Positions 1 to 38,348 of a stretch of DNA of 38,348 nt are shown piece after piece. Under the pieces are notes generated by a model. That model made no database searches. It saw only the letters and a program-made list of their open reading frames with translations, and was not told where the DNA came from. Position 1 is the first letter of the stretch. The number at the start of each line of letters is the position of its first letter. Where the stretch lies: positions 1 through 38,348 of IMG/VR virus record IMGVR_UViG_3300005511_000035; one strand, 5' to 3'. Made by a program: the position numbers and the translations under genes. Source of the stretch: a virus.

Positions 1-41
1 TCGGCTCTGTCGCGCTACGGGGCGATAGAAAAGCAGTCAGT

Positions 42-118
42 GGTGGCTGTAGCTCAGTTGGTAGAGTCCAGGATTGTGATTCCTGTTGTCGTGGGTTCGA
101 GCCCCATCAGCCACCCCA
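42..118 (+). tRNA. tRNA-His (GUG), CCA encoded
   Basis: The cloverleaf is complete. The acceptor stem GGTGGCTG (42-49) pairs with CAGCCACC (108-115), including the extra 5' G at position -1 that is diagnostic of tRNA-His. The D-loop carries AGCTCAGTTGGTAGAG, the anticodon GTG is at 76-78, the T-arm reads GGGTTCGAGCCCC, and CCA is encoded at 116-118. tRNA genes are frequent integration targets for tyrosine-recombinase phages. Its place at the extreme left of an otherwise phage-derived window suggests that it marks the prophage boundary, but no integrase or second att copy is visible to confirm this. Confidence 0.97.
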
Positions 119-126
119 AGTTATTC

Positions 127-161
127 AAATAAATCAAGAAGTTACATTAACTGATTTATTT
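127..161. repeat. AT-rich inverted repeat after tRNA-His
   Basis: AAATAAATCA (127-136) is the exact reverse complement of TGATTTATTT (152-161), with a 15-nt loop. It lies 9 bp beyond the tRNA 3' end. It could be a weak AT-rich terminator, an attachment-site arm or an integration-host-factor-type region. The sequence alone does not decide between these. Confidence 0.6.
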
Positions 162-171
162 TAGAGATGTG

Positions 172-203
172 AATTTTCCGACGCATTTACAAATTTTCCG
201 ACG
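172..203. repeat. Two direct copies of AATTTTCCGACG
   Basis: The 12-mer AATTTTCCGACG occurs at 172-183 and again at 192-203. The 20-bp period is close to two helical turns, so both copies face the same side of the DNA. Such spacing suits paired protein-binding sites, for example integrase arm sites near an att core or a promoter operator for the downstream gene at 270. The function is inferred. Confidence 0.6.
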
Positions 204-215
204 TCAGAAAGACAG

Positions 216-240
216 AGGCCGCTTAAAGCGGCCTTTTTTA
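216..240 (+). terminator. Intrinsic terminator
   Basis: A perfect 8-bp stem AGGCCGCT/AGCGGCCT (216-223 and 227-234) with a 3-nt loop is followed directly by a run of six T (234-239). It reads in the tRNA-His direction and should end that transcript before the gene at 270. Confidence 0.88.
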
Positions 241-269
241 CTTCCAAATCCGCACGCGATAGGGGACGT

Positions 270-1067
270 ATGAATTTCCTATATAGGCTCGGCAAATATT
301 ATGCGAGTGTGGGAGAAACACTGGCGGCGCAAGCGAAGACGGCTGCGATCTTCGATAACCGAACAGACATCGGCATAACCCGCGAGCATATCTATCTCAA
401 ATTACTCACTGGGCACATCCCGGCACGCTGCCAGGCCTTTTTGGGCGGTTCGCTCTTTGACGCTAACGGTCAAGAATCAAAGCAAATCGACATCATCGTC
501 ACCACTGACACTACCCCTCGATTTTTGTTACCTGGGGCGGGGGAAAAAAGCTTTGCCCCTGTGGAGGGATCGCTCGCTGCCGTGTCGGTGAAGTCTAGCC
601 TCGACAAAGCACAACTCGTTGACTCACTTGACTGCCTCGCGTCAATTCCGGCCACACGGCCATTAGGCGACCAAAAGGCTCCGCACATCAAGATCCCGAA
701 CTATGACGATTGGCCGTTAAAGATCGTCTATGCACACACTGGCATCGCGGGAGACACGCTTCTGCACCATATCAATGAGTATTACGCGGAACGGCCGCAC
801 ATCCCAGCTGGCCGCCGCGCGAATTTCATCCACGTTGCTGGACAGTATTTCGTTTTTAGAGCCGACGGAAGCCTCGTCTTGCCGACCGTAGACGGCGTGT
901 CTCACGGCCACCTCCCGTCGGGAGGCTTCTATGGAGTTACAGCCCACCCTGACCTGCAGGGCATCATGTGGACCTTAGATGAGCTGCAAAGTCGTGCCAA
1001 CGCATCTGCGCATATTCTGTTCTCCTATCGAGATCTGTGGAATAACCTCGCAGCCAGACATCGCTAG
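270..1067 (+). CDS. DUF6602-like protein with degenerate nuclease motif
   Basis: This 265-residue protein resembles the DUF6602 family, which has the look of a PD-(D/E)XK nuclease fold. Visible landmarks are a helical N-terminus with REHIYLKLLTGHIPARCQ, then SKQIDIIV (the conserved Asp after a Gln/Ile), then PVEGSLAAVSVKSSLDK, where relatives usually have an E-x-K triad. Here the expected Glu is Ser (VSVKS), so nuclease activity may be lost or use another residue. The ATG at 270 follows the Shine-Dalgarno-like AGGGGAC. It is transcribed toward, and converges with, the SOS-box gene ending at 1071, separated by 3 bp. Its place beside the tRNA, outside the phage modules, marks it as an accessory gene of the prophage end or of the host. 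Family assignment is by eye; function is unknown. Confidence 0.6.
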   Translation: MNFLYRLGKYYASVGETLAAQAKTAAIFDNRTDIGITREHIYLKLLTGHIPARCQAFLGGSLFDANGQESKQIDIIVTTDTTPRFLLPGAGEKSFAPVEGSLAAVSVKSSLDKAQLVDSLDCLASIPATRPLGDQKAPHIKIPNYDDWPLKIVYAHTGIAGDTLLHHINEYYAERPHIPAGRRANFIHVAGQYFVFRADGSLVLPTVDGVSHGHLPSGGFYGVTAHPDLQGIMWTLDELQSRANASAHILFSYRDLWNNLAARHR

Positions 1068-1070
1068 GCC

Positions 1071-1364
1071 TCATCCCCGATTGCGCGCGGCCTTCCCTGG
1101 TTTTGGAGCCGGCCATTCTTGCGGCCAACTGGGCCCCACGGTGTCCGGCGGCTTCAGTCCCAGCACTTCTACGAGCCACTGCTGATAACAGGCTGAAAAG
1201 CTGCCATCGCTCATGCGAGTTCGCTGTATCCCGTCATACTTAAGGATCGCACCATTTTGGTCTATCAGCCGAACATGGTGCAGTGCCGGCAACAGCCTGC
1301 CGTGTTCGTTCGTTATTCCCCAAGCCTGACAGTTCATCCGTGGGCGCCCCTGCCACCAAACCAT
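1071..1364 (-). CDS. Hypothetical protein under LexA-type control
   Basis: I do not recognise a family. The frame is open to an ATG at 1457 (128 residues), but that ATG lies inside the LexA box and upstream of the expected transcription start. I therefore prefer the ATG at 1364, beginning MVWWQGRPRM, which gives 97 residues. The protein is soluble, rich in Trp and His in its first half (CQAWGITNEHG, LHHVRLID), contains SFSACYQQWLVEVLGL, and ends in a basic Pro-rich tail (PAPKPGKAARNRG). There is no signal peptide or membrane segment. The strong promoter and SOS operator upstream imply expression after DNA damage, which fits a prophage gene acting at induction. The start choice is uncertain because neither ATG has a good ribosome binding site. 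Confidence 0.6.
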   Translation of the reverse strand: MVWWQGRPRMNCQAWGITNEHGRLLPALHHVRLIDQNGAILKYDGIQRTRMSDGSFSACYQQWLVEVLGLKPPDTVGPSWPQEWPAPKPGKAARNRG

Positions 1365-1447
1365 CGATAGGACACCGAATACGCCGGCGTCGGACGCAAT
1401 AGCCTGGTCAGAGCGCGGCTCACCCCGATAACATAGCTGAACAATTT

Positions 1448-1492
1448 TACTGTACATGCATACAGTATATTAGCGCTACGTACATCCAGCAA
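1448..1492 (-). promoter_or_regulatory. SOS promoter with LexA box
   Basis: Reading leftward, -35 TTGCTG (1487-1492) and -10 TATACT (1464-1469) are separated by exactly 17 bp. The -10 overlaps a perfect 20-bp palindrome at 1448-1467 of the form CTGT-N8-ACAG, flanked by TA on both sides. This matches the classical gammaproteobacterial/betaproteobacterial LexA operator. LexA bound here would occlude RNA polymerase, and damage-induced cleavage would release the gene ending at 1071. Confidence 0.85.
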
Positions 1493-1547
1493 GGAATCAA
1501 ACAGCAATCTGAGGCGATCCTGCCGACCTGGCGCCGCACATAGCGAA

Positions 1548-1567
1548 AACGCCCCGAAAGGGGCGTT
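1548..1567 (-). terminator. Terminator of lipoprotein gene
   Basis: AACGCCCC (1548-1555) and GGGGCGTT (1560-1567) form a perfect 8-bp stem with a 4-nt loop, ending in a short T tract on the minus strand. It follows the stop codon of the lipoprotein gene by about 20 nt. Between them lies a run of ten G (1573-1582), a homopolymer liable to length change. Confidence 0.75.
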
Positions 1568-1587
1568 GTTAAGGGGGGGGGGCAGCC

Positions 1588-1812
1588 TTAATTTTCTTCG
1601 CTCGGAACGATTGTGTAGCCCTTGCGCTCCATGCATTGAGCAGTGAAGTAAGGGCGGTCATTGTTACCTGCGCACAGGTAAGCATCACGTTCTGCTTGCT
1701 CATTTGTAACGCCAACCTTGGCGAACGCAGTCTTTTGCCTAGGGATCTCGGCGCAACCGGTGAAAGCCACGGAGGCCAGAACGGCAATGGTCAACAAAGC
1801 AAACTTTTCCAA
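1588..1812 (-). CDS. Small secreted lipoprotein
   Basis: I place the start at TTG 1812, preceded at 8-nt spacing by AAAGG. A longer frame from TTG 1842 would add ten hydrophilic residues before the signal peptide and lacks a ribosome site. The 74-residue product starts (M)EKFALLTIAVLASVAFTGC, a short charged n-region, a hydrophobic core and a lipobox FTGC with the acylated Cys at position 20. The mature part is about 55 residues and has two further Cys (YLCAGNN and AQCMERKG) that could form a disulfide. It is presumably anchored in the outer membrane. It has its own terminator and sits outside the late operon, as expected for a lysogen-expressed cargo (moron) gene. No specific function can be assigned. 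Confidence 0.72.
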   Translation of the reverse strand: MEKFALLTIAVLASVAFTGCAEIPRQKTAFAKVGVTNEQAERDAYLCAGNNDRPYFTAQCMERKGYTIVPSEEN

Positions 1813-1910
1813 TATAAAACCTTTATTAGTAGTTGTTAACAATTAATTAAAACACAATTCGATAGTGCAGGCTACGGTAATCGCCCTCTCAAATGACCGT
1901 CCTGCAGACC

Positions 1911-2699
1911 TTAGAAGAGCCCTACCGGTTCCGCAGCCTTATCCCAACTGTAGATAATCAACTCCTGGCGATCGACGGCCTTGCCACCCCCACCGACGGT
2001 GTAAGAGATATCTGTCGATTCCATTTGAAAGCGTGCGAACACACGGCGAATATCTGGATGGTCATTTAGGCTAAGAATTGCCTTCCCTTCTAGCCGTGCC
2101 ATTAAATCCGCCATACGCTCATACTCTGTAAGCGGGAAATCGACGCCATACCCTTCGGTCTCCCAGTACGGCGGATCGAGATAGAACAGAGTGTGTGGGC
2201 GGTCATACCGTTCCATGCATTTATGCCAATCGAGATTTTCGATGTACGCGCTCGCCAGACGCAAATGTGCCGCAGATAGATTTTCTTCAATGCGGAGAAG
2301 GTTGACAGGCGGCGCCGTCGTCGCCGTGCCCCATGTTTGCCCCTGGACCTTGCCGCCAAACGCATTTTGCTGAAGATAGAAGAAGCGGGCCGCGCGCTGG
2401 ATATCCGTCAGCGTGTGCTGAGGCGTATCTTGCAACCATTTGAAAACCTCGCGACTGGAAAGCGCCCACTTGAATTGCCGCACGAACTCCTCGAGGTGAT
2501 TCTTGACCACCCGGTACAAGTTCACCAGGTCGCCGTTGATGTCGTTGATCACCTCCACATCGGCTGGTGGCCGCATGAAGAACAGGGCGGCGCCGCCGGC
2601 GAAAACTTCGACATAGCACTTATGCTTTGGAAACTGCGGGATGAGGCGATCAGCCAGGCGTCGCTTGCCACCGATCCAAGGAATGATAGGTATTGCCAC
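1911..2699 (-). CDS. DNA adenine N6-methyltransferase, Dam/D12 class
   Basis: This 262-residue enzyme should transfer a methyl group from S-adenosylmethionine to adenine in duplex DNA. The family signature is intact. PWIGGKR is at residues 7-13, motif I VFAGGAALF is at 32-40 (cofactor binding), VINDING is at 50-56, and the catalytic DPPY is at 175-178. The size fits a single-domain phage Dam enzyme. The target is not readable from sequence; GATC is possible but phage relatives vary. It is the last gene of the leftward block and is separated from the spanin genes by a 180-bp hairpin-rich gap. Likely roles are protection from host restriction or marking of phage DNA for packaging or regulation; these roles are inference. 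Confidence 0.93.
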   Translation of the reverse strand: MAIPIIPWIGGKRRLADRLIPQFPKHKCYVEVFAGGAALFFMRPPADVEVINDINGDLVNLYRVVKNHLEEFVRQFKWALSSREVFKWLQDTPQHTLTDIQRAARFFYLQQNAFGGKVQGQTWGTATTAPPVNLLRIEENLSAAHLRLASAYIENLDWHKCMERYDRPHTLFYLDPPYWETEGYGVDFPLTEYERMADLMARLEGKAILSLNDHPDIRRVFARFQMESTDISYTVGGGGKAVDRQELIIYSWDKAAEPVGLF

Positions 2700-2740
2700 A
2701 GAGTAAACCTTATTAGCTATTTATGCTAGACTTCTGCCCG

Positions 2741-2828
2741 CCCTCCGGAGGGTGCAGAGCCTTGCTCGGTTCACTGCCACTTCAGTGGATTGAGGCCTGG
2801 TCACGCTGTTGACGCAGCATGGCCAGGC
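2741..2828. other. Hairpin-rich intergenic segment
   Basis: No protein gene fits 2700-2878. It holds CCCTCC/GGAGGG (2741-2752), CCACT-TC-AGTGG (2777-2788) and a long imperfect stem between 2795-2800 (GCCTGG) and 2823-2828 (CCAGGC) with an inner GCTG/CAGC stem. None is followed by a clear T run. It could be the 5' leader of the methylase transcript, a small RNA, or an RNase processing site. Confidence 0.45.
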
Positions 2829-2861
2829 GCTCTGTCTTTACGGCTGATGCCGTGGTCCGAT

Positions 2862-2877
2862 GTGCAGACGTTTGCAC
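2862..2877. repeat. Dispersed palindrome, copy 1 (one mismatch)
   Basis: GTGCAGACGTTTGCAC differs at one base from the 16-bp palindrome GTGCAGACGTCTGCAC found four more times in this window. With its flanks, GATG...CATC, the dyad spans 22 bp. It is intergenic, next to the Rz stop codon. Confidence 0.8.
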
Positions 2878-2878
2878 A

Positions 2879-3379
2879 TCATTTCAAAATTTCTTGTTGG
2901 CTTTCGTAGAACTCCCTCAGGCCGACCGCTAATTCACGCCAGGCGCGGCAGGCGGTGGCGTTGTGGGCGTCGGCTTCAGCAACTTCAGCAAGCGGTATTC
3001 CGGCGGGGTCACGGTCAACGCCGGTGGGAGGTCCGGCAGGCTCACCTGTCCAACTGGCGTTGTATGACCGCACGAAGCCAACATTGACGCGGTAATCAGC
3101 GTTGTCAGCATCGGTAACATAGACTGGCACTTGCTTTTCAATTTCTTCTCCTTTCTTGTAGACCGTCTTGATCCGGTCCCGGTACTTGATTTCGGTGCGA
3201 ACAACTACCTGCCCCTGGGCTTTGGCGATCGCAATTCCATGCGCAGCTTGCGCTTGAACATAGGCGAGATGCTCCTCGCCAGCTGCGCGCCGACCGTTCA
3301 ACATACCCAGCAAATACATCACAATGGCAATGCCCAACAACGCGATCCAGCGCGCAGGGGCCGGCAAAATCTTGCTCAC
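2879..3379 (-). CDS. Rz: Rz-like inner-membrane spanin
   Basis: The 166-residue protein has the i-spanin plan: a short basic N-terminus, one transmembrane segment (about residues 11-29, WIALLGIAIVMYLLGMLNG) and a long periplasmic part predicted to be helical (GEEHLAYVQAQAAHGIAIAKAQ). With the Rz1 partner it would fuse inner and outer membranes at the end of lysis. The ATG at 3379 overlaps the endolysin stop codon as ATGA, so the two are translationally coupled. The Rz1 gene is nested entirely within it in another frame, as in lambda and P2. Assignment rests on topology and position, since spanins share little sequence. Confidence 0.85.
   Translation of the reverse strand: MSKILPAPARWIALLGIAIVMYLLGMLNGRRAAGEEHLAYVQAQAAHGIAIAKAQGQVVVRTEIKYRDRIKTVYKKGEEIEKQVPVYVTDADNADYRVNVGFVRSYNASWTGEPAGPPTGVDRDPAGIPLAEVAEADAHNATACRAWRELAVGLREFYESQQEILK
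2929..3141 (-). CDS. Rz1: Rz1-like outer-membrane lipoprotein spanin, nested
   Basis: This frame lies wholly inside Rz. I prefer the TTG start at 3141, six bases after a strong AAAGGAG. It gives about 70 residues beginning (M)KSKCQSMLPMLTTLITASM with a lipobox LASC and a basic n-region. Starting at ATG 3120 would remove all positive charge before the hydrophobic core. The mature protein is Pro-rich (LPDLPPALTVTPPEY, PTPTTPPPAAP), typical of Rz1. It is the outer-membrane half of the spanin complex. The nested layout and the lipobox make the call firm; the exact start is less certain. Confidence 0.83.
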   Translation of the reverse strand: MKSKCQSMLPMLTTLITASMLASCGHTTPVGQVSLPDLPPALTVTPPEYRLLKLLKPTPTTPPPAAPGVN

Positions 3380-3813
3380 ACGATTCCTTCCGTATAACTC
3401 ACCCGGCCATTAGCAAAGTGTGCGGTTAGAACCTGGTTGCGTGGCGCCCCACGCGACAAGCCGATATGCACCCAGGTCCCCTCGTAGATCAATTGGTCGA
3501 ACTGGACGCCGGACACGATGATCGCGGTGGCCAAGTCCTTTGGGGCTAGACCCGATGCGGAGATATCCGCTGCCAGACCGTTCATGTGCGCGCTATTCGG
3601 CGAGCCGCCGACGACGCTATTCAAGGCCGCGCAGCGGTATCCACTCGAAACACGGATGGGAATTCCGACGGCTGCCCTCACTTGTTCCAGCAGTGCCGCA
3701 AGGCGCCGCAAATTTGCGAGGACCGCGACCGACGGTGAGTTGTCGATTCCGCGCTGCGCCGCAGCCTTTGAGGCCGTCAATTCCTCAAGAGTGAAATGGG
3801 CGCTCAGATTCAC
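3376..3813 (-). CDS. Endolysin, M15 family peptidase
   Basis: This 145-residue single-domain protein matches the peptidase M15A/VanY-like zinc enzymes that cut peptidoglycan cross-bridges. Zinc and catalytic motifs are visible: SAHMNGLAADI (H76, D83) and TWVHIGLS (H116), with SSGYRC at 56-61 typical of the family. No signal peptide is present, so release depends on the adjacent holin. Translation begins at a GTG at 3813 that overlaps the holin stop (GTGA), after an AAGGGGG ribosome site. It sits in a standard holin-endolysin-Rz/Rz1 cassette. Confidence 0.92.
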   Translation of the reverse strand: MNLSAHFTLEELTASKAAAQRGIDNSPSVAVLANLRRLAALLEQVRAAVGIPIRVSSGYRCAALNSVVGGSPNSAHMNGLAADISASGLAPKDLATAIIVSGVQFDQLIYEGTWVHIGLSRGAPRNQVLTAHFANGRVSYTEGIV

Positions 3814-4205
3814 AGCACCCCCTTCACATCTTTGGCAATCTCGACCAGGTCGGCGTCGCGCCGTTTATCGAGATACACGAACAACGCACGTACCAGCGCC
3901 CATGCCGGCAAGCCGCATGCAAAGGACAGTGCCAACATTGCGACGATGCCAAACAGATCCTGCGCCCAATGCTGGATGCCGAGATAGCGTACAAGACCCG
4001 CACCACCACCGATGGAGCCGACAAGCGTGCTGATTAAGGCGACACGCCACTCCTGGTCGGACCTTGGTTTCGTCATCGCCATGACAACGAAGGCTGCGAG
4101 CCCAGCACCAATTGCACCCATGCCGGCCAAGCCACCGATGATCTTCCAGCCAGCTACGCCGGCTGCCGTGCCTGAAATCGGTTCGCTCATTGAATTTTCT
4201 TTCAT
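3810..4205 (-). CDS. Putative holin, three membrane segments
   Basis: The 131-residue product is mostly hydrophobic. Segments near AGWKIIGGLAGMGAIGAGLAAF, ALISTLVGSIGGGAGLV and LFGIVAMLALSFACGLPAWALV suggest three membrane passes, the plan of class I-type holins, with a charged C-terminus (DKRRDADLVEIAKDVKG). I choose ATG 4205 (MKENSMSEP) because GGAG lies 10 nt upstream. A GTG at 4238 and the ATG at 4190 are alternatives, and dual starts are used by some holins to time lysis. It lies directly upstream of, and overlaps, the endolysin. Identification is by topology and position only. Confidence 0.78.
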   Translation of the reverse strand: MKENSMSEPISGTAAGVAGWKIIGGLAGMGAIGAGLAAFVVMAMTKPRSDQEWRVALISTLVGSIGGGAGLVRYLGIQHWAQDLFGIVAMLALSFACGLPAWALVRALFVYLDKRRDADLVEIAKDVKGVL

Positions 4206-4288
4206 AGTCAGTAATCTCCGGCTGGGCTTCATCTCCACATTTCAAGCACCGGGAACACATAGTGTCTCGCGCTCGAAGTCGCATTTCT

Positions 4289-4303
4289 AGGGCAAATTGA
4301 GAC
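4289..4303. repeat. AGGGCAAWTTGAGAC element, copy 1
   Basis: AGGGCAAATTGAGAC lies in the 150-bp gap between the holin and the papain-like gene. Two near-identical copies (AGGGCAATTTGAGAC) lie in other gaps of the same late transcript, at 21553 and 23448. I see no open frame in this gap. Confidence 0.55.
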
Positions 4304-4356
4304 TAGTTCCATGTCACTGCTTCCAGCCCTGAGAAGCGAGATGCCGTAGCCACTTA

Positions 4357-4857
4357 CTACAAGGAGACGAGAGCTGACTTGGGGTAGTCGCACATCTGCA
4401 GGTCTATCGGGCGCACCCGCCTCATCACGTCGGGATCGAACAATCGAGTGCCGCCAGCAAGGACGATTGCGAAGGCAAGATCGGAGCACCACCAGCAGCT
4501 GTCGTCCGACCAGTCTTCCGAATACGTGAGCGGAATTCCGATCGCACCGAGCCAGTCGTATCCCTTCCCCACCTGTTCCTCAGCAAACCTCAGCGCGGCA
4601 CCAAGATCGGGCACCCATACATCCATGTCGCGATACAGGACGATGCCGGACATGAGTTCATCAACCGCGCCCGCACGACAGCCGTGCGTCATTGACGCTT
4701 CGTACGCCCTCTCGCCAATAACCGTGATCGCGTGGCTGAATTGTCGGGAACCCGACAGCACGCCCACCGCCAGGCTCACAGGGTTGTAGGGCCAACGGCT
4801 GGTGAGCCTGATGGTCAGATAGCCGCCTTGCGTGCTGGCATTGGATGAATCGCGCAT
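4357..4857 (-). CDS. Permuted papain-like (NlpC/P60-type) protein
   Basis: This 166-residue protein has the order His, acidic, Cys seen in circularly permuted papain-fold amidases of the YaeF/YiiX kind: FSHAITVIG (H42), AYEASMTHG (E53), then DSCWWCSDLA (C124, with the W-x-C-S look of the nucleophile). No signal peptide is evident. Its ATG overlaps the stop of the upstream tail gene as TGATG, so it belongs to the tail-tip block rather than the lysis cassette. It may cut peptidoglycan during DNA entry or help tail assembly. The family call is by motif spacing, and catalysis is unproven. Confidence 0.6.
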   Translation of the reverse strand: MRDSSNASTQGGYLTIRLTSRWPYNPVSLAVGVLSGSRQFSHAITVIGERAYEASMTHGCRAGAVDELMSGIVLYRDMDVWVPDLGAALRFAEEQVGKGYDWLGAIGIPLTYSEDWSDDSCWWCSDLAFAIVLAGGTRLFDPDVMRRVRPIDLQMCDYPKSALVSL

Positions 4858-6209
4858 CAGATCTCCTCAATATTGATGGTGCTGGAATAAGCGAGTGCAT
4901 ACTGGATCGAGACCGCGGAGTCCCGCGCACGGCGTCCGTAGATCAAGTGATCACGCTCCAGAGCGAGATCCGGCATGCCTGAGTACACGCTAACCAGAAT
5001 GGGATATGCCCGACTATTACGGACAATGTTCACGAACGAGGCGCGGTCAGTTGCCGGCATTAGAGCAAGATCAATCGGCAAGCTGCGGTAAATGTATCCG
5101 GCCTCAGCGCCCTGCCCGCCTGCATCGTTCCGGTACAGTTTCGTGGAATCGATCACGGACAGTGAGACTTGTGACGCGTTGTACTTCGGCGACCAGTAGG
5201 CGCCAGCGACCAGGCATACCGCTTCAATGTAGCCCTGCAAATTGTCCGGGTCAGCGATATCGACCGCCATTCCCAAAGCCTGAGTAGACACTGGGAACCA
5301 ATACCTCGCGTAGGCACCGCCGCCATACGCGTATGCGCTCGCAGCCTGGGCAGGCGTCCAGCCGCGCAATCTTGCTGCGGGCGCCGGACAAGCCGGCACT
5401 ACACCACTGTCGTTGTCATAGCTCTGCCAATTATCGATGTAACCAGCCGGTCGAACGCCAGGTGTGGATCCGGACGGATAGTAGGAAGACAGGCTGCCGC
5501 TGTTGAACATTGCCCCCCACATGTAGATGCTGGCGGAAGCGTTGAAGCTGCCGAAGCCAATATTGTGGACTCCAGCAACGGTAGGGGAAAACGTGGCGCT
5601 TACTCTGTACCAGCCGCCACCCATATCTTTCATGACGGCGTTCGATGCCTTCCCTGAAACGGCTGTTGCTCGGGTCGTGAGGTTGAACTGTGCAACTCCG
5701 CTCTCAGTGAAGTCGGAAATCAGGACGTTCCCCGAATACGTCCCAGCCTTCAGAAACACTGACGCGGTGTACGTTTGGCCCGCAGCGAGAGTCACTCCCT
5801 GGTAGTAGTAGGCCGCGCCCGTCCCATTGCCGGTCACCATCTCGGCAGAAGTCGTTCCATCTGGCGCTGCCAGGGCGTTGGGAGTGAGAGTGGACCGTCC
5901 AGCAGGAGTAGACCAGGCCGCGTTCTCGAACAGCTCGGTATACGTGAGCATGTTGGTCGCCTGCTGTTCACTAGACAGGCGCACACGCATCGTTGCTGTC
6001 GGCGACAGGTTGCATATGAGTGCTGCAGCACCGATCTCCTCTGCCGCCTGCCATGTCAGAGTGAGCCTCGCAGTTGTTCCTGTCGCGCGCCACACGCTCG
6101 ACTTATCATCTACCTGAAGATTCGCAGCTGCCAACGCACCTGCAGTGCTCGACGCGGTTATCGTGGCGCGACAGGATGCATTGTCGTGCACAATACGCAG
6201 GTTACTCAT
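4857..6209 (-). CDS. Tail protein with carbohydrate-binding-like domain
   Basis: I place the start at ATG 6209 (MSNLRIVHDN), which overlaps the previous stop as ATGA; a GTG at 6218 is less likely. The 450-residue product has an N-terminal beta-rich region with a jelly-roll look (about 1-90), a middle region (about 90-245) beginning LTYTELFENAAWS with GGGWYRVSATFSP, typical of carbohydrate-binding modules in phage tail proteins, and a C-terminal domain rich in aromatics (GGGAYARYWFPV, YWSPKYNAS, ERDHLIYGRRARDS). It most likely sits at the tail tip and contacts the cell surface. The exact receptor is unknown. Confidence 0.65.
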   Translation of the reverse strand: MSNLRIVHDNASCRATITASSTAGALAAANLQVDDKSSVWRATGTTARLTLTWQAAEEIGAAALICNLSPTATMRVRLSSEQQATNMLTYTELFENAAWSTPAGRSTLTPNALAAPDGTTSAEMVTGNGTGAAYYYQGVTLAAGQTYTASVFLKAGTYSGNVLISDFTESGVAQFNLTTRATAVSGKASNAVMKDMGGGWYRVSATFSPTVAGVHNIGFGSFNASASIYMWGAMFNSGSLSSYYPSGSTPGVRPAGYIDNWQSYDNDSGVVPACPAPAARLRGWTPAQAASAYAYGGGAYARYWFPVSTQALGMAVDIADPDNLQGYIEAVCLVAGAYWSPKYNASQVSLSVIDSTKLYRNDAGGQGAEAGYIYRSLPIDLALMPATDRASFVNIVRNSRAYPILVSVYSGMPDLALERDHLIYGRRARDSAVSIQYALAYSSTINIEEI

Positions 6210-6844
6210 GCTGGCCACCCAATCGCGTGCACCGCTTCAATTGTCTCGGCTTGGTTGATCTGTTCGCGCAACGTGCGACCAGTGGCATAAAGTCCCGACA
6301 CGAACTGGCCTAATGCCAAACCCAAAGCGATGACTTGATCGGCATCGAGCTGGCGGGTCGTGTTGTCAGTAAGCGTCCATGTCTCGCTGTACGCCGCTCC
6401 ACTTGACTTGGCGATGACGGCCAGCTGGACGGCGCCATTAATGCGGATCTTGTCTGCCTGGTAGCTCCCCCCGTCATAGATGAAGTTGCCCTCTTCCGCG
6501 ATTGCCCGTGCTACCTTGATTGCAGCCCATGCGCGATCACGCGCCCCTTGCAACGTATCGGATTGGTCAACAACCTGGCTGCCGCCCGCAAACGGCATGT
6601 CCGGTGCAATCAGCGCGGATTCAATGGCCCCTGCCAGATCATCGCAACGCGACAACAGGCCCGCGCCAATAGGGATTTCCCATCCCCACACGAGCGGTAG
6701 GCCCGCCATTGCCGCCGCCTCGTCGGTATAGGAGTGAACGAACGCGACCGTCTTGTCGAAGCGGAAGTCAACCTCCAGCCTGATCACTTTATGGTAGGCC
6801 ACCGGGACCCCACCAGGCGTTTTAGTAGATTTAAGAATCGGCAT
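6206..6844 (-). CDS. DUF4376-type tail accessory protein
   Basis: The 212-residue protein matches the DUF4376 pattern in its C-terminal half: a charged helix DRAWAAIKVARAIAEEGNFIYDGGSYQADKIRINGAVQLAV in two pieces, followed by SETWTLTDNTTRQLDADQVIALGLALG. Proteins with this domain commonly sit next to phage tail-fibre genes and may act in fibre assembly. The ATG at 6844 has a GAAAGGG ribosome site. The N-terminal 80 residues are phage-specific and unrecognised. The stop overlaps the next start by ATGA. Confidence 0.7.
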   Translation of the reverse strand: MPILKSTKTPGGVPVAYHKVIRLEVDFRFDKTVAFVHSYTDEAAAMAGLPLVWGWEIPIGAGLLSRCDDLAGAIESALIAPDMPFAGGSQVVDQSDTLQGARDRAWAAIKVARAIAEEGNFIYDGGSYQADKIRINGAVQLAVIAKSSGAAYSETWTLTDNTTRQLDADQVIALGLALGQFVSGLYATGRTLREQINQAETIEAVHAIGWPA

Positions 6845-6853
6845 AATGCCCTT

Positions 6854-7522
6854 TCAAAAGTTGGTCACATCAACGATGATGTGGCGGTTTGGCGTACCAG
6901 CCGGGATTGTTCGATCAAGGTCCGTCTGACCTGGATCGAAATAGTTTGTGGTGTCATACACCTTGATGTTCGAGATGTTCACGCCGCCCGAGATGGACTT
7001 GACCATCCCCTGCGTTATTTCCAGCCGCTGGGTTTCATATCCGCCGCCACCTCGCGTGTCACGCACAGTCATATACTGATTGACGCAGATCGCTGCATAG
7101 GTGCGCGAGCCGTTATAGACAAAGCTGCCTTCTCCGGTGGGGAATCCGATCATGACGAGCGGTTTTTGTGCGGAATCGAAGATAACCGAGCCACTGGCAT
7201 TGAAAACCTGTATCCCCATTCCACCACCGGCGGACGTAATCGCGCCGAACACGTAAACGGTGATAACAGTGCCGGTGTAGCCCTGGGATACGAGGCGGAG
7301 ATAGCCTCCCTGCTTGTACGTGACTGCGCATGGCGTCGCGCTGGACAGGGCGACGATCTCATCGTCGCCCACGGAGATGAACACGTCCGAGTAACCAATG
7401 GCCTCGCCGTTGTTCCAATAGTTGGTGGCGACATCGAATTTTCGACGCAGTACAAACTGAGGGTAGACGCCATCGATCTGAAACCCGCCAGCATCATTGA
7501 AGCACTGAAATCCGGCCTGCAT
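6854..7522 (-). CDS. Phage tail protein, host-contact region
   Basis: The frame is open upstream to 7591, but ATG 7522 (MQAGFQCFND) overlaps the previous stop as TGATG and follows GGGGTG at a suitable distance, so I use it (222 residues). The protein is beta-rich and Gly/Tyr-rich, with patches such as GGYLRLVSQGYTG, ITSAGGGMGIQVFNASG and GGGGYETQRLEI, and a conserved-looking end IIVDVTNF. It resembles small proteins encoded after the central fibre of lambda-like phages. No enzyme motif is seen. Confidence 0.55.
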   Translation of the reverse strand: MQAGFQCFNDAGGFQIDGVYPQFVLRRKFDVATNYWNNGEAIGYSDVFISVGDDEIVALSSATPCAVTYKQGGYLRLVSQGYTGTVITVYVFGAITSAGGGMGIQVFNASGSVIFDSAQKPLVMIGFPTGEGSFVYNGSRTYAAICVNQYMTVRDTRGGGGYETQRLEITQGMVKSISGGVNISNIKVYDTTNYFDPGQTDLDRTIPAGTPNRHIIVDVTNF

Positions 7523-7830
7523 CAGCGCACCCCAAGTACGAGCTTGCATGGGGCCAGCGGGACACCTACCGGATAGGCCTGGCGAGTCCATGAAACCGTG
7601 CTTCCACTAAACGAACAACTGGGGTACGTGTTCGTTCCAAACTGCTGTGAGCTGTTGCCGCCCTGCGCCAGGATAGGGATCGCAAACGGCACACCTTGAT
7701 CCAAGCCAGGCACGTAGACAGAGCCGCTTGCAGTATTGGCGTCAATGACGCCTATCACCCTTCCCATAACGGTAGACACGTCGATAATAGGCCGACCTTG
7801 TTCGTCCCATGTTTGGAGGCCCATCGTCAT
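7522..7830 (-). CDS. Small tail-tip accessory protein
   Basis: This 102-residue protein opens MTMGLQTWDEQGRPIIDVSTVMGRVIGVIDA. That opening is typical of short proteins found between fibre genes in siphophages. It has two Cys (PSCSFSG and APCKLV) and no membrane segment. Start and stop overlap both neighbours (ATGA at 7827-7830, TGATG at 7520-7524), so it is translated as part of the tail-tip unit. Function is unknown. Confidence 0.6.
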   Translation of the reverse strand: MTMGLQTWDEQGRPIIDVSTVMGRVIGVIDANTASGSVYVPGLDQGVPFAIPILAQGGNSSQQFGTNTYPSCSFSGSTVSWTRQAYPVGVPLAPCKLVLGVR

Positions 7831-9734
7831 AACGACAAATCTCCAATCCGTACACGCAGTATGTTGTTTCCATCGAAGACCTTGAACACGTTGTCTGAAA
7901 GCTCCGTGCGCGCGCCGCTGGCACTTGTGCGAAGCGTGCCAATGGTGGCACTGAGCGCTGACAACGCACCAATACTTGCCGTGTCGATGAACGCCAGGCG
8001 GATAGCTGCAGCCTCGATGAACGTCGAGACGTTATCCCTTGTCAGCGTTGCAGGGCCTGGGCCGTACTTCCCGATAGCGATCCAGTCGATTTCAAAAACG
8101 TCATCAGCTCCCGAACCGAGGTCAAACCGCAAACTTGTGATTGTGCTAGCGGCCCAGTCAGGTATGGTCGACATATCCCACTCCAGAATCACAAAACCTG
8201 TTGTGCTCGTGGTATCTGGGATCGACTTGTAGTAGTCGGGAAAAACGTGACTGTGATTCGCGGTCGAGTAAAACAAACCGCCCTCCCAGTGGATACCCGC
8301 CTTACGCTTCACGCGCATTCGGACTTTGTCGTAAAGCGCACCGTTAATGGCCAACGTCGGGCTTACGATGATTGGATCGCCGCCTGTGGCTGTCACAGTA
8401 AGCGTGCTAGGGCCAGCAGAGAGCGTGGCGCCATATGGTGTCCAGCCATCGATGCTGCCAGAGAAATCCCACGTCCTGTTCGCTGAGAAATGGGATTTCG
8501 CGGCAGCGTCGACGATCGAAGCGTCCGGAGCAGGCGCGTACTTCCCAATCGCAATCCAATCTATTTCGAAGTGGTCATCAGACCTCGTCCCCAAGTCAAT
8601 GCGCAACTGTGTGACCGTGCTGCCCGTCCAGTCCGCACCGCCAGCCGTCAACGCAGACATATCCCATTCAACAATCACGAAATCCGTTGTTTTCGTGCTG
8701 TCATCGATGTCCCTGAAATAGGAGCCAGAGATTCCGTGGTTTAGAGTCGTGTACAGAAGGGCGCCATCCCAAGTGGTACCGCTCTTCCGCTTTACACGCA
8801 TCCTGATCTTGTCGTACAGCGCACCTTTGAAACTCAAAGGCGGGCTATAGATGATCGGATCATTTCCGGTCGACGTTACCGTAAGCGTGCCGTTGCTGGC
8901 ACTGATAGTAGCTCCGATGGCGGTGAATCCTTCGACTCCATCCGAGAAGTCCCAAATCTTGAAAGCTGTGAACTGTGCTTTCGCAGCCGCCTCGATGTCC
9001 GGAGCTAGCGCGCTGTTCAACGTGCCAGGAGCAGCATATGCCGCAGACAATCCAGAACCAGCGCCCAGGATGATATTGCCCGCCCCGTCCTTGACGGTAA
9101 GCCCGCGCGTATCGATCGCCTCAGGCAGGATTGAACCTTTCACAAACAAGTTCCCGTTGTAGACATAATCTACAGTGACCCATACGCTACCGTTGTACAT
9201 CTTCTGAACGCTGAAGGTCCGGTCCGCTTTATACAGGGTGACCAGGTCGCGCGAGCGCGGAGCACCATAACCGGCGGCGTTCAAAGCGTTAGCCGCCTCG
9301 GTATCCGACCAAATGCTAGCGATAGTGATGGCAGCGATATCGACATTTCCCCGCACGCCCTGCGCTCCGGCGGCGCCGCTCGCCCCGTCTGCTACTTTGG
9401 CTAGCGTCGCTACCTGCGTGTACACGACGCCTTCCACGTTGAGGGTCGCGGTGATCGTGCCGGAAACAGCCGCAAAGTTTGCATAAGTGACCGTCACCTC
9501 GTTGCCGTTAACCGCCGGAGTGATACCAGCCGAACAAGAGAAAGCTACCGTTCCAGACATGTTCAGCAGCGTCACCTTGAAGGTGAACGATGCCGGTGTG
9601 GCGCTCTGCCCGTCTGGCGCCACTTTGAACACCGCCGCAGACGGGGTCAGGAACATCCCGCGATCGGTCGGCGGCGCGAAGCGCGGCGTCGCAGCCATAA
9701 TCAGCACAGTGCGGTCGTTTACAAATGCCGCCAT
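7827..9734 (-). CDS. Tail fibre/receptor-binding protein with tandem sugar-binding-like repeats
   Basis: This 635-residue protein begins with an Ig-like/beta region (about 25-115), then a short collagen-like GASGAAGAQGVRG (117-129), then a part resembling the conserved C-terminal region of lambda-J-type proteins (GNLFVKGSILPEAIDTRGLTV). Residues 249-399 and 409-557 are two copies of one roughly 150-residue domain. They share W-D-F-S, GALYDK-RMRVKRK, a block ending in EWDMS, and FEIDWIAIGKY. The fold is probably a lectin-like jelly roll for surface glycan. The C-terminus (IDTASIGALSALSATIGTL, VFDGNNILRVRIGDL) looks like a trimerising fibre end. Confidence 0.75.
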   Translation of the reverse strand: MAAFVNDRTVLIMAATPRFAPPTDRGMFLTPSAAVFKVAPDGQSATPASFTFKVTLLNMSGTVAFSCSAGITPAVNGNEVTVTYANFAAVSGTITATLNVEGVVYTQVATLAKVADGASGAAGAQGVRGNVDIAAITIASIWSDTEAANALNAAGYGAPRSRDLVTLYKADRTFSVQKMYNGSVWVTVDYVYNGNLFVKGSILPEAIDTRGLTVKDGAGNIILGAGSGLSAAYAAPGTLNSALAPDIEAAAKAQFTAFKIWDFSDGVEGFTAIGATISASNGTLTVTSTGNDPIIYSPPLSFKGALYDKIRMRVKRKSGTTWDGALLYTTLNHGISGSYFRDIDDSTKTTDFVIVEWDMSALTAGGADWTGSTVTQLRIDLGTRSDDHFEIDWIAIGKYAPAPDASIVDAAAKSHFSANRTWDFSGSIDGWTPYGATLSAGPSTLTVTATGGDPIIVSPTLAINGALYDKVRMRVKRKAGIHWEGGLFYSTANHSHVFPDYYKSIPDTTSTTGFVILEWDMSTIPDWAASTITSLRFDLGSGADDVFEIDWIAIGKYGPGPATLTRDNVSTFIEAAAIRLAFIDTASIGALSALSATIGTLRTSASGARTELSDNVFKVFDGNNILRVRIGDLSL

Positions 9735-11197
9735 CAGACAGTTACCTCCAAAGTAGAACGAAGCGTGTCCCAGTCAGCCGTGCGCGAGGTGAGCAGGCCG
9801 ACCTTGCCCGCCGCCAGGCCGAAACGGTTGCTGAAAAGCTTCACGGCCTGCCCTAGTTCGAGCAGGAGCTGCACCGGAGTGGCCTCGAAGCGATACGTAG
9901 TGCGCGGCACCTTGGCGATCGCCAAGCGACGATTTGCCTCGGCTTGCGCGTCGACCTTGCGCAGAAAGCAGGTATCGATCTGCACCGGCTCCGCATCGAG
10001 TTTGTATGCCGTCTGCACAGCGGCGTCGACCGAGGTCACCGAAAGCCATTGCTGCGCATAGAGAGCCTTATGTGCATCAGGCAAGGAAGTCTGCAGCTTT
10101 TCTTGCGGCGTCCAGTTGCGGCAGTAGCCAATTTTGACCGACGCCGCAACTTCCGTGCGTTTGACGATCGTGATGCTGCGGTCCAACTGCTGCGAGGGCC
10201 GGATCTCGGTAGTGGCCACCGTCGGGATAGCGAACTGGATGAGGCGCAGCTTGCCGGTCATCGATGGCACCAGCTGGGCGCCAACGCTGCTGGCCAACTG
10301 CTGGCACGCCACCAGCACATTGGTGCGCTCCGTCAGGTACACGCCGACTGGCTGCGGGTTGGCAGCCTCGAAGGCAGCCAACTGGACTGCATCGAGGTCC
10401 GCTGCCGTGAACCTGGTTGTCGCCTTGCCGCGCTGTGTTACCAGGTACTGCACCAGCTGCCCGATGGTGTTGACATAGCTGCCGTTGAATTTTGTTCCCT
10501 GCGCGTCGCATGTAACCACGCCCGGACCGACCGCCTCGGTAAAGACCAGACGGCCGGTATTCGCCGTCACAGTCACCGCGCCGCGCGGCTTCCCCTCCGT
10601 CCGTACTTCCGCGACTGCCTCGTTCACGCCGTCGCCGAAGGCGTACTCCAACGCAACCGGGTTGGTCGGGACCGGACTGATGTTGTGACACTCGCCCAGC
10701 AGAACCGGCACCAGGGCATCGGGATTGGTTGCGTTGCCGCCGATTTTGACGTCCGTCACCGGCGTATTGAGGCGCTCAAGCTTGTTCACCAGGCGCAGGT
10801 TTAGACGATCCCGCGATTTGCAACCGATGTCGACAATGACGCCGCTGAACACCTGGCGGAAGTCGGCCCTGTCCCAGCGCACGTCGCCCACGAACGCATT
10901 GACCGGCTGGTTTACCCAAATATCCTCCAGCCAGGCATCCCGCGCGCCATCAGCATTGTGGATTTCAATGTCGCCAGCCGACAAGGATGCGGTCGAATCC
11001 ATGGAGATGGATTCCGTTACCTTCAGCCCGCCGGCAACAACCGCCTGGTAAGGCGTACTGGCCGAAGCGTTGTAAGCCATCGTCGACAAATAGCGCGTGG
11101 TATCGACGCCGGCGACTTTCACTCCAACCTCGAACAGCGTCACGCGCTGGGCACCAGCATCCCCGAGCCAGGCCGCGAATTGGGTGTCGGTAATCAT
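9734..11197 (-). CDS. Tail tip/baseplate hub-like protein
   Basis: The 487-residue protein lies between tape measure and fibre, where siphophages encode the tail-tip hub. It opens with TDTQFAAWLGDAGAQRVTLFEVGV. It carries FSGVIVDIGCKSRDRLNLRLVNK, GNATNPDALVPVLLGECHNISPV and a C-terminal region RFEATPVQLLLELGQAVKL typical of tip proteins that build a beta-barrel ring. It has no enzymatic motif. The start overlaps the tape-measure stop by ATGA and its own stop overlaps the fibre start. The role is assigned by position and general composition. Confidence 0.6.
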   Translation of the reverse strand: MITDTQFAAWLGDAGAQRVTLFEVGVKVAGVDTTRYLSTMAYNASASTPYQAVVAGGLKVTESISMDSTASLSAGDIEIHNADGARDAWLEDIWVNQPVNAFVGDVRWDRADFRQVFSGVIVDIGCKSRDRLNLRLVNKLERLNTPVTDVKIGGNATNPDALVPVLLGECHNISPVPTNPVALEYAFGDGVNEAVAEVRTEGKPRGAVTVTANTGRLVFTEAVGPGVVTCDAQGTKFNGSYVNTIGQLVQYLVTQRGKATTRFTAADLDAVQLAAFEAANPQPVGVYLTERTNVLVACQQLASSVGAQLVPSMTGKLRLIQFAIPTVATTEIRPSQQLDRSITIVKRTEVAASVKIGYCRNWTPQEKLQTSLPDAHKALYAQQWLSVTSVDAAVQTAYKLDAEPVQIDTCFLRKVDAQAEANRRLAIAKVPRTTYRFEATPVQLLLELGQAVKLFSNRFGLAAGKVGLLTSRTADWDTLRSTLEVTV

Positions 11198-14100
11198 GAC
11201 AGCGCCCTCGACGAATTGGCCTCAACGTAGGCAGCATCGGTCATCGCCCGCCGCACGCCATCCACCACCGTTTCAGCGGCGTGTTGTGCGCTGCCGGCAC
11301 CAGCCGTGATCAAATCACCGGTTTGCCGTTGCTGATCGGCACGCAGGCCCCTCAGCTCAACTGCCATCGCATCATTTGATGCCCGCAGTGCCTTAATCTC
11401 ATCGACCAGCGCGATCATATTGCTGGTCCCGATGTTGGAGTAGTTGATTCCCGCGACAGGCTGTGCATACGTCTGCACACCAGCACCCGCTGGCGCGCTT
11501 GGCATACCCTGGCCCGCCTGCGCAATCGCCTTCAAGGTCGCACTGATATCCGCCAGGGTCGCCGACGAATCATTCAACGCGTCGAGGCTGGCTTTCGCGA
11601 CGTCGACGGAGTTGACGGCCCACTGTGCCAACTCGTCGTTGGTCCGCATGACTACCGCCAGGTCCGACGAATATTGAGCATCGCTTCCGTTGATCTTCTG
11701 GGATAGCTGCAGGAAAGTCTGCTCGACGGCACTGAGCTTGCCCTGCGCATCCGTATTGCCGGCTGCAGCAAGCTGGCGAGTTTGTTCAAATTGCCGCCGC
11801 GCCTCCGCGTACTGCTGCTCGGGCGTCAGCGTCGACAGCTCCCCCAGGACCAGGCTGCTATTCAAGCCTGCGGCCGTCGTGGCGAACGATTCCATCTGGT
11901 CCATAAAATTGCTCAGGCTGGATTTCGCCTCGTCCTGGGCATCCTTCACTGCTTTGGCGGCCTGCACCTGGTCAAACAGCGAACGGTTGCTCGCATCGAT
12001 CGCGTCGCGCTGCTTCTTGAGCAGTTCTGCCGAGGTCATCGTCAGCTCGTCCAGCTGATTTTGCAGGTCTTTGCGCTCGCTCAGGACGTCGTCCGCAGCG
12101 TCGATAACGGACTTAAACGCCGGGGCAATGGCCATGAGAGCCGAGTAAGCTTCAGCGCCGGACTTCGTGGTCGTGTCCAAGCCCACCACCACGTTGCGGA
12201 ACATACGCACCGCGCTTTCGCCTTCGGTCGACAGGCCGTACTTCGCCAGCGTCGGCGCAATGCGCGCGCGCAGCGCATCGGCCTGCTCCTGCTCACTGAA
12301 GAAGTTCTCCAAGAAGAATTGGCCCTGGGCGGTGAATTTGTCCAAACCACCAGCCAGTTCAACCAGGCGCTCGCGGGCGGCCATCGAACCGAAGCCAATT
12401 TCGCCAAACGTCTTGCCGAACGACTTAAGCACCACGTCCACGGTCTGGTATTCGTTGGCGAGGCGAGTCAGGGTCTCCAGCGCCCCTTCGCCAGCGTTCT
12501 GGAAGTCCTTCAGATCCGAGATGGCAAACTTTGCCATGTCATCGCCAACCTTGCTCAGCGCGTTCTGAAGGGCCGTCTTCACCTCCTCCGGCTTCAGGTC
12601 TTTGGTACTGATCTTGCCGATATCGATCACAAAGGCGTTCAGTTGCGCGGCGAACGTTTCACCGCCCAGGCCCAGGATGGACGCGCCTTCGAGGATGGTG
12701 TCGCGCAGACCGGTGAAGATTTTCGTGAACTGAGAGTTCACCTCAGGGCCCAGGCCGACGGACTTGGTGTTGTACTTGTCGCTGTGGAACAGGCCACCAT
12801 CCTTTTTCGTTTCGGTGTACTGACTGACGCTGGCGCCAGACTTAGCGATCTGTCCGAGCGTCCCGCCGCCAACAGTCAGCCCCATGTCGACCGTGCTCAC
12901 CTTGCCGCCGAAGATGGACTTGCCAATCTTGCTCCAAACCGAACCAGACTGAGCCGCTACAGCCGTCGTGCTGAAGCCGTCCGTACGGTACAAGATGTTG
13001 CCCAGGCCGTTGATCCCCGCGTTGATGGATTGGAGAACGACCAGCATGCTCGTATTGATCGCCAGACCCTGGTAAGTGTTGTCCTTGACAGCGTCAAGCG
13101 ACTTCGTGATCGACTCGGACTTGGCAGTCGGATCCCCCAGAATTGAGCCGGTACCGTTGGCTTCCTGGCGCTGCGCCGAAAGACTCTTTCCGCCACCACC
13201 GCCGCCACCAACCGCGAAGCCCAGCGCTGCCATCACTGCCGCCATGGCGGCCATACGCGCCCATGCCGTATATGGATCACCCTTCGCTTGGTTGGCAACG
13301 CCTGCTGCGGCTGCGGACACGCCAATTGCTGTATTTGCCGCAACCTCCACGCCAGCGCCGGCAATAGCTGCCGCTGACTGGACGGCCTCACCTTCGACTA
13401 CCGCAGCGGTAACCGTCGCGGTCGATGTCAGCTTGGTCATCATCGATTCCAGGGCCATAGCCATTTCTGTCGCACGATAGGCCTTTTCCACGCCTTCGAG
13501 GACCCTATAGCCCGTCGAGTTCTCATGGAAGAAGCCCTTTGCCGCGCTCGCCATATCCCCGTATGACTTAATCTGTGCCTGCGCCGATTGCTCGGCAGCA
13601 GCGGTGTTCGCGCGGAGAATCTTCGTTTTATCGCCGCCGGCGTCCTTGGTGGCGGCGGCCAGCTGCGCTGCAATGGCCGCCTGGGTCCGGCCGTAGCCAC
13701 TCAGGGCCGTCGTCAGGCCGCCGATGGCCGATCCAACCCGGCCAAAGGACGCCGCCATACCTTGCGCGGCGGACTGCGCGGCCTGGTCCAGCGCCGACAT
13801 AATGTCCAGCATTGCGTGGGCCTGGGTCAGGTCGACGTTGACGGTAACGCCATTCAACCGATTGGCGTACCAGGTATCGAATTGCTCCTGGAGCTGCTTT
13901 TGCGCGGCAGTGCCTTCGCCAGCAAGGCGAATGCGCTCACGCCATGTCTCCGCATCAATGTCGAGCAGTGCTTGCTCGCGTGCGCGAGGGTCCGAGATCG
14001 ATTCTGCAGCGGTCTTTCTGTTGTCAATCCCAAGCTGGCTTGCATAGGCCAATGCCTTCGATTGCGCCAGCGTTGCCTGCTCGACCTCGACGCGCATGCC

Positions 14101-15918
14101 CTTCTCGGCCCGCAGTTGCGCCTCCACTTCCTCGCCGATCACAACTCCCTTACGGCGTTCCTCCGCCAGGAAGCGCTCGAGATCCGCCTCGCCCTTAACA
14201 GCGATCATGGCGATCTCACGGGCATCCGCACTCTTGCCGTACTGGTCATATTCCGCCGCCAATGCAGCAGTAGACGCGTTCCGCGCTTGCGCGCTCTGCT
14301 GCATCCAGGTAAGTCCTGCTTTCTCCCCTTCCTGCGCCTTAACTAGTTCCTCCGTGGCGGCGAGTTCGCTGAGCATGGCTCGCACCGCGGTCAAGTGCGC
14401 TTGCGACAGTTTGAGCTTCCCCGTCGCGAGATCCTGATCCAGCTTAACCTGCAACTTTTGGCTGTCGGTCAGTGCTTCGCCTGACGCCAGCTCGAGCCTG
14501 TTCTGCGCGATCTTTTCACCAAGCGAAGTGACCAGCCCCGCGTAGGCTTCCTTCTCCTTCTCGGCTGCCGCTGCGACCTTCTTTGCTCCCTCGTCCATAC
14601 CTGCGAAGTGCTTTCGCACACGCGCTTCATCAGCCGGCGTGAAAGTAGCACCGAGTTCGGTCTTGAGCTTCTTCAATTCCTCGGCCAGTTGCTCCGGCGC
14701 CGTAGCGAATTTCTTCATCGCCTCCGCGTGCTTACGAGCCGCTTCAGCGGCCTGCTCCTCCGCACTTTGGACGGTTTTGTATTGCGCGAGCGCGTCTTTA
14801 CCGCTGGCCTTCTTCGCCTCAGCCTCGTCGGCTGCGGCCTTCTTTGCCTTGGTCGCTGCGCCAAGAATGGCCTCGGTCTTTGCGTCGACGTCTTTGCGTG
14901 CCTGGTCGGCTTCCTCCTTCATGGTCTCGCCGATCTGCCTCGCGCGCGCGAGATCGCCTTGTACAACCGCAGCAGCCTGGGCGGCCAGGCCGCCGAGCTC
15001 CAGGCCGACCTGCGTAAATACATAGGCGACATTCACACCCAGGACAGCCACTGTTTCGAATACGGTCGTAATCGCCGCGTGCAGCCCACTTGCCTCCTTA
15101 ACGGCTTCGCCCTCTTTTTTCGCTGAGCCGGCGACCTCGTTAAGGATCGCGTTCAAATCCGAGAGCGAGCTTGCCAACGCAGACACGCCGGCCTGCATCG
15201 AATCGCCGATGCCATTCTGCGCGATCGTCCGCATGGTGCTCTCCCAGGCATCGCCCAGGTTGCTGATGGCACCATCGAGCGTCGCGGCACGCAGTTCCAT
15301 GGCGCCACCGAAATTCGTCTCGCCAATCCCCTGCAGGTACGCCTCGATCTCTTTTGCGTTGTTCCCAACGGTCTTCGTGACGCCTTGGAAAGTGAAAGCG
15401 ACCTCATCACCGTTCTTTTTGGCTTTGATGCCGAATTCCTTCAGGCGCTCAAACTCCCCCGTTGCCGCATCCGCCACAGCCTCGACCATCTGGTCAAGGC
15501 CCTTGCCCATCGCCGCCGCTGTATTGCCGTAGGAGCGCAGCGCCTTCTCCGACGGGTCCAGGCCCAGGTTGCGCATCTTGATGAATGCTTCGGTGGACTC
15601 TGCCAGGCTGTACGGAGTGGTCGCAGCAAACGACTGCAGCGCTTTGAAGGCCTGCCCGGCATTGGCCGCTGAGCCGGTGGCCGTAATCAACGACGCGTTC
15701 GTTTTATCGAACTCGCGTTGGGCGCTCATGACCTGCTCGGCCAGGGCACCAATGCTGAGCCCGACGCCAGCGAACGCCGCCAGCTCCTTGACCGAAGTCT
15801 TGGCGTGCCCGGAGAGTTCCCCCATCGATCCGCCGATTCGTTCGATCTGACGTTGCGCAGCCTGCGCGCCGTCGACAACGAAACTGATTACAGCGCCTGC
15901 GCCCGGTGTGAATGCCAT
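11194..15918 (-). CDS. Tail tape measure protein
   Basis: At 1574 residues this is the longest gene and sets tail length. Using the common rule of about 0.15 nm per residue, the tail would be around 200-240 nm (estimate). Residues about 65-260 match the tape-measure domain (FAATTPYSLAESTEAFIKM, NLGLDPSEKALRSYGNTAAAMGKGLDQ, ATLDGAISNLGDAWESTM). Long Ala/Lys/Glu coiled-coil stretches follow, then hydrophobic segments near a Gly7 run (VGGGGGGGKS), which may form the membrane-entering part. The C-terminus is helical with a flexible Pro/Ala linker whose DNA holds one dispersed palindrome (11463). It sits directly after the G/T chaperone genes, which would coat it during assembly. Confidence 0.95.
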   Translation of the reverse strand: MAFTPGAGAVISFVVDGAQAAQRQIERIGGSMGELSGHAKTSVKELAAFAGVGLSIGALAEQVMSAQREFDKTNASLITATGSAANAGQAFKALQSFAATTPYSLAESTEAFIKMRNLGLDPSEKALRSYGNTAAAMGKGLDQMVEAVADAATGEFERLKEFGIKAKKNGDEVAFTFQGVTKTVGNNAKEIEAYLQGIGETNFGGAMELRAATLDGAISNLGDAWESTMRTIAQNGIGDSMQAGVSALASSLSDLNAILNEVAGSAKKEGEAVKEASGLHAAITTVFETVAVLGVNVAYVFTQVGLELGGLAAQAAAVVQGDLARARQIGETMKEEADQARKDVDAKTEAILGAATKAKKAAADEAEAKKASGKDALAQYKTVQSAEEQAAEAARKHAEAMKKFATAPEQLAEELKKLKTELGATFTPADEARVRKHFAGMDEGAKKVAAAAEKEKEAYAGLVTSLGEKIAQNRLELASGEALTDSQKLQVKLDQDLATGKLKLSQAHLTAVRAMLSELAATEELVKAQEGEKAGLTWMQQSAQARNASTAALAAEYDQYGKSADAREIAMIAVKGEADLERFLAEERRKGVVIGEEVEAQLRAEKGMRVEVEQATLAQSKALAYASQLGIDNRKTAAESISDPRAREQALLDIDAETWRERIRLAGEGTAAQKQLQEQFDTWYANRLNGVTVNVDLTQAHAMLDIMSALDQAAQSAAQGMAASFGRVGSAIGGLTTALSGYGRTQAAIAAQLAAATKDAGGDKTKILRANTAAAEQSAQAQIKSYGDMASAAKGFFHENSTGYRVLEGVEKAYRATEMAMALESMMTKLTSTATVTAAVVEGEAVQSAAAIAGAGVEVAANTAIGVSAAAAGVANQAKGDPYTAWARMAAMAAVMAALGFAVGGGGGGGKSLSAQRQEANGTGSILGDPTAKSESITKSLDAVKDNTYQGLAINTSMLVVLQSINAGINGLGNILYRTDGFSTTAVAAQSGSVWSKIGKSIFGGKVSTVDMGLTVGGGTLGQIAKSGASVSQYTETKKDGGLFHSDKYNTKSVGLGPEVNSQFTKIFTGLRDTILEGASILGLGGETFAAQLNAFVIDIGKISTKDLKPEEVKTALQNALSKVGDDMAKFAISDLKDFQNAGEGALETLTRLANEYQTVDVVLKSFGKTFGEIGFGSMAARERLVELAGGLDKFTAQGQFFLENFFSEQEQADALRARIAPTLAKYGLSTEGESAVRMFRNVVVGLDTTTKSGAEAYSALMAIAPAFKSVIDAADDVLSERKDLQNQLDELTMTSAELLKKQRDAIDASNRSLFDQVQAAKAVKDAQDEAKSSLSNFMDQMESFATTAAGLNSSLVLGELSTLTPEQQYAEARRQFEQTRQLAAAGNTDAQGKLSAVEQTFLQLSQKINGSDAQYSSDLAVVMRTNDELAQWAVNSVDVAKASLDALNDSSATLADISATLKAIAQAGQGMPSAPAGAGVQTYAQPVAGINYSNIGTSNMIALVDEIKALRASNDAMAVELRGLRADQQRQTGDLITAGAGSAQHAAETVVDGVRRAMTDAAYVEANSSRALS
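11463..11478. repeat. Dispersed palindrome, copy 2 (one mismatch)
   Basis: GTGCATACGTCTGCAC, one base away from the 16-bp consensus GTGCAGACGTCTGCAC. It lies inside the tape-measure gene, in codons for the sequence VQTYA within a Pro/Ala/Gly linker that should tolerate sequence constraint. Confidence 0.8.
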
Positions 15919-15928
15919 CTATCCTTAC

Positions 15929-16255
15929 CTATCCTTTTGCCGCCCATTCTTCAAGGGCGGCGCTTTCCATCGCCTGGATCAATCCGAACAGCCCGGCAAT
16001 CCTTTTCTTCGGGATCCCGCGCATCCGCATGCATGACTCAACTCCTGGGTAGTTGAGGCCGACGGGGCCAGCCATGCCTATCACCCACTGCGTCTGTACC
16101 GTGCACCAAAGCCACCACGCTTCTTCGTTTTCTGGCCATAGCCAGAACTCGTCTTCGTCGATGACCTGGTCGTCTTCGCAGTAAAGGCCGAGCGCCGCGA
16201 GCGCATCGGCCATGAATTCGTCGGCCTTCGGTTCATCGTTCGAACCGATCTGCAA
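15929..16255 (-). CDS. Tail assembly chaperone T-like part (DUF1799), made by -1 frameshift
   Basis: The 108-residue frame from TTG 16255 matches DUF1799: PKADEFMADALAALGL, DEFWLWPENEEAWWLWCTVQTQWV and the end GIPKKRIAGLFGLIQAM. It has no ribosome site of its own. The same frame is open upstream as far as the slippery heptamer at 16291-16297 of the preceding gene, with 12 extra codons. I therefore infer that it is made mainly as a C-terminal extension of the upstream protein (110 + 12 + 108 = 230 residues), as lambda gpGT is. The minor fusion would bind the tape measure and recruit tail tube subunits. Confidence 0.85.
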   Translation of the reverse strand: MQIGSNDEPKADEFMADALAALGLYCEDDQVIDEDEFWLWPENEEAWWLWCTVQTQWVIGMAGPVGLNYPGVESCMRMRGIPKKRIAGLFGLIQAMESAALEEWAAKG

Positions 16256-16261
16256 TTGGCC

Positions 16262-16297
16262 GCGCGCCTGGAGGCGCGCAGCCTCCTTCAGTTTTTT
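16262..16297 (-). promoter_or_regulatory. Programmed -1 ribosomal frameshift site
   Basis: On the minus strand the upstream gene ends GTA AAA AAC TGA. The heptamer A AAA AAC (16291-16297) is a canonical X XXY YYZ slippery site in the correct phase, immediately before the stop codon. Eleven bases downstream a perfect 7-bp hairpin GCGCGCC-TCCA-GGCGCGC (16262-16279) can stall the ribosome. A -1 shift continues CTG AAG GAG straight into the DUF1799 frame. Confidence 0.88.
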
Positions 16298-16620
16298 ACT
16301 ACCGCACCCACTTCCTTCAGGTACGACTGGTAGCAGACGACCGGCATGCCGGCTTGGTCCAGCACCGCAGCCAGGTTGTCGGCATCGAACGGGAGTGGTT
16401 GACCGTCTTCGGCCAGCACCGACTCCCAGCCGGTGGCAACGCGCTGGACGAACGCCTTCACGGTTTCGTCCTTGTTCTTGATTGCGTCGTCGATCTCGGT
16501 CTGGCTGAGACGGTCGCAGATCAGGACGAATTCGAAGTTGACTGGCTTGCCATCTTCGTCCTTGAACGAGCCCTTGACCGGGACGCGCAGTTTCTTACGG
16601 ATAACGAGTTTGAGTGCCAT
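16288..16620 (-). CDS. Tail assembly chaperone G-like protein
   Basis: This 110-residue protein is the major, unshifted product of the G/GT pair. It begins MALKLVIRKKLRVPVKGSF and has a central charged helix LSQTEIDDAIKNKDETVKAFVQRVATGWESV, with DADNLAAVLDQAGMPVVCYQSY near its end, consistent with phage tail chaperones that sit between tube and tape-measure genes. Position, size and the overlapping frameshift extension all agree with the lambda G role: holding the tape measure soluble during tube assembly. It is expected to be absent from the finished virion. Confidence 0.85.
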   Translation of the reverse strand: MALKLVIRKKLRVPVKGSFKDEDGKPVNFEFVLICDRLSQTEIDDAIKNKDETVKAFVQRVATGWESVLAEDGQPLPFDADNLAAVLDQAGMPVVCYQSYLKEVGAVVKN

Positions 16621-16651
16621 TGCTTGTATCGCTTTCTAAAAAGGATTGGAT

Positions 16652-17611
16652 TTACAGGTGGACGATGCGCCATTCGTCGTTGCCGTTGACCGGCACGAAG
16701 CGCAGATCGAAACCGATCAGGCGTTTGCCGTTGCGGTCGACCTTCTTCGGTGCGATGAACTGGACAGCCGGCGCGTACACGATGAACTTATTGCCGGAGG
16801 TCGTGCCGATCGTGATCGCCAAGCTTTGGGTCGTGTTTGCCTTCACGCTGGCCATCATTGCGACTTCCTGTGCGGCGGTCAGATCCAGCTCCACGCCGCC
16901 AGTCGATTCGCGGTCAGTGATATCGACGGTTTCGGTACCTCCCATCGGGTTGAAGCCGACCTGGTTGCCGACCTTGAGCTCCAGGCCGGTGCTGGAATAG
17001 ACGGTGCCTCCGGTCAGCACGCCGGCGGCGTAGGTTGCGCCCAGGGTGATGTCGACGATATTCGCCTTGGTGATCGCCACAGGCTTTTTCCAGGCGGTGA
17101 AGGTGCCGGTATCGGTCGCAGCGCTGATACCCCCGTCCAGGCCAATCCAGTCGAACTTGAGCAGCGGGCGCTCGCCGATCTTGGCCGAAAGGGTAAAGTC
17201 CCCCATGGTCGCCAGCAGCTTGTGCAGCACGCCATCGTCGTAGTAATACTGCGAAGCCGATTTCAGGCCAGTGGACACCGGGGTGTATTCAACGCGTGCG
17301 GGCGATGCCAACACACCCTCTGCGCAGGCGCAGGCCTGCAGCAACTTGCCCCATGGCGGCGCGGTGCCGGCGGTACCGGAACCGGCCAGCTCGACCGAAT
17401 AGCTCATCTTGATGCTGGCCGGACCGACCAGCTGCTCGCTGGCACCGAACGCGCCACGGATCAGGCTGCGGTCGATGTTCTGCGCGTCGAGCGGGGTGAT
17501 ACTCGCATCGCTGATCAACACCGCGTTCGCGGCGCCAGTTGGCAGCGCATCGGTGCCGGTGGTCGCCTCAATCGCGGCGGCGACCAGAGTGTTCTTGATG
17601 TAACGTGCCAT
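16652..17611 (-). CDS. Major tail tube protein
   Basis: The 319-residue protein is in the position of lambda gpV and has the composition of a tube protein: Gly/Thr/Ser-rich beta structure, few Cys, and blocks such as GDFTLSAKIGERPLLKFDWIG and GFDLRFVPVNGNDEWRIVHL. It starts MARYIKNTLVAAAIEATTGTD, an opening seen in phage tail tube or major tail subunits. Its ATG follows the strong AGAAGGAGTAACC, which also contains the stop of the small gene upstream. It should polymerise around the tape measure. At 319 residues it is longer than minimal tube proteins, so an extra C-terminal surface domain is possible. Confidence 0.82.
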   Translation of the reverse strand: MARYIKNTLVAAAIEATTGTDALPTGAANAVLISDASITPLDAQNIDRSLIRGAFGASEQLVGPASIKMSYSVELAGSGTAGTAPPWGKLLQACACAEGVLASPARVEYTPVSTGLKSASQYYYDDGVLHKLLATMGDFTLSAKIGERPLLKFDWIGLDGGISAATDTGTFTAWKKPVAITKANIVDITLGATYAAGVLTGGTVYSSTGLELKVGNQVGFNPMGGTETVDITDRESTGGVELDLTAAQEVAMMASVKANTTQSLAITIGTTSGNKFIVYAPAVQFIAPKKVDRNGKRLIGFDLRFVPVNGNDEWRIVHL

Positions 17612-17613
17612 GG

Positions 17614-17781
17614 TTACTCCTTCTCTGCTTCGTTATTGGTTGCGGCCAGCTCGGCCGGCGAATCCTGGGCAGGCGCCGGGGCCGGATCGGTGGAGACCCA
17701 TGCCCACTTGGCTTCATCAAAAGCCCAGGAGCCGCCACCAGGTGGCCTCGGGATGTCGCGGTTGTTTTCTGTGTTTTTCAT
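17614..17781 (-). CDS. Small Trp-rich tail-region protein (55 aa)
   Basis: This short frame is easily missed. ATG 17781 opens MKNTENNRDIPRPPGGGSWA, continues FDEAKWAWVSTDPAPAPAQD and ends at TAA 17614. The PPGGGSW-F-x5-W-x-W pattern recalls short proteins encoded just before tail tube genes in other phages. The Pro/Ala tail looks disordered. It fills exactly the space between the terminator and tube genes in the same direction, and its end carries the tube gene's ribosome site. Its own ribosome site is weak. Function is unknown. Confidence 0.65.
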   Translation of the reverse strand: MKNTENNRDIPRPPGGGSWAFDEAKWAWVSTDPAPAPAQDSPAELAATNNEAEKE

Positions 17782-17817
17782 GGTCAGTTCAGTCCAGCGC
17801 CTTAACGGCGTCCTGGA

Positions 17818-18258
17818 TCATTGGTTGCTCAGGGTGGAATTGCCCGTTCGATGCTGGACCGTGTAGGTCATACAGACCCAGCCTGTCTTCTTTCCTTCGC
17901 TGCTGTACTCCGCTTCCAGCACCGGTTCGCCGATGTCGTCCACCAGACCGCCAAGCGTCGTATGCTGTGCAAGGCGGTTGTAGACGGCCACCAGGAGGGG
18001 ATCGACCAGCTGGTCCGGCGCGCCTGTGGTGCCGCGCGCGTAGCACTCGACGGAGATGCGAGTGGCCCAGTCGACCGGTGCGCCCTTGATCGCCCCAAGA
18101 GCCGGGACCGCGCCGATCATCTGCACGCTAAGTGCCGTCGCGATTCCCTCCGGTACAGATTTGTCCCGCGCGCGGTAGACGGCATCGGCGATTGCAGGCT
18201 CCTGGCTGAGCAAGTCCACGACGGCGCCTGTGATATCGAGGAAAGCGGAAGAAGTCAT
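17818..18258 (-). CDS. Tail terminator / minor tail protein (gpU-like)
   Basis: The 146-residue protein occupies the lambda U position between head-tail joining and tube genes. It opens with helices (FLDITGAVVDLLSQEPAIADAVYRAR), has strands such as ATALSVQMIGAVP and ATRISVECYARGTTG, then a helix VDPLLVAVYNRLAQ, a layout shared by tail-terminator folds. The start overlaps the neighbour's stop (ATGA). It would cap the tail tube and connect it to the head. The call rests on order and secondary-structure pattern. Confidence 0.68.
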   Translation of the reverse strand: MTSSAFLDITGAVVDLLSQEPAIADAVYRARDKSVPEGIATALSVQMIGAVPALGAIKGAPVDWATRISVECYARGTTGAPDQLVDPLLVAVYNRLAQHTTLGGLVDDIGEPVLEAEYSSEGKKTGWVCMTYTVQHRTGNSTLSNQ

Positions 18259-18542
18259 TCGACCTCCAGCAGAAGCATCGAGAGGCCGGTGCCGTCCGGC
18301 TGGTGGTCAACGACAATGTGCCGCCCCGCAGCCACTTCCAGCACCTTCCCCTGGGAAGATGCTGGCACCAGCGCCGTCGGCAGGAAGTAGACTGGCCGCG
18401 AATCGGACATCCCCACGCCGCCACCGTTGGAGACCCAGGCGGCATCGAAGATTCCACTGACGGCCTGCCCATCGAGTTTATCGCCACCTTCGGCGCAAAA
18501 CTCTCCGGGCACGAAGAACGGGCTCAGGTCGGTGCCGATCAT
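18255..18542 (-). CDS. Head-tail joining protein (gpFII-like)
   Basis: This 95-residue beta-rich protein (DLSPFFVPGEFCAEGGDKLDG, PVYFLPTALVPAS, IVVDHQPDGTGLSMLLLEVE) matches the size and place of lambda-type FII connectors. These bind the bottom of the head and provide the tail docking surface. It follows the gpFI-position gene and overlaps the tail-terminator gene. No catalytic motif is present. Similarity to FII is by position and strand pattern. Confidence 0.66.
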   Translation of the reverse strand: MIGTDLSPFFVPGEFCAEGGDKLDGQAVSGIFDAAWVSNGGGVGMSDSRPVYFLPTALVPASSQGKVLEVAAGRHIVVDHQPDGTGLSMLLLEVE

Positions 18543-18548
18543 GTTCGC

Positions 18549-18821
18549 TTAGGCGTCTGCCGGTGGGTTGCCAGCACCATCGGCGCCGTCGTCGCCCGGC
18601 AGCAGCGAGGAGTCGCCGTCCGCACCGTCGGTACCCGCAGGGGCCGCCGGCACCACAGGGACCGCTGGGGCCGCTGCAGGAGCCTTGGCCTTGCCGCCGG
18701 CCAGCTCCGCCGAACCTGACTCGATCAGGGCTTGCGCATCCTTTTTGGATACATCGACCTGGTCGCCGATTTCCAGTGGCTTGCCATCATGCTGGACAGG
18801 CGAAGTAATGATGATCTTCAT
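18549..18821 (-). CDS. Small head protein in gpFI position, Pro/Ala-rich tail
   Basis: Residues 1-40 (MKIIITSPVQHDGKPLEIGD ... VDVSKKDAQALIESGSAEL) form a compact beta/helix module seen in short phage head-region proteins (DUF7210-like, by eye). Residues 41-90 are a low-complexity Ala/Pro/Gly/Asp tail that should be disordered and acidic. The 90-residue gene has the ribosome site AAGGGG. It lies between the major capsid and FII-like genes, where lambda encodes FI, a DNA packaging aid. The equivalence to FI is positional only. Confidence 0.6.
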   Translation of the reverse strand: MKIIITSPVQHDGKPLEIGDQVDVSKKDAQALIESGSAELAGGKAKAPAAAPAVPVVPAAPAGTDGADGDSSLLPGDDGADGAGNPPADA

Positions 18822-18834
18822 GATTTCCCCTTGA

Positions 18835-19776
18835 TTAGGCCACTGCGTTGACGATCAGGTAGCCAGCATCGGCGCCCGCGATCACCGGCGCCACTTCATC
18901 GGTCACCGGGAACATCCAGCTCTTTGCGTTACGATCGAAGTACGGCTCTTCGACGATTGCATAGCCTTCCAGCTGATAGGTGTAGCCGTAGGATGGCTTA
19001 CCCTTTTCCTGCACGGTTCCGACTTCAACGTACGCCAGGACGACGTCCTTGCCCCAGACGTCGGTGAAGTTGCCGGCATCGTCAGCGAAGACCGCGTCGC
19101 CGACACGGACCTCGTCGAGGTCGAACAGCTGCGCCAGCAGCTCCGGCGTCGCAACATCGCGACCGGTGTACTTCATGCGGTCAACCACTTTCGGGTGCTG
19201 TTTCAACGCGGCAAAGACTGCAGCGCCGATCACAGCCAGATTCGGGCGCTTGCCGATCTTCTTGCGAACCGCTTCCTTACCGGCCTCGATCACAGCAACA
19301 GGGTCGCTGACGCCGGAGTAATCGCTCCACTGGGAGGTGCCGGAGAGGGTGATCTTGTTCGATGCGCTGTATGCGGCGGCATTGCGCGCCGTGTCGGCCT
19401 GTTGTTTTTCCAGGCGCAAGGCGATGATGTTCTGCGTTGCGTTGATGGTGTTCGTGCTCAGATCGATGCCCGGCACGGCTGCCGCCTCCTGCATCGTTTC
19501 GATCGGCAGTTGGCCTTCCAGACTGTGACTTTCCAGCACGTACGGCAGGCCCTGGTGGCCGAACGACACGCGCTTGGTGTTCTGGCCAGGCGCCCGGCCA
19601 GTGTTGTACAGCATGAAGTCTTCTTTGCCGAACTGGATGATCTTGCCACCACGTGCACCGACCTTCACGGTGGGGAACAACACGCCGCCCACGAAGTCGG
19701 CGTTCTTGTAGCCTTGCGCAATGGAGGTCAGTACTGGATCAACGATCCGGGCCTGCGAATTACTCATTTGGAACAT
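18835..19776 (-). CDS. Major capsid protein
   Basis: This 313-residue protein lies directly after protease, scaffold and decoration genes, as lambda E does. It opens with ARIVDPVLTSIAQGYKNADFVGGVLFPTV in two pieces, an N-arm typical of E-type HK97-fold capsids. It contains EAVRKKIGKRPNLAVIGAAVFAAL and LFDLDEVRVGDAVFADDAG, the spine-helix and loop region, and ends in a membrane-free beta part. AAAGGA precedes ATG 19776. It would form the icosahedral shell around the scaffold. Confidence 0.9.
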   Translation of the reverse strand: MFQMSNSQARIVDPVLTSIAQGYKNADFVGGVLFPTVKVGARGGKIIQFGKEDFMLYNTGRAPGQNTKRVSFGHQGLPYVLESHSLEGQLPIETMQEAAAVPGIDLSTNTINATQNIIALRLEKQQADTARNAAAYSASNKITLSGTSQWSDYSGVSDPVAVIEAGKEAVRKKIGKRPNLAVIGAAVFAALKQHPKVVDRMKYTGRDVATPELLAQLFDLDEVRVGDAVFADDAGNFTDVWGKDVVLAYVEVGTVQEKGKPSYGYTYQLEGYAIVEEPYFDRNAKSWMFPVTDEVAPVIAGADAGYLIVNAVA

Positions 19777-19807
19777 ATCGTTTCCTTTATCTCGTAGAGG
19801 GAGGGGA

Positions 19808-20146
19808 TCAGTTAGGGATCAGCAGCACTTCGATCACTTGGCCGGCGCCGGAGGAGCTACCCAGCGCATGGGCGACAGCGACACCAGTGTTCTTCGGGAT
19901 GAGGCGACCGAGTGCATCGACTTCCAGTGCGGCGCCAGCTGTAACGGCGGCGCCGGTTTCCGCTGGCACGGAACCCATCGCACCGACGCTTACGCGCTCG
20001 CCGATGGCGCCGGAGAAGTCCGCAATACCCAAGGCGCGCGCGCCCGCCGCAGGGAGCGCGCCGGCGGCGGTTACGGCACGGAATTGAGTGAGCGCGGCGG
20101 TGGCGATCACGCTCAAGGTCAGGAGTTTGATACCGGCAGCAGCCAT
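19808..20146 (-). CDS. Capsid decoration protein, DUF2190-like
   Basis: The 112-residue protein is Ala/Gly-rich. It has the features of DUF2190-type head decoration proteins: GIADFSGAIGERVSV, TGAAVTAGAALEVDALGRLIP and a final AGQVIEVLLIPN. These coat and stabilise the expanded capsid, as lambda gpD does. The hydrophobic N-terminus (IKLLTLSVIATAALTQF) belongs to the first strand and is not a convincing signal peptide. It lies between scaffold and capsid genes, exactly where D is in lambda. Confidence 0.82.
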   Translation of the reverse strand: MAAAGIKLLTLSVIATAALTQFRAVTAAGALPAAGARALGIADFSGAIGERVSVGAMGSVPAETGAAVTAGAALEVDALGRLIPKNTGVAVAHALGSSSGAGQVIEVLLIPN

Positions 20147-20173
20147 GGTTTTTTCCTCGTATGTGGTGGTGAA

Positions 20174-20578
20174 TTACTTACCGCCGACAGCCTTGTAGGC
20201 TGCGACGTAGCTCGTGCCGGGGTTGGCAGCCATGTGCGCCTTAGCGCGCTTGTCCAGCTCTTCGCGCGACAGCGCTTCCGGTTTGTCAGCGCCAGGCTGC
20301 ACTGCTGCAGGCGGCACCACCGGCAGCGGTGCCGGCGCATCGTTCGCGGTCGCGGTGGCGTGAGCAGCACGGCTGGCCTTCTCTGCAGCCAGGACGGCCT
20401 GCGCCGCGTCACCAGCGGTCGACTTGCCATCGAACTTCAACTTGGCGATCAGCGCTTCGTGACCAGGCATCGATTGGCCCTCGATAGCCTGGATACGTGC
20501 GCGCTCCGCTTCGGCGCCTTCGGCGCGCAGCGAAACGGCCAGTTCTGGATGGTTTGCTTCCAATTCGTATTTGGTCAT
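20174..20578 (-). CDS. Internal in-frame scaffold protein (Nu3-like)
   Basis: Within the protease gene, ATG 20578 (MTKYELEANHPELAVSL) is preceded by CAAGGA with 9-nt spacing. It lies just after a Pro-rich linker (VQGAVPPKSPQGNKK), so translation can begin here independently and yield 134 residues. The product is charged and helical, with an Ala/Pro-rich middle and a C-terminal ALSREELDKRAKAHMAAN, as expected for a capsid scaffold. In lambda, Nu3 is produced this way from within gene C. Internal initiation is inferred from the ribosome site and domain boundary. Confidence 0.68.
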   Translation of the reverse strand: MTKYELEANHPELAVSLRAEGAEAERARIQAIEGQSMPGHEALIAKLKFDGKSTAGDAAQAVLAAEKASRAAHATATANDAPAPLPVVPPAAVQPGADKPEALSREELDKRAKAHMAANPGTSYVAAYKAVGGK

Positions 20579-21496
20579 TTTCTTGTTTCCTTGTGGGGAC
20601 TTAGGGGGAACTGCACCTTGTACGGGCTTACGTTGAGGGACGGATGGCAGAGGCCCGCCAGCCTGCCTCCGATTCAGTTGTGCGACCAGCGCATCCATCG
20701 TGACGATGCCGTCTACCAAGCCAGCATCCACAGCGCGCTGGCCAGTAAACATGCGGCCATCGGCCATGTCTGCCACCACTTGCTCCTCGCTGACGCCGCG
20801 TTGCTTTGCGACCGCGCCAACGAACAGCGAATACAAGTAGTCCAGCTGATCCTGGATGCTGGCGCGGCCTTCTTCCGATAGAGGTGCGTACTGGCTCGCA
20901 ATACGCTTGTATTTGCCGGCAGTGATTTCGGTCGTCTTGATCCCACGGGCAATCTCGGCAGCGCTGACATCGGTGTGCGATGTCACCACACCGATCGAAC
21001 CGACTGCGGTCGTTCCGTCGGCGATATAGATTTCGCTTGCGGCGCTGCCGATCCAGTAAGCTGCGCTTGCCATCGTGCCACTCGCGAGGGTCACGATCGG
21101 CTTGGCTTTGCGGCCCTCCAGCACGGCGTCAGCGAGTTGCTGCGTACCGTCCACGGTACCGCCAGGGCTATCGATGGCCAGAATGATGCTATGCACGGTC
21201 GCGTCATCCAGCGCAGCGAGGAGGTTCTGGCGAATCAGCTGCGTGCTGGCTCCGCCGGAGATCTGGCTGAACATGTTCATCTTCTTGGCAATAACGCCTT
21301 CGATCGGAAGGACAGCGACCCCGTCGCGGACCTCGTAGGCGCGCTGCTCGTTGGCAAGAGGACGACCGAGGCGCTGTTCGACGGCGGCGATATCGATCTT
21401 ATCGCCGCGCAGATGCGTCGCGTAGATCGCTTGCATCTCCAGCAGCCGGCTAGGCTCGATGGCCCAAGGAGAGGTTAGGACTTCAAAGATTCTCAT
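20174..21496 (-). CDS. Head maturation protease (S49) with C-terminal scaffold
   Basis: I start at ATG 21496 (MRIFEVLTSP; 440 residues). The frame runs on to a TTG at 21559, but that part overlaps a perfect inverted repeat and is unlikely to be coding. The N-terminal two thirds are an S49/SppA-like serine protease: ILAIDSPGGTVDG, the nucleophile region TLASGTMASAAYWIGSAA, AVGSIGVVTSHTD and the likely general-base Lys in GKYKR. The last third is a charged, Ala-rich helical scaffold with its own internal start at 20578. This is the lambda C/Nu3 plan: the protease degrades scaffold and itself during prohead maturation. No strong ribosome site precedes 21496. Confidence 0.87.
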   Translation of the reverse strand: MRIFEVLTSPWAIEPSRLLEMQAIYATHLRGDKIDIAAVEQRLGRPLANEQRAYEVRDGVAVLPIEGVIAKKMNMFSQISGGASTQLIRQNLLAALDDATVHSIILAIDSPGGTVDGTQQLADAVLEGRKAKPIVTLASGTMASAAYWIGSAASEIYIADGTTAVGSIGVVTSHTDVSAAEIARGIKTTEITAGKYKRIASQYAPLSEEGRASIQDQLDYLYSLFVGAVAKQRGVSEEQVVADMADGRMFTGQRAVDAGLVDGIVTMDALVAQLNRRQAGGPLPSVPQRKPVQGAVPPKSPQGNKKMTKYELEANHPELAVSLRAEGAEAERARIQAIEGQSMPGHEALIAKLKFDGKSTAGDAAQAVLAAEKASRAAHATATANDAPAPLPVVPPAAVQPGADKPEALSREELDKRAKAHMAANPGTSYVAAYKAVGGK

Positions 21497-21536
21497 CACG
21501 AACGCAGGTGTGGTTGATGATGAGATTGTGAGGAAA

Positions 21537-21573
21537 CGGGTCGTCTCAAAACAGGGCAATTTGAGACGACCCG
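21537..21573. repeat. Perfect 14-bp inverted repeat between portal and protease, containing copy 2 of the AGGGCAAWTTGAGAC element
   Basis: CGGGTCGTCTCAAA (21537-21550) and TTTGAGACGACCCG (21560-21573) pair perfectly around a 9-nt loop. AGGGCAATTTGAGAC spans 21553-21567, part of the loop and right arm. The minus-strand RNA would form a strong hairpin upstream of the protease start with only three U after it, so it is more likely an attenuator, processing site or protein-binding site than a full terminator. Confidence 0.75.
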
Positions 21574-21579
21574 AAGTTG

Positions 21580-23166
21580 CTATGCGTCGTCGCTTTTCGC
21601 CGGGGCGGGCTCTGCGGCCGGGGCTCGACCAGCCGGAGGGTAATAGATGCCCTCCTTTCTTTCCGCGTTAATCTCTTTCACGCGCTGGCGATGCTTTACT
21701 TCCCATGGCACACCGTCGTAAAGAATGCTCTCGCTTTGCTTGGTGCTTATTCCCAGGTTGACGCGGCGCTCGGCAGCATCGACTTCCTTGGTCGGATCCA
21801 GGCTTCCAGGTCCGTCCCCCGTCCACATCGCCTTGCACCACGAAGCGCGGACCAAATCATCAACGAAGAAACCTGGTGCGTAGATTCGCCCCTCCGCCAC
21901 TTCGTCAGCAAGCCATAACTCATACGTCGGCTGGCACAGATAGGTGGCCAGAAAATCACGCCTTGCGCGGAATGACTTCCATGCCATCAAGAGGGCCGCA
22001 CGCGCGGCGCTGTAGCTGCTCTGGAAGTGCATCACCAGTACTTCGAATGGCATCTCCAGGGCCATGCCGATCTGCCGTACCATCGCCTCCCAGAACGGGT
22101 CGAAAGCCGGGTTCGGACGCCCTGGCGTGCTCGTTTCGATACTTTCGCCGGGGAGCAGGTTCACCGCCTTGCCGGATTCCATCTCGCCGCTCCAGTTGGA
22201 CGACTTCTCCACGATGGCCTTCTTCGAGTCGTCATCAAACATTTCGTCGAAGGCATCCGGATCCATCTTGATGAACACGCTAAACATGCCACTGACGACA
22301 GCGGCATTAAGTTCCGCGTCAGTCCAGCGATTCAGCTGCTTCAATGGCTCAAGGATTGGCGCAATCATCGGGACACCGCGAACAAGGCCTGGCCGCAGTG
22401 GTTTGAACAGATGCAGCACGTTCCGGCGACCGGTACTTCCGCGCATCACGACGCGGTCCCAGGTGTTTCCGCCTGCATGCATATCGCCAGGATGGCGACG
22501 CGCGACGTGGCAGGCGATCGATTCGCCGGTCGATGGATCGATTTCGAAGCCGTCGATCAGCGTGTCAGTGTTCTGTCCCCTATCGGGATTGCAGACGCGG
22601 TCCGCCTCCAACAACTGCAACGCCAGTTTGGGACGTCCGCCATCGCGTGCGATACGCGGCGTGATCACAACAGCATCACCGCTTTCAAGCGTCGTCCGCA
22701 GCGACAGGTCCTGAATACCATAAAAATTGAGCCGGCGCGCGATGTCGCAATCGAGGGATTCTGCCCAGGCGTTGAAGCGACGCGAGGTGTCTTCCTGCCA
22801 AGCATCCGCTTCTTCTTCCGAGAGCCCGAGGGCGGCAGCATCAATTGTCGGGGTACACGACAGGCCGGTGCCGACGGCATGGCTGACCTGGGTATTCAAG
22901 GCACCAAGGGCCACCGGAGAATTTCGCATCTGATCTCGACTACGCGCCCGCAGCATCGGAAGATCGCGGATCACATCCGTCGTGGGCGAACCACCCCCTG
23001 GCTGCCAACGACTCAGCGCTGCACGATCCACGCGGGCGCCGGTGTATCCCCCTGCGATTGCAAGTTGAAGCCTGGCGGCGGTGCGCTTAGCTGCTGTGCG
23101 CGGCGCAACGTATTCAATCGCCTTGTCGATCCAATTGGAGGAAATGGCAGGTTTGCGCTCGCCCAT
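21580..23166 (-). CDS. Portal protein, lambda family
   Basis: The start is ATG 23166 (MGERKPAISSNWIDKAIEYV; 528 residues), preceded by a perfect AGGAGG. The open frame above it reads through gpW and is not coding. Lambda-type portal landmarks are present: RARSRDQMRNSPVALGALNT, a wing region with VGTGLSCTP, a central GDAVVITPRI and the long helix region QSSYSAARAALLMAWKSFRARRDF. Twelve copies form the ring at the capsid vertex through which the terminase drives DNA. The gene lies in the canonical order gpW, portal, protease. Confidence 0.94.
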   Translation of the reverse strand: MGERKPAISSNWIDKAIEYVAPRTAAKRTAARLQLAIAGGYTGARVDRAALSRWQPGGGSPTTDVIRDLPMLRARSRDQMRNSPVALGALNTQVSHAVGTGLSCTPTIDAAALGLSEEEADAWQEDTSRRFNAWAESLDCDIARRLNFYGIQDLSLRTTLESGDAVVITPRIARDGGRPKLALQLLEADRVCNPDRGQNTDTLIDGFEIDPSTGESIACHVARRHPGDMHAGGNTWDRVVMRGSTGRRNVLHLFKPLRPGLVRGVPMIAPILEPLKQLNRWTDAELNAAVVSGMFSVFIKMDPDAFDEMFDDDSKKAIVEKSSNWSGEMESGKAVNLLPGESIETSTPGRPNPAFDPFWEAMVRQIGMALEMPFEVLVMHFQSSYSAARAALLMAWKSFRARRDFLATYLCQPTYELWLADEVAEGRIYAPGFFVDDLVRASWCKAMWTGDGPGSLDPTKEVDAAERRVNLGISTKQSESILYDGVPWEVKHRQRVKEINAERKEGIYYPPAGRAPAAEPAPAKSDDA

Positions 23167-23167
23167 G

Positions 23168-23395
23168 TCAGCCTCCTGGAACAATCGTGCGGCAACGGCC
23201 ACGGCCACGAGAGCGGACCGACAACTCATTCACCCGCTGGTTCCAGGCGGCGACACCTTTTTGAACCGCCACCAGGTCGGCACGCGTGAGCTTGCGACCG
23301 GCAATTTCGTAGGACTGGCCGGAAAGAATTGCTGTCTCTGCCGCCAGATACTTTTCCAACTGCGCTTCGGCCTGCGCAAGTGTAATCCCGCTCAT
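23168..23395 (-). CDS. gpW-like head-tail joining protein
   Basis: The 75-residue protein matches gpW: TLAQAEAQLEKYLAAETAIL, then SYEIAGRKLTRADLVAVQKGVAAWNQRVNEL in two parts, and a short basic tail. gpW binds below the portal and gates the DNA before tail attachment. The ribosome site AAGGAG precedes ATG 23395, and the stop TGA is one base from the portal ATG. The C-terminal SRGRGRCRTIVPGG is longer and more basic than usual. Confidence 0.93.
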   Translation of the reverse strand: MSGITLAQAEAQLEKYLAAETAILSGQSYEIAGRKLTRADLVAVQKGVAAWNQRVNELSVRSRGRGRCRTIVPGG

Positions 23396-23447
23396 ATTTG
23401 CTCTCCTTATGATGCTGAGAGTCTATGGATTACGTAAGGCCAATAAC

Positions 23448-23462
23448 AGGGCAATTTGAGAC
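23448..23462. repeat. AGGGCAAWTTGAGAC element, copy 3
   Basis: AGGGCAATTTGAGAC, and the wider ACAGGGCAATTTGAGACG (23446-23463), is identical to the copy at 21551-21568. It lies in the 156-bp gap before gpW, 25 bp from dispersed palindrome copy 3. No open frame fits this gap. Confidence 0.65.
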
Positions 23463-23485
23463 GGGGCTAGGTCCGCGATGTCGCC

Positions 23486-23505
23486 GTGTGCAGACGTCTG
23501 CACAC
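23486..23505. repeat. Dispersed palindrome, copy 3 (perfect, 20 bp)
   Basis: GTGTGCAGACGTCTGCACAC is a perfect 20-bp palindrome containing the exact 16-bp consensus GTGCAGACGTCTGCAC at 23488-23503. It is intergenic, between the Mor-like gene and gpW, so coding constraint cannot explain it. Confidence 0.9.
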
Positions 23506-23551
23506 CGCAGATGTCAACCGCTTGCACGTCGCCCCGCCCCTCCCTGCGGCG

Positions 23552-23830
23552 TTATTTCCCCGTTTTCATGAGGCGGTACAAGGTGGCGCGGCTGATTCCA
23601 TGCTTTGCCGTGACTTCCTCGGTCGGCATCCCGCTAAGACCATCTGCGAATGCGTGCTCGCGTTCCTGCGCACTAGGATGTTTGCGCTTCTTAGGGATAC
23701 GTACACGCAGCCCGCCGTAGTCGGCTCGCACCATGACTTCGATCATTCTCGCGGCTTCGGCGTCCAGGCCTTCAGCCTGGGCGGCGCGCAGAATCACTTC
23801 AACGATATCTGGATCCGGATCCAAGTTCAT
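23552..23830 (-). CDS. Mor-like HTH regulator
   Basis: This 92-residue protein has the C-terminal pattern of Mor/C-type phage activators: a YGGLRVRIPKK strand-turn followed by a helix-turn-helix ending KHGISRATLYRLMKTGK. The N-terminal helix (DIVEVILRAAQAEGLDAEAARMIEVMVR) probably dimerises. It overlaps the large terminase stop by ATGA. Regulators of this family switch on late genes in Mu. Here the gene lies within the late packaging operon, so it could be a feedback activator or a terminase accessory with a Mor-like fold. Confidence 0.7.
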   Translation of the reverse strand: MNLDPDPDIVEVILRAAQAEGLDAEAARMIEVMVRADYGGLRVRIPKKRKHPSAQEREHAFADGLSGMPTEEVTAKHGISRATLYRLMKTGK

Positions 23831-25905
23831 GCCTGCCCCCTGCGGGTGCCTGCGAGGGAAATCCGACCACCACGAATCACTTCGGGGCGAGCGGGCGCCG
23901 GGGAAAGATTCGCCGCCTGCAGCTCCGCCGCGTGCTGATCGCGAGGACCTTGTGGCGCCGACGGTGGTAACTCCTGTTGCAGGGTTACTTCCTCCGGCGC
24001 AGGAAGGATCGCGGGAGCCATTTTCGGCAAAGGCGGAATAGTTGCGATCGATGGCTGGTCCTCAACCACGGCCAACTGCTTGAACATATCGAGGTTGCGT
24101 GGATTGAGACGCTCACGCAGGCTCTGCCAATAGTGTTCGCTCTTGCGGTTCAAGCCCAGGTGATAAGCGGCAGCGAGGTTATAGACCATCAAGTCGAGTG
24201 CTTCGTTGCGATCACCGGGCTTTTTTTCCCAAACGCTGACCTTAAATCCACGTTTGAATTTCGTCACGCGAAACTCGGCGGTCAGCTGCTCGAAATACGA
24301 TTCCGGCAGGCCTTGAGGGAAATGCACCGCGCCGGCGCCAGCGGACAGCTTCCAGCGGCCCGCCAGGTAGTCTTTGGCGGTGTCAGTGCCGACGAACCAT
24401 AGTTTGCCGCCACGCTTCTCAGCCTTGCCGCGCGGGGTGATATCGACGATCGTCGGTTTCGAACTGATGATGGGGCGGCCTGGCCGGGATGCGCCTTTAA
24501 TCGCGTGCACGCCACGGCGCCGCAGCGTATAGGTGAAATCATAGACGTCCTGAGTGTGGGCGCCGCCCGAGTCGACGAAGGCGGCCTCGATCCCCAGCAA
24601 CTCGCCGTACGCGTGCCTGTAGCGAGTTTGCAGCAAGCGATCGGCCTTCTTCCAGGTGGCCTCGTCCGATGGGTCGCCGTGAATCACATGGAAGTCCACG
24701 ATCCAGGACTCCAGGCCTTCGCCCCAAGCGACGGCCTTATACTCCAGTCGGTCGTTCTGCGTGTCGATCGCAGCCGTCAGCACCAGACCTTCCGCTGGCA
24801 CGGTGCCGAGCTTGTACGCTTCCACACGCGCCATCAAGTCCTCATGGCGGGTCTTTTCTTTCGCCCGCGCCCAGCACCTGGCAAGCCGCGTGTTGTAGAA
24901 GGTGATCATCTGCTCGTCGCTGCCCGCGTCCAGCTTTGTCTTTGCCTCCTGGTATTCATCGAGCAATGCCTTCCAGGGAAGCCAGCCGTACGGTGCAAAC
25001 ATGGCGCTGATTGTGAAGCTCTCGGTCTGCCCGTCACCCACTACGCCGTCAGACCATGCCCCGCGCGCAAACATGCGGTTTTTATCCCGCTCATGGTGGA
25101 TCGCGCCGCACTCCATGCACGGATATTCGGCTGTTTCGCCATCCGGCGACAGCTTGAGGTTTTCAAAGACCAACGGCTGCTCCGCTCCGCAATGGATGCA
25201 GTCGGCCAGCGCTTCGCGCCGAGTCCCCTTCTCGTACAGCCCCTCAATGATCGACTCGCCTTCGATGGTCGGCGAGCTGGGGTAATACGCCTTGCGATTG
25301 CGTTCGAACGTAGTTTGTCGCGCTTCCGCCAGTTTGACCGGATCGCCCTCGCCGTCCACGTTGCCCACGGCGCGGTCCACCTCGTCGAATAGCACCCGCC
25401 TGGCCGGCAGTTCGGAAAGGTTGGCCGCCGCGCCGGCGGTCACGATGGTCAGCGCTCCGCCCACGTACTCCTTGGTGTCGGTAGTGTTGACCGAATCGCG
25501 CGACCTGGGCGACGCGACACGCTCCTTCAGCTCGGGAACCGCCTCGATCGTCTTGGCGATCCTGGTGCTCGTGCGCTTTTGCAGTTTCCCCGTCGGGAGG
25601 ATCCAGAGGAAATTCGACGGCGATTGGTGGACGCTGGCGCCGAACCAATTCAGTCCTACCTGAGTCTTGAGCATCTGGGAAGCGCCCATCAGCGCGACCC
25701 GCTTGCATGGATGGTTATCGGACAAGCAGCGCATCACTTCCCGCCCATGCGGCGTGCGGCTGGTCCTGTATTTGCCGTATTCATTCGCGCCGGTAGACTT
25801 GGGAATGATCATGTAGCGATCGGCCCACTCGTCGACCGTCATATTGGGATCTGGTTCAAGACCACGACCAAACGCGTCGGGTACTACGTGAACTGCCGGT
25901 GTCAT
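23827..25905 (-). CDS. Terminase large subunit, GpA family
   Basis: The 692-residue ATPase/nuclease drives DNA packaging. The N-terminal translocase has the GpA form of Walker A, MGASQMLKTQVGLN, and acidic Walker B VLFDEVDRA. The central zinc-like pairs DCIHCGAEQ and YPCMECGAIHH are characteristic of GpA. The C-terminal nuclease region includes TAAIDTQNDRLEYKAVAWGEG, AAFVDSGG and DLMVYNLAAAY. The Pro-rich end (PPLPKMAPAILPAPEEV) may contact the portal. Length and order match lambda gpA, implying cos-type packaging is more likely than headful. Confidence 0.95.
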   Translation of the reverse strand: MTPAVHVVPDAFGRGLEPDPNMTVDEWADRYMIIPKSTGANEYGKYRTSRTPHGREVMRCLSDNHPCKRVALMGASQMLKTQVGLNWFGASVHQSPSNFLWILPTGKLQKRTSTRIAKTIEAVPELKERVASPRSRDSVNTTDTKEYVGGALTIVTAGAAANLSELPARRVLFDEVDRAVGNVDGEGDPVKLAEARQTTFERNRKAYYPSSPTIEGESIIEGLYEKGTRREALADCIHCGAEQPLVFENLKLSPDGETAEYPCMECGAIHHERDKNRMFARGAWSDGVVGDGQTESFTISAMFAPYGWLPWKALLDEYQEAKTKLDAGSDEQMITFYNTRLARCWARAKEKTRHEDLMARVEAYKLGTVPAEGLVLTAAIDTQNDRLEYKAVAWGEGLESWIVDFHVIHGDPSDEATWKKADRLLQTRYRHAYGELLGIEAAFVDSGGAHTQDVYDFTYTLRRRGVHAIKGASRPGRPIISSKPTIVDITPRGKAEKRGGKLWFVGTDTAKDYLAGRWKLSAGAGAVHFPQGLPESYFEQLTAEFRVTKFKRGFKVSVWEKKPGDRNEALDLMVYNLAAAYHLGLNRKSEHYWQSLRERLNPRNLDMFKQLAVVEDQPSIATIPPLPKMAPAILPAPEEVTLQQELPPSAPQGPRDQHAAELQAANLSPAPARPEVIRGGRISLAGTRRGQA

Positions 25906-26441
25906 TCGCTGGCGCCCTCCACATCTACCCCGATCCTCGATTTGAACGAAAGCGCCATGCTGGCAAGCAGCGCGCGGTGCTCGCGCTCAATGACTTCCTC
26001 GCACTCCTCTGCGGTGGCCAGGCCCGCCACATCGCCAGCGATGCGGCGCGAGCAGTTCGCGAGCCCATCGCGTAATGCTCGCGCGATCTCGAAGGTAACC
26101 GCCTCCACCTCCACCTTCACCAGGTAGAGCCCCGCCATCTCCGCAGCCTTGATCTCGGCTTGCAGCGCCTCCGCCTCCTCCCTCCGCGCGCGGCTGCTTT
26201 CGTAGGTGGTTGGGGCTCCTCCGCCCTCCACGCCGCCAGGCTTGCCGGAAGCGGAGGCCTCGGCCCCGCGTCGGCTATTGGTGCGTGCGCGCGTGTGCTT
26301 GTGGTACAGGTGCGTCGCGTATTCAGCATCGACCGCGCCGTCTGTGACAGGAATTCCGCACCGCTCGATGGCGGCGTACCCTTGCTGCCTAGAGATGCCG
26401 AGCGATTCTGCCCACTTTGCGATTTTTGTCAGGTTTGGCAT
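25902..26441 (-). CDS. Terminase small subunit, Nu1-like
   Basis: The 179-residue protein begins with a DNA-binding helix-turn-helix, LTKIAKWAESLGISRQQGYAAIERCGIP, like Nu1-type packaging proteins. A variable Gly/Ser/Ala linker (70-95) follows, then a long helix (SRARREEAEALQAEIKAAEMAGLYLVKVEVEAVT in two pieces) and a C-terminal helical region that should bind the large subunit. The start at ATG 26441 lacks a strong ribosome site. The gene overlaps the large subunit by ATGA. It would recognise the phage packaging site, candidates for which lie just upstream. Confidence 0.85.
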   Translation of the reverse strand: MPNLTKIAKWAESLGISRQQGYAAIERCGIPVTDGAVDAEYATHLYHKHTRARTNSRRGAEASASGKPGGVEGGGAPTTYESSRARREEAEALQAEIKAAEMAGLYLVKVEVEAVTFEIARALRDGLANCSRRIAGDVAGLATAEECEEVIEREHRALLASMALSFKSRIGVDVEGASE

Positions 26442-26477
26442 GTACTGTGTTGCTTGTCAGGGAAGTTGTCAGGAAAT
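26426..26477. repeat. Three direct TTGTCAGG repeats at the small terminase start
   Basis: TTGTCAGG occurs at 26426-26433 (inside the first codons of the small terminase), at 26454 and at 26466. The last two form a tandem 12-bp repeat, TTGTCAGGRAAK, spanning 26454-26477. Direct 8-bp repeats next to the small terminase gene resemble the R sites of a cosB region, but could also be a promoter operator. The gap 26442-26560 has no gene. Confidence 0.5.
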
Positions 26478-26560
26478 GTTTTCGGCTCCGGCTAGCGCGG
26501 CGACGGGGCCTGAATTACCCTCGTCCGGCCAGGTCGCCGGGAGTACCTTGATGGGGGGGG

Positions 26561-27319
26561 CTACCCCCGCAGCCTGGCTCTCGCTACCGCCTTGCCCCAC
26601 TCAGTCTCGAACTGGCGAGGGAACTGTGCGTTTGCCTCGGCTTGGCCCACTTCGAAGAAGCGCAGGCGGGGGCGATAGGTCAGGGACTGGACGAAGATGA
26701 ACACCGGGCGCACCGCCGTGCCATGCGCGAAGCGACGCTTGAGGTAGATTCCCGGCGCCAGTCCGCGATTCTTTCGGGGCAGTGCGAAGTAGGTCACGCC
26801 CTGGCGCGCGACCGCGCGGTTGGAGCGCGTGCTGCCGCTGGCGCGGGATTCAAAGCCTGCGCCGCGCTGCAGCTTGAGCTGGGACAGGATCTGAACGATC
26901 TGGCTGCGCTTGACGTTGCCATTGCCATCCAGTTGCGCGCCTGCAGCAGGCACTGCGAACCATCCTGCCTGCATAAGATTGGAACGTTGCAGCAATCGCT
27001 CCATTCCCTTCAAGCCACGGATACCACCGTAGATCTGCGGCAGCAGGAAGCGATCTGCCGGCGTACCACGCCCACTCGGGTTGTCCTTGACCCAGAGCTT
27101 CGCCTCCAGGTTCTGCTTCGTCGCCGCCTTGACGAACGTCCCGTTCAAGGCGTACGAAGTCGGGCGATCAAACGAGCGTTGCATCTCGTCCTTGATGGCG
27201 GCCTGGGCGGCCTTGATCGAGCGCGTCAGCGAAACAGCGGCCACGAACGGCGCCTGGTTGCCCAGGTCTTTCAGCCGCTGCGCGACGTCCGGAAAGTTAT
27301 CTTTTACTGTGACCTTCAT
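26561..27319 (-). CDS. gpZ-like minor tail/connector protein
   Basis: The start is ATG 27319 (MKVTVKDNFPDVAQRL; 252 residues), preceded by AAGGGAGAAG; the frame above it runs into the repeat cluster. The N-terminal helix plus VSLTRSIKAAQAAIKDEMQRSFDRPTSYALN in two pieces resembles lambda gpZ-like minor tail proteins, which complete the tail end that joins the head. Later parts are basic (RSQIVQILSQLKLQRGAG, APGIYLKRRF). Its place upstream of the small terminase, away from other tail genes, is unusual for lambda. A run of eight G (26553-26560) lies immediately after the stop. Confidence 0.7.
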   Translation of the reverse strand: MKVTVKDNFPDVAQRLKDLGNQAPFVAAVSLTRSIKAAQAAIKDEMQRSFDRPTSYALNGTFVKAATKQNLEAKLWVKDNPSGRGTPADRFLLPQIYGGIRGLKGMERLLQRSNLMQAGWFAVPAAGAQLDGNGNVKRSQIVQILSQLKLQRGAGFESRASGSTRSNRAVARQGVTYFALPRKNRGLAPGIYLKRRFAHGTAVRPVFIFVQSLTYRPRLRFFEVGQAEANAQFPRQFETEWGKAVARARLRG

Positions 27320-27354
27320 CTTCTCCCTTCCAAACTGTGATCTTGAACTACGAT

Positions 27355-27614
27355 GCAGGGTTTTCCGGCTTTGTCTTAAACCCTGCTCCGTTGAAACCCG
27401 CACCAATACTCACTTAGAGCAGGGTATGCATGGTTACAGGGTTGATTTACATGTGGTCATTCAAAAAAAACATACCAATGACCCAGACATAGATTTCCGC
27501 ACACGTGCGCCCCACCCTGCTTACCCTGCAACCCTGCTACAACCGCCTATCCATGCGGGTTTGCGCGGAGCAGGGTTTGATTCCAACCCATGCCAACCCT
27601 GCATCGAACCCTGC
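27355..27614. repeat. ACCCTGC repeat cluster, candidate origin or packaging site
   Basis: Nine exact ACCCTGC heptamers in both orientations lie within 260 bp; six are AACCCTGC (27355 minus, 27379, 27530, 27570 minus, 27595, 27607). TACCCTGC is at 27419 (minus) and 27522, CACCCTGC is at 27513, and a near match is at 27436. Longer words recur, such as CGGAGCAGGGTTTRA (twice) and AACCCTGCATCG (twice). The cluster starts just after the primase-helicase stop and reaches upstream of the gpZ start, with no protein gene inside. Iterons for replication start or terminase binding are the obvious candidates. Confidence 0.72.
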
Positions 27615-27615
27615 A

Positions 27616-30315
27616 TTACTCGGCCCGCACATCGGCCAAGTCCCTGAATTTGTCGATCTCCGCCTCCAGCTGCTCCTTGTCGGGATTGCCGATCTCAAAG
27701 ACCATCCGCGACTTCGGCTGCTTTTTGCTCACTGATACCTTCCGCTTGACCTTGTGTTCGCGACTGGCGATCAGGCCGGCGAACTTGCACAACGTCAGCG
27801 CCTTCTCGCCGCTCTTGTCACACCAGCGCCGGTAGATGCGGTACAAGTCCTCCGACAGGCACGAACTGTACGGCGCGTCCAGATAGCCATCCTTCCACGC
27901 ACGGTGGAATGACATCCAGCCGCTGAGCCCGAACTCGATCACGCGCTCCTTCGCCAGTGTCATCGGCGGCTTGGTGTGCTCGTTGAAGGTGCCGAGGTCC
28001 AACGTGAGGAGGAAGTGATAGAAGGCTTCAATGGCGCCGGCGTCGATCGCCGCCTTGACCTCGGCATAAAACTCCTCCGACTGCTTTGCCCTGGCTTCGA
28101 TCACCATAAACCGGCGATCTTCCAGTTCGATCGGGATCGGCTGCGGCTCATTGGAGAGGAATACGCTATTCATGTGGTTGCGCTCATCGCGCAGCGGCAG
28201 GTTCTTCTCGTTGATGCTCATGGACCTGCCGGTGATCATGTACTTCAACGTGCCGTTGTGACTGAATCGGTCATCGCGGGAGAGGACCTCCTCGAACAGG
28301 ACGAACAGTTTGCGCGAGCGCCATGCGGTGAATGTTGATTCCAGCTGGTGTTGGCTGGCGACCGTGCCGTAGTCGCCGTAGATCGGGGCGACCACATCCT
28401 GAAAGAATAGGCTTTTGCCGGTGCCCTGCTTCTCGCCGAACATCAGCAGCGCGGTCTGCATCTTTGCACCAGGGTGCTGCAGCGGATACGCCAGCCAGCG
28501 CAGGATCCAGTAGACGCAGTCCTCCACCTTATCTTCGGCGCCGCACAGCGACTCAAGGAGCGCGAGGATCGGCGTGACCAGGTCTGCATTGGGTTTCGGT
28601 ATCAGCGGCCAGCCCAGGAAGATGTTCACGTGCGAGACGGGGTCCGCCTGTTGCGTAGGGTCGAACACCAAGTTCTTTGCCTCGATGGTCTTACGCAGCG
28701 CGTGTTCCTGCCATTTCGATGTCAACTCCGCCGTATAGTCGGCGCGCACGGCACCCAGGCTCATCACCTGCTGGCCGATGCCGTCCCAAACAGTTTCGGT
28801 ACCGCGAAGCAGAGTCAGTTGCTCGAGCATCTCGCCAAGCTTGCCGCCAGCGCCGCCACCTTCCACCGCGCGTCCACCGACCAGCGTCGGGAGACTTTCA
28901 CGCATCACAGTGCGCCGGGCCGGATCCTTCTCCCACTTTGCGGCCAGGTCTTTACCGACCCAAGCCGCGAAGGCGGACTTCTTCAAACGTTGCTTGCGGA
29001 GTGAGTCCCATACGTCGGTGGTCGGATAGATCAAGGCGAAGTGGGACAGCAGCCCCTCCAGCGTTGGCACCGTCAGGCTCGTCGGCCCCGCCTGAACCGG
29101 GGGCGCGGGGGGCTCGGAAACGTGATCGGGAGCGGACTCGGCTTCCGGTACAGGAACAGGCACTGGGCCGCTCGACGCCGCGAGCGCGGTCAAGACTTGG
29201 GCACGAACCTCCCCCAACGATTCCTGTACGTGCAAGTCATTGAAGTCGGTCCATTTATTCTCGCCACGATCCTTGAACACTGGCCAGACGACGCGCGCGT
29301 TGCCGACCTCACGTGCAGCGGCGCGCGCGCTGGCAATGCCTGCATTCTCAAATTTCCAGATCTGGAAACGCCGGCCTGACCGCACATCGGCCTCAACATA
29401 ATCGGTACCGGTCAAATCTTTGCGCCAGGTGGCGCGCACGGTCACTTGATCACCCGCTTCGTTGTGCAGCACGTGATCCGTACCGTCAATGGGAGGTGCG
29501 GCAACACCGAACTCGGTCAAAACGTCGCGCTCATACCGCTGGACTAGTTGCCAGTCATCGTCAGCGAAGAAGATCAGTTCGGCGTCCGGGAAGTCTCGCC
29601 GCAGCTGGCGCGCGATGTGCACCAAGTTGCCGGCGCTGAAGGCGACCATAAGCGGCAGCACCTCGTTGGCAGCCATGCGAACGCTTCGACCACTGGCGTA
29701 TCCTTCGGCGAGCCCGATCTGAGGAATGCTTGGGGACAGAGCACCCAGCAGGCAGCTGACCCCAATGGTATCGGCGCCGGCATTGAACTTCTTCTCCCCC
29801 TCGGCATCGATTTTTTGGACGCACATCAGCTCGACGTTGCCAGGCTTATAGCGCCGCGCCGGGATCAGCAGCATGCCGTTTTCGTCGAGGCGCACGCCCT
29901 CACCGGACACTTGCTTGCGAACCAGATAAGGGTGGGCGGCAGCGTCCGTAGCGGGCCTAGCCTGACGCCATTGCATGCGTGCGCGGCCAGCTGCTCGCTC
30001 CACCACAGCAGCCCGGCGCGCTTCCTCCTGACGCGCCTTTTCTTCCTGTCGGCGCTTGATCTTGGCGAGCTCCGCTTCGCTTACGCCTGACCAGTCGGGT
30101 TCGATCTTGACTGTTCCCGGATCACGGCCTTGCCAGCGCCCAAAAGCGCCAGTGACTATGAAGCGCCCGTCGTCGAGCTTTTCTTCAACCAACTTGTACC
30201 AGGACTTCTTGCCCTTGCCGAACTTTCGGAACTTCCCGCTGGTATCCAGCGGAGTCGGCGGCAGTGCAGGTAGCACCGCCGCCATCTGGGCCAGAACCTC
30301 GTTAACCGTCGTCAT
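27616..30315 (-). CDS. Replicative primase-helicase (Toprim + SF3-like ATPase)
   Basis: The 899-residue protein combines an N-terminal region with KKSWYKLVEEKLDDGRF, a Toprim-like domain (EGYASG with E204; FFADDD at 249-254) and a C-terminal P-loop helicase of the DUF5906/NrS-1 polymerase kind. In the helicase, Walker A is GEKQGTGKS (627-635), Walker B is FVLFEEV (671-677), sensor is SNEP (721-724) and the arginine finger is DRR (733-735). About 70 residues are inserted between ADDD and ENAGIASARAAA within the Toprim part. Such proteins prime and unwind phage DNA at the origin. It is transcribed leftward from the Cro-side promoter. Confidence 0.9.
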   Translation of the reverse strand: MTTVNEVLAQMAAVLPALPPTPLDTSGKFRKFGKGKKSWYKLVEEKLDDGRFIVTGAFGRWQGRDPGTVKIEPDWSGVSEAELAKIKRRQEEKARQEEARRAAVVERAAGRARMQWRQARPATDAAAHPYLVRKQVSGEGVRLDENGMLLIPARRYKPGNVELMCVQKIDAEGEKKFNAGADTIGVSCLLGALSPSIPQIGLAEGYASGRSVRMAANEVLPLMVAFSAGNLVHIARQLRRDFPDAELIFFADDDWQLVQRYERDVLTEFGVAAPPIDGTDHVLHNEAGDQVTVRATWRKDLTGTDYVEADVRSGRRFQIWKFENAGIASARAAAREVGNARVVWPVFKDRGENKWTDFNDLHVQESLGEVRAQVLTALAASSGPVPVPVPEAESAPDHVSEPPAPPVQAGPTSLTVPTLEGLLSHFALIYPTTDVWDSLRKQRLKKSAFAAWVGKDLAAKWEKDPARRTVMRESLPTLVGGRAVEGGGAGGKLGEMLEQLTLLRGTETVWDGIGQQVMSLGAVRADYTAELTSKWQEHALRKTIEAKNLVFDPTQQADPVSHVNIFLGWPLIPKPNADLVTPILALLESLCGAEDKVEDCVYWILRWLAYPLQHPGAKMQTALLMFGEKQGTGKSLFFQDVVAPIYGDYGTVASQHQLESTFTAWRSRKLFVLFEEVLSRDDRFSHNGTLKYMITGRSMSINEKNLPLRDERNHMNSVFLSNEPQPIPIELEDRRFMVIEARAKQSEEFYAEVKAAIDAGAIEAFYHFLLTLDLGTFNEHTKPPMTLAKERVIEFGLSGWMSFHRAWKDGYLDAPYSSCLSEDLYRIYRRWCDKSGEKALTLCKFAGLIASREHKVKRKVSVSKKQPKSRMVFEIGNPDKEQLEAEIDKFRDLADVRAE

Positions 30316-30735
30316 TTACTCTTTTTCCTGGCGCGTCGATGCCTTGTAGGGGACGTGCTTGCCGCCCATGACAGAAGGAATATTGCGATAGTCCAGAGCG
30401 CCTTCGCGCAACACCATTGGGCTGCGGCTACGAAGCGGGCGATGCACGCCGCCAACGCGCGGTGCAGCAGGAATGCCAACGTATTGCTCTTTGGGCGGTT
30501 CAAAGCCGAGGAAACGGCGCCCTTCCGCAGTGATCGTCACGACGTCGTCGTTGACGGTGACCAGCCCCGCAATTCGCAAGCGCGAGATGACGACCTGGCG
30601 GAAGTCACCGGTGGATTCGTGCTGGTCGATCTGCGTGCGCAGTTCGCTTACGGTAGCTGGCCGGTGGAGACGGTGGAGCAATGCCAGGCATTTCTCGGCG
30701 CGGCTTCCGCTGCGCGGGAGGGTGTTCTTAGCCAT
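30316..30735 (-). CDS. Winged-helix replication-region protein
   Basis: Residues 13-80 read as a winged helix: CLALLHRLHRPATVSELRTQ, a recognition-like helix DFRQVVISRLRIAGLVTV and a wing NDDVVTITAEGRRFL. The C-terminal 55 residues are basic and Pro-rich (PAAPRVGGVHRPLRSRSP) and look disordered. The 139-residue gene lies just upstream of the primase-helicase, with TAA abutting the next ATG, and overlaps the YmfL-like gene by 8 nt. It could be an origin-binding or helicase-loading partner. No specific family is certain. Confidence 0.66.
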   Translation of the reverse strand: MAKNTLPRSGSRAEKCLALLHRLHRPATVSELRTQIDQHESTGDFRQVVISRLRIAGLVTVNDDVVTITAEGRRFLGFEPPKEQYVGIPAAPRVGGVHRPLRSRSPMVLREGALDYRNIPSVMGGKHVPYKASTRQEKE

Positions 30736-31219
30736 TCGCGACCTCCTCTTTTGCCTGAGGCAGCTTGACTACGTTCGTACGTGGGCAGTACACGGCGAAC
30801 ATCAGGGCCTGGAGCTTATCGAAAGTCCGGTGCACGGTCGCGCCATGCTCCTCGAGACTCTTTCGTTCGCCAGAATCGATCTGACCATCGTTGATCGCAT
30901 CCATGAATTGCTTGAAGTGCTCAGCAAACTCCACGTGCAGTTCGTTGAACACCGCGTGGACTGAATCGTTGTCGACTTGGCCGATATCAGGCAGCTTGGC
31001 GAAAGTCCCGCCGCTCGCATGCGCGATTGCCTCCGCAAAATGGGACGCGCCGGAGAGCTCCTGCAGCAGCATCGCATCGCTGGTGGAGAGGGATTGTCCC
31101 TTGGTCTCATAGACCCGATTCTTAAGCGCGTTTTCGGTCATGCCGAGATGCGCAGCAGCGACCACCCACTTTCCATCGATGGCATTGACCATCTTCACCA
31201 GGGCGCTACGAACTTCCAT
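30728..31219 (-). CDS. YmfL-like (CII-type) regulator
   Basis: The 163-residue protein resembles YmfL of the E. coli e14 prophage: VRSALVKMVNAIDGKWVVAA, a HLGMTENALKNRVYETKGQSL helix-turn-helix, and a long C-terminal helical region (HVEFAEHFKQFMDAINDGQI) suited to dimer or tetramer formation. It is second in the leftward early operon after the Cro-like gene, the place of cII relative to cro in lambda. It may activate lysogeny genes or restrain replication. The ribosome site AGGAGC precedes ATG 31219. Confidence 0.78.
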   Translation of the reverse strand: MEVRSALVKMVNAIDGKWVVAAAHLGMTENALKNRVYETKGQSLSTSDAMLLQELSGASHFAEAIAHASGGTFAKLPDIGQVDNDSVHAVFNELHVEFAEHFKQFMDAINDGQIDSGERKSLEEHGATVHRTFDKLQALMFAVYCPRTNVVKLPQAKEEVANG

Positions 31220-31280
31220 ACAAGCTCCTAAAAAATTATGGTTTTTTTAATACCCGGCCAGTCCTACACTTCGGGAATGG

Positions 31281-31523
31281 CTACTTCGTAGCAACGCCAG
31301 GAGTTAGCAGGGCGTCTCTTGAGACGACCCCCTTGGTCGCTTCCGCGATTTGGGCGGCATAGTTCGTCTCCCCAGTCCATTCGGTTCTGGGGAGCCGGCC
31401 TTTCGCCTTCCATTTACACGCCGAGGGGCCTTTGACGCCGCAAATGCGCGCGATCTTGTTCGGCCCCAGGATGTCAAACGCAACTTCAAGTGCCGTCTTA
31501 TGAGGTGAAATGAGTTTTGTCAT
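31281..31523 (-). CDS. Cro/YdaS-like HTH regulator
   Basis: This 80-residue protein is a compact HTH: TALEVAFDILGPNKIARICGVKGPSACKWKAKGRLPRTEW has the lambda-Cro/YdaS spacing, with recognition helix GPSACKWKAKG. It is the first gene leftward from the operator at 31532. The -10 element ends only 7 bp before its ATG and there is no ribosome site, so the mRNA is probably leaderless. It should compete with the opposing repressor genes for the same operators and commit the phage to lytic growth. An AGTAGCCATT half-operator overlaps its 3' end (31276-31285). Confidence 0.85.
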   Translation of the reverse strand: MTKLISPHKTALEVAFDILGPNKIARICGVKGPSACKWKAKGRLPRTEWTGETNYAAQIAEATKGVVSRDALLTPGVATK

Positions 31524-31559
31524 GACCGCGATAGTAGCCGTTAGCTACTAATTGCGCAA
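31523..31559 (-). promoter_or_regulatory. Leftward early promoter with operator 1
   Basis: Reading leftward, -35 TTGCGC (31554-31559), 17-bp spacer, -10 TACTAT (31531-31536). The spacer holds the palindrome TAGTAGC-CGTTA-GCTACTA (31532-31550), and the -35 lies within ATTGCGCAAT (31551-31560). A protein on the dyad would block the promoter. The same -10, spacer length and dyad recur at 33790-33818. Confidence 0.85.
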
Positions 31560-31588
31560 TAGCCAGCAGGAACTGTTTGGAGGTTATA

Positions 31589-31996
31589 GTGCGACTGATG
31601 AGCCATGAGATCTATGCAGGCTTCGCAAAGCGCCTGTCCCAACTATGCGAAGAGAAGAAGTTGCCCGAGCGCGGGCGTCAAGCCGCCCTGGCGCGGGTTT
31701 GCAGCATTAAGCCGTCGTCTGTGAATAAATGGTTCAATGCAATATCACTGCCTGACGCGACCAACCTGGTGATCATTGCGGAATGGGGCAAAACATCCGT
31801 TGATTGGCTACTGACCGGCAGGGGAATGCAAGAATCCAACGTCGTGCCTGTCGAATTCGCACTTTGCTGGATTAACAGTGATGAGGAAGGCGTATTGAGC
31901 CAATACCGGCAGTGCACCGATGCCGGCAAGAGCTTAGTTAAAGACACCCTGCAGCACGCGGAGAAGGACGCTACACGGCTACGCGCCGCAAGCTAA
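31589..31996 (+). CDS. CI-like HTH repressor without peptidase domain (1)
   Basis: I choose GTG 31589, five bases after GGAGG (135 residues); ATG 31598 (MSHEIYAGF) is also possible. The N-terminal half is an XRE-type HTH (FAKRLSQLCEEK, QAALARVCSIKPSSVNKWFN, DWLLTGRG). The C-terminal half lacks the LexA/S24 protease that lambda CI has, and ends in a short helical module, EGVLSQYRQCTDAGKSLVKD. Autocleavage therefore cannot drive induction. It diverges from the Cro-like gene across operator 1. It shares its C-terminal module with the next repressor, so mixed oligomers are possible. Confidence 0.82.
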   Translation: MRLMSHEIYAGFAKRLSQLCEEKKLPERGRQAALARVCSIKPSSVNKWFNAISLPDATNLVIIAEWGKTSVDWLLTGRGMQESNVVPVEFALCWINSDEEGVLSQYRQCTDAGKSLVKDTLQHAEKDATRLRAAS

Positions 31997-32046
31997 TTGA
32001 CTTATCCACGAATGAATAGCAACGCAATTCAGCCTCGGATAGCGCA

Positions 32047-32081
32047 TGGAGCCCATGGTTTAAAGTCAATATAGTCTGCGC
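32047..32081 (+). promoter_or_regulatory. Putative promoter of second repressor, leaderless
   Basis: TATAGT (32070-32075) is a strong -10 whose 3' end is six bases before ATG 32082. The -35 position (TGGAGC, 32047-32052) is poor, so an activator may be needed. There is no ribosome site before the ATG, so a transcript starting at or near the A would be leaderless, as lambda cI is from pRM. Confidence 0.5.
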
Positions 32082-32468
32082 ATGGATCTATCTGCGCGAC
32101 TCGACCTGGCAATGCGCCGGGCTGGCTACTCGTCTCAAAGCGCCTTGGCGCGAGCAGCCGGGGTATCACAACCATCCGTCAATCGGATTTTGAAGACCCC
32201 CGGAAACCAGGGGCCAGAGACCGCCACCATCATCAAGCTGGCCAGGGCCTGTGGGGTAACCGCCGAGTACTTGCTTTACGGCATTGAGAGCGAGCTAGAG
32301 AGGCCAGCAATGCAAAACAATCTTGCACTTGTATATCTCGATCAGGCCGAGCTGCGAATCATCACGCTCTACAGAGAGTCGACCTTGGCGGGCAAGCATT
32401 TGATCGCCGAAATGGCCGAAAACGCCCCTAAAGAATTAGATTCGCCGCCGCCCGCCGACGACGAGTGA
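32082..32468 (+). CDS. CI-like HTH repressor without peptidase domain (2)
   Basis: This 128-residue protein has a clean XRE HTH: RLDLAMRRAGYSSQSALARA, then VSQPSVNRILKTPGNQGPET and LARACGVTAEYLLYG. As with the first repressor no S24 peptidase follows. The C-terminal helix AELRIITLYRESTLAGKHLI matches the pattern YR-x2-T-x-AGK-x-L of the first repressor. It follows that gene by 85 bp with its own promoter-like element. Its 3' end is overlapped by the opposing gene at 32436-32618. Either repressor, or a heteromer, may bind the two early operators. Confidence 0.84.
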   Translation: MDLSARLDLAMRRAGYSSQSALARAAGVSQPSVNRILKTPGNQGPETATIIKLARACGVTAEYLLYGIESELERPAMQNNLALVYLDQAELRIITLYRESTLAGKHLIAEMAENAPKELDSPPPADDE

Positions 32469-32618
32469 CAACCGCGCCGGCATAACAACACTCCTAGCGC
32501 GCTCTGGCGCATAGTAGTTCGCCTGCGATTCGATAGTCTTTCGGATCGCCTCCCGCACGCCCACTGGAAGGGATCGAAATGCCAAGAGCATTTCTCTCTC
32601 CTGGTCACTCATGTCCAT
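32436..32618 (-). CDS. Antisense 60-residue protein resembling a repressor C-terminal module
   Basis: ATG 32618 is preceded by GAGGTGG at good spacing, supporting a real gene on the strand opposite the repressors. The N-terminal half SDQEREMLLAFRSLPVGVREAIRKTIE in two pieces resembles the C-terminal helix pair of XRE repressors, with the pattern LL-x2-(Y/F)R seen in both neighbouring repressors. The C-terminal part is basic (RARSVVMPARLSLVVGGRRRI). It lacks any DNA-binding domain. The last 33 bp overlap the end of repressor 2 in antisense. It might form mixed oligomers with the repressors (dominant-negative or antirepressor), which is inference. Confidence 0.6.
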   Translation of the reverse strand: MDMSDQEREMLLAFRSLPVGVREAIRKTIESQANYYAPERARSVVMPARLSLVVGGRRRI

Positions 32619-32798
32619 ATTGCCACCTCGTAATCAAAATTGCCTAAGTAACAGGCGAATGATAGTACTTCATTGATAGGGTTTCACCTATTCACATTTT
32701 TGAAAGGCAAATTCATGGTATCGAAAGAAGTTACCTTACGTTAAGTGAATTGCATTTCAATTTGCACTTGCTTGCGTACACTGCGCGAAGGAGGCGCA

Positions 32799-33698
32799 AT
32801 GTACGATTTTCTTGATCTCAAGCTGGTCCAGTACATGAGCGAGGAGACAAGCCTGACCGCTGTAGCGTCCCGGGCGCGAATGTCTTTACCAGCAGTGAGC
32901 CAGCGCCTCGCCAAACTTGAAGAGCATTTCCAGGTCAAGCTTGTAAAGCGCAGCGGGGGCTTTGGCCTCACCCCAGCAGGCCAGCTGCTATTTCGAGCCG
33001 CCGCAAACATCAACGCCGAGATTGCCGATGTGGAGCGCGGCCTACACGACCTCCACGCCAAAAGCCAGGCGCACCTGACCATCAGCTGCAGCGACTCCAC
33101 CCTGATCGACGATCTCCCCCTGGTCTTAGACCGCCTTGTGGCAGACATTCCGGGTCTACGAATTCACGTCCAGGACACCCCCACGGCGCGACTCACAGAC
33201 CAACTGATCGAAGGAGCGATCGACGTCGCCCTCCTTCACGACAAGATCAACACCCCCGGTGTCGAGCTCACTCCCTATCGAACCGAGCGGATCTGCCTCG
33301 TTGTCCCCCTGAGCCATCCCCTGGCGCAGCAACCAGGGCCGATTCAGCTTGCAGACACCTTCAACCACGAGCTCATCCTAGTTGGCGGCGGGCGGCAGAC
33401 TGACCTGGCTTCGGAAATTCAAAAGTTAACCGGAAAAGCTCCGAACGTTCGTGTGACAGTTCAAAGTATTGAGGCCCTATGCACACTCGTCGGCCAGACA
33501 AACCTTGGCATTGGGCTGGCGCCGGAAACCGCAGCACGTCGCCATGCACCTACGCAGCCCATTCAAGTCAGACGCCTAGCAGAGGCATGGACGGTGCGAC
33601 AACTATATGCCTGCACCAGGCCACTTCATGAATCCAATCAGCCAACTCAGCGGTTTGTCGCCCTGCTTGAGGAACGATTCCGGTCGAAACTCAGCTAG
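32799..33698 (+). CDS. LysR-type transcriptional regulator
   Basis: The true start is ATG 32799 (MYDFLDLKLVQYM; 299 residues), preceded by AAGGAGG; the frame above is not coding. The N-terminal HTH is typical (LTAVASRARMSLPAVSQRLA, LEEHFQVKLVKRSGG, LTPAGQLLFRAAA) and the periplasmic-binding-like effector domain follows (LTISCSDSTLIDDLPLVLDRL, IPGLRIHVQD, IDVALLHDK, YRTERICLVVPLSHPLA, VTVQSIEALCTLVGQTNLGIGLAP). LysR proteins sense small metabolites. The gene lies inside the immunity region, between the repressors and the second operator, an unusual place for a metabolic sensor. It may be a lysogenic-conversion gene or link induction to metabolism. Confidence 0.93.
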   Translation: MYDFLDLKLVQYMSEETSLTAVASRARMSLPAVSQRLAKLEEHFQVKLVKRSGGFGLTPAGQLLFRAAANINAEIADVERGLHDLHAKSQAHLTISCSDSTLIDDLPLVLDRLVADIPGLRIHVQDTPTARLTDQLIEGAIDVALLHDKINTPGVELTPYRTERICLVVPLSHPLAQQPGPIQLADTFNHELILVGGGRQTDLASEIQKLTGKAPNVRVTVQSIEALCTLVGQTNLGIGLAPETAARRHAPTQPIQVRRLAEAWTVRQLYACTRPLHESNQPTQRFVALLEERFRSKLS

Positions 33699-33789
33699 AT
33701 TTCTCGCCAATTATCACGAAAACCGTAGTAATTCACTCCACAGCCCATAGCTAACAAGCAACAAACAGCGAATTCACAGCTAACAGCTA

Positions 33790-33818
33790 TTGCATAATCA
33801 GTAGCCATTGGCTACTAT
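33790..33818 (+). promoter_or_regulatory. Rightward early promoter with operator 2
   Basis: -35 TTGCAT (33790-33795), a 17-bp spacer and -10 TACTAT (33813-33818). The operator AGTAGCC-ATT-GGCTACT (33800-33816) fills the spacer, matching operator 1 (AGTAGCC-GTT-AGCTACT) at all but two positions. Further GCTAAC words lie just upstream in 33745-33790. The gap 33699-33844 has no gene. This promoter should serve the operon of ParB and the following genes. Confidence 0.85.
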
Positions 33819-33844
33819 TGCCTCACTTTTCAAGGGAGGCAATC

Positions 33845-34042
33845 ATGCAGTTCAGCATTGGCAGCCGCGATTCAAGAAGTGCACAGCAGTTCGAAGTGCG
33901 AGTGATTTCTCGCAAAGAAGACCCATACGCAGGACTGAAAGGCCACGATTACATCAAGGCCCGCAATCTCGCACCTGTGATTAAGCGTGTGCAGACGTCT
34001 GCACAGAATTCCGACCGCGCTTCGCGCGAGGTGTGCGAATGA
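33845..34042 (+). CDS. Small early protein
   Basis: The start is ATG 33845 (MQFSIGSRDSRSAQQFEVRV; 65 residues), after GGGAGG at 6-nt spacing; an ATG at 33818 overlaps the -10 element and cannot be used. The protein begins as a short beta strand region and contains DPYAGLKGHDYIKARNLAPV. Its last third (RVQTSAQNSDRASREVCE) is polar, and the DNA encoding VQTSAQ is a perfect copy of the dispersed palindrome. It is first in the rightward early operon and overlaps the next gene by ATGA. Function is unknown. Confidence 0.72.
   Translation: MQFSIGSRDSRSAQQFEVRVISRKEDPYAGLKGHDYIKARNLAPVIKRVQTSAQNSDRASREVCE
33988..34005. repeat. Dispersed palindrome, copy 4 (perfect)
   Basis: TGTGCAGACGTCTGCACA is a perfect 18-bp palindrome containing the exact 16-bp consensus (33989-34004). 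It lies at the end of the first gene of the ParB operon, 575 bp upstream of the ParB gene. Confidence 0.9.
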
Positions 34043-34563
34043 ACGCACCACTGACCATCGCGATTTTGCCGGCGCAGGAATCCAAGCTGAGTGACCATGC
34101 GGCCGCACTGCTGGCCAGCATGAAGAACCTGCAGGCTGCGGCCAGCAACGCTTACGAGCTCCTCGAGGAGGCCGGCTTCGCAGGCCTGCGCGGCGACACT
34201 GCTGATGACCTGCGCCAGGCGCTCGCCATCCACGACCACCTAGTCCAAGAATTCAACGTCAAGGTGCGCACCAGCACCGGTACCGCCACGTTCTGCACCT
34301 GCGCGACGAATGCCGCCTGCGCCGCCGAAGAGGAGCTGGAGCGCCAAGGCGATACGCCTTGCGGCATTACCGTTACGCCGGCCGACCCAGACCTCCACTC
34401 CCTGGCAGCTGCACATCGCTTCTTCAAGGTTGCCAGCCCCCTGGACACCGCGCTGAAAGACCCATCGATAGGCCGAGCGCTGCGCACCTACGCACGCAAG
34501 CACCCTGTGCGCCGCTTGCCGACCGCCGATTTCAAATCCCTTGCGGCCAACGACCGCGATTAA
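34039..34563 (+). CDS. Early operon protein of unknown function
   Basis: ATG 34039 overlaps the previous stop as ATGA (174 residues, MNAPLTIAILPAQES). The first half is helical (ALLASMKNLQAAASNAYELLEEAGFAGLRG). The middle has a Cys group, FCTCATNAACAAEEE, that could bind metal, and C-terminal parts include LHSLAAAHRFFKVASPLD and a basic tail. I do not recognise the family. It lies directly upstream of ParB in the same transcript, separated by 16 bp, so it may be a partner in the same process. Confidence 0.7.
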   Translation: MNAPLTIAILPAQESKLSDHAAALLASMKNLQAAASNAYELLEEAGFAGLRGDTADDLRQALAIHDHLVQEFNVKVRTSTGTATFCTCATNAACAAEEELERQGDTPCGITVTPADPDLHSLAAAHRFFKVASPLDTALKDPSIGRALRTYARKHPVRRLPTADFKSLAANDRD

Positions 34564-34579
34564 CTGAGAGACCCACGCC

Positions 34580-36676
34580 ATGAGCAAACTTGTAGTCCTT
34601 CCAGCGCCGGTTGTACCGGCTCCCGCCGACCAGGTGATCGTTGTCGATGAACTTGTTATTGAGGGCTATCGCGACATTCCGCTACACCTGATCCGCATTT
34701 CGTACACGAACCGGACCCGCTTCAACCCTGAGGCGCTGCAGCAACTCGCGGACAATATCGCCGAAGTGGGCATCCTCCAGCCGATCCTGCTGCGCCCGGT
34801 CACGCCGACCGCCGATGTGCCGCAGATCTTCGAAGTTGTTGCCGGCGAGCGCCGCTTCCGTGCGGCTGTTATGGCCGGCCTGCAAGTCGCGCCCGCCAGC
34901 ATCAAGCACCTGACGGACAAACAGGCTGCCGAAGTCCAGCTGCTTGAAAACATCCAACGCGAGAACCCTCATCCGCTGGAAGAGGCGATCGGCTTCGAGC
35001 AATTGATGCTCAAGCACGGCTACAACGCCGACCAGTTGGCCGCGAAGGTCAAGCAGAGCCGCTCGTATGTGTATGGGCGCCTGAAGCTGTGCGCACTGTC
35101 GCTGCGCGCCCGTGAACTGTTCCTGGACGATGTGCAACGCTTCCCTGCCTCGCTCGCATTACTGATCGCACGCATCCCAACGCCGGAGCTGCAAGATCAG
35201 GCTCTGGGCGAAATCATGCAACCATATGGCGATGATGAGCCGATGTCCGTGCGCGACGCGGCGCAATACATCGCTAGTCGCTACACCCTGAACCTGGACG
35301 CCGCCGCCTTTGACATCAAGGATGCGAAGCTGATGGCCAGCGCAGGCAGCTGCGTGAAATGCCCTAAGCGCACCGGCAATCAGCCTGAGATCTACACCGA
35401 CGCCAGAAGTGCAAACGTCTGCACGGATCCAGACTGCTTCGCCGAGAAAAAGGCCGCTCACTATCAACGCATCATTGTCATCGCCAACAAGAAAGGAATT
35501 CCGGTCCTGGAAGGCGAAGAGGCAGACGCCGCACAACCTGACACGTGGAGCCGCGAAGAGGAGTTCGTCACCGAAGACCATCACTTGAGCGCTTTTGATC
35601 GCGTGTCGCCGGCAACCGGGATGTCCGGCGCGATCAAGAAGCACCTCACCACAGTTGGCTGGCCAGCACCGGCGAAATACCTCAAGAACGAAAACGGTAG
35701 CGTTGATCCCCTCTATCGCCGCGAGGACATCCAGGCCGCGCTGGAAAAGGCCGGCGCATGCGAATCGGAGCATGAGCGCACTGCGCGTCTCGGCGACGCC
35801 TCGGATGCACAGAACGTCAAGTTGACCAAGCAGCAGGAGGCCGAAGCGAAGGCCGCCAAGGAGCGCGAAGAACGCCAACAGCGTTGCAAGACGCTTACGC
35901 AGGAGCGTGTGATCCGCTACCGCAAGCTCCGTGCTCGCGCCGCCGGCGGACTCACGCTGACCATGCTACGCGAACTGACCAAAGCACTTGCCCTCGGCAC
36001 TTACGACGTCAGCCTGCCAGACGACTTGATCGGTGACCTGTACCCATTCCAGGACCGCAGCGACGCTGGCCTGTGCAAATTCATCGACCAAGCCGATGTG
36101 GCGACCGTTCAGCTGTTGCTGATGGACCTTGTCGTAGGCGAAAGCCTCAGCGTGTCTACTTGGGATTTGGATGATGATCCCTCGCCAAGCGCTCTGGCGA
36201 TGCTCGCCATGGCCAAGGCGGACGGCATCGATGTCACTCCGGCAGACATGGCCGTTGCAAGCATTGATATCGAAGGCCTGCAGGATCCGGTCGGCGTCCG
36301 CGACGCAATCGCCGCCAACATCGACCATCTGGCTGCTGTCGCCGCACACATCATCGACAAGGCGCCACACCACCTGGCCAACGTAGAGGCCGCCGCAAAT
36401 AGCCTCGGTTACTTCTACAGCACCAACGGCTGGCAGAAGAAGGCAAACGAGGCAACCCCAGAAGTCAAGGCGACGCCCAACCATGGCGCGGAAGAACCAG
36501 CGAGCGCGCAGGCACCGCGCAAGACGATCACGCTCAAGCCGAAGGCGCAGAGCCAGCAAGAGGGCGAAGCCAGTCCGGTCGTCAAGGTGAAGAAGGACCG
36601 CGCTGCACAAGCTGCCGCTGCCTTGACCCCTGCCACAGCCTGGCCATTCCCTACCCCGACCCGAATCACCACCTAA
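34580..36676 (+). CDS. ParB/RepB/Spo0J-family DNA-binding protein
   Basis: The 698-residue protein has an intact ParB core. It contains box I NRTRFNPEALQQLADNIAEV, the CTP-binding GERRFRAA (89-96), ENIQRENPHPLEEAIGF (123-139) and the HTH YNADQLAAKVKQSRSYVYGR (148-167). After about 190 comes a phage-type extension with four Cys (C258, C261, C281, C286) that could bind zinc, long charged helices and a Pro/Ala/Lys-rich end. ParB proteins load at palindromic parS sites and slide as CTP clamps. No ParA ATPase is seen in the window. Five copies of a 16-bp palindrome, one inside this gene, are candidate targets. Confidence 0.92.
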   Translation: MSKLVVLPAPVVPAPADQVIVVDELVIEGYRDIPLHLIRISYTNRTRFNPEALQQLADNIAEVGILQPILLRPVTPTADVPQIFEVVAGERRFRAAVMAGLQVAPASIKHLTDKQAAEVQLLENIQRENPHPLEEAIGFEQLMLKHGYNADQLAAKVKQSRSYVYGRLKLCALSLRARELFLDDVQRFPASLALLIARIPTPELQDQALGEIMQPYGDDEPMSVRDAAQYIASRYTLNLDAAAFDIKDAKLMASAGSCVKCPKRTGNQPEIYTDARSANVCTDPDCFAEKKAAHYQRIIVIANKKGIPVLEGEEADAAQPDTWSREEEFVTEDHHLSAFDRVSPATGMSGAIKKHLTTVGWPAPAKYLKNENGSVDPLYRREDIQAALEKAGACESEHERTARLGDASDAQNVKLTKQQEAEAKAAKEREERQQRCKTLTQERVIRYRKLRARAAGGLTLTMLRELTKALALGTYDVSLPDDLIGDLYPFQDRSDAGLCKFIDQADVATVQLLLMDLVVGESLSVSTWDLDDDPSPSALAMLAMAKADGIDVTPADMAVASIDIEGLQDPVGVRDAIAANIDHLAAVAAHIIDKAPHHLANVEAAANSLGYFYSTNGWQKKANEATPEVKATPNHGAEEPASAQAPRKTITLKPKAQSQQEGEASPVVKVKKDRAAQAAAALTPATAWPFPTPTRITT
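35409..35424. repeat. Dispersed palindrome, copy 5 (one mismatch)
   Basis: GTGCAAACGTCTGCAC differs at one base from the consensus. It lies inside the ParB-family gene, in codons for SANVCT at the third Cys of the Cys cluster. Here protein constraint also applies, so this copy is the weakest evidence of the five. Confidence 0.7.
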
Positions 36677-36688
36677 TCGAGCAACCCA

Positions 36689-37480
36689 ATGAACATGAAA
36701 AAACTCACTAACTTGATCTCCGCTGCATACACTCACGCCACCCTGACAGCCTCGCGACTTCTTCCTTGGCTGCCGGGCGTAGCACCAGGCCCTGTCAGCA
36801 CGCCCGCCCTGAACAAGGTTCTTCTCAATCTATGTGGTGGCGACCGAGAACTCGCCCTGTTCGTCATGCGCTGGATCGCTTTTCCACTACGCCGTCATCA
36901 CGCCAAGCTGGCGACAGCGCTCTGGATCCGCAGCGGTCAAGGCAACGGCAAAAGCCTGTATTTTGAACAGGCTATTTTGCCGCTCTTCCTCGAGCATGGC
37001 GTGAGCGTGCCCGACTACAAACTGTCCTCTTCCTTCAATGACTGGCTGTACGGTCGGCACATGGTCGTGGTCAATGGCGCGATGGCCCGCGCCGAGGAGG
37101 TGGCGACGCTTAAGCACATGATTACCAGCTCGCACGTCAAGTTGCACAGCAAAGGCCGACCGTCCATCACGACCAAGAACCGCGCCAATTTCGTGTGCCT
37201 TTCTGGCCACCAGGAGGCACTCCCGATCGACAGCTGCGATCGCCGCTTTGTGGTGATTGAAAGTGGACCTGCATTGCCTCGGGAAGTCTATGCCGCTGCC
37301 GCAAAGGAGATCAGGAGCGGCGGCGTTGAGGCGCTATACCGCTACTTCACTCGCGAGATCCGTATGGGTGGTTTTAGCATCGACTCATTACCTGGCCAAC
37401 GAACCATCCAGACCGAAGAAATGCGCGCCCGCTTCCTGAAACCCATTCAGCACGCAGAAAAAGTCGGCGGTGCACAGTAA
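36689..37480 (+). CDS. Stand-alone SF3-like helicase paralogue, probably ATPase-dead
   Basis: The 263-residue protein aligns by eye with the C-terminal helicase domain of the primase-helicase at 27616: VMRWIAFPLRRHHAKLATAL, Walker A RSGQGNGKSLYFEQ (81-94), SSSFNDWLYGR, LKHMITSS and DSCDRRFVVIE (181-191). Walker B, FEEV in the large protein, is NGAM here (129-132), and the sensor SNEP has become SGHQ. The nucleotide-binding loop and arginine finger remain, but the catalytic acids are lost. The N-terminus is short, with no Toprim domain. A dead helicase subunit may regulate the active one by mixed-ring formation. The gene overlaps the next by TAATG. Confidence 0.78.
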   Translation: MNMKKLTNLISAAYTHATLTASRLLPWLPGVAPGPVSTPALNKVLLNLCGGDRELALFVMRWIAFPLRRHHAKLATALWIRSGQGNGKSLYFEQAILPLFLEHGVSVPDYKLSSSFNDWLYGRHMVVVNGAMARAEEVATLKHMITSSHVKLHSKGRPSITTKNRANFVCLSGHQEALPIDSCDRRFVVIESGPALPREVYAAAAKEIRSGGVEALYRYFTREIRMGGFSIDSLPGQRTIQTEEMRARFLKPIQHAEKVGGAQ

Positions 37481-38178
37481 TGAACGCTTTCAAAAATCAC
37501 ACGACAACTGCAGCGCCCCTGGGCCAACCACCAGCCGCGCAGATCATCGCCTGCCTGGTGTCGGAGCTCCGCGCTGCTGGCGAGATCCTGGTGGCCCTAC
37601 GCCACTTCGGTACGCAAACACAGCTGCTGCATGCACGGATCGACCTGCAGGGGCGCGGCCTGATCGAAGGCCACATGCTCCGCACACCGGAGCGCGAAGC
37701 GGTGCTGGATATGGCAAAGCAGTACACACAGCAGTACCAAGCCGCGATTTCGGCGGCGCCGGTGAGCGCTGCCGCTACGCGCGACCTCCTGCACCGCCTG
37801 CGCACCGTTGCCGGCCAGAGCACGATCAAGCCTCCCGCCATCGACCTGGAGGCTGCCGATCACATTGAGAAACTTCAGCGATACATTGACGAAGCGCCAT
37901 CTGGCATCAATTTTGTGCAGGTCACGTCGAACCCTGACGTTATCCGGCCCGACCTGGGCGACCGTCGCTTTTGGCCTGTCGACCTGACTGCGCAAGATAG
38001 TGCTGCCATCCCTTCGTCAGCCGGCCAGGAATTGGTTTCCATCCTGGAAGGCGCTCTGGCCGACGACCTGGTGCAATACCACTCCCAGGAGTGGCTGGCG
38101 CGCGCACGCACTGCCATCGCAAAGCATCGCAGTCCTGCAGCCACCGAGTCGCAGCAAACTCCAGGCGGTGCGGTATGA
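37480..38178 (+). CDS. Early protein with phage-ATPase arginine-finger motif
   Basis: The 232-residue protein starts within the stop of the helicase paralogue (TAATG). The first 145 residues are helical and Ala/Gln-rich and I do not recognise them (IIACLVSELRAAGEILVALR). Residues about 150-180 then read INFVQVTSNPDVIRPDLGDR-RFWPVDLT, which matches the sensor/arginine-finger end of VirE/VapE-type phage P-loop ATPases, although no Walker A or B is present. Either it is a fragment of such an ATPase grafted on another protein, or a subunit that supplies the finger in trans. The end is polar. Confidence 0.62.
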   Translation: MNAFKNHTTTAAPLGQPPAAQIIACLVSELRAAGEILVALRHFGTQTQLLHARIDLQGRGLIEGHMLRTPEREAVLDMAKQYTQQYQAAISAAPVSAAATRDLLHRLRTVAGQSTIKPPAIDLEAADHIEKLQRYIDEAPSGINFVQVTSNPDVIRPDLGDRRFWPVDLTAQDSAAIPSSAGQELVSILEGALADDLVQYHSQEWLARARTAIAKHRSPAATESQQTPGGAV

Positions 38179-38348
38179 AGAAAACAGCGCCGCTGCCGCG
38201 CCAACCCATTGTCTTCCCCCGCGCAGATCCAGCGGCCCTGGTGGAGTTTGATCCTGCTACCAAGGAGTGCACCATGAACTGCGGGCCACACCGCGATGAC
38301 CCGCGCAGCGCGAAGGAACGCAAGCTGCTTTGTGATGAGTGCCGTGGA
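38175..38348 (+). CDS. Cys-rich phage protein, cut by window edge
   Basis: ATG 38175 overlaps the previous stop as ATGA, and 58 codons are open to the end of the window. The visible part reads MKKTAPLPRQPIVFPRADPA, then a segment with CTMNCGPHRDDPRSAKERKLL and CDECRG. The pairs C-x3-C and C-x2-C with an intervening His suggest a zinc-binding knuckle. It continues the rightward early operon. The C-terminus is not visible. Confidence 0.65.
   Translation, partial: MKKTAPLPRQPIVFPRADPAALVEFDPATKECTMNCGPHRDDPRSAKERKLLCDECRG

Follow-up and report, generated by a model that had tools for sequence, protein, structure and literature searches.

In Bacillus subtilis, a parS site lies inside spo0J, the gene of the chromosomal ParB. 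KorB of plasmid RK2 works with KorA at promoters, and a ParA-like partner is present. KorB itself is a ParB-family CTP clamp, and its operators are scattered over the replicon (PMC11790492, PMC5016525). Dispersed centromeres have also been described in phage N15, whose SopAB system has four inverted repeats (IR1-4) scattered over the phage genome (PMC5016525, PMC7205306) together with SopA, a protelomerase and a plasmid prophage (PMC7205306, PMC3918226). Orphan ParBs, which lack a ParA, are frequent among phages and other mobile elements, and their roles there are mostly unknown (PMC12704722). Serratia phage Eta, for example, is temperate and has a ParB without a ParA, and its authors looked for parS without finding it (PMC3918226). 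For Variovorax phage VarioGold, the ParB domain was only named and no parS was reported (PMC9658991).

The locus analyzed here shares with the chromosomal ParB-parS (Spo0J) system the ParB_N CTPase fold, the GERR motif, the helix-turn-helix (HTH), a 16-bp palindrome centred on ACGT and a site inside parB. It differs in having neither ParA nor a ParA motif, in the sequence of the site, in the spread of sites over the phage genome, and in the Cys-rich element and long extension that follow the HTH in the phage ParB. As in N15, several candidate centromere sites are scattered across the phage genome. However, the ParB class and the site are different, and most of the phages have an integrase while none has a ParA. 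Compared with KorB and its operators, the candidate sites of the phages are mostly within genes. VarioGold and Acidovorax phage Aval have the same ParB family in the same genomic place, and we identified dispersed sites in both. The ParB of Eta is short (273 aa) and belongs to another branch. We attempted to extend the site to Eta, and only two or three weak recurrent near-palindromes were found there, none of them convincing. Scattered centromeres and orphan ParBs were thus already known; what appears to be new is a set of defined candidate sites for ParA-less phage ParBs.

The window, that is, the whole stretch of DNA analyzed, is a linear virus record of 38,348 bases with a six-gene operon (A-B-parB-D5'-E-F) at its right end (Table 1). 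All six genes are on the plus strand and neighbours overlap or nearly touch. On the minus strand to the left are a CII-like gene and the primase-helicase of the phage, with repressor-like HTH genes in between. A sequence-only reading of this DNA had listed the six frames with tight ATGA, TAATG and ATGA overlaps, a small first protein whose DNA ends in a perfect palindrome, a Cys-containing partner and a Cys-rich last protein. The frames and overlaps were all found in place, as was a perfect palindrome copy close to the end of gene A. The Cys-rich gene F is present, although truncated by the contig end. The partner, gene B, is a real gene, but its Cys residues are not conserved among relatives. 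Its structure model (pLDDT 74, modest confidence) had no match in a comparison with the PDB. PADLOC models gave zero matches among the operon proteins, and the operon was therefore ruled out as a known defence system.

Table 1. Features of the ParB locus and candidate parS sites in the window
Feature	Position	Strand	Description
Candidate parS GTGCAGACGTTTGCAC	2862..2877		1 mismatch; between Rz-like and Dam genes
Candidate parS GTGCATACGTCTGCAC	11463..11478		1 mismatch; inside tape-measure gene
Candidate parS GTGCAGACGTCTGCAC	23488..23503		perfect; between portal and terminase genes
Primase-helicase	27616..30315	-	full-length, the phage's own; active-looking homologue of D5'
Operator copy AGTAGCCGTTAGCTACT	31533..31549		one mismatch to AGTAGCCATTGGCTACT; between Cro-like and repressor genes
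Repressor-like HTH gene	31577..31996	+	adjoins operator at 31533-31549
Second repressor-like HTH gene	32082..32468	+	
Promoter-like TTGCAT-17-TACTAT	33790..33818	+	ahead of operon; read by eye
Operator AGTAGCCATTGGCTACT	33800..33816		17-bp inverted repeat overlapping the promoter of the ParB operon
Gene A	33845..34042	+	65 aa, no known family; relatives in 8 loci; perfect palindrome copy near end
Candidate parS GTGCAGACGTCTGCAC	33989..34004		perfect; in gene A
A/B overlap	34039..34042	+	ATGA
Gene B	34039..34563	+	174 aa, no known family; kept directly upstream of parB (9 sequences)
parB	34580..36676	+	ParB CTPase fold at the N-terminus, then HTH, Zn-ribbon-like element with four Cys (258-286), a long helical extension and a disordered tail
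Candidate parS GTGCAAACGTCTGCAC	35409..35424		1 mismatch; in parB, codons 277-282
D5'	36689..37480	+	DUF5906; primase-less, Walker-B-deficient paralogue of the phage's own replicative helicase
Helicase (D5')/E overlap	37478..37482	+	TAATG
Gene E	37480..38178	+	N-terminal domain (~1-132) and C-terminal helicase-like fragment with DRRF arginine finger
E/F overlap	38175..38178	+	ATGA
Gene F	38175..38348	+	Cys-rich, no family; truncated by contig end

ParB matched PF02195 (E = 2.6e-21) and PF17762 (E = 3.7e-8), both above the cut-off, and four Cys residues (258, 261, 281 and 286) are invariant in 36 relatives; the ParB with a zinc-like extension proposed earlier was thus recovered. The GERR and ENxQR motifs are retained in the N-terminal part (36 ParBs, with a GHRR variant in one subgroup). 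An AlphaFold2 model (pLDDT 79, pTM 0.48) matched, over about 200 residues, the folds of CTP-bound ParB of M. xanthus (E = 2e-13), Noc and the RK2 KorB-KorA complex, while structure comparison of the long extension gave no match. Judged by these motifs and the model, ParB is probably a CTP clamp that slides from parS. It falls below the NCBIfam cut-offs for both the Noc model TIGR04285 (119 vs 315 bits) and the PRTRC ParB model TIGR03734 (124 vs 278.6 bits). The extension was also considered as a zinc-finger nuclease, which we rejected, the match to the I-TevI zinc finger being only sub-threshold. In seven relatives (L032, L033, L034, L036, L038, L040 and L041), GHRR replaces the nucleotide-binding motif GERR, and nucleotide preference may differ in this subgroup.

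No ParA was visible to the earlier reading, and this was confirmed. PF13614 was found in none of the 34 ParB-bearing records, while the same search was positive in all 14 control genomes. Likewise, the ParA-interaction motif [LFI]G[KR]G[LFI], as defined in PMC12704722, occurs in none of 36 ParBs.

The sequence GTGCAGACGTCTGCAC is palindromic over 16 bp and, in its form, is centred on ACGT like chromosomal parS. At zero or one mismatch it has five copies across the window, compared with 0.04 expected from dinucleotide shuffling, so the dispersed palindromes reported earlier are far above chance. A motif-naive search of the window, Aval and VarioGold recovered it as the sole type of near-palindrome that recurs. 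Each of the 34 virus records with a ParB related to that of the window contains the candidate site one to seven times; a reversed-pattern control gave one match in total over the same records. Over 35 phage genomes (1.25 Mb), we counted 153 sites at two or fewer mismatches. By comparison, 40 scrambled palindromes made of the same letters as GTGCAGACGTCTGCAC gave a mean of 0.70 and a maximum of 3. Some variation was seen among phages: Aval uses GTGCACACGTGTGCAC, and a subgroup of three (G025, G029 and G030) favours GTGCAGACGCCTGCAC or its complement. Two ParB-bearing records hold a single site each. Divergent recognition helices were observed in the ParBs of L033 (G026) and L041 (G032), with one weak site per contig. 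These two ParBs may use another site; a motif-naive search for a motif specific to them found none.

The association also holds when the site, rather than the protein, is the starting point. Among 2.9 million virus contigs, the exact 16-mer was found in at least 120 stretches and a scrambled palindrome in two. We chose 37 contigs longer than 25 kb by the 16-mer alone, excluding those known from the ParB search, and ParB_N was encoded by 32 of them. In one of the other five (G054), the spacings between sites (13518, 7030 and 6864) are those of a prophage of Massilia sp. Root351, in which parB lies just beyond the last of these sites. Thus, G054 looks like a prophage record cut ahead of parB. 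Two virus contigs of 36-41 kb, G037 (L054) and G060 (L109), have three sites each and no ParB_N match; they might be fragments, or site-only phages that use or evade the ParB of another phage. Among terminase relatives without ParB, 11 of 12 have zero sites at two or fewer mismatches, and common phage descent was therefore rejected as the source of the palindrome. In 11 host genomes (64.6 Mb), 42 of 47 sites at one mismatch or less are inside prophage clusters, a count that takes in a second cluster of one genome (contig C6 of G076) on its identical spacing and not on its ParB. As the palindrome is nearly absent outside prophages in these genomes, we rejected it as a general feature of host DNA. 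The genome concerned is that of Noviherbaspirillum denitrificans, in which the identical spacing of the two clusters, on contigs C1 and C6, suggests a near-identical prophage pair or an assembly duplicate. Both the statistical and the phylogenetic association point to the palindrome as the candidate cognate parS of this ParB. No paper on this 16-mer as a phage site was found in a literature coverage without preprints and with few subscription papers. The sites could also help to delimit prophages: one predicted prophage, with sites as far as its very end, had been truncated just short of its ParB gene.

We also surveyed selection on the site and its placement. In an alignment of 33 parB genes, conservation of silent positions at codons 277, 278 and 279 ranks 1, 7 and 6 of 310. 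It vanishes at codons 282-285 despite invariant amino acids and ends where the palindrome ends. The alignment thus showed that this candidate site, which is frequent among relatives and overlaps the codons of the four-Cys element, is under selection at the DNA level and not at the protein level. Where the other sites are placed depends on the lineage: gene A, the terminase gene (at two different positions), the tape-measure gene or the gap between the Rz and Dam genes. Coding constraint was rejected as the cause of the palindrome by the silent-site test and by this movement among genes. The mean spacing of sites is 7.6 kb, which fits loading along the whole genome. Across all genomes the spacing is more even than random. 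We scaled a strong regularity back to a modest one once relatives were thinned, since the evenness in the thinned set is only modestly beyond random (P = 0.01-0.02).

A single repressible promoter had been proposed for the operon, and the 17-bp inverted repeat that overlaps the promoter-like sequence and recurs beside the repressor genes supports this proposal. The promoter-like sequence itself was not listed by a consensus promoter scan. In relatives, a different, phage-specific palindrome is common to both places; it is clear in L005, L007 and L008 and weaker in L003, L004, L006, L010 and L014. The comparison system for an operator shared between an early promoter and the immunity region is OL/OR of lambda. 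By analogy, the ParB operon should be pL-like, off in the lysogen and on after infection or induction. As the operon promoter and the immunity region have an operator in common, the operon is probably repressed in lysogens.

A relative of ParB is encoded in 40 virus loci. In eight of them A and B are upstream of parB, and the trio moves together. Downstream of parB, there is a relative of D5' (14 loci), a relative of E (five loci) or other small genes, followed in several loci by an excisionase-like HTH gene and, further downstream, an integrase. In VarioGold and Aval, ParB is likewise encoded between CI and MerR/AlpA-integrase. Comparison of gene order across relatives therefore indicates that parB is constant in the early region and that the remainder, beyond A-B-ParB, varies as an accessory zone; the six genes do not make up a single fixed machine. 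Among the matches listed, ParB relatives in genomes are mostly in prophages of Betaproteobacteria, from many genera (Massilia, Janthinobacterium, Duganella, Undibacterium, Herbaspirillum, Thauera, Variovorax and others). The sequence-only reading had proposed an uncharacterised ParA-less ParB system with dispersed palindromes and had named a gene order restricted to this prophage as its own refutation. The order of A-B-ParB passed this test in eight relatives, and the system is conserved well beyond this prophage. Two further claims fared less well: a joint function of all six genes is unsupported in that form, as the content after parB varies, and the restriction to one narrow phage group does not agree with the many betaproteobacterial genera. 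In Comamonas odontotermitis, a circular 'plasmid' of 36,925 bases (L255, NZ_CP083453.1) is a phage of the present type, with an integrase, ParB and six candidate sites, and is either a phage-plasmid or an excised circle.

D5' matched PF19263 (DUF5906/D5 helicase) with 55.7 bits against a cut-off of 27.6, and its model matched the primase-helicase chains 6k9e and 6k9c (E = 2.8e-12). Compared with these solved chains of the NrS-1-type phage primase-helicase (DUF5906), D5' lacks the primase part and the Walker B acidic residues. In a tree, 15 D5' proteins group together in a single clade (support 0.98), separate from 12 full-length primases of these phages. The acidic pair of Walker B is NG in the window D5', which agrees with the dead helicase described earlier. 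Among the 15 proteins, the Walker B Glu is replaced by Gly or Thr in 12 and by Asp in two; one protein keeps the Glu but has lost the Asp. The Walker A Lys is missing in three, and the first Arg of the arginine finger is kept in all 15. The full-length primases of these phages retain both Walker B acidic residues. By these comparisons, D5' belongs to an old and separate clade with its Walker B residues lost, which suggests that it may still fit into a helicase ring and have a dominant-negative or structural role. As it is absent from many relatives, D5' is not essential to the core. The N-terminal part of gene E (about residues 1-132) is kept after parB in five other phages. The arginine-finger protein of the earlier reading does contain a short helicase-like fragment with such a finger, but the fragment is peculiar to the window and missing in the relatives of E. 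It seems that the window E gained an additional helicase fragment.

Our preferred interpretation, to which we give a probability of roughly 0.55, is a ParA-less ParB-parS system of temperate siphophages, with dispersed loading, covering or clustering of phage DNA, and D5' as an accessory. Self-loading would take place at the dispersed 16-bp parS sites, about five in number, where ParB would form a clamp gated by CTP and slide outwards, and the whole phage genome of about 38 kb, not the host chromosome, would be covered or clustered. The clamp would organise, mark or cluster replicating phage DNA, rather than partition the prophage in the manner of a plasmid. D5' would join or block helicase rings of the phage's own kind, acting as a dominant-negative brake or exclusion factor. 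Since the operon is under the phage's own immunity operator, ParB would most likely act early, after infection or induction. More tentatively, and with considerable doubt, these ParBs might form a non-segregation class, in which an early-lytic, genome-wide clamp coat, loaded from dispersed parS sites, serves to cluster the phage's own DNA or to identify it. Repeatedly, this coat would be coupled to an inactivated helicase paralogue that limits the replication of related phages. One large group of orphan ParBs gains a defined candidate DNA target here. If the clamp does coat the whole phage genome, this would represent a novel mode of viral DNA organisation within the bacterial cell. As the candidate target is present in isolated and inducible phages such as VarioGold, the role of ParB is directly testable.

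We ranked the organising or marking of replicating DNA above long-range regulation of the KorB kind, and the latter above episomal partition. Regulation, in which a KorB- or VirB-like ParB slides from distant sites and silences or unsilences phage promoters, is the less improbable of the two. The fold match of the ParB model to the KorB-KorA complex agrees with it, and KorB acts as a CTP clamp from distal operators (PMC11790492). Of 159 sites, 33 (about a fifth) fall between genes, as judged from approximate gene calls, notably by the Dam/Rz and terminase genes. However, the others are within genes, such as in the middle of the terminase gene or in the tape-measure gene, far from evident promoters and variable among lineages. 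In the comparison with KorB-type systems, no KorA-like partner was identified.

Partition at an extrachromosomal stage, driven by a ParA that is borrowed or supplied by the host, or achieved by hitch-hiking on the nucleoid of the host, seems rather unlikely. A ParB of this family with parS-like sites is present, N15 partitions via scattered sites (PMC5016525, PMC7205306), and the circular 36.9-kb Comamonas replicon has the module with its six sites, so an episomal phase is possible. Chromosomal prophages occur alongside this single circular replicon. Against partition stand the integrase beside the operon in many relatives, the immunity operator over the operon and the lack of ParA (0 of 34 records) and its interaction motif (0 of 36 ParBs). 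Still less likely is a role of ParB in loading the SMC condensin of the host onto phage DNA, or in protecting that DNA from host nucleases. Loading of SMC at parS is an established activity of chromosomal ParB in other bacteria (PMC9564211), and the sites extend over the entire phage genome and are seldom present in host DNA, but none of the operon proteins matched a defence family. A last explanation, that the palindromes come from descent or protein coding and are unlinked to ParB, is largely refuted and very improbable: although one frequent site falls in conserved Cys-rich parB codons, silent positions are conserved under the palindrome only, different genes and codons hold sites in different lineages, ParB-less terminase relatives (11 of 12) lack them, and the exact 16-mer alone predicts ParB.

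Two other genes of the window were noted. A full LysR-type regulator gene (32745-33698, plus strand), for which no relative was found in the related loci, separates the repressor genes from the ParB operon promoter. At the other end of the contig, a 265-aa protein (270-1067, plus strand) had PADLOC matches to nuclease models of the PD-DExK/NucC type (best E = 4.7e-16), and its gene is possibly an accessory or defence gene.
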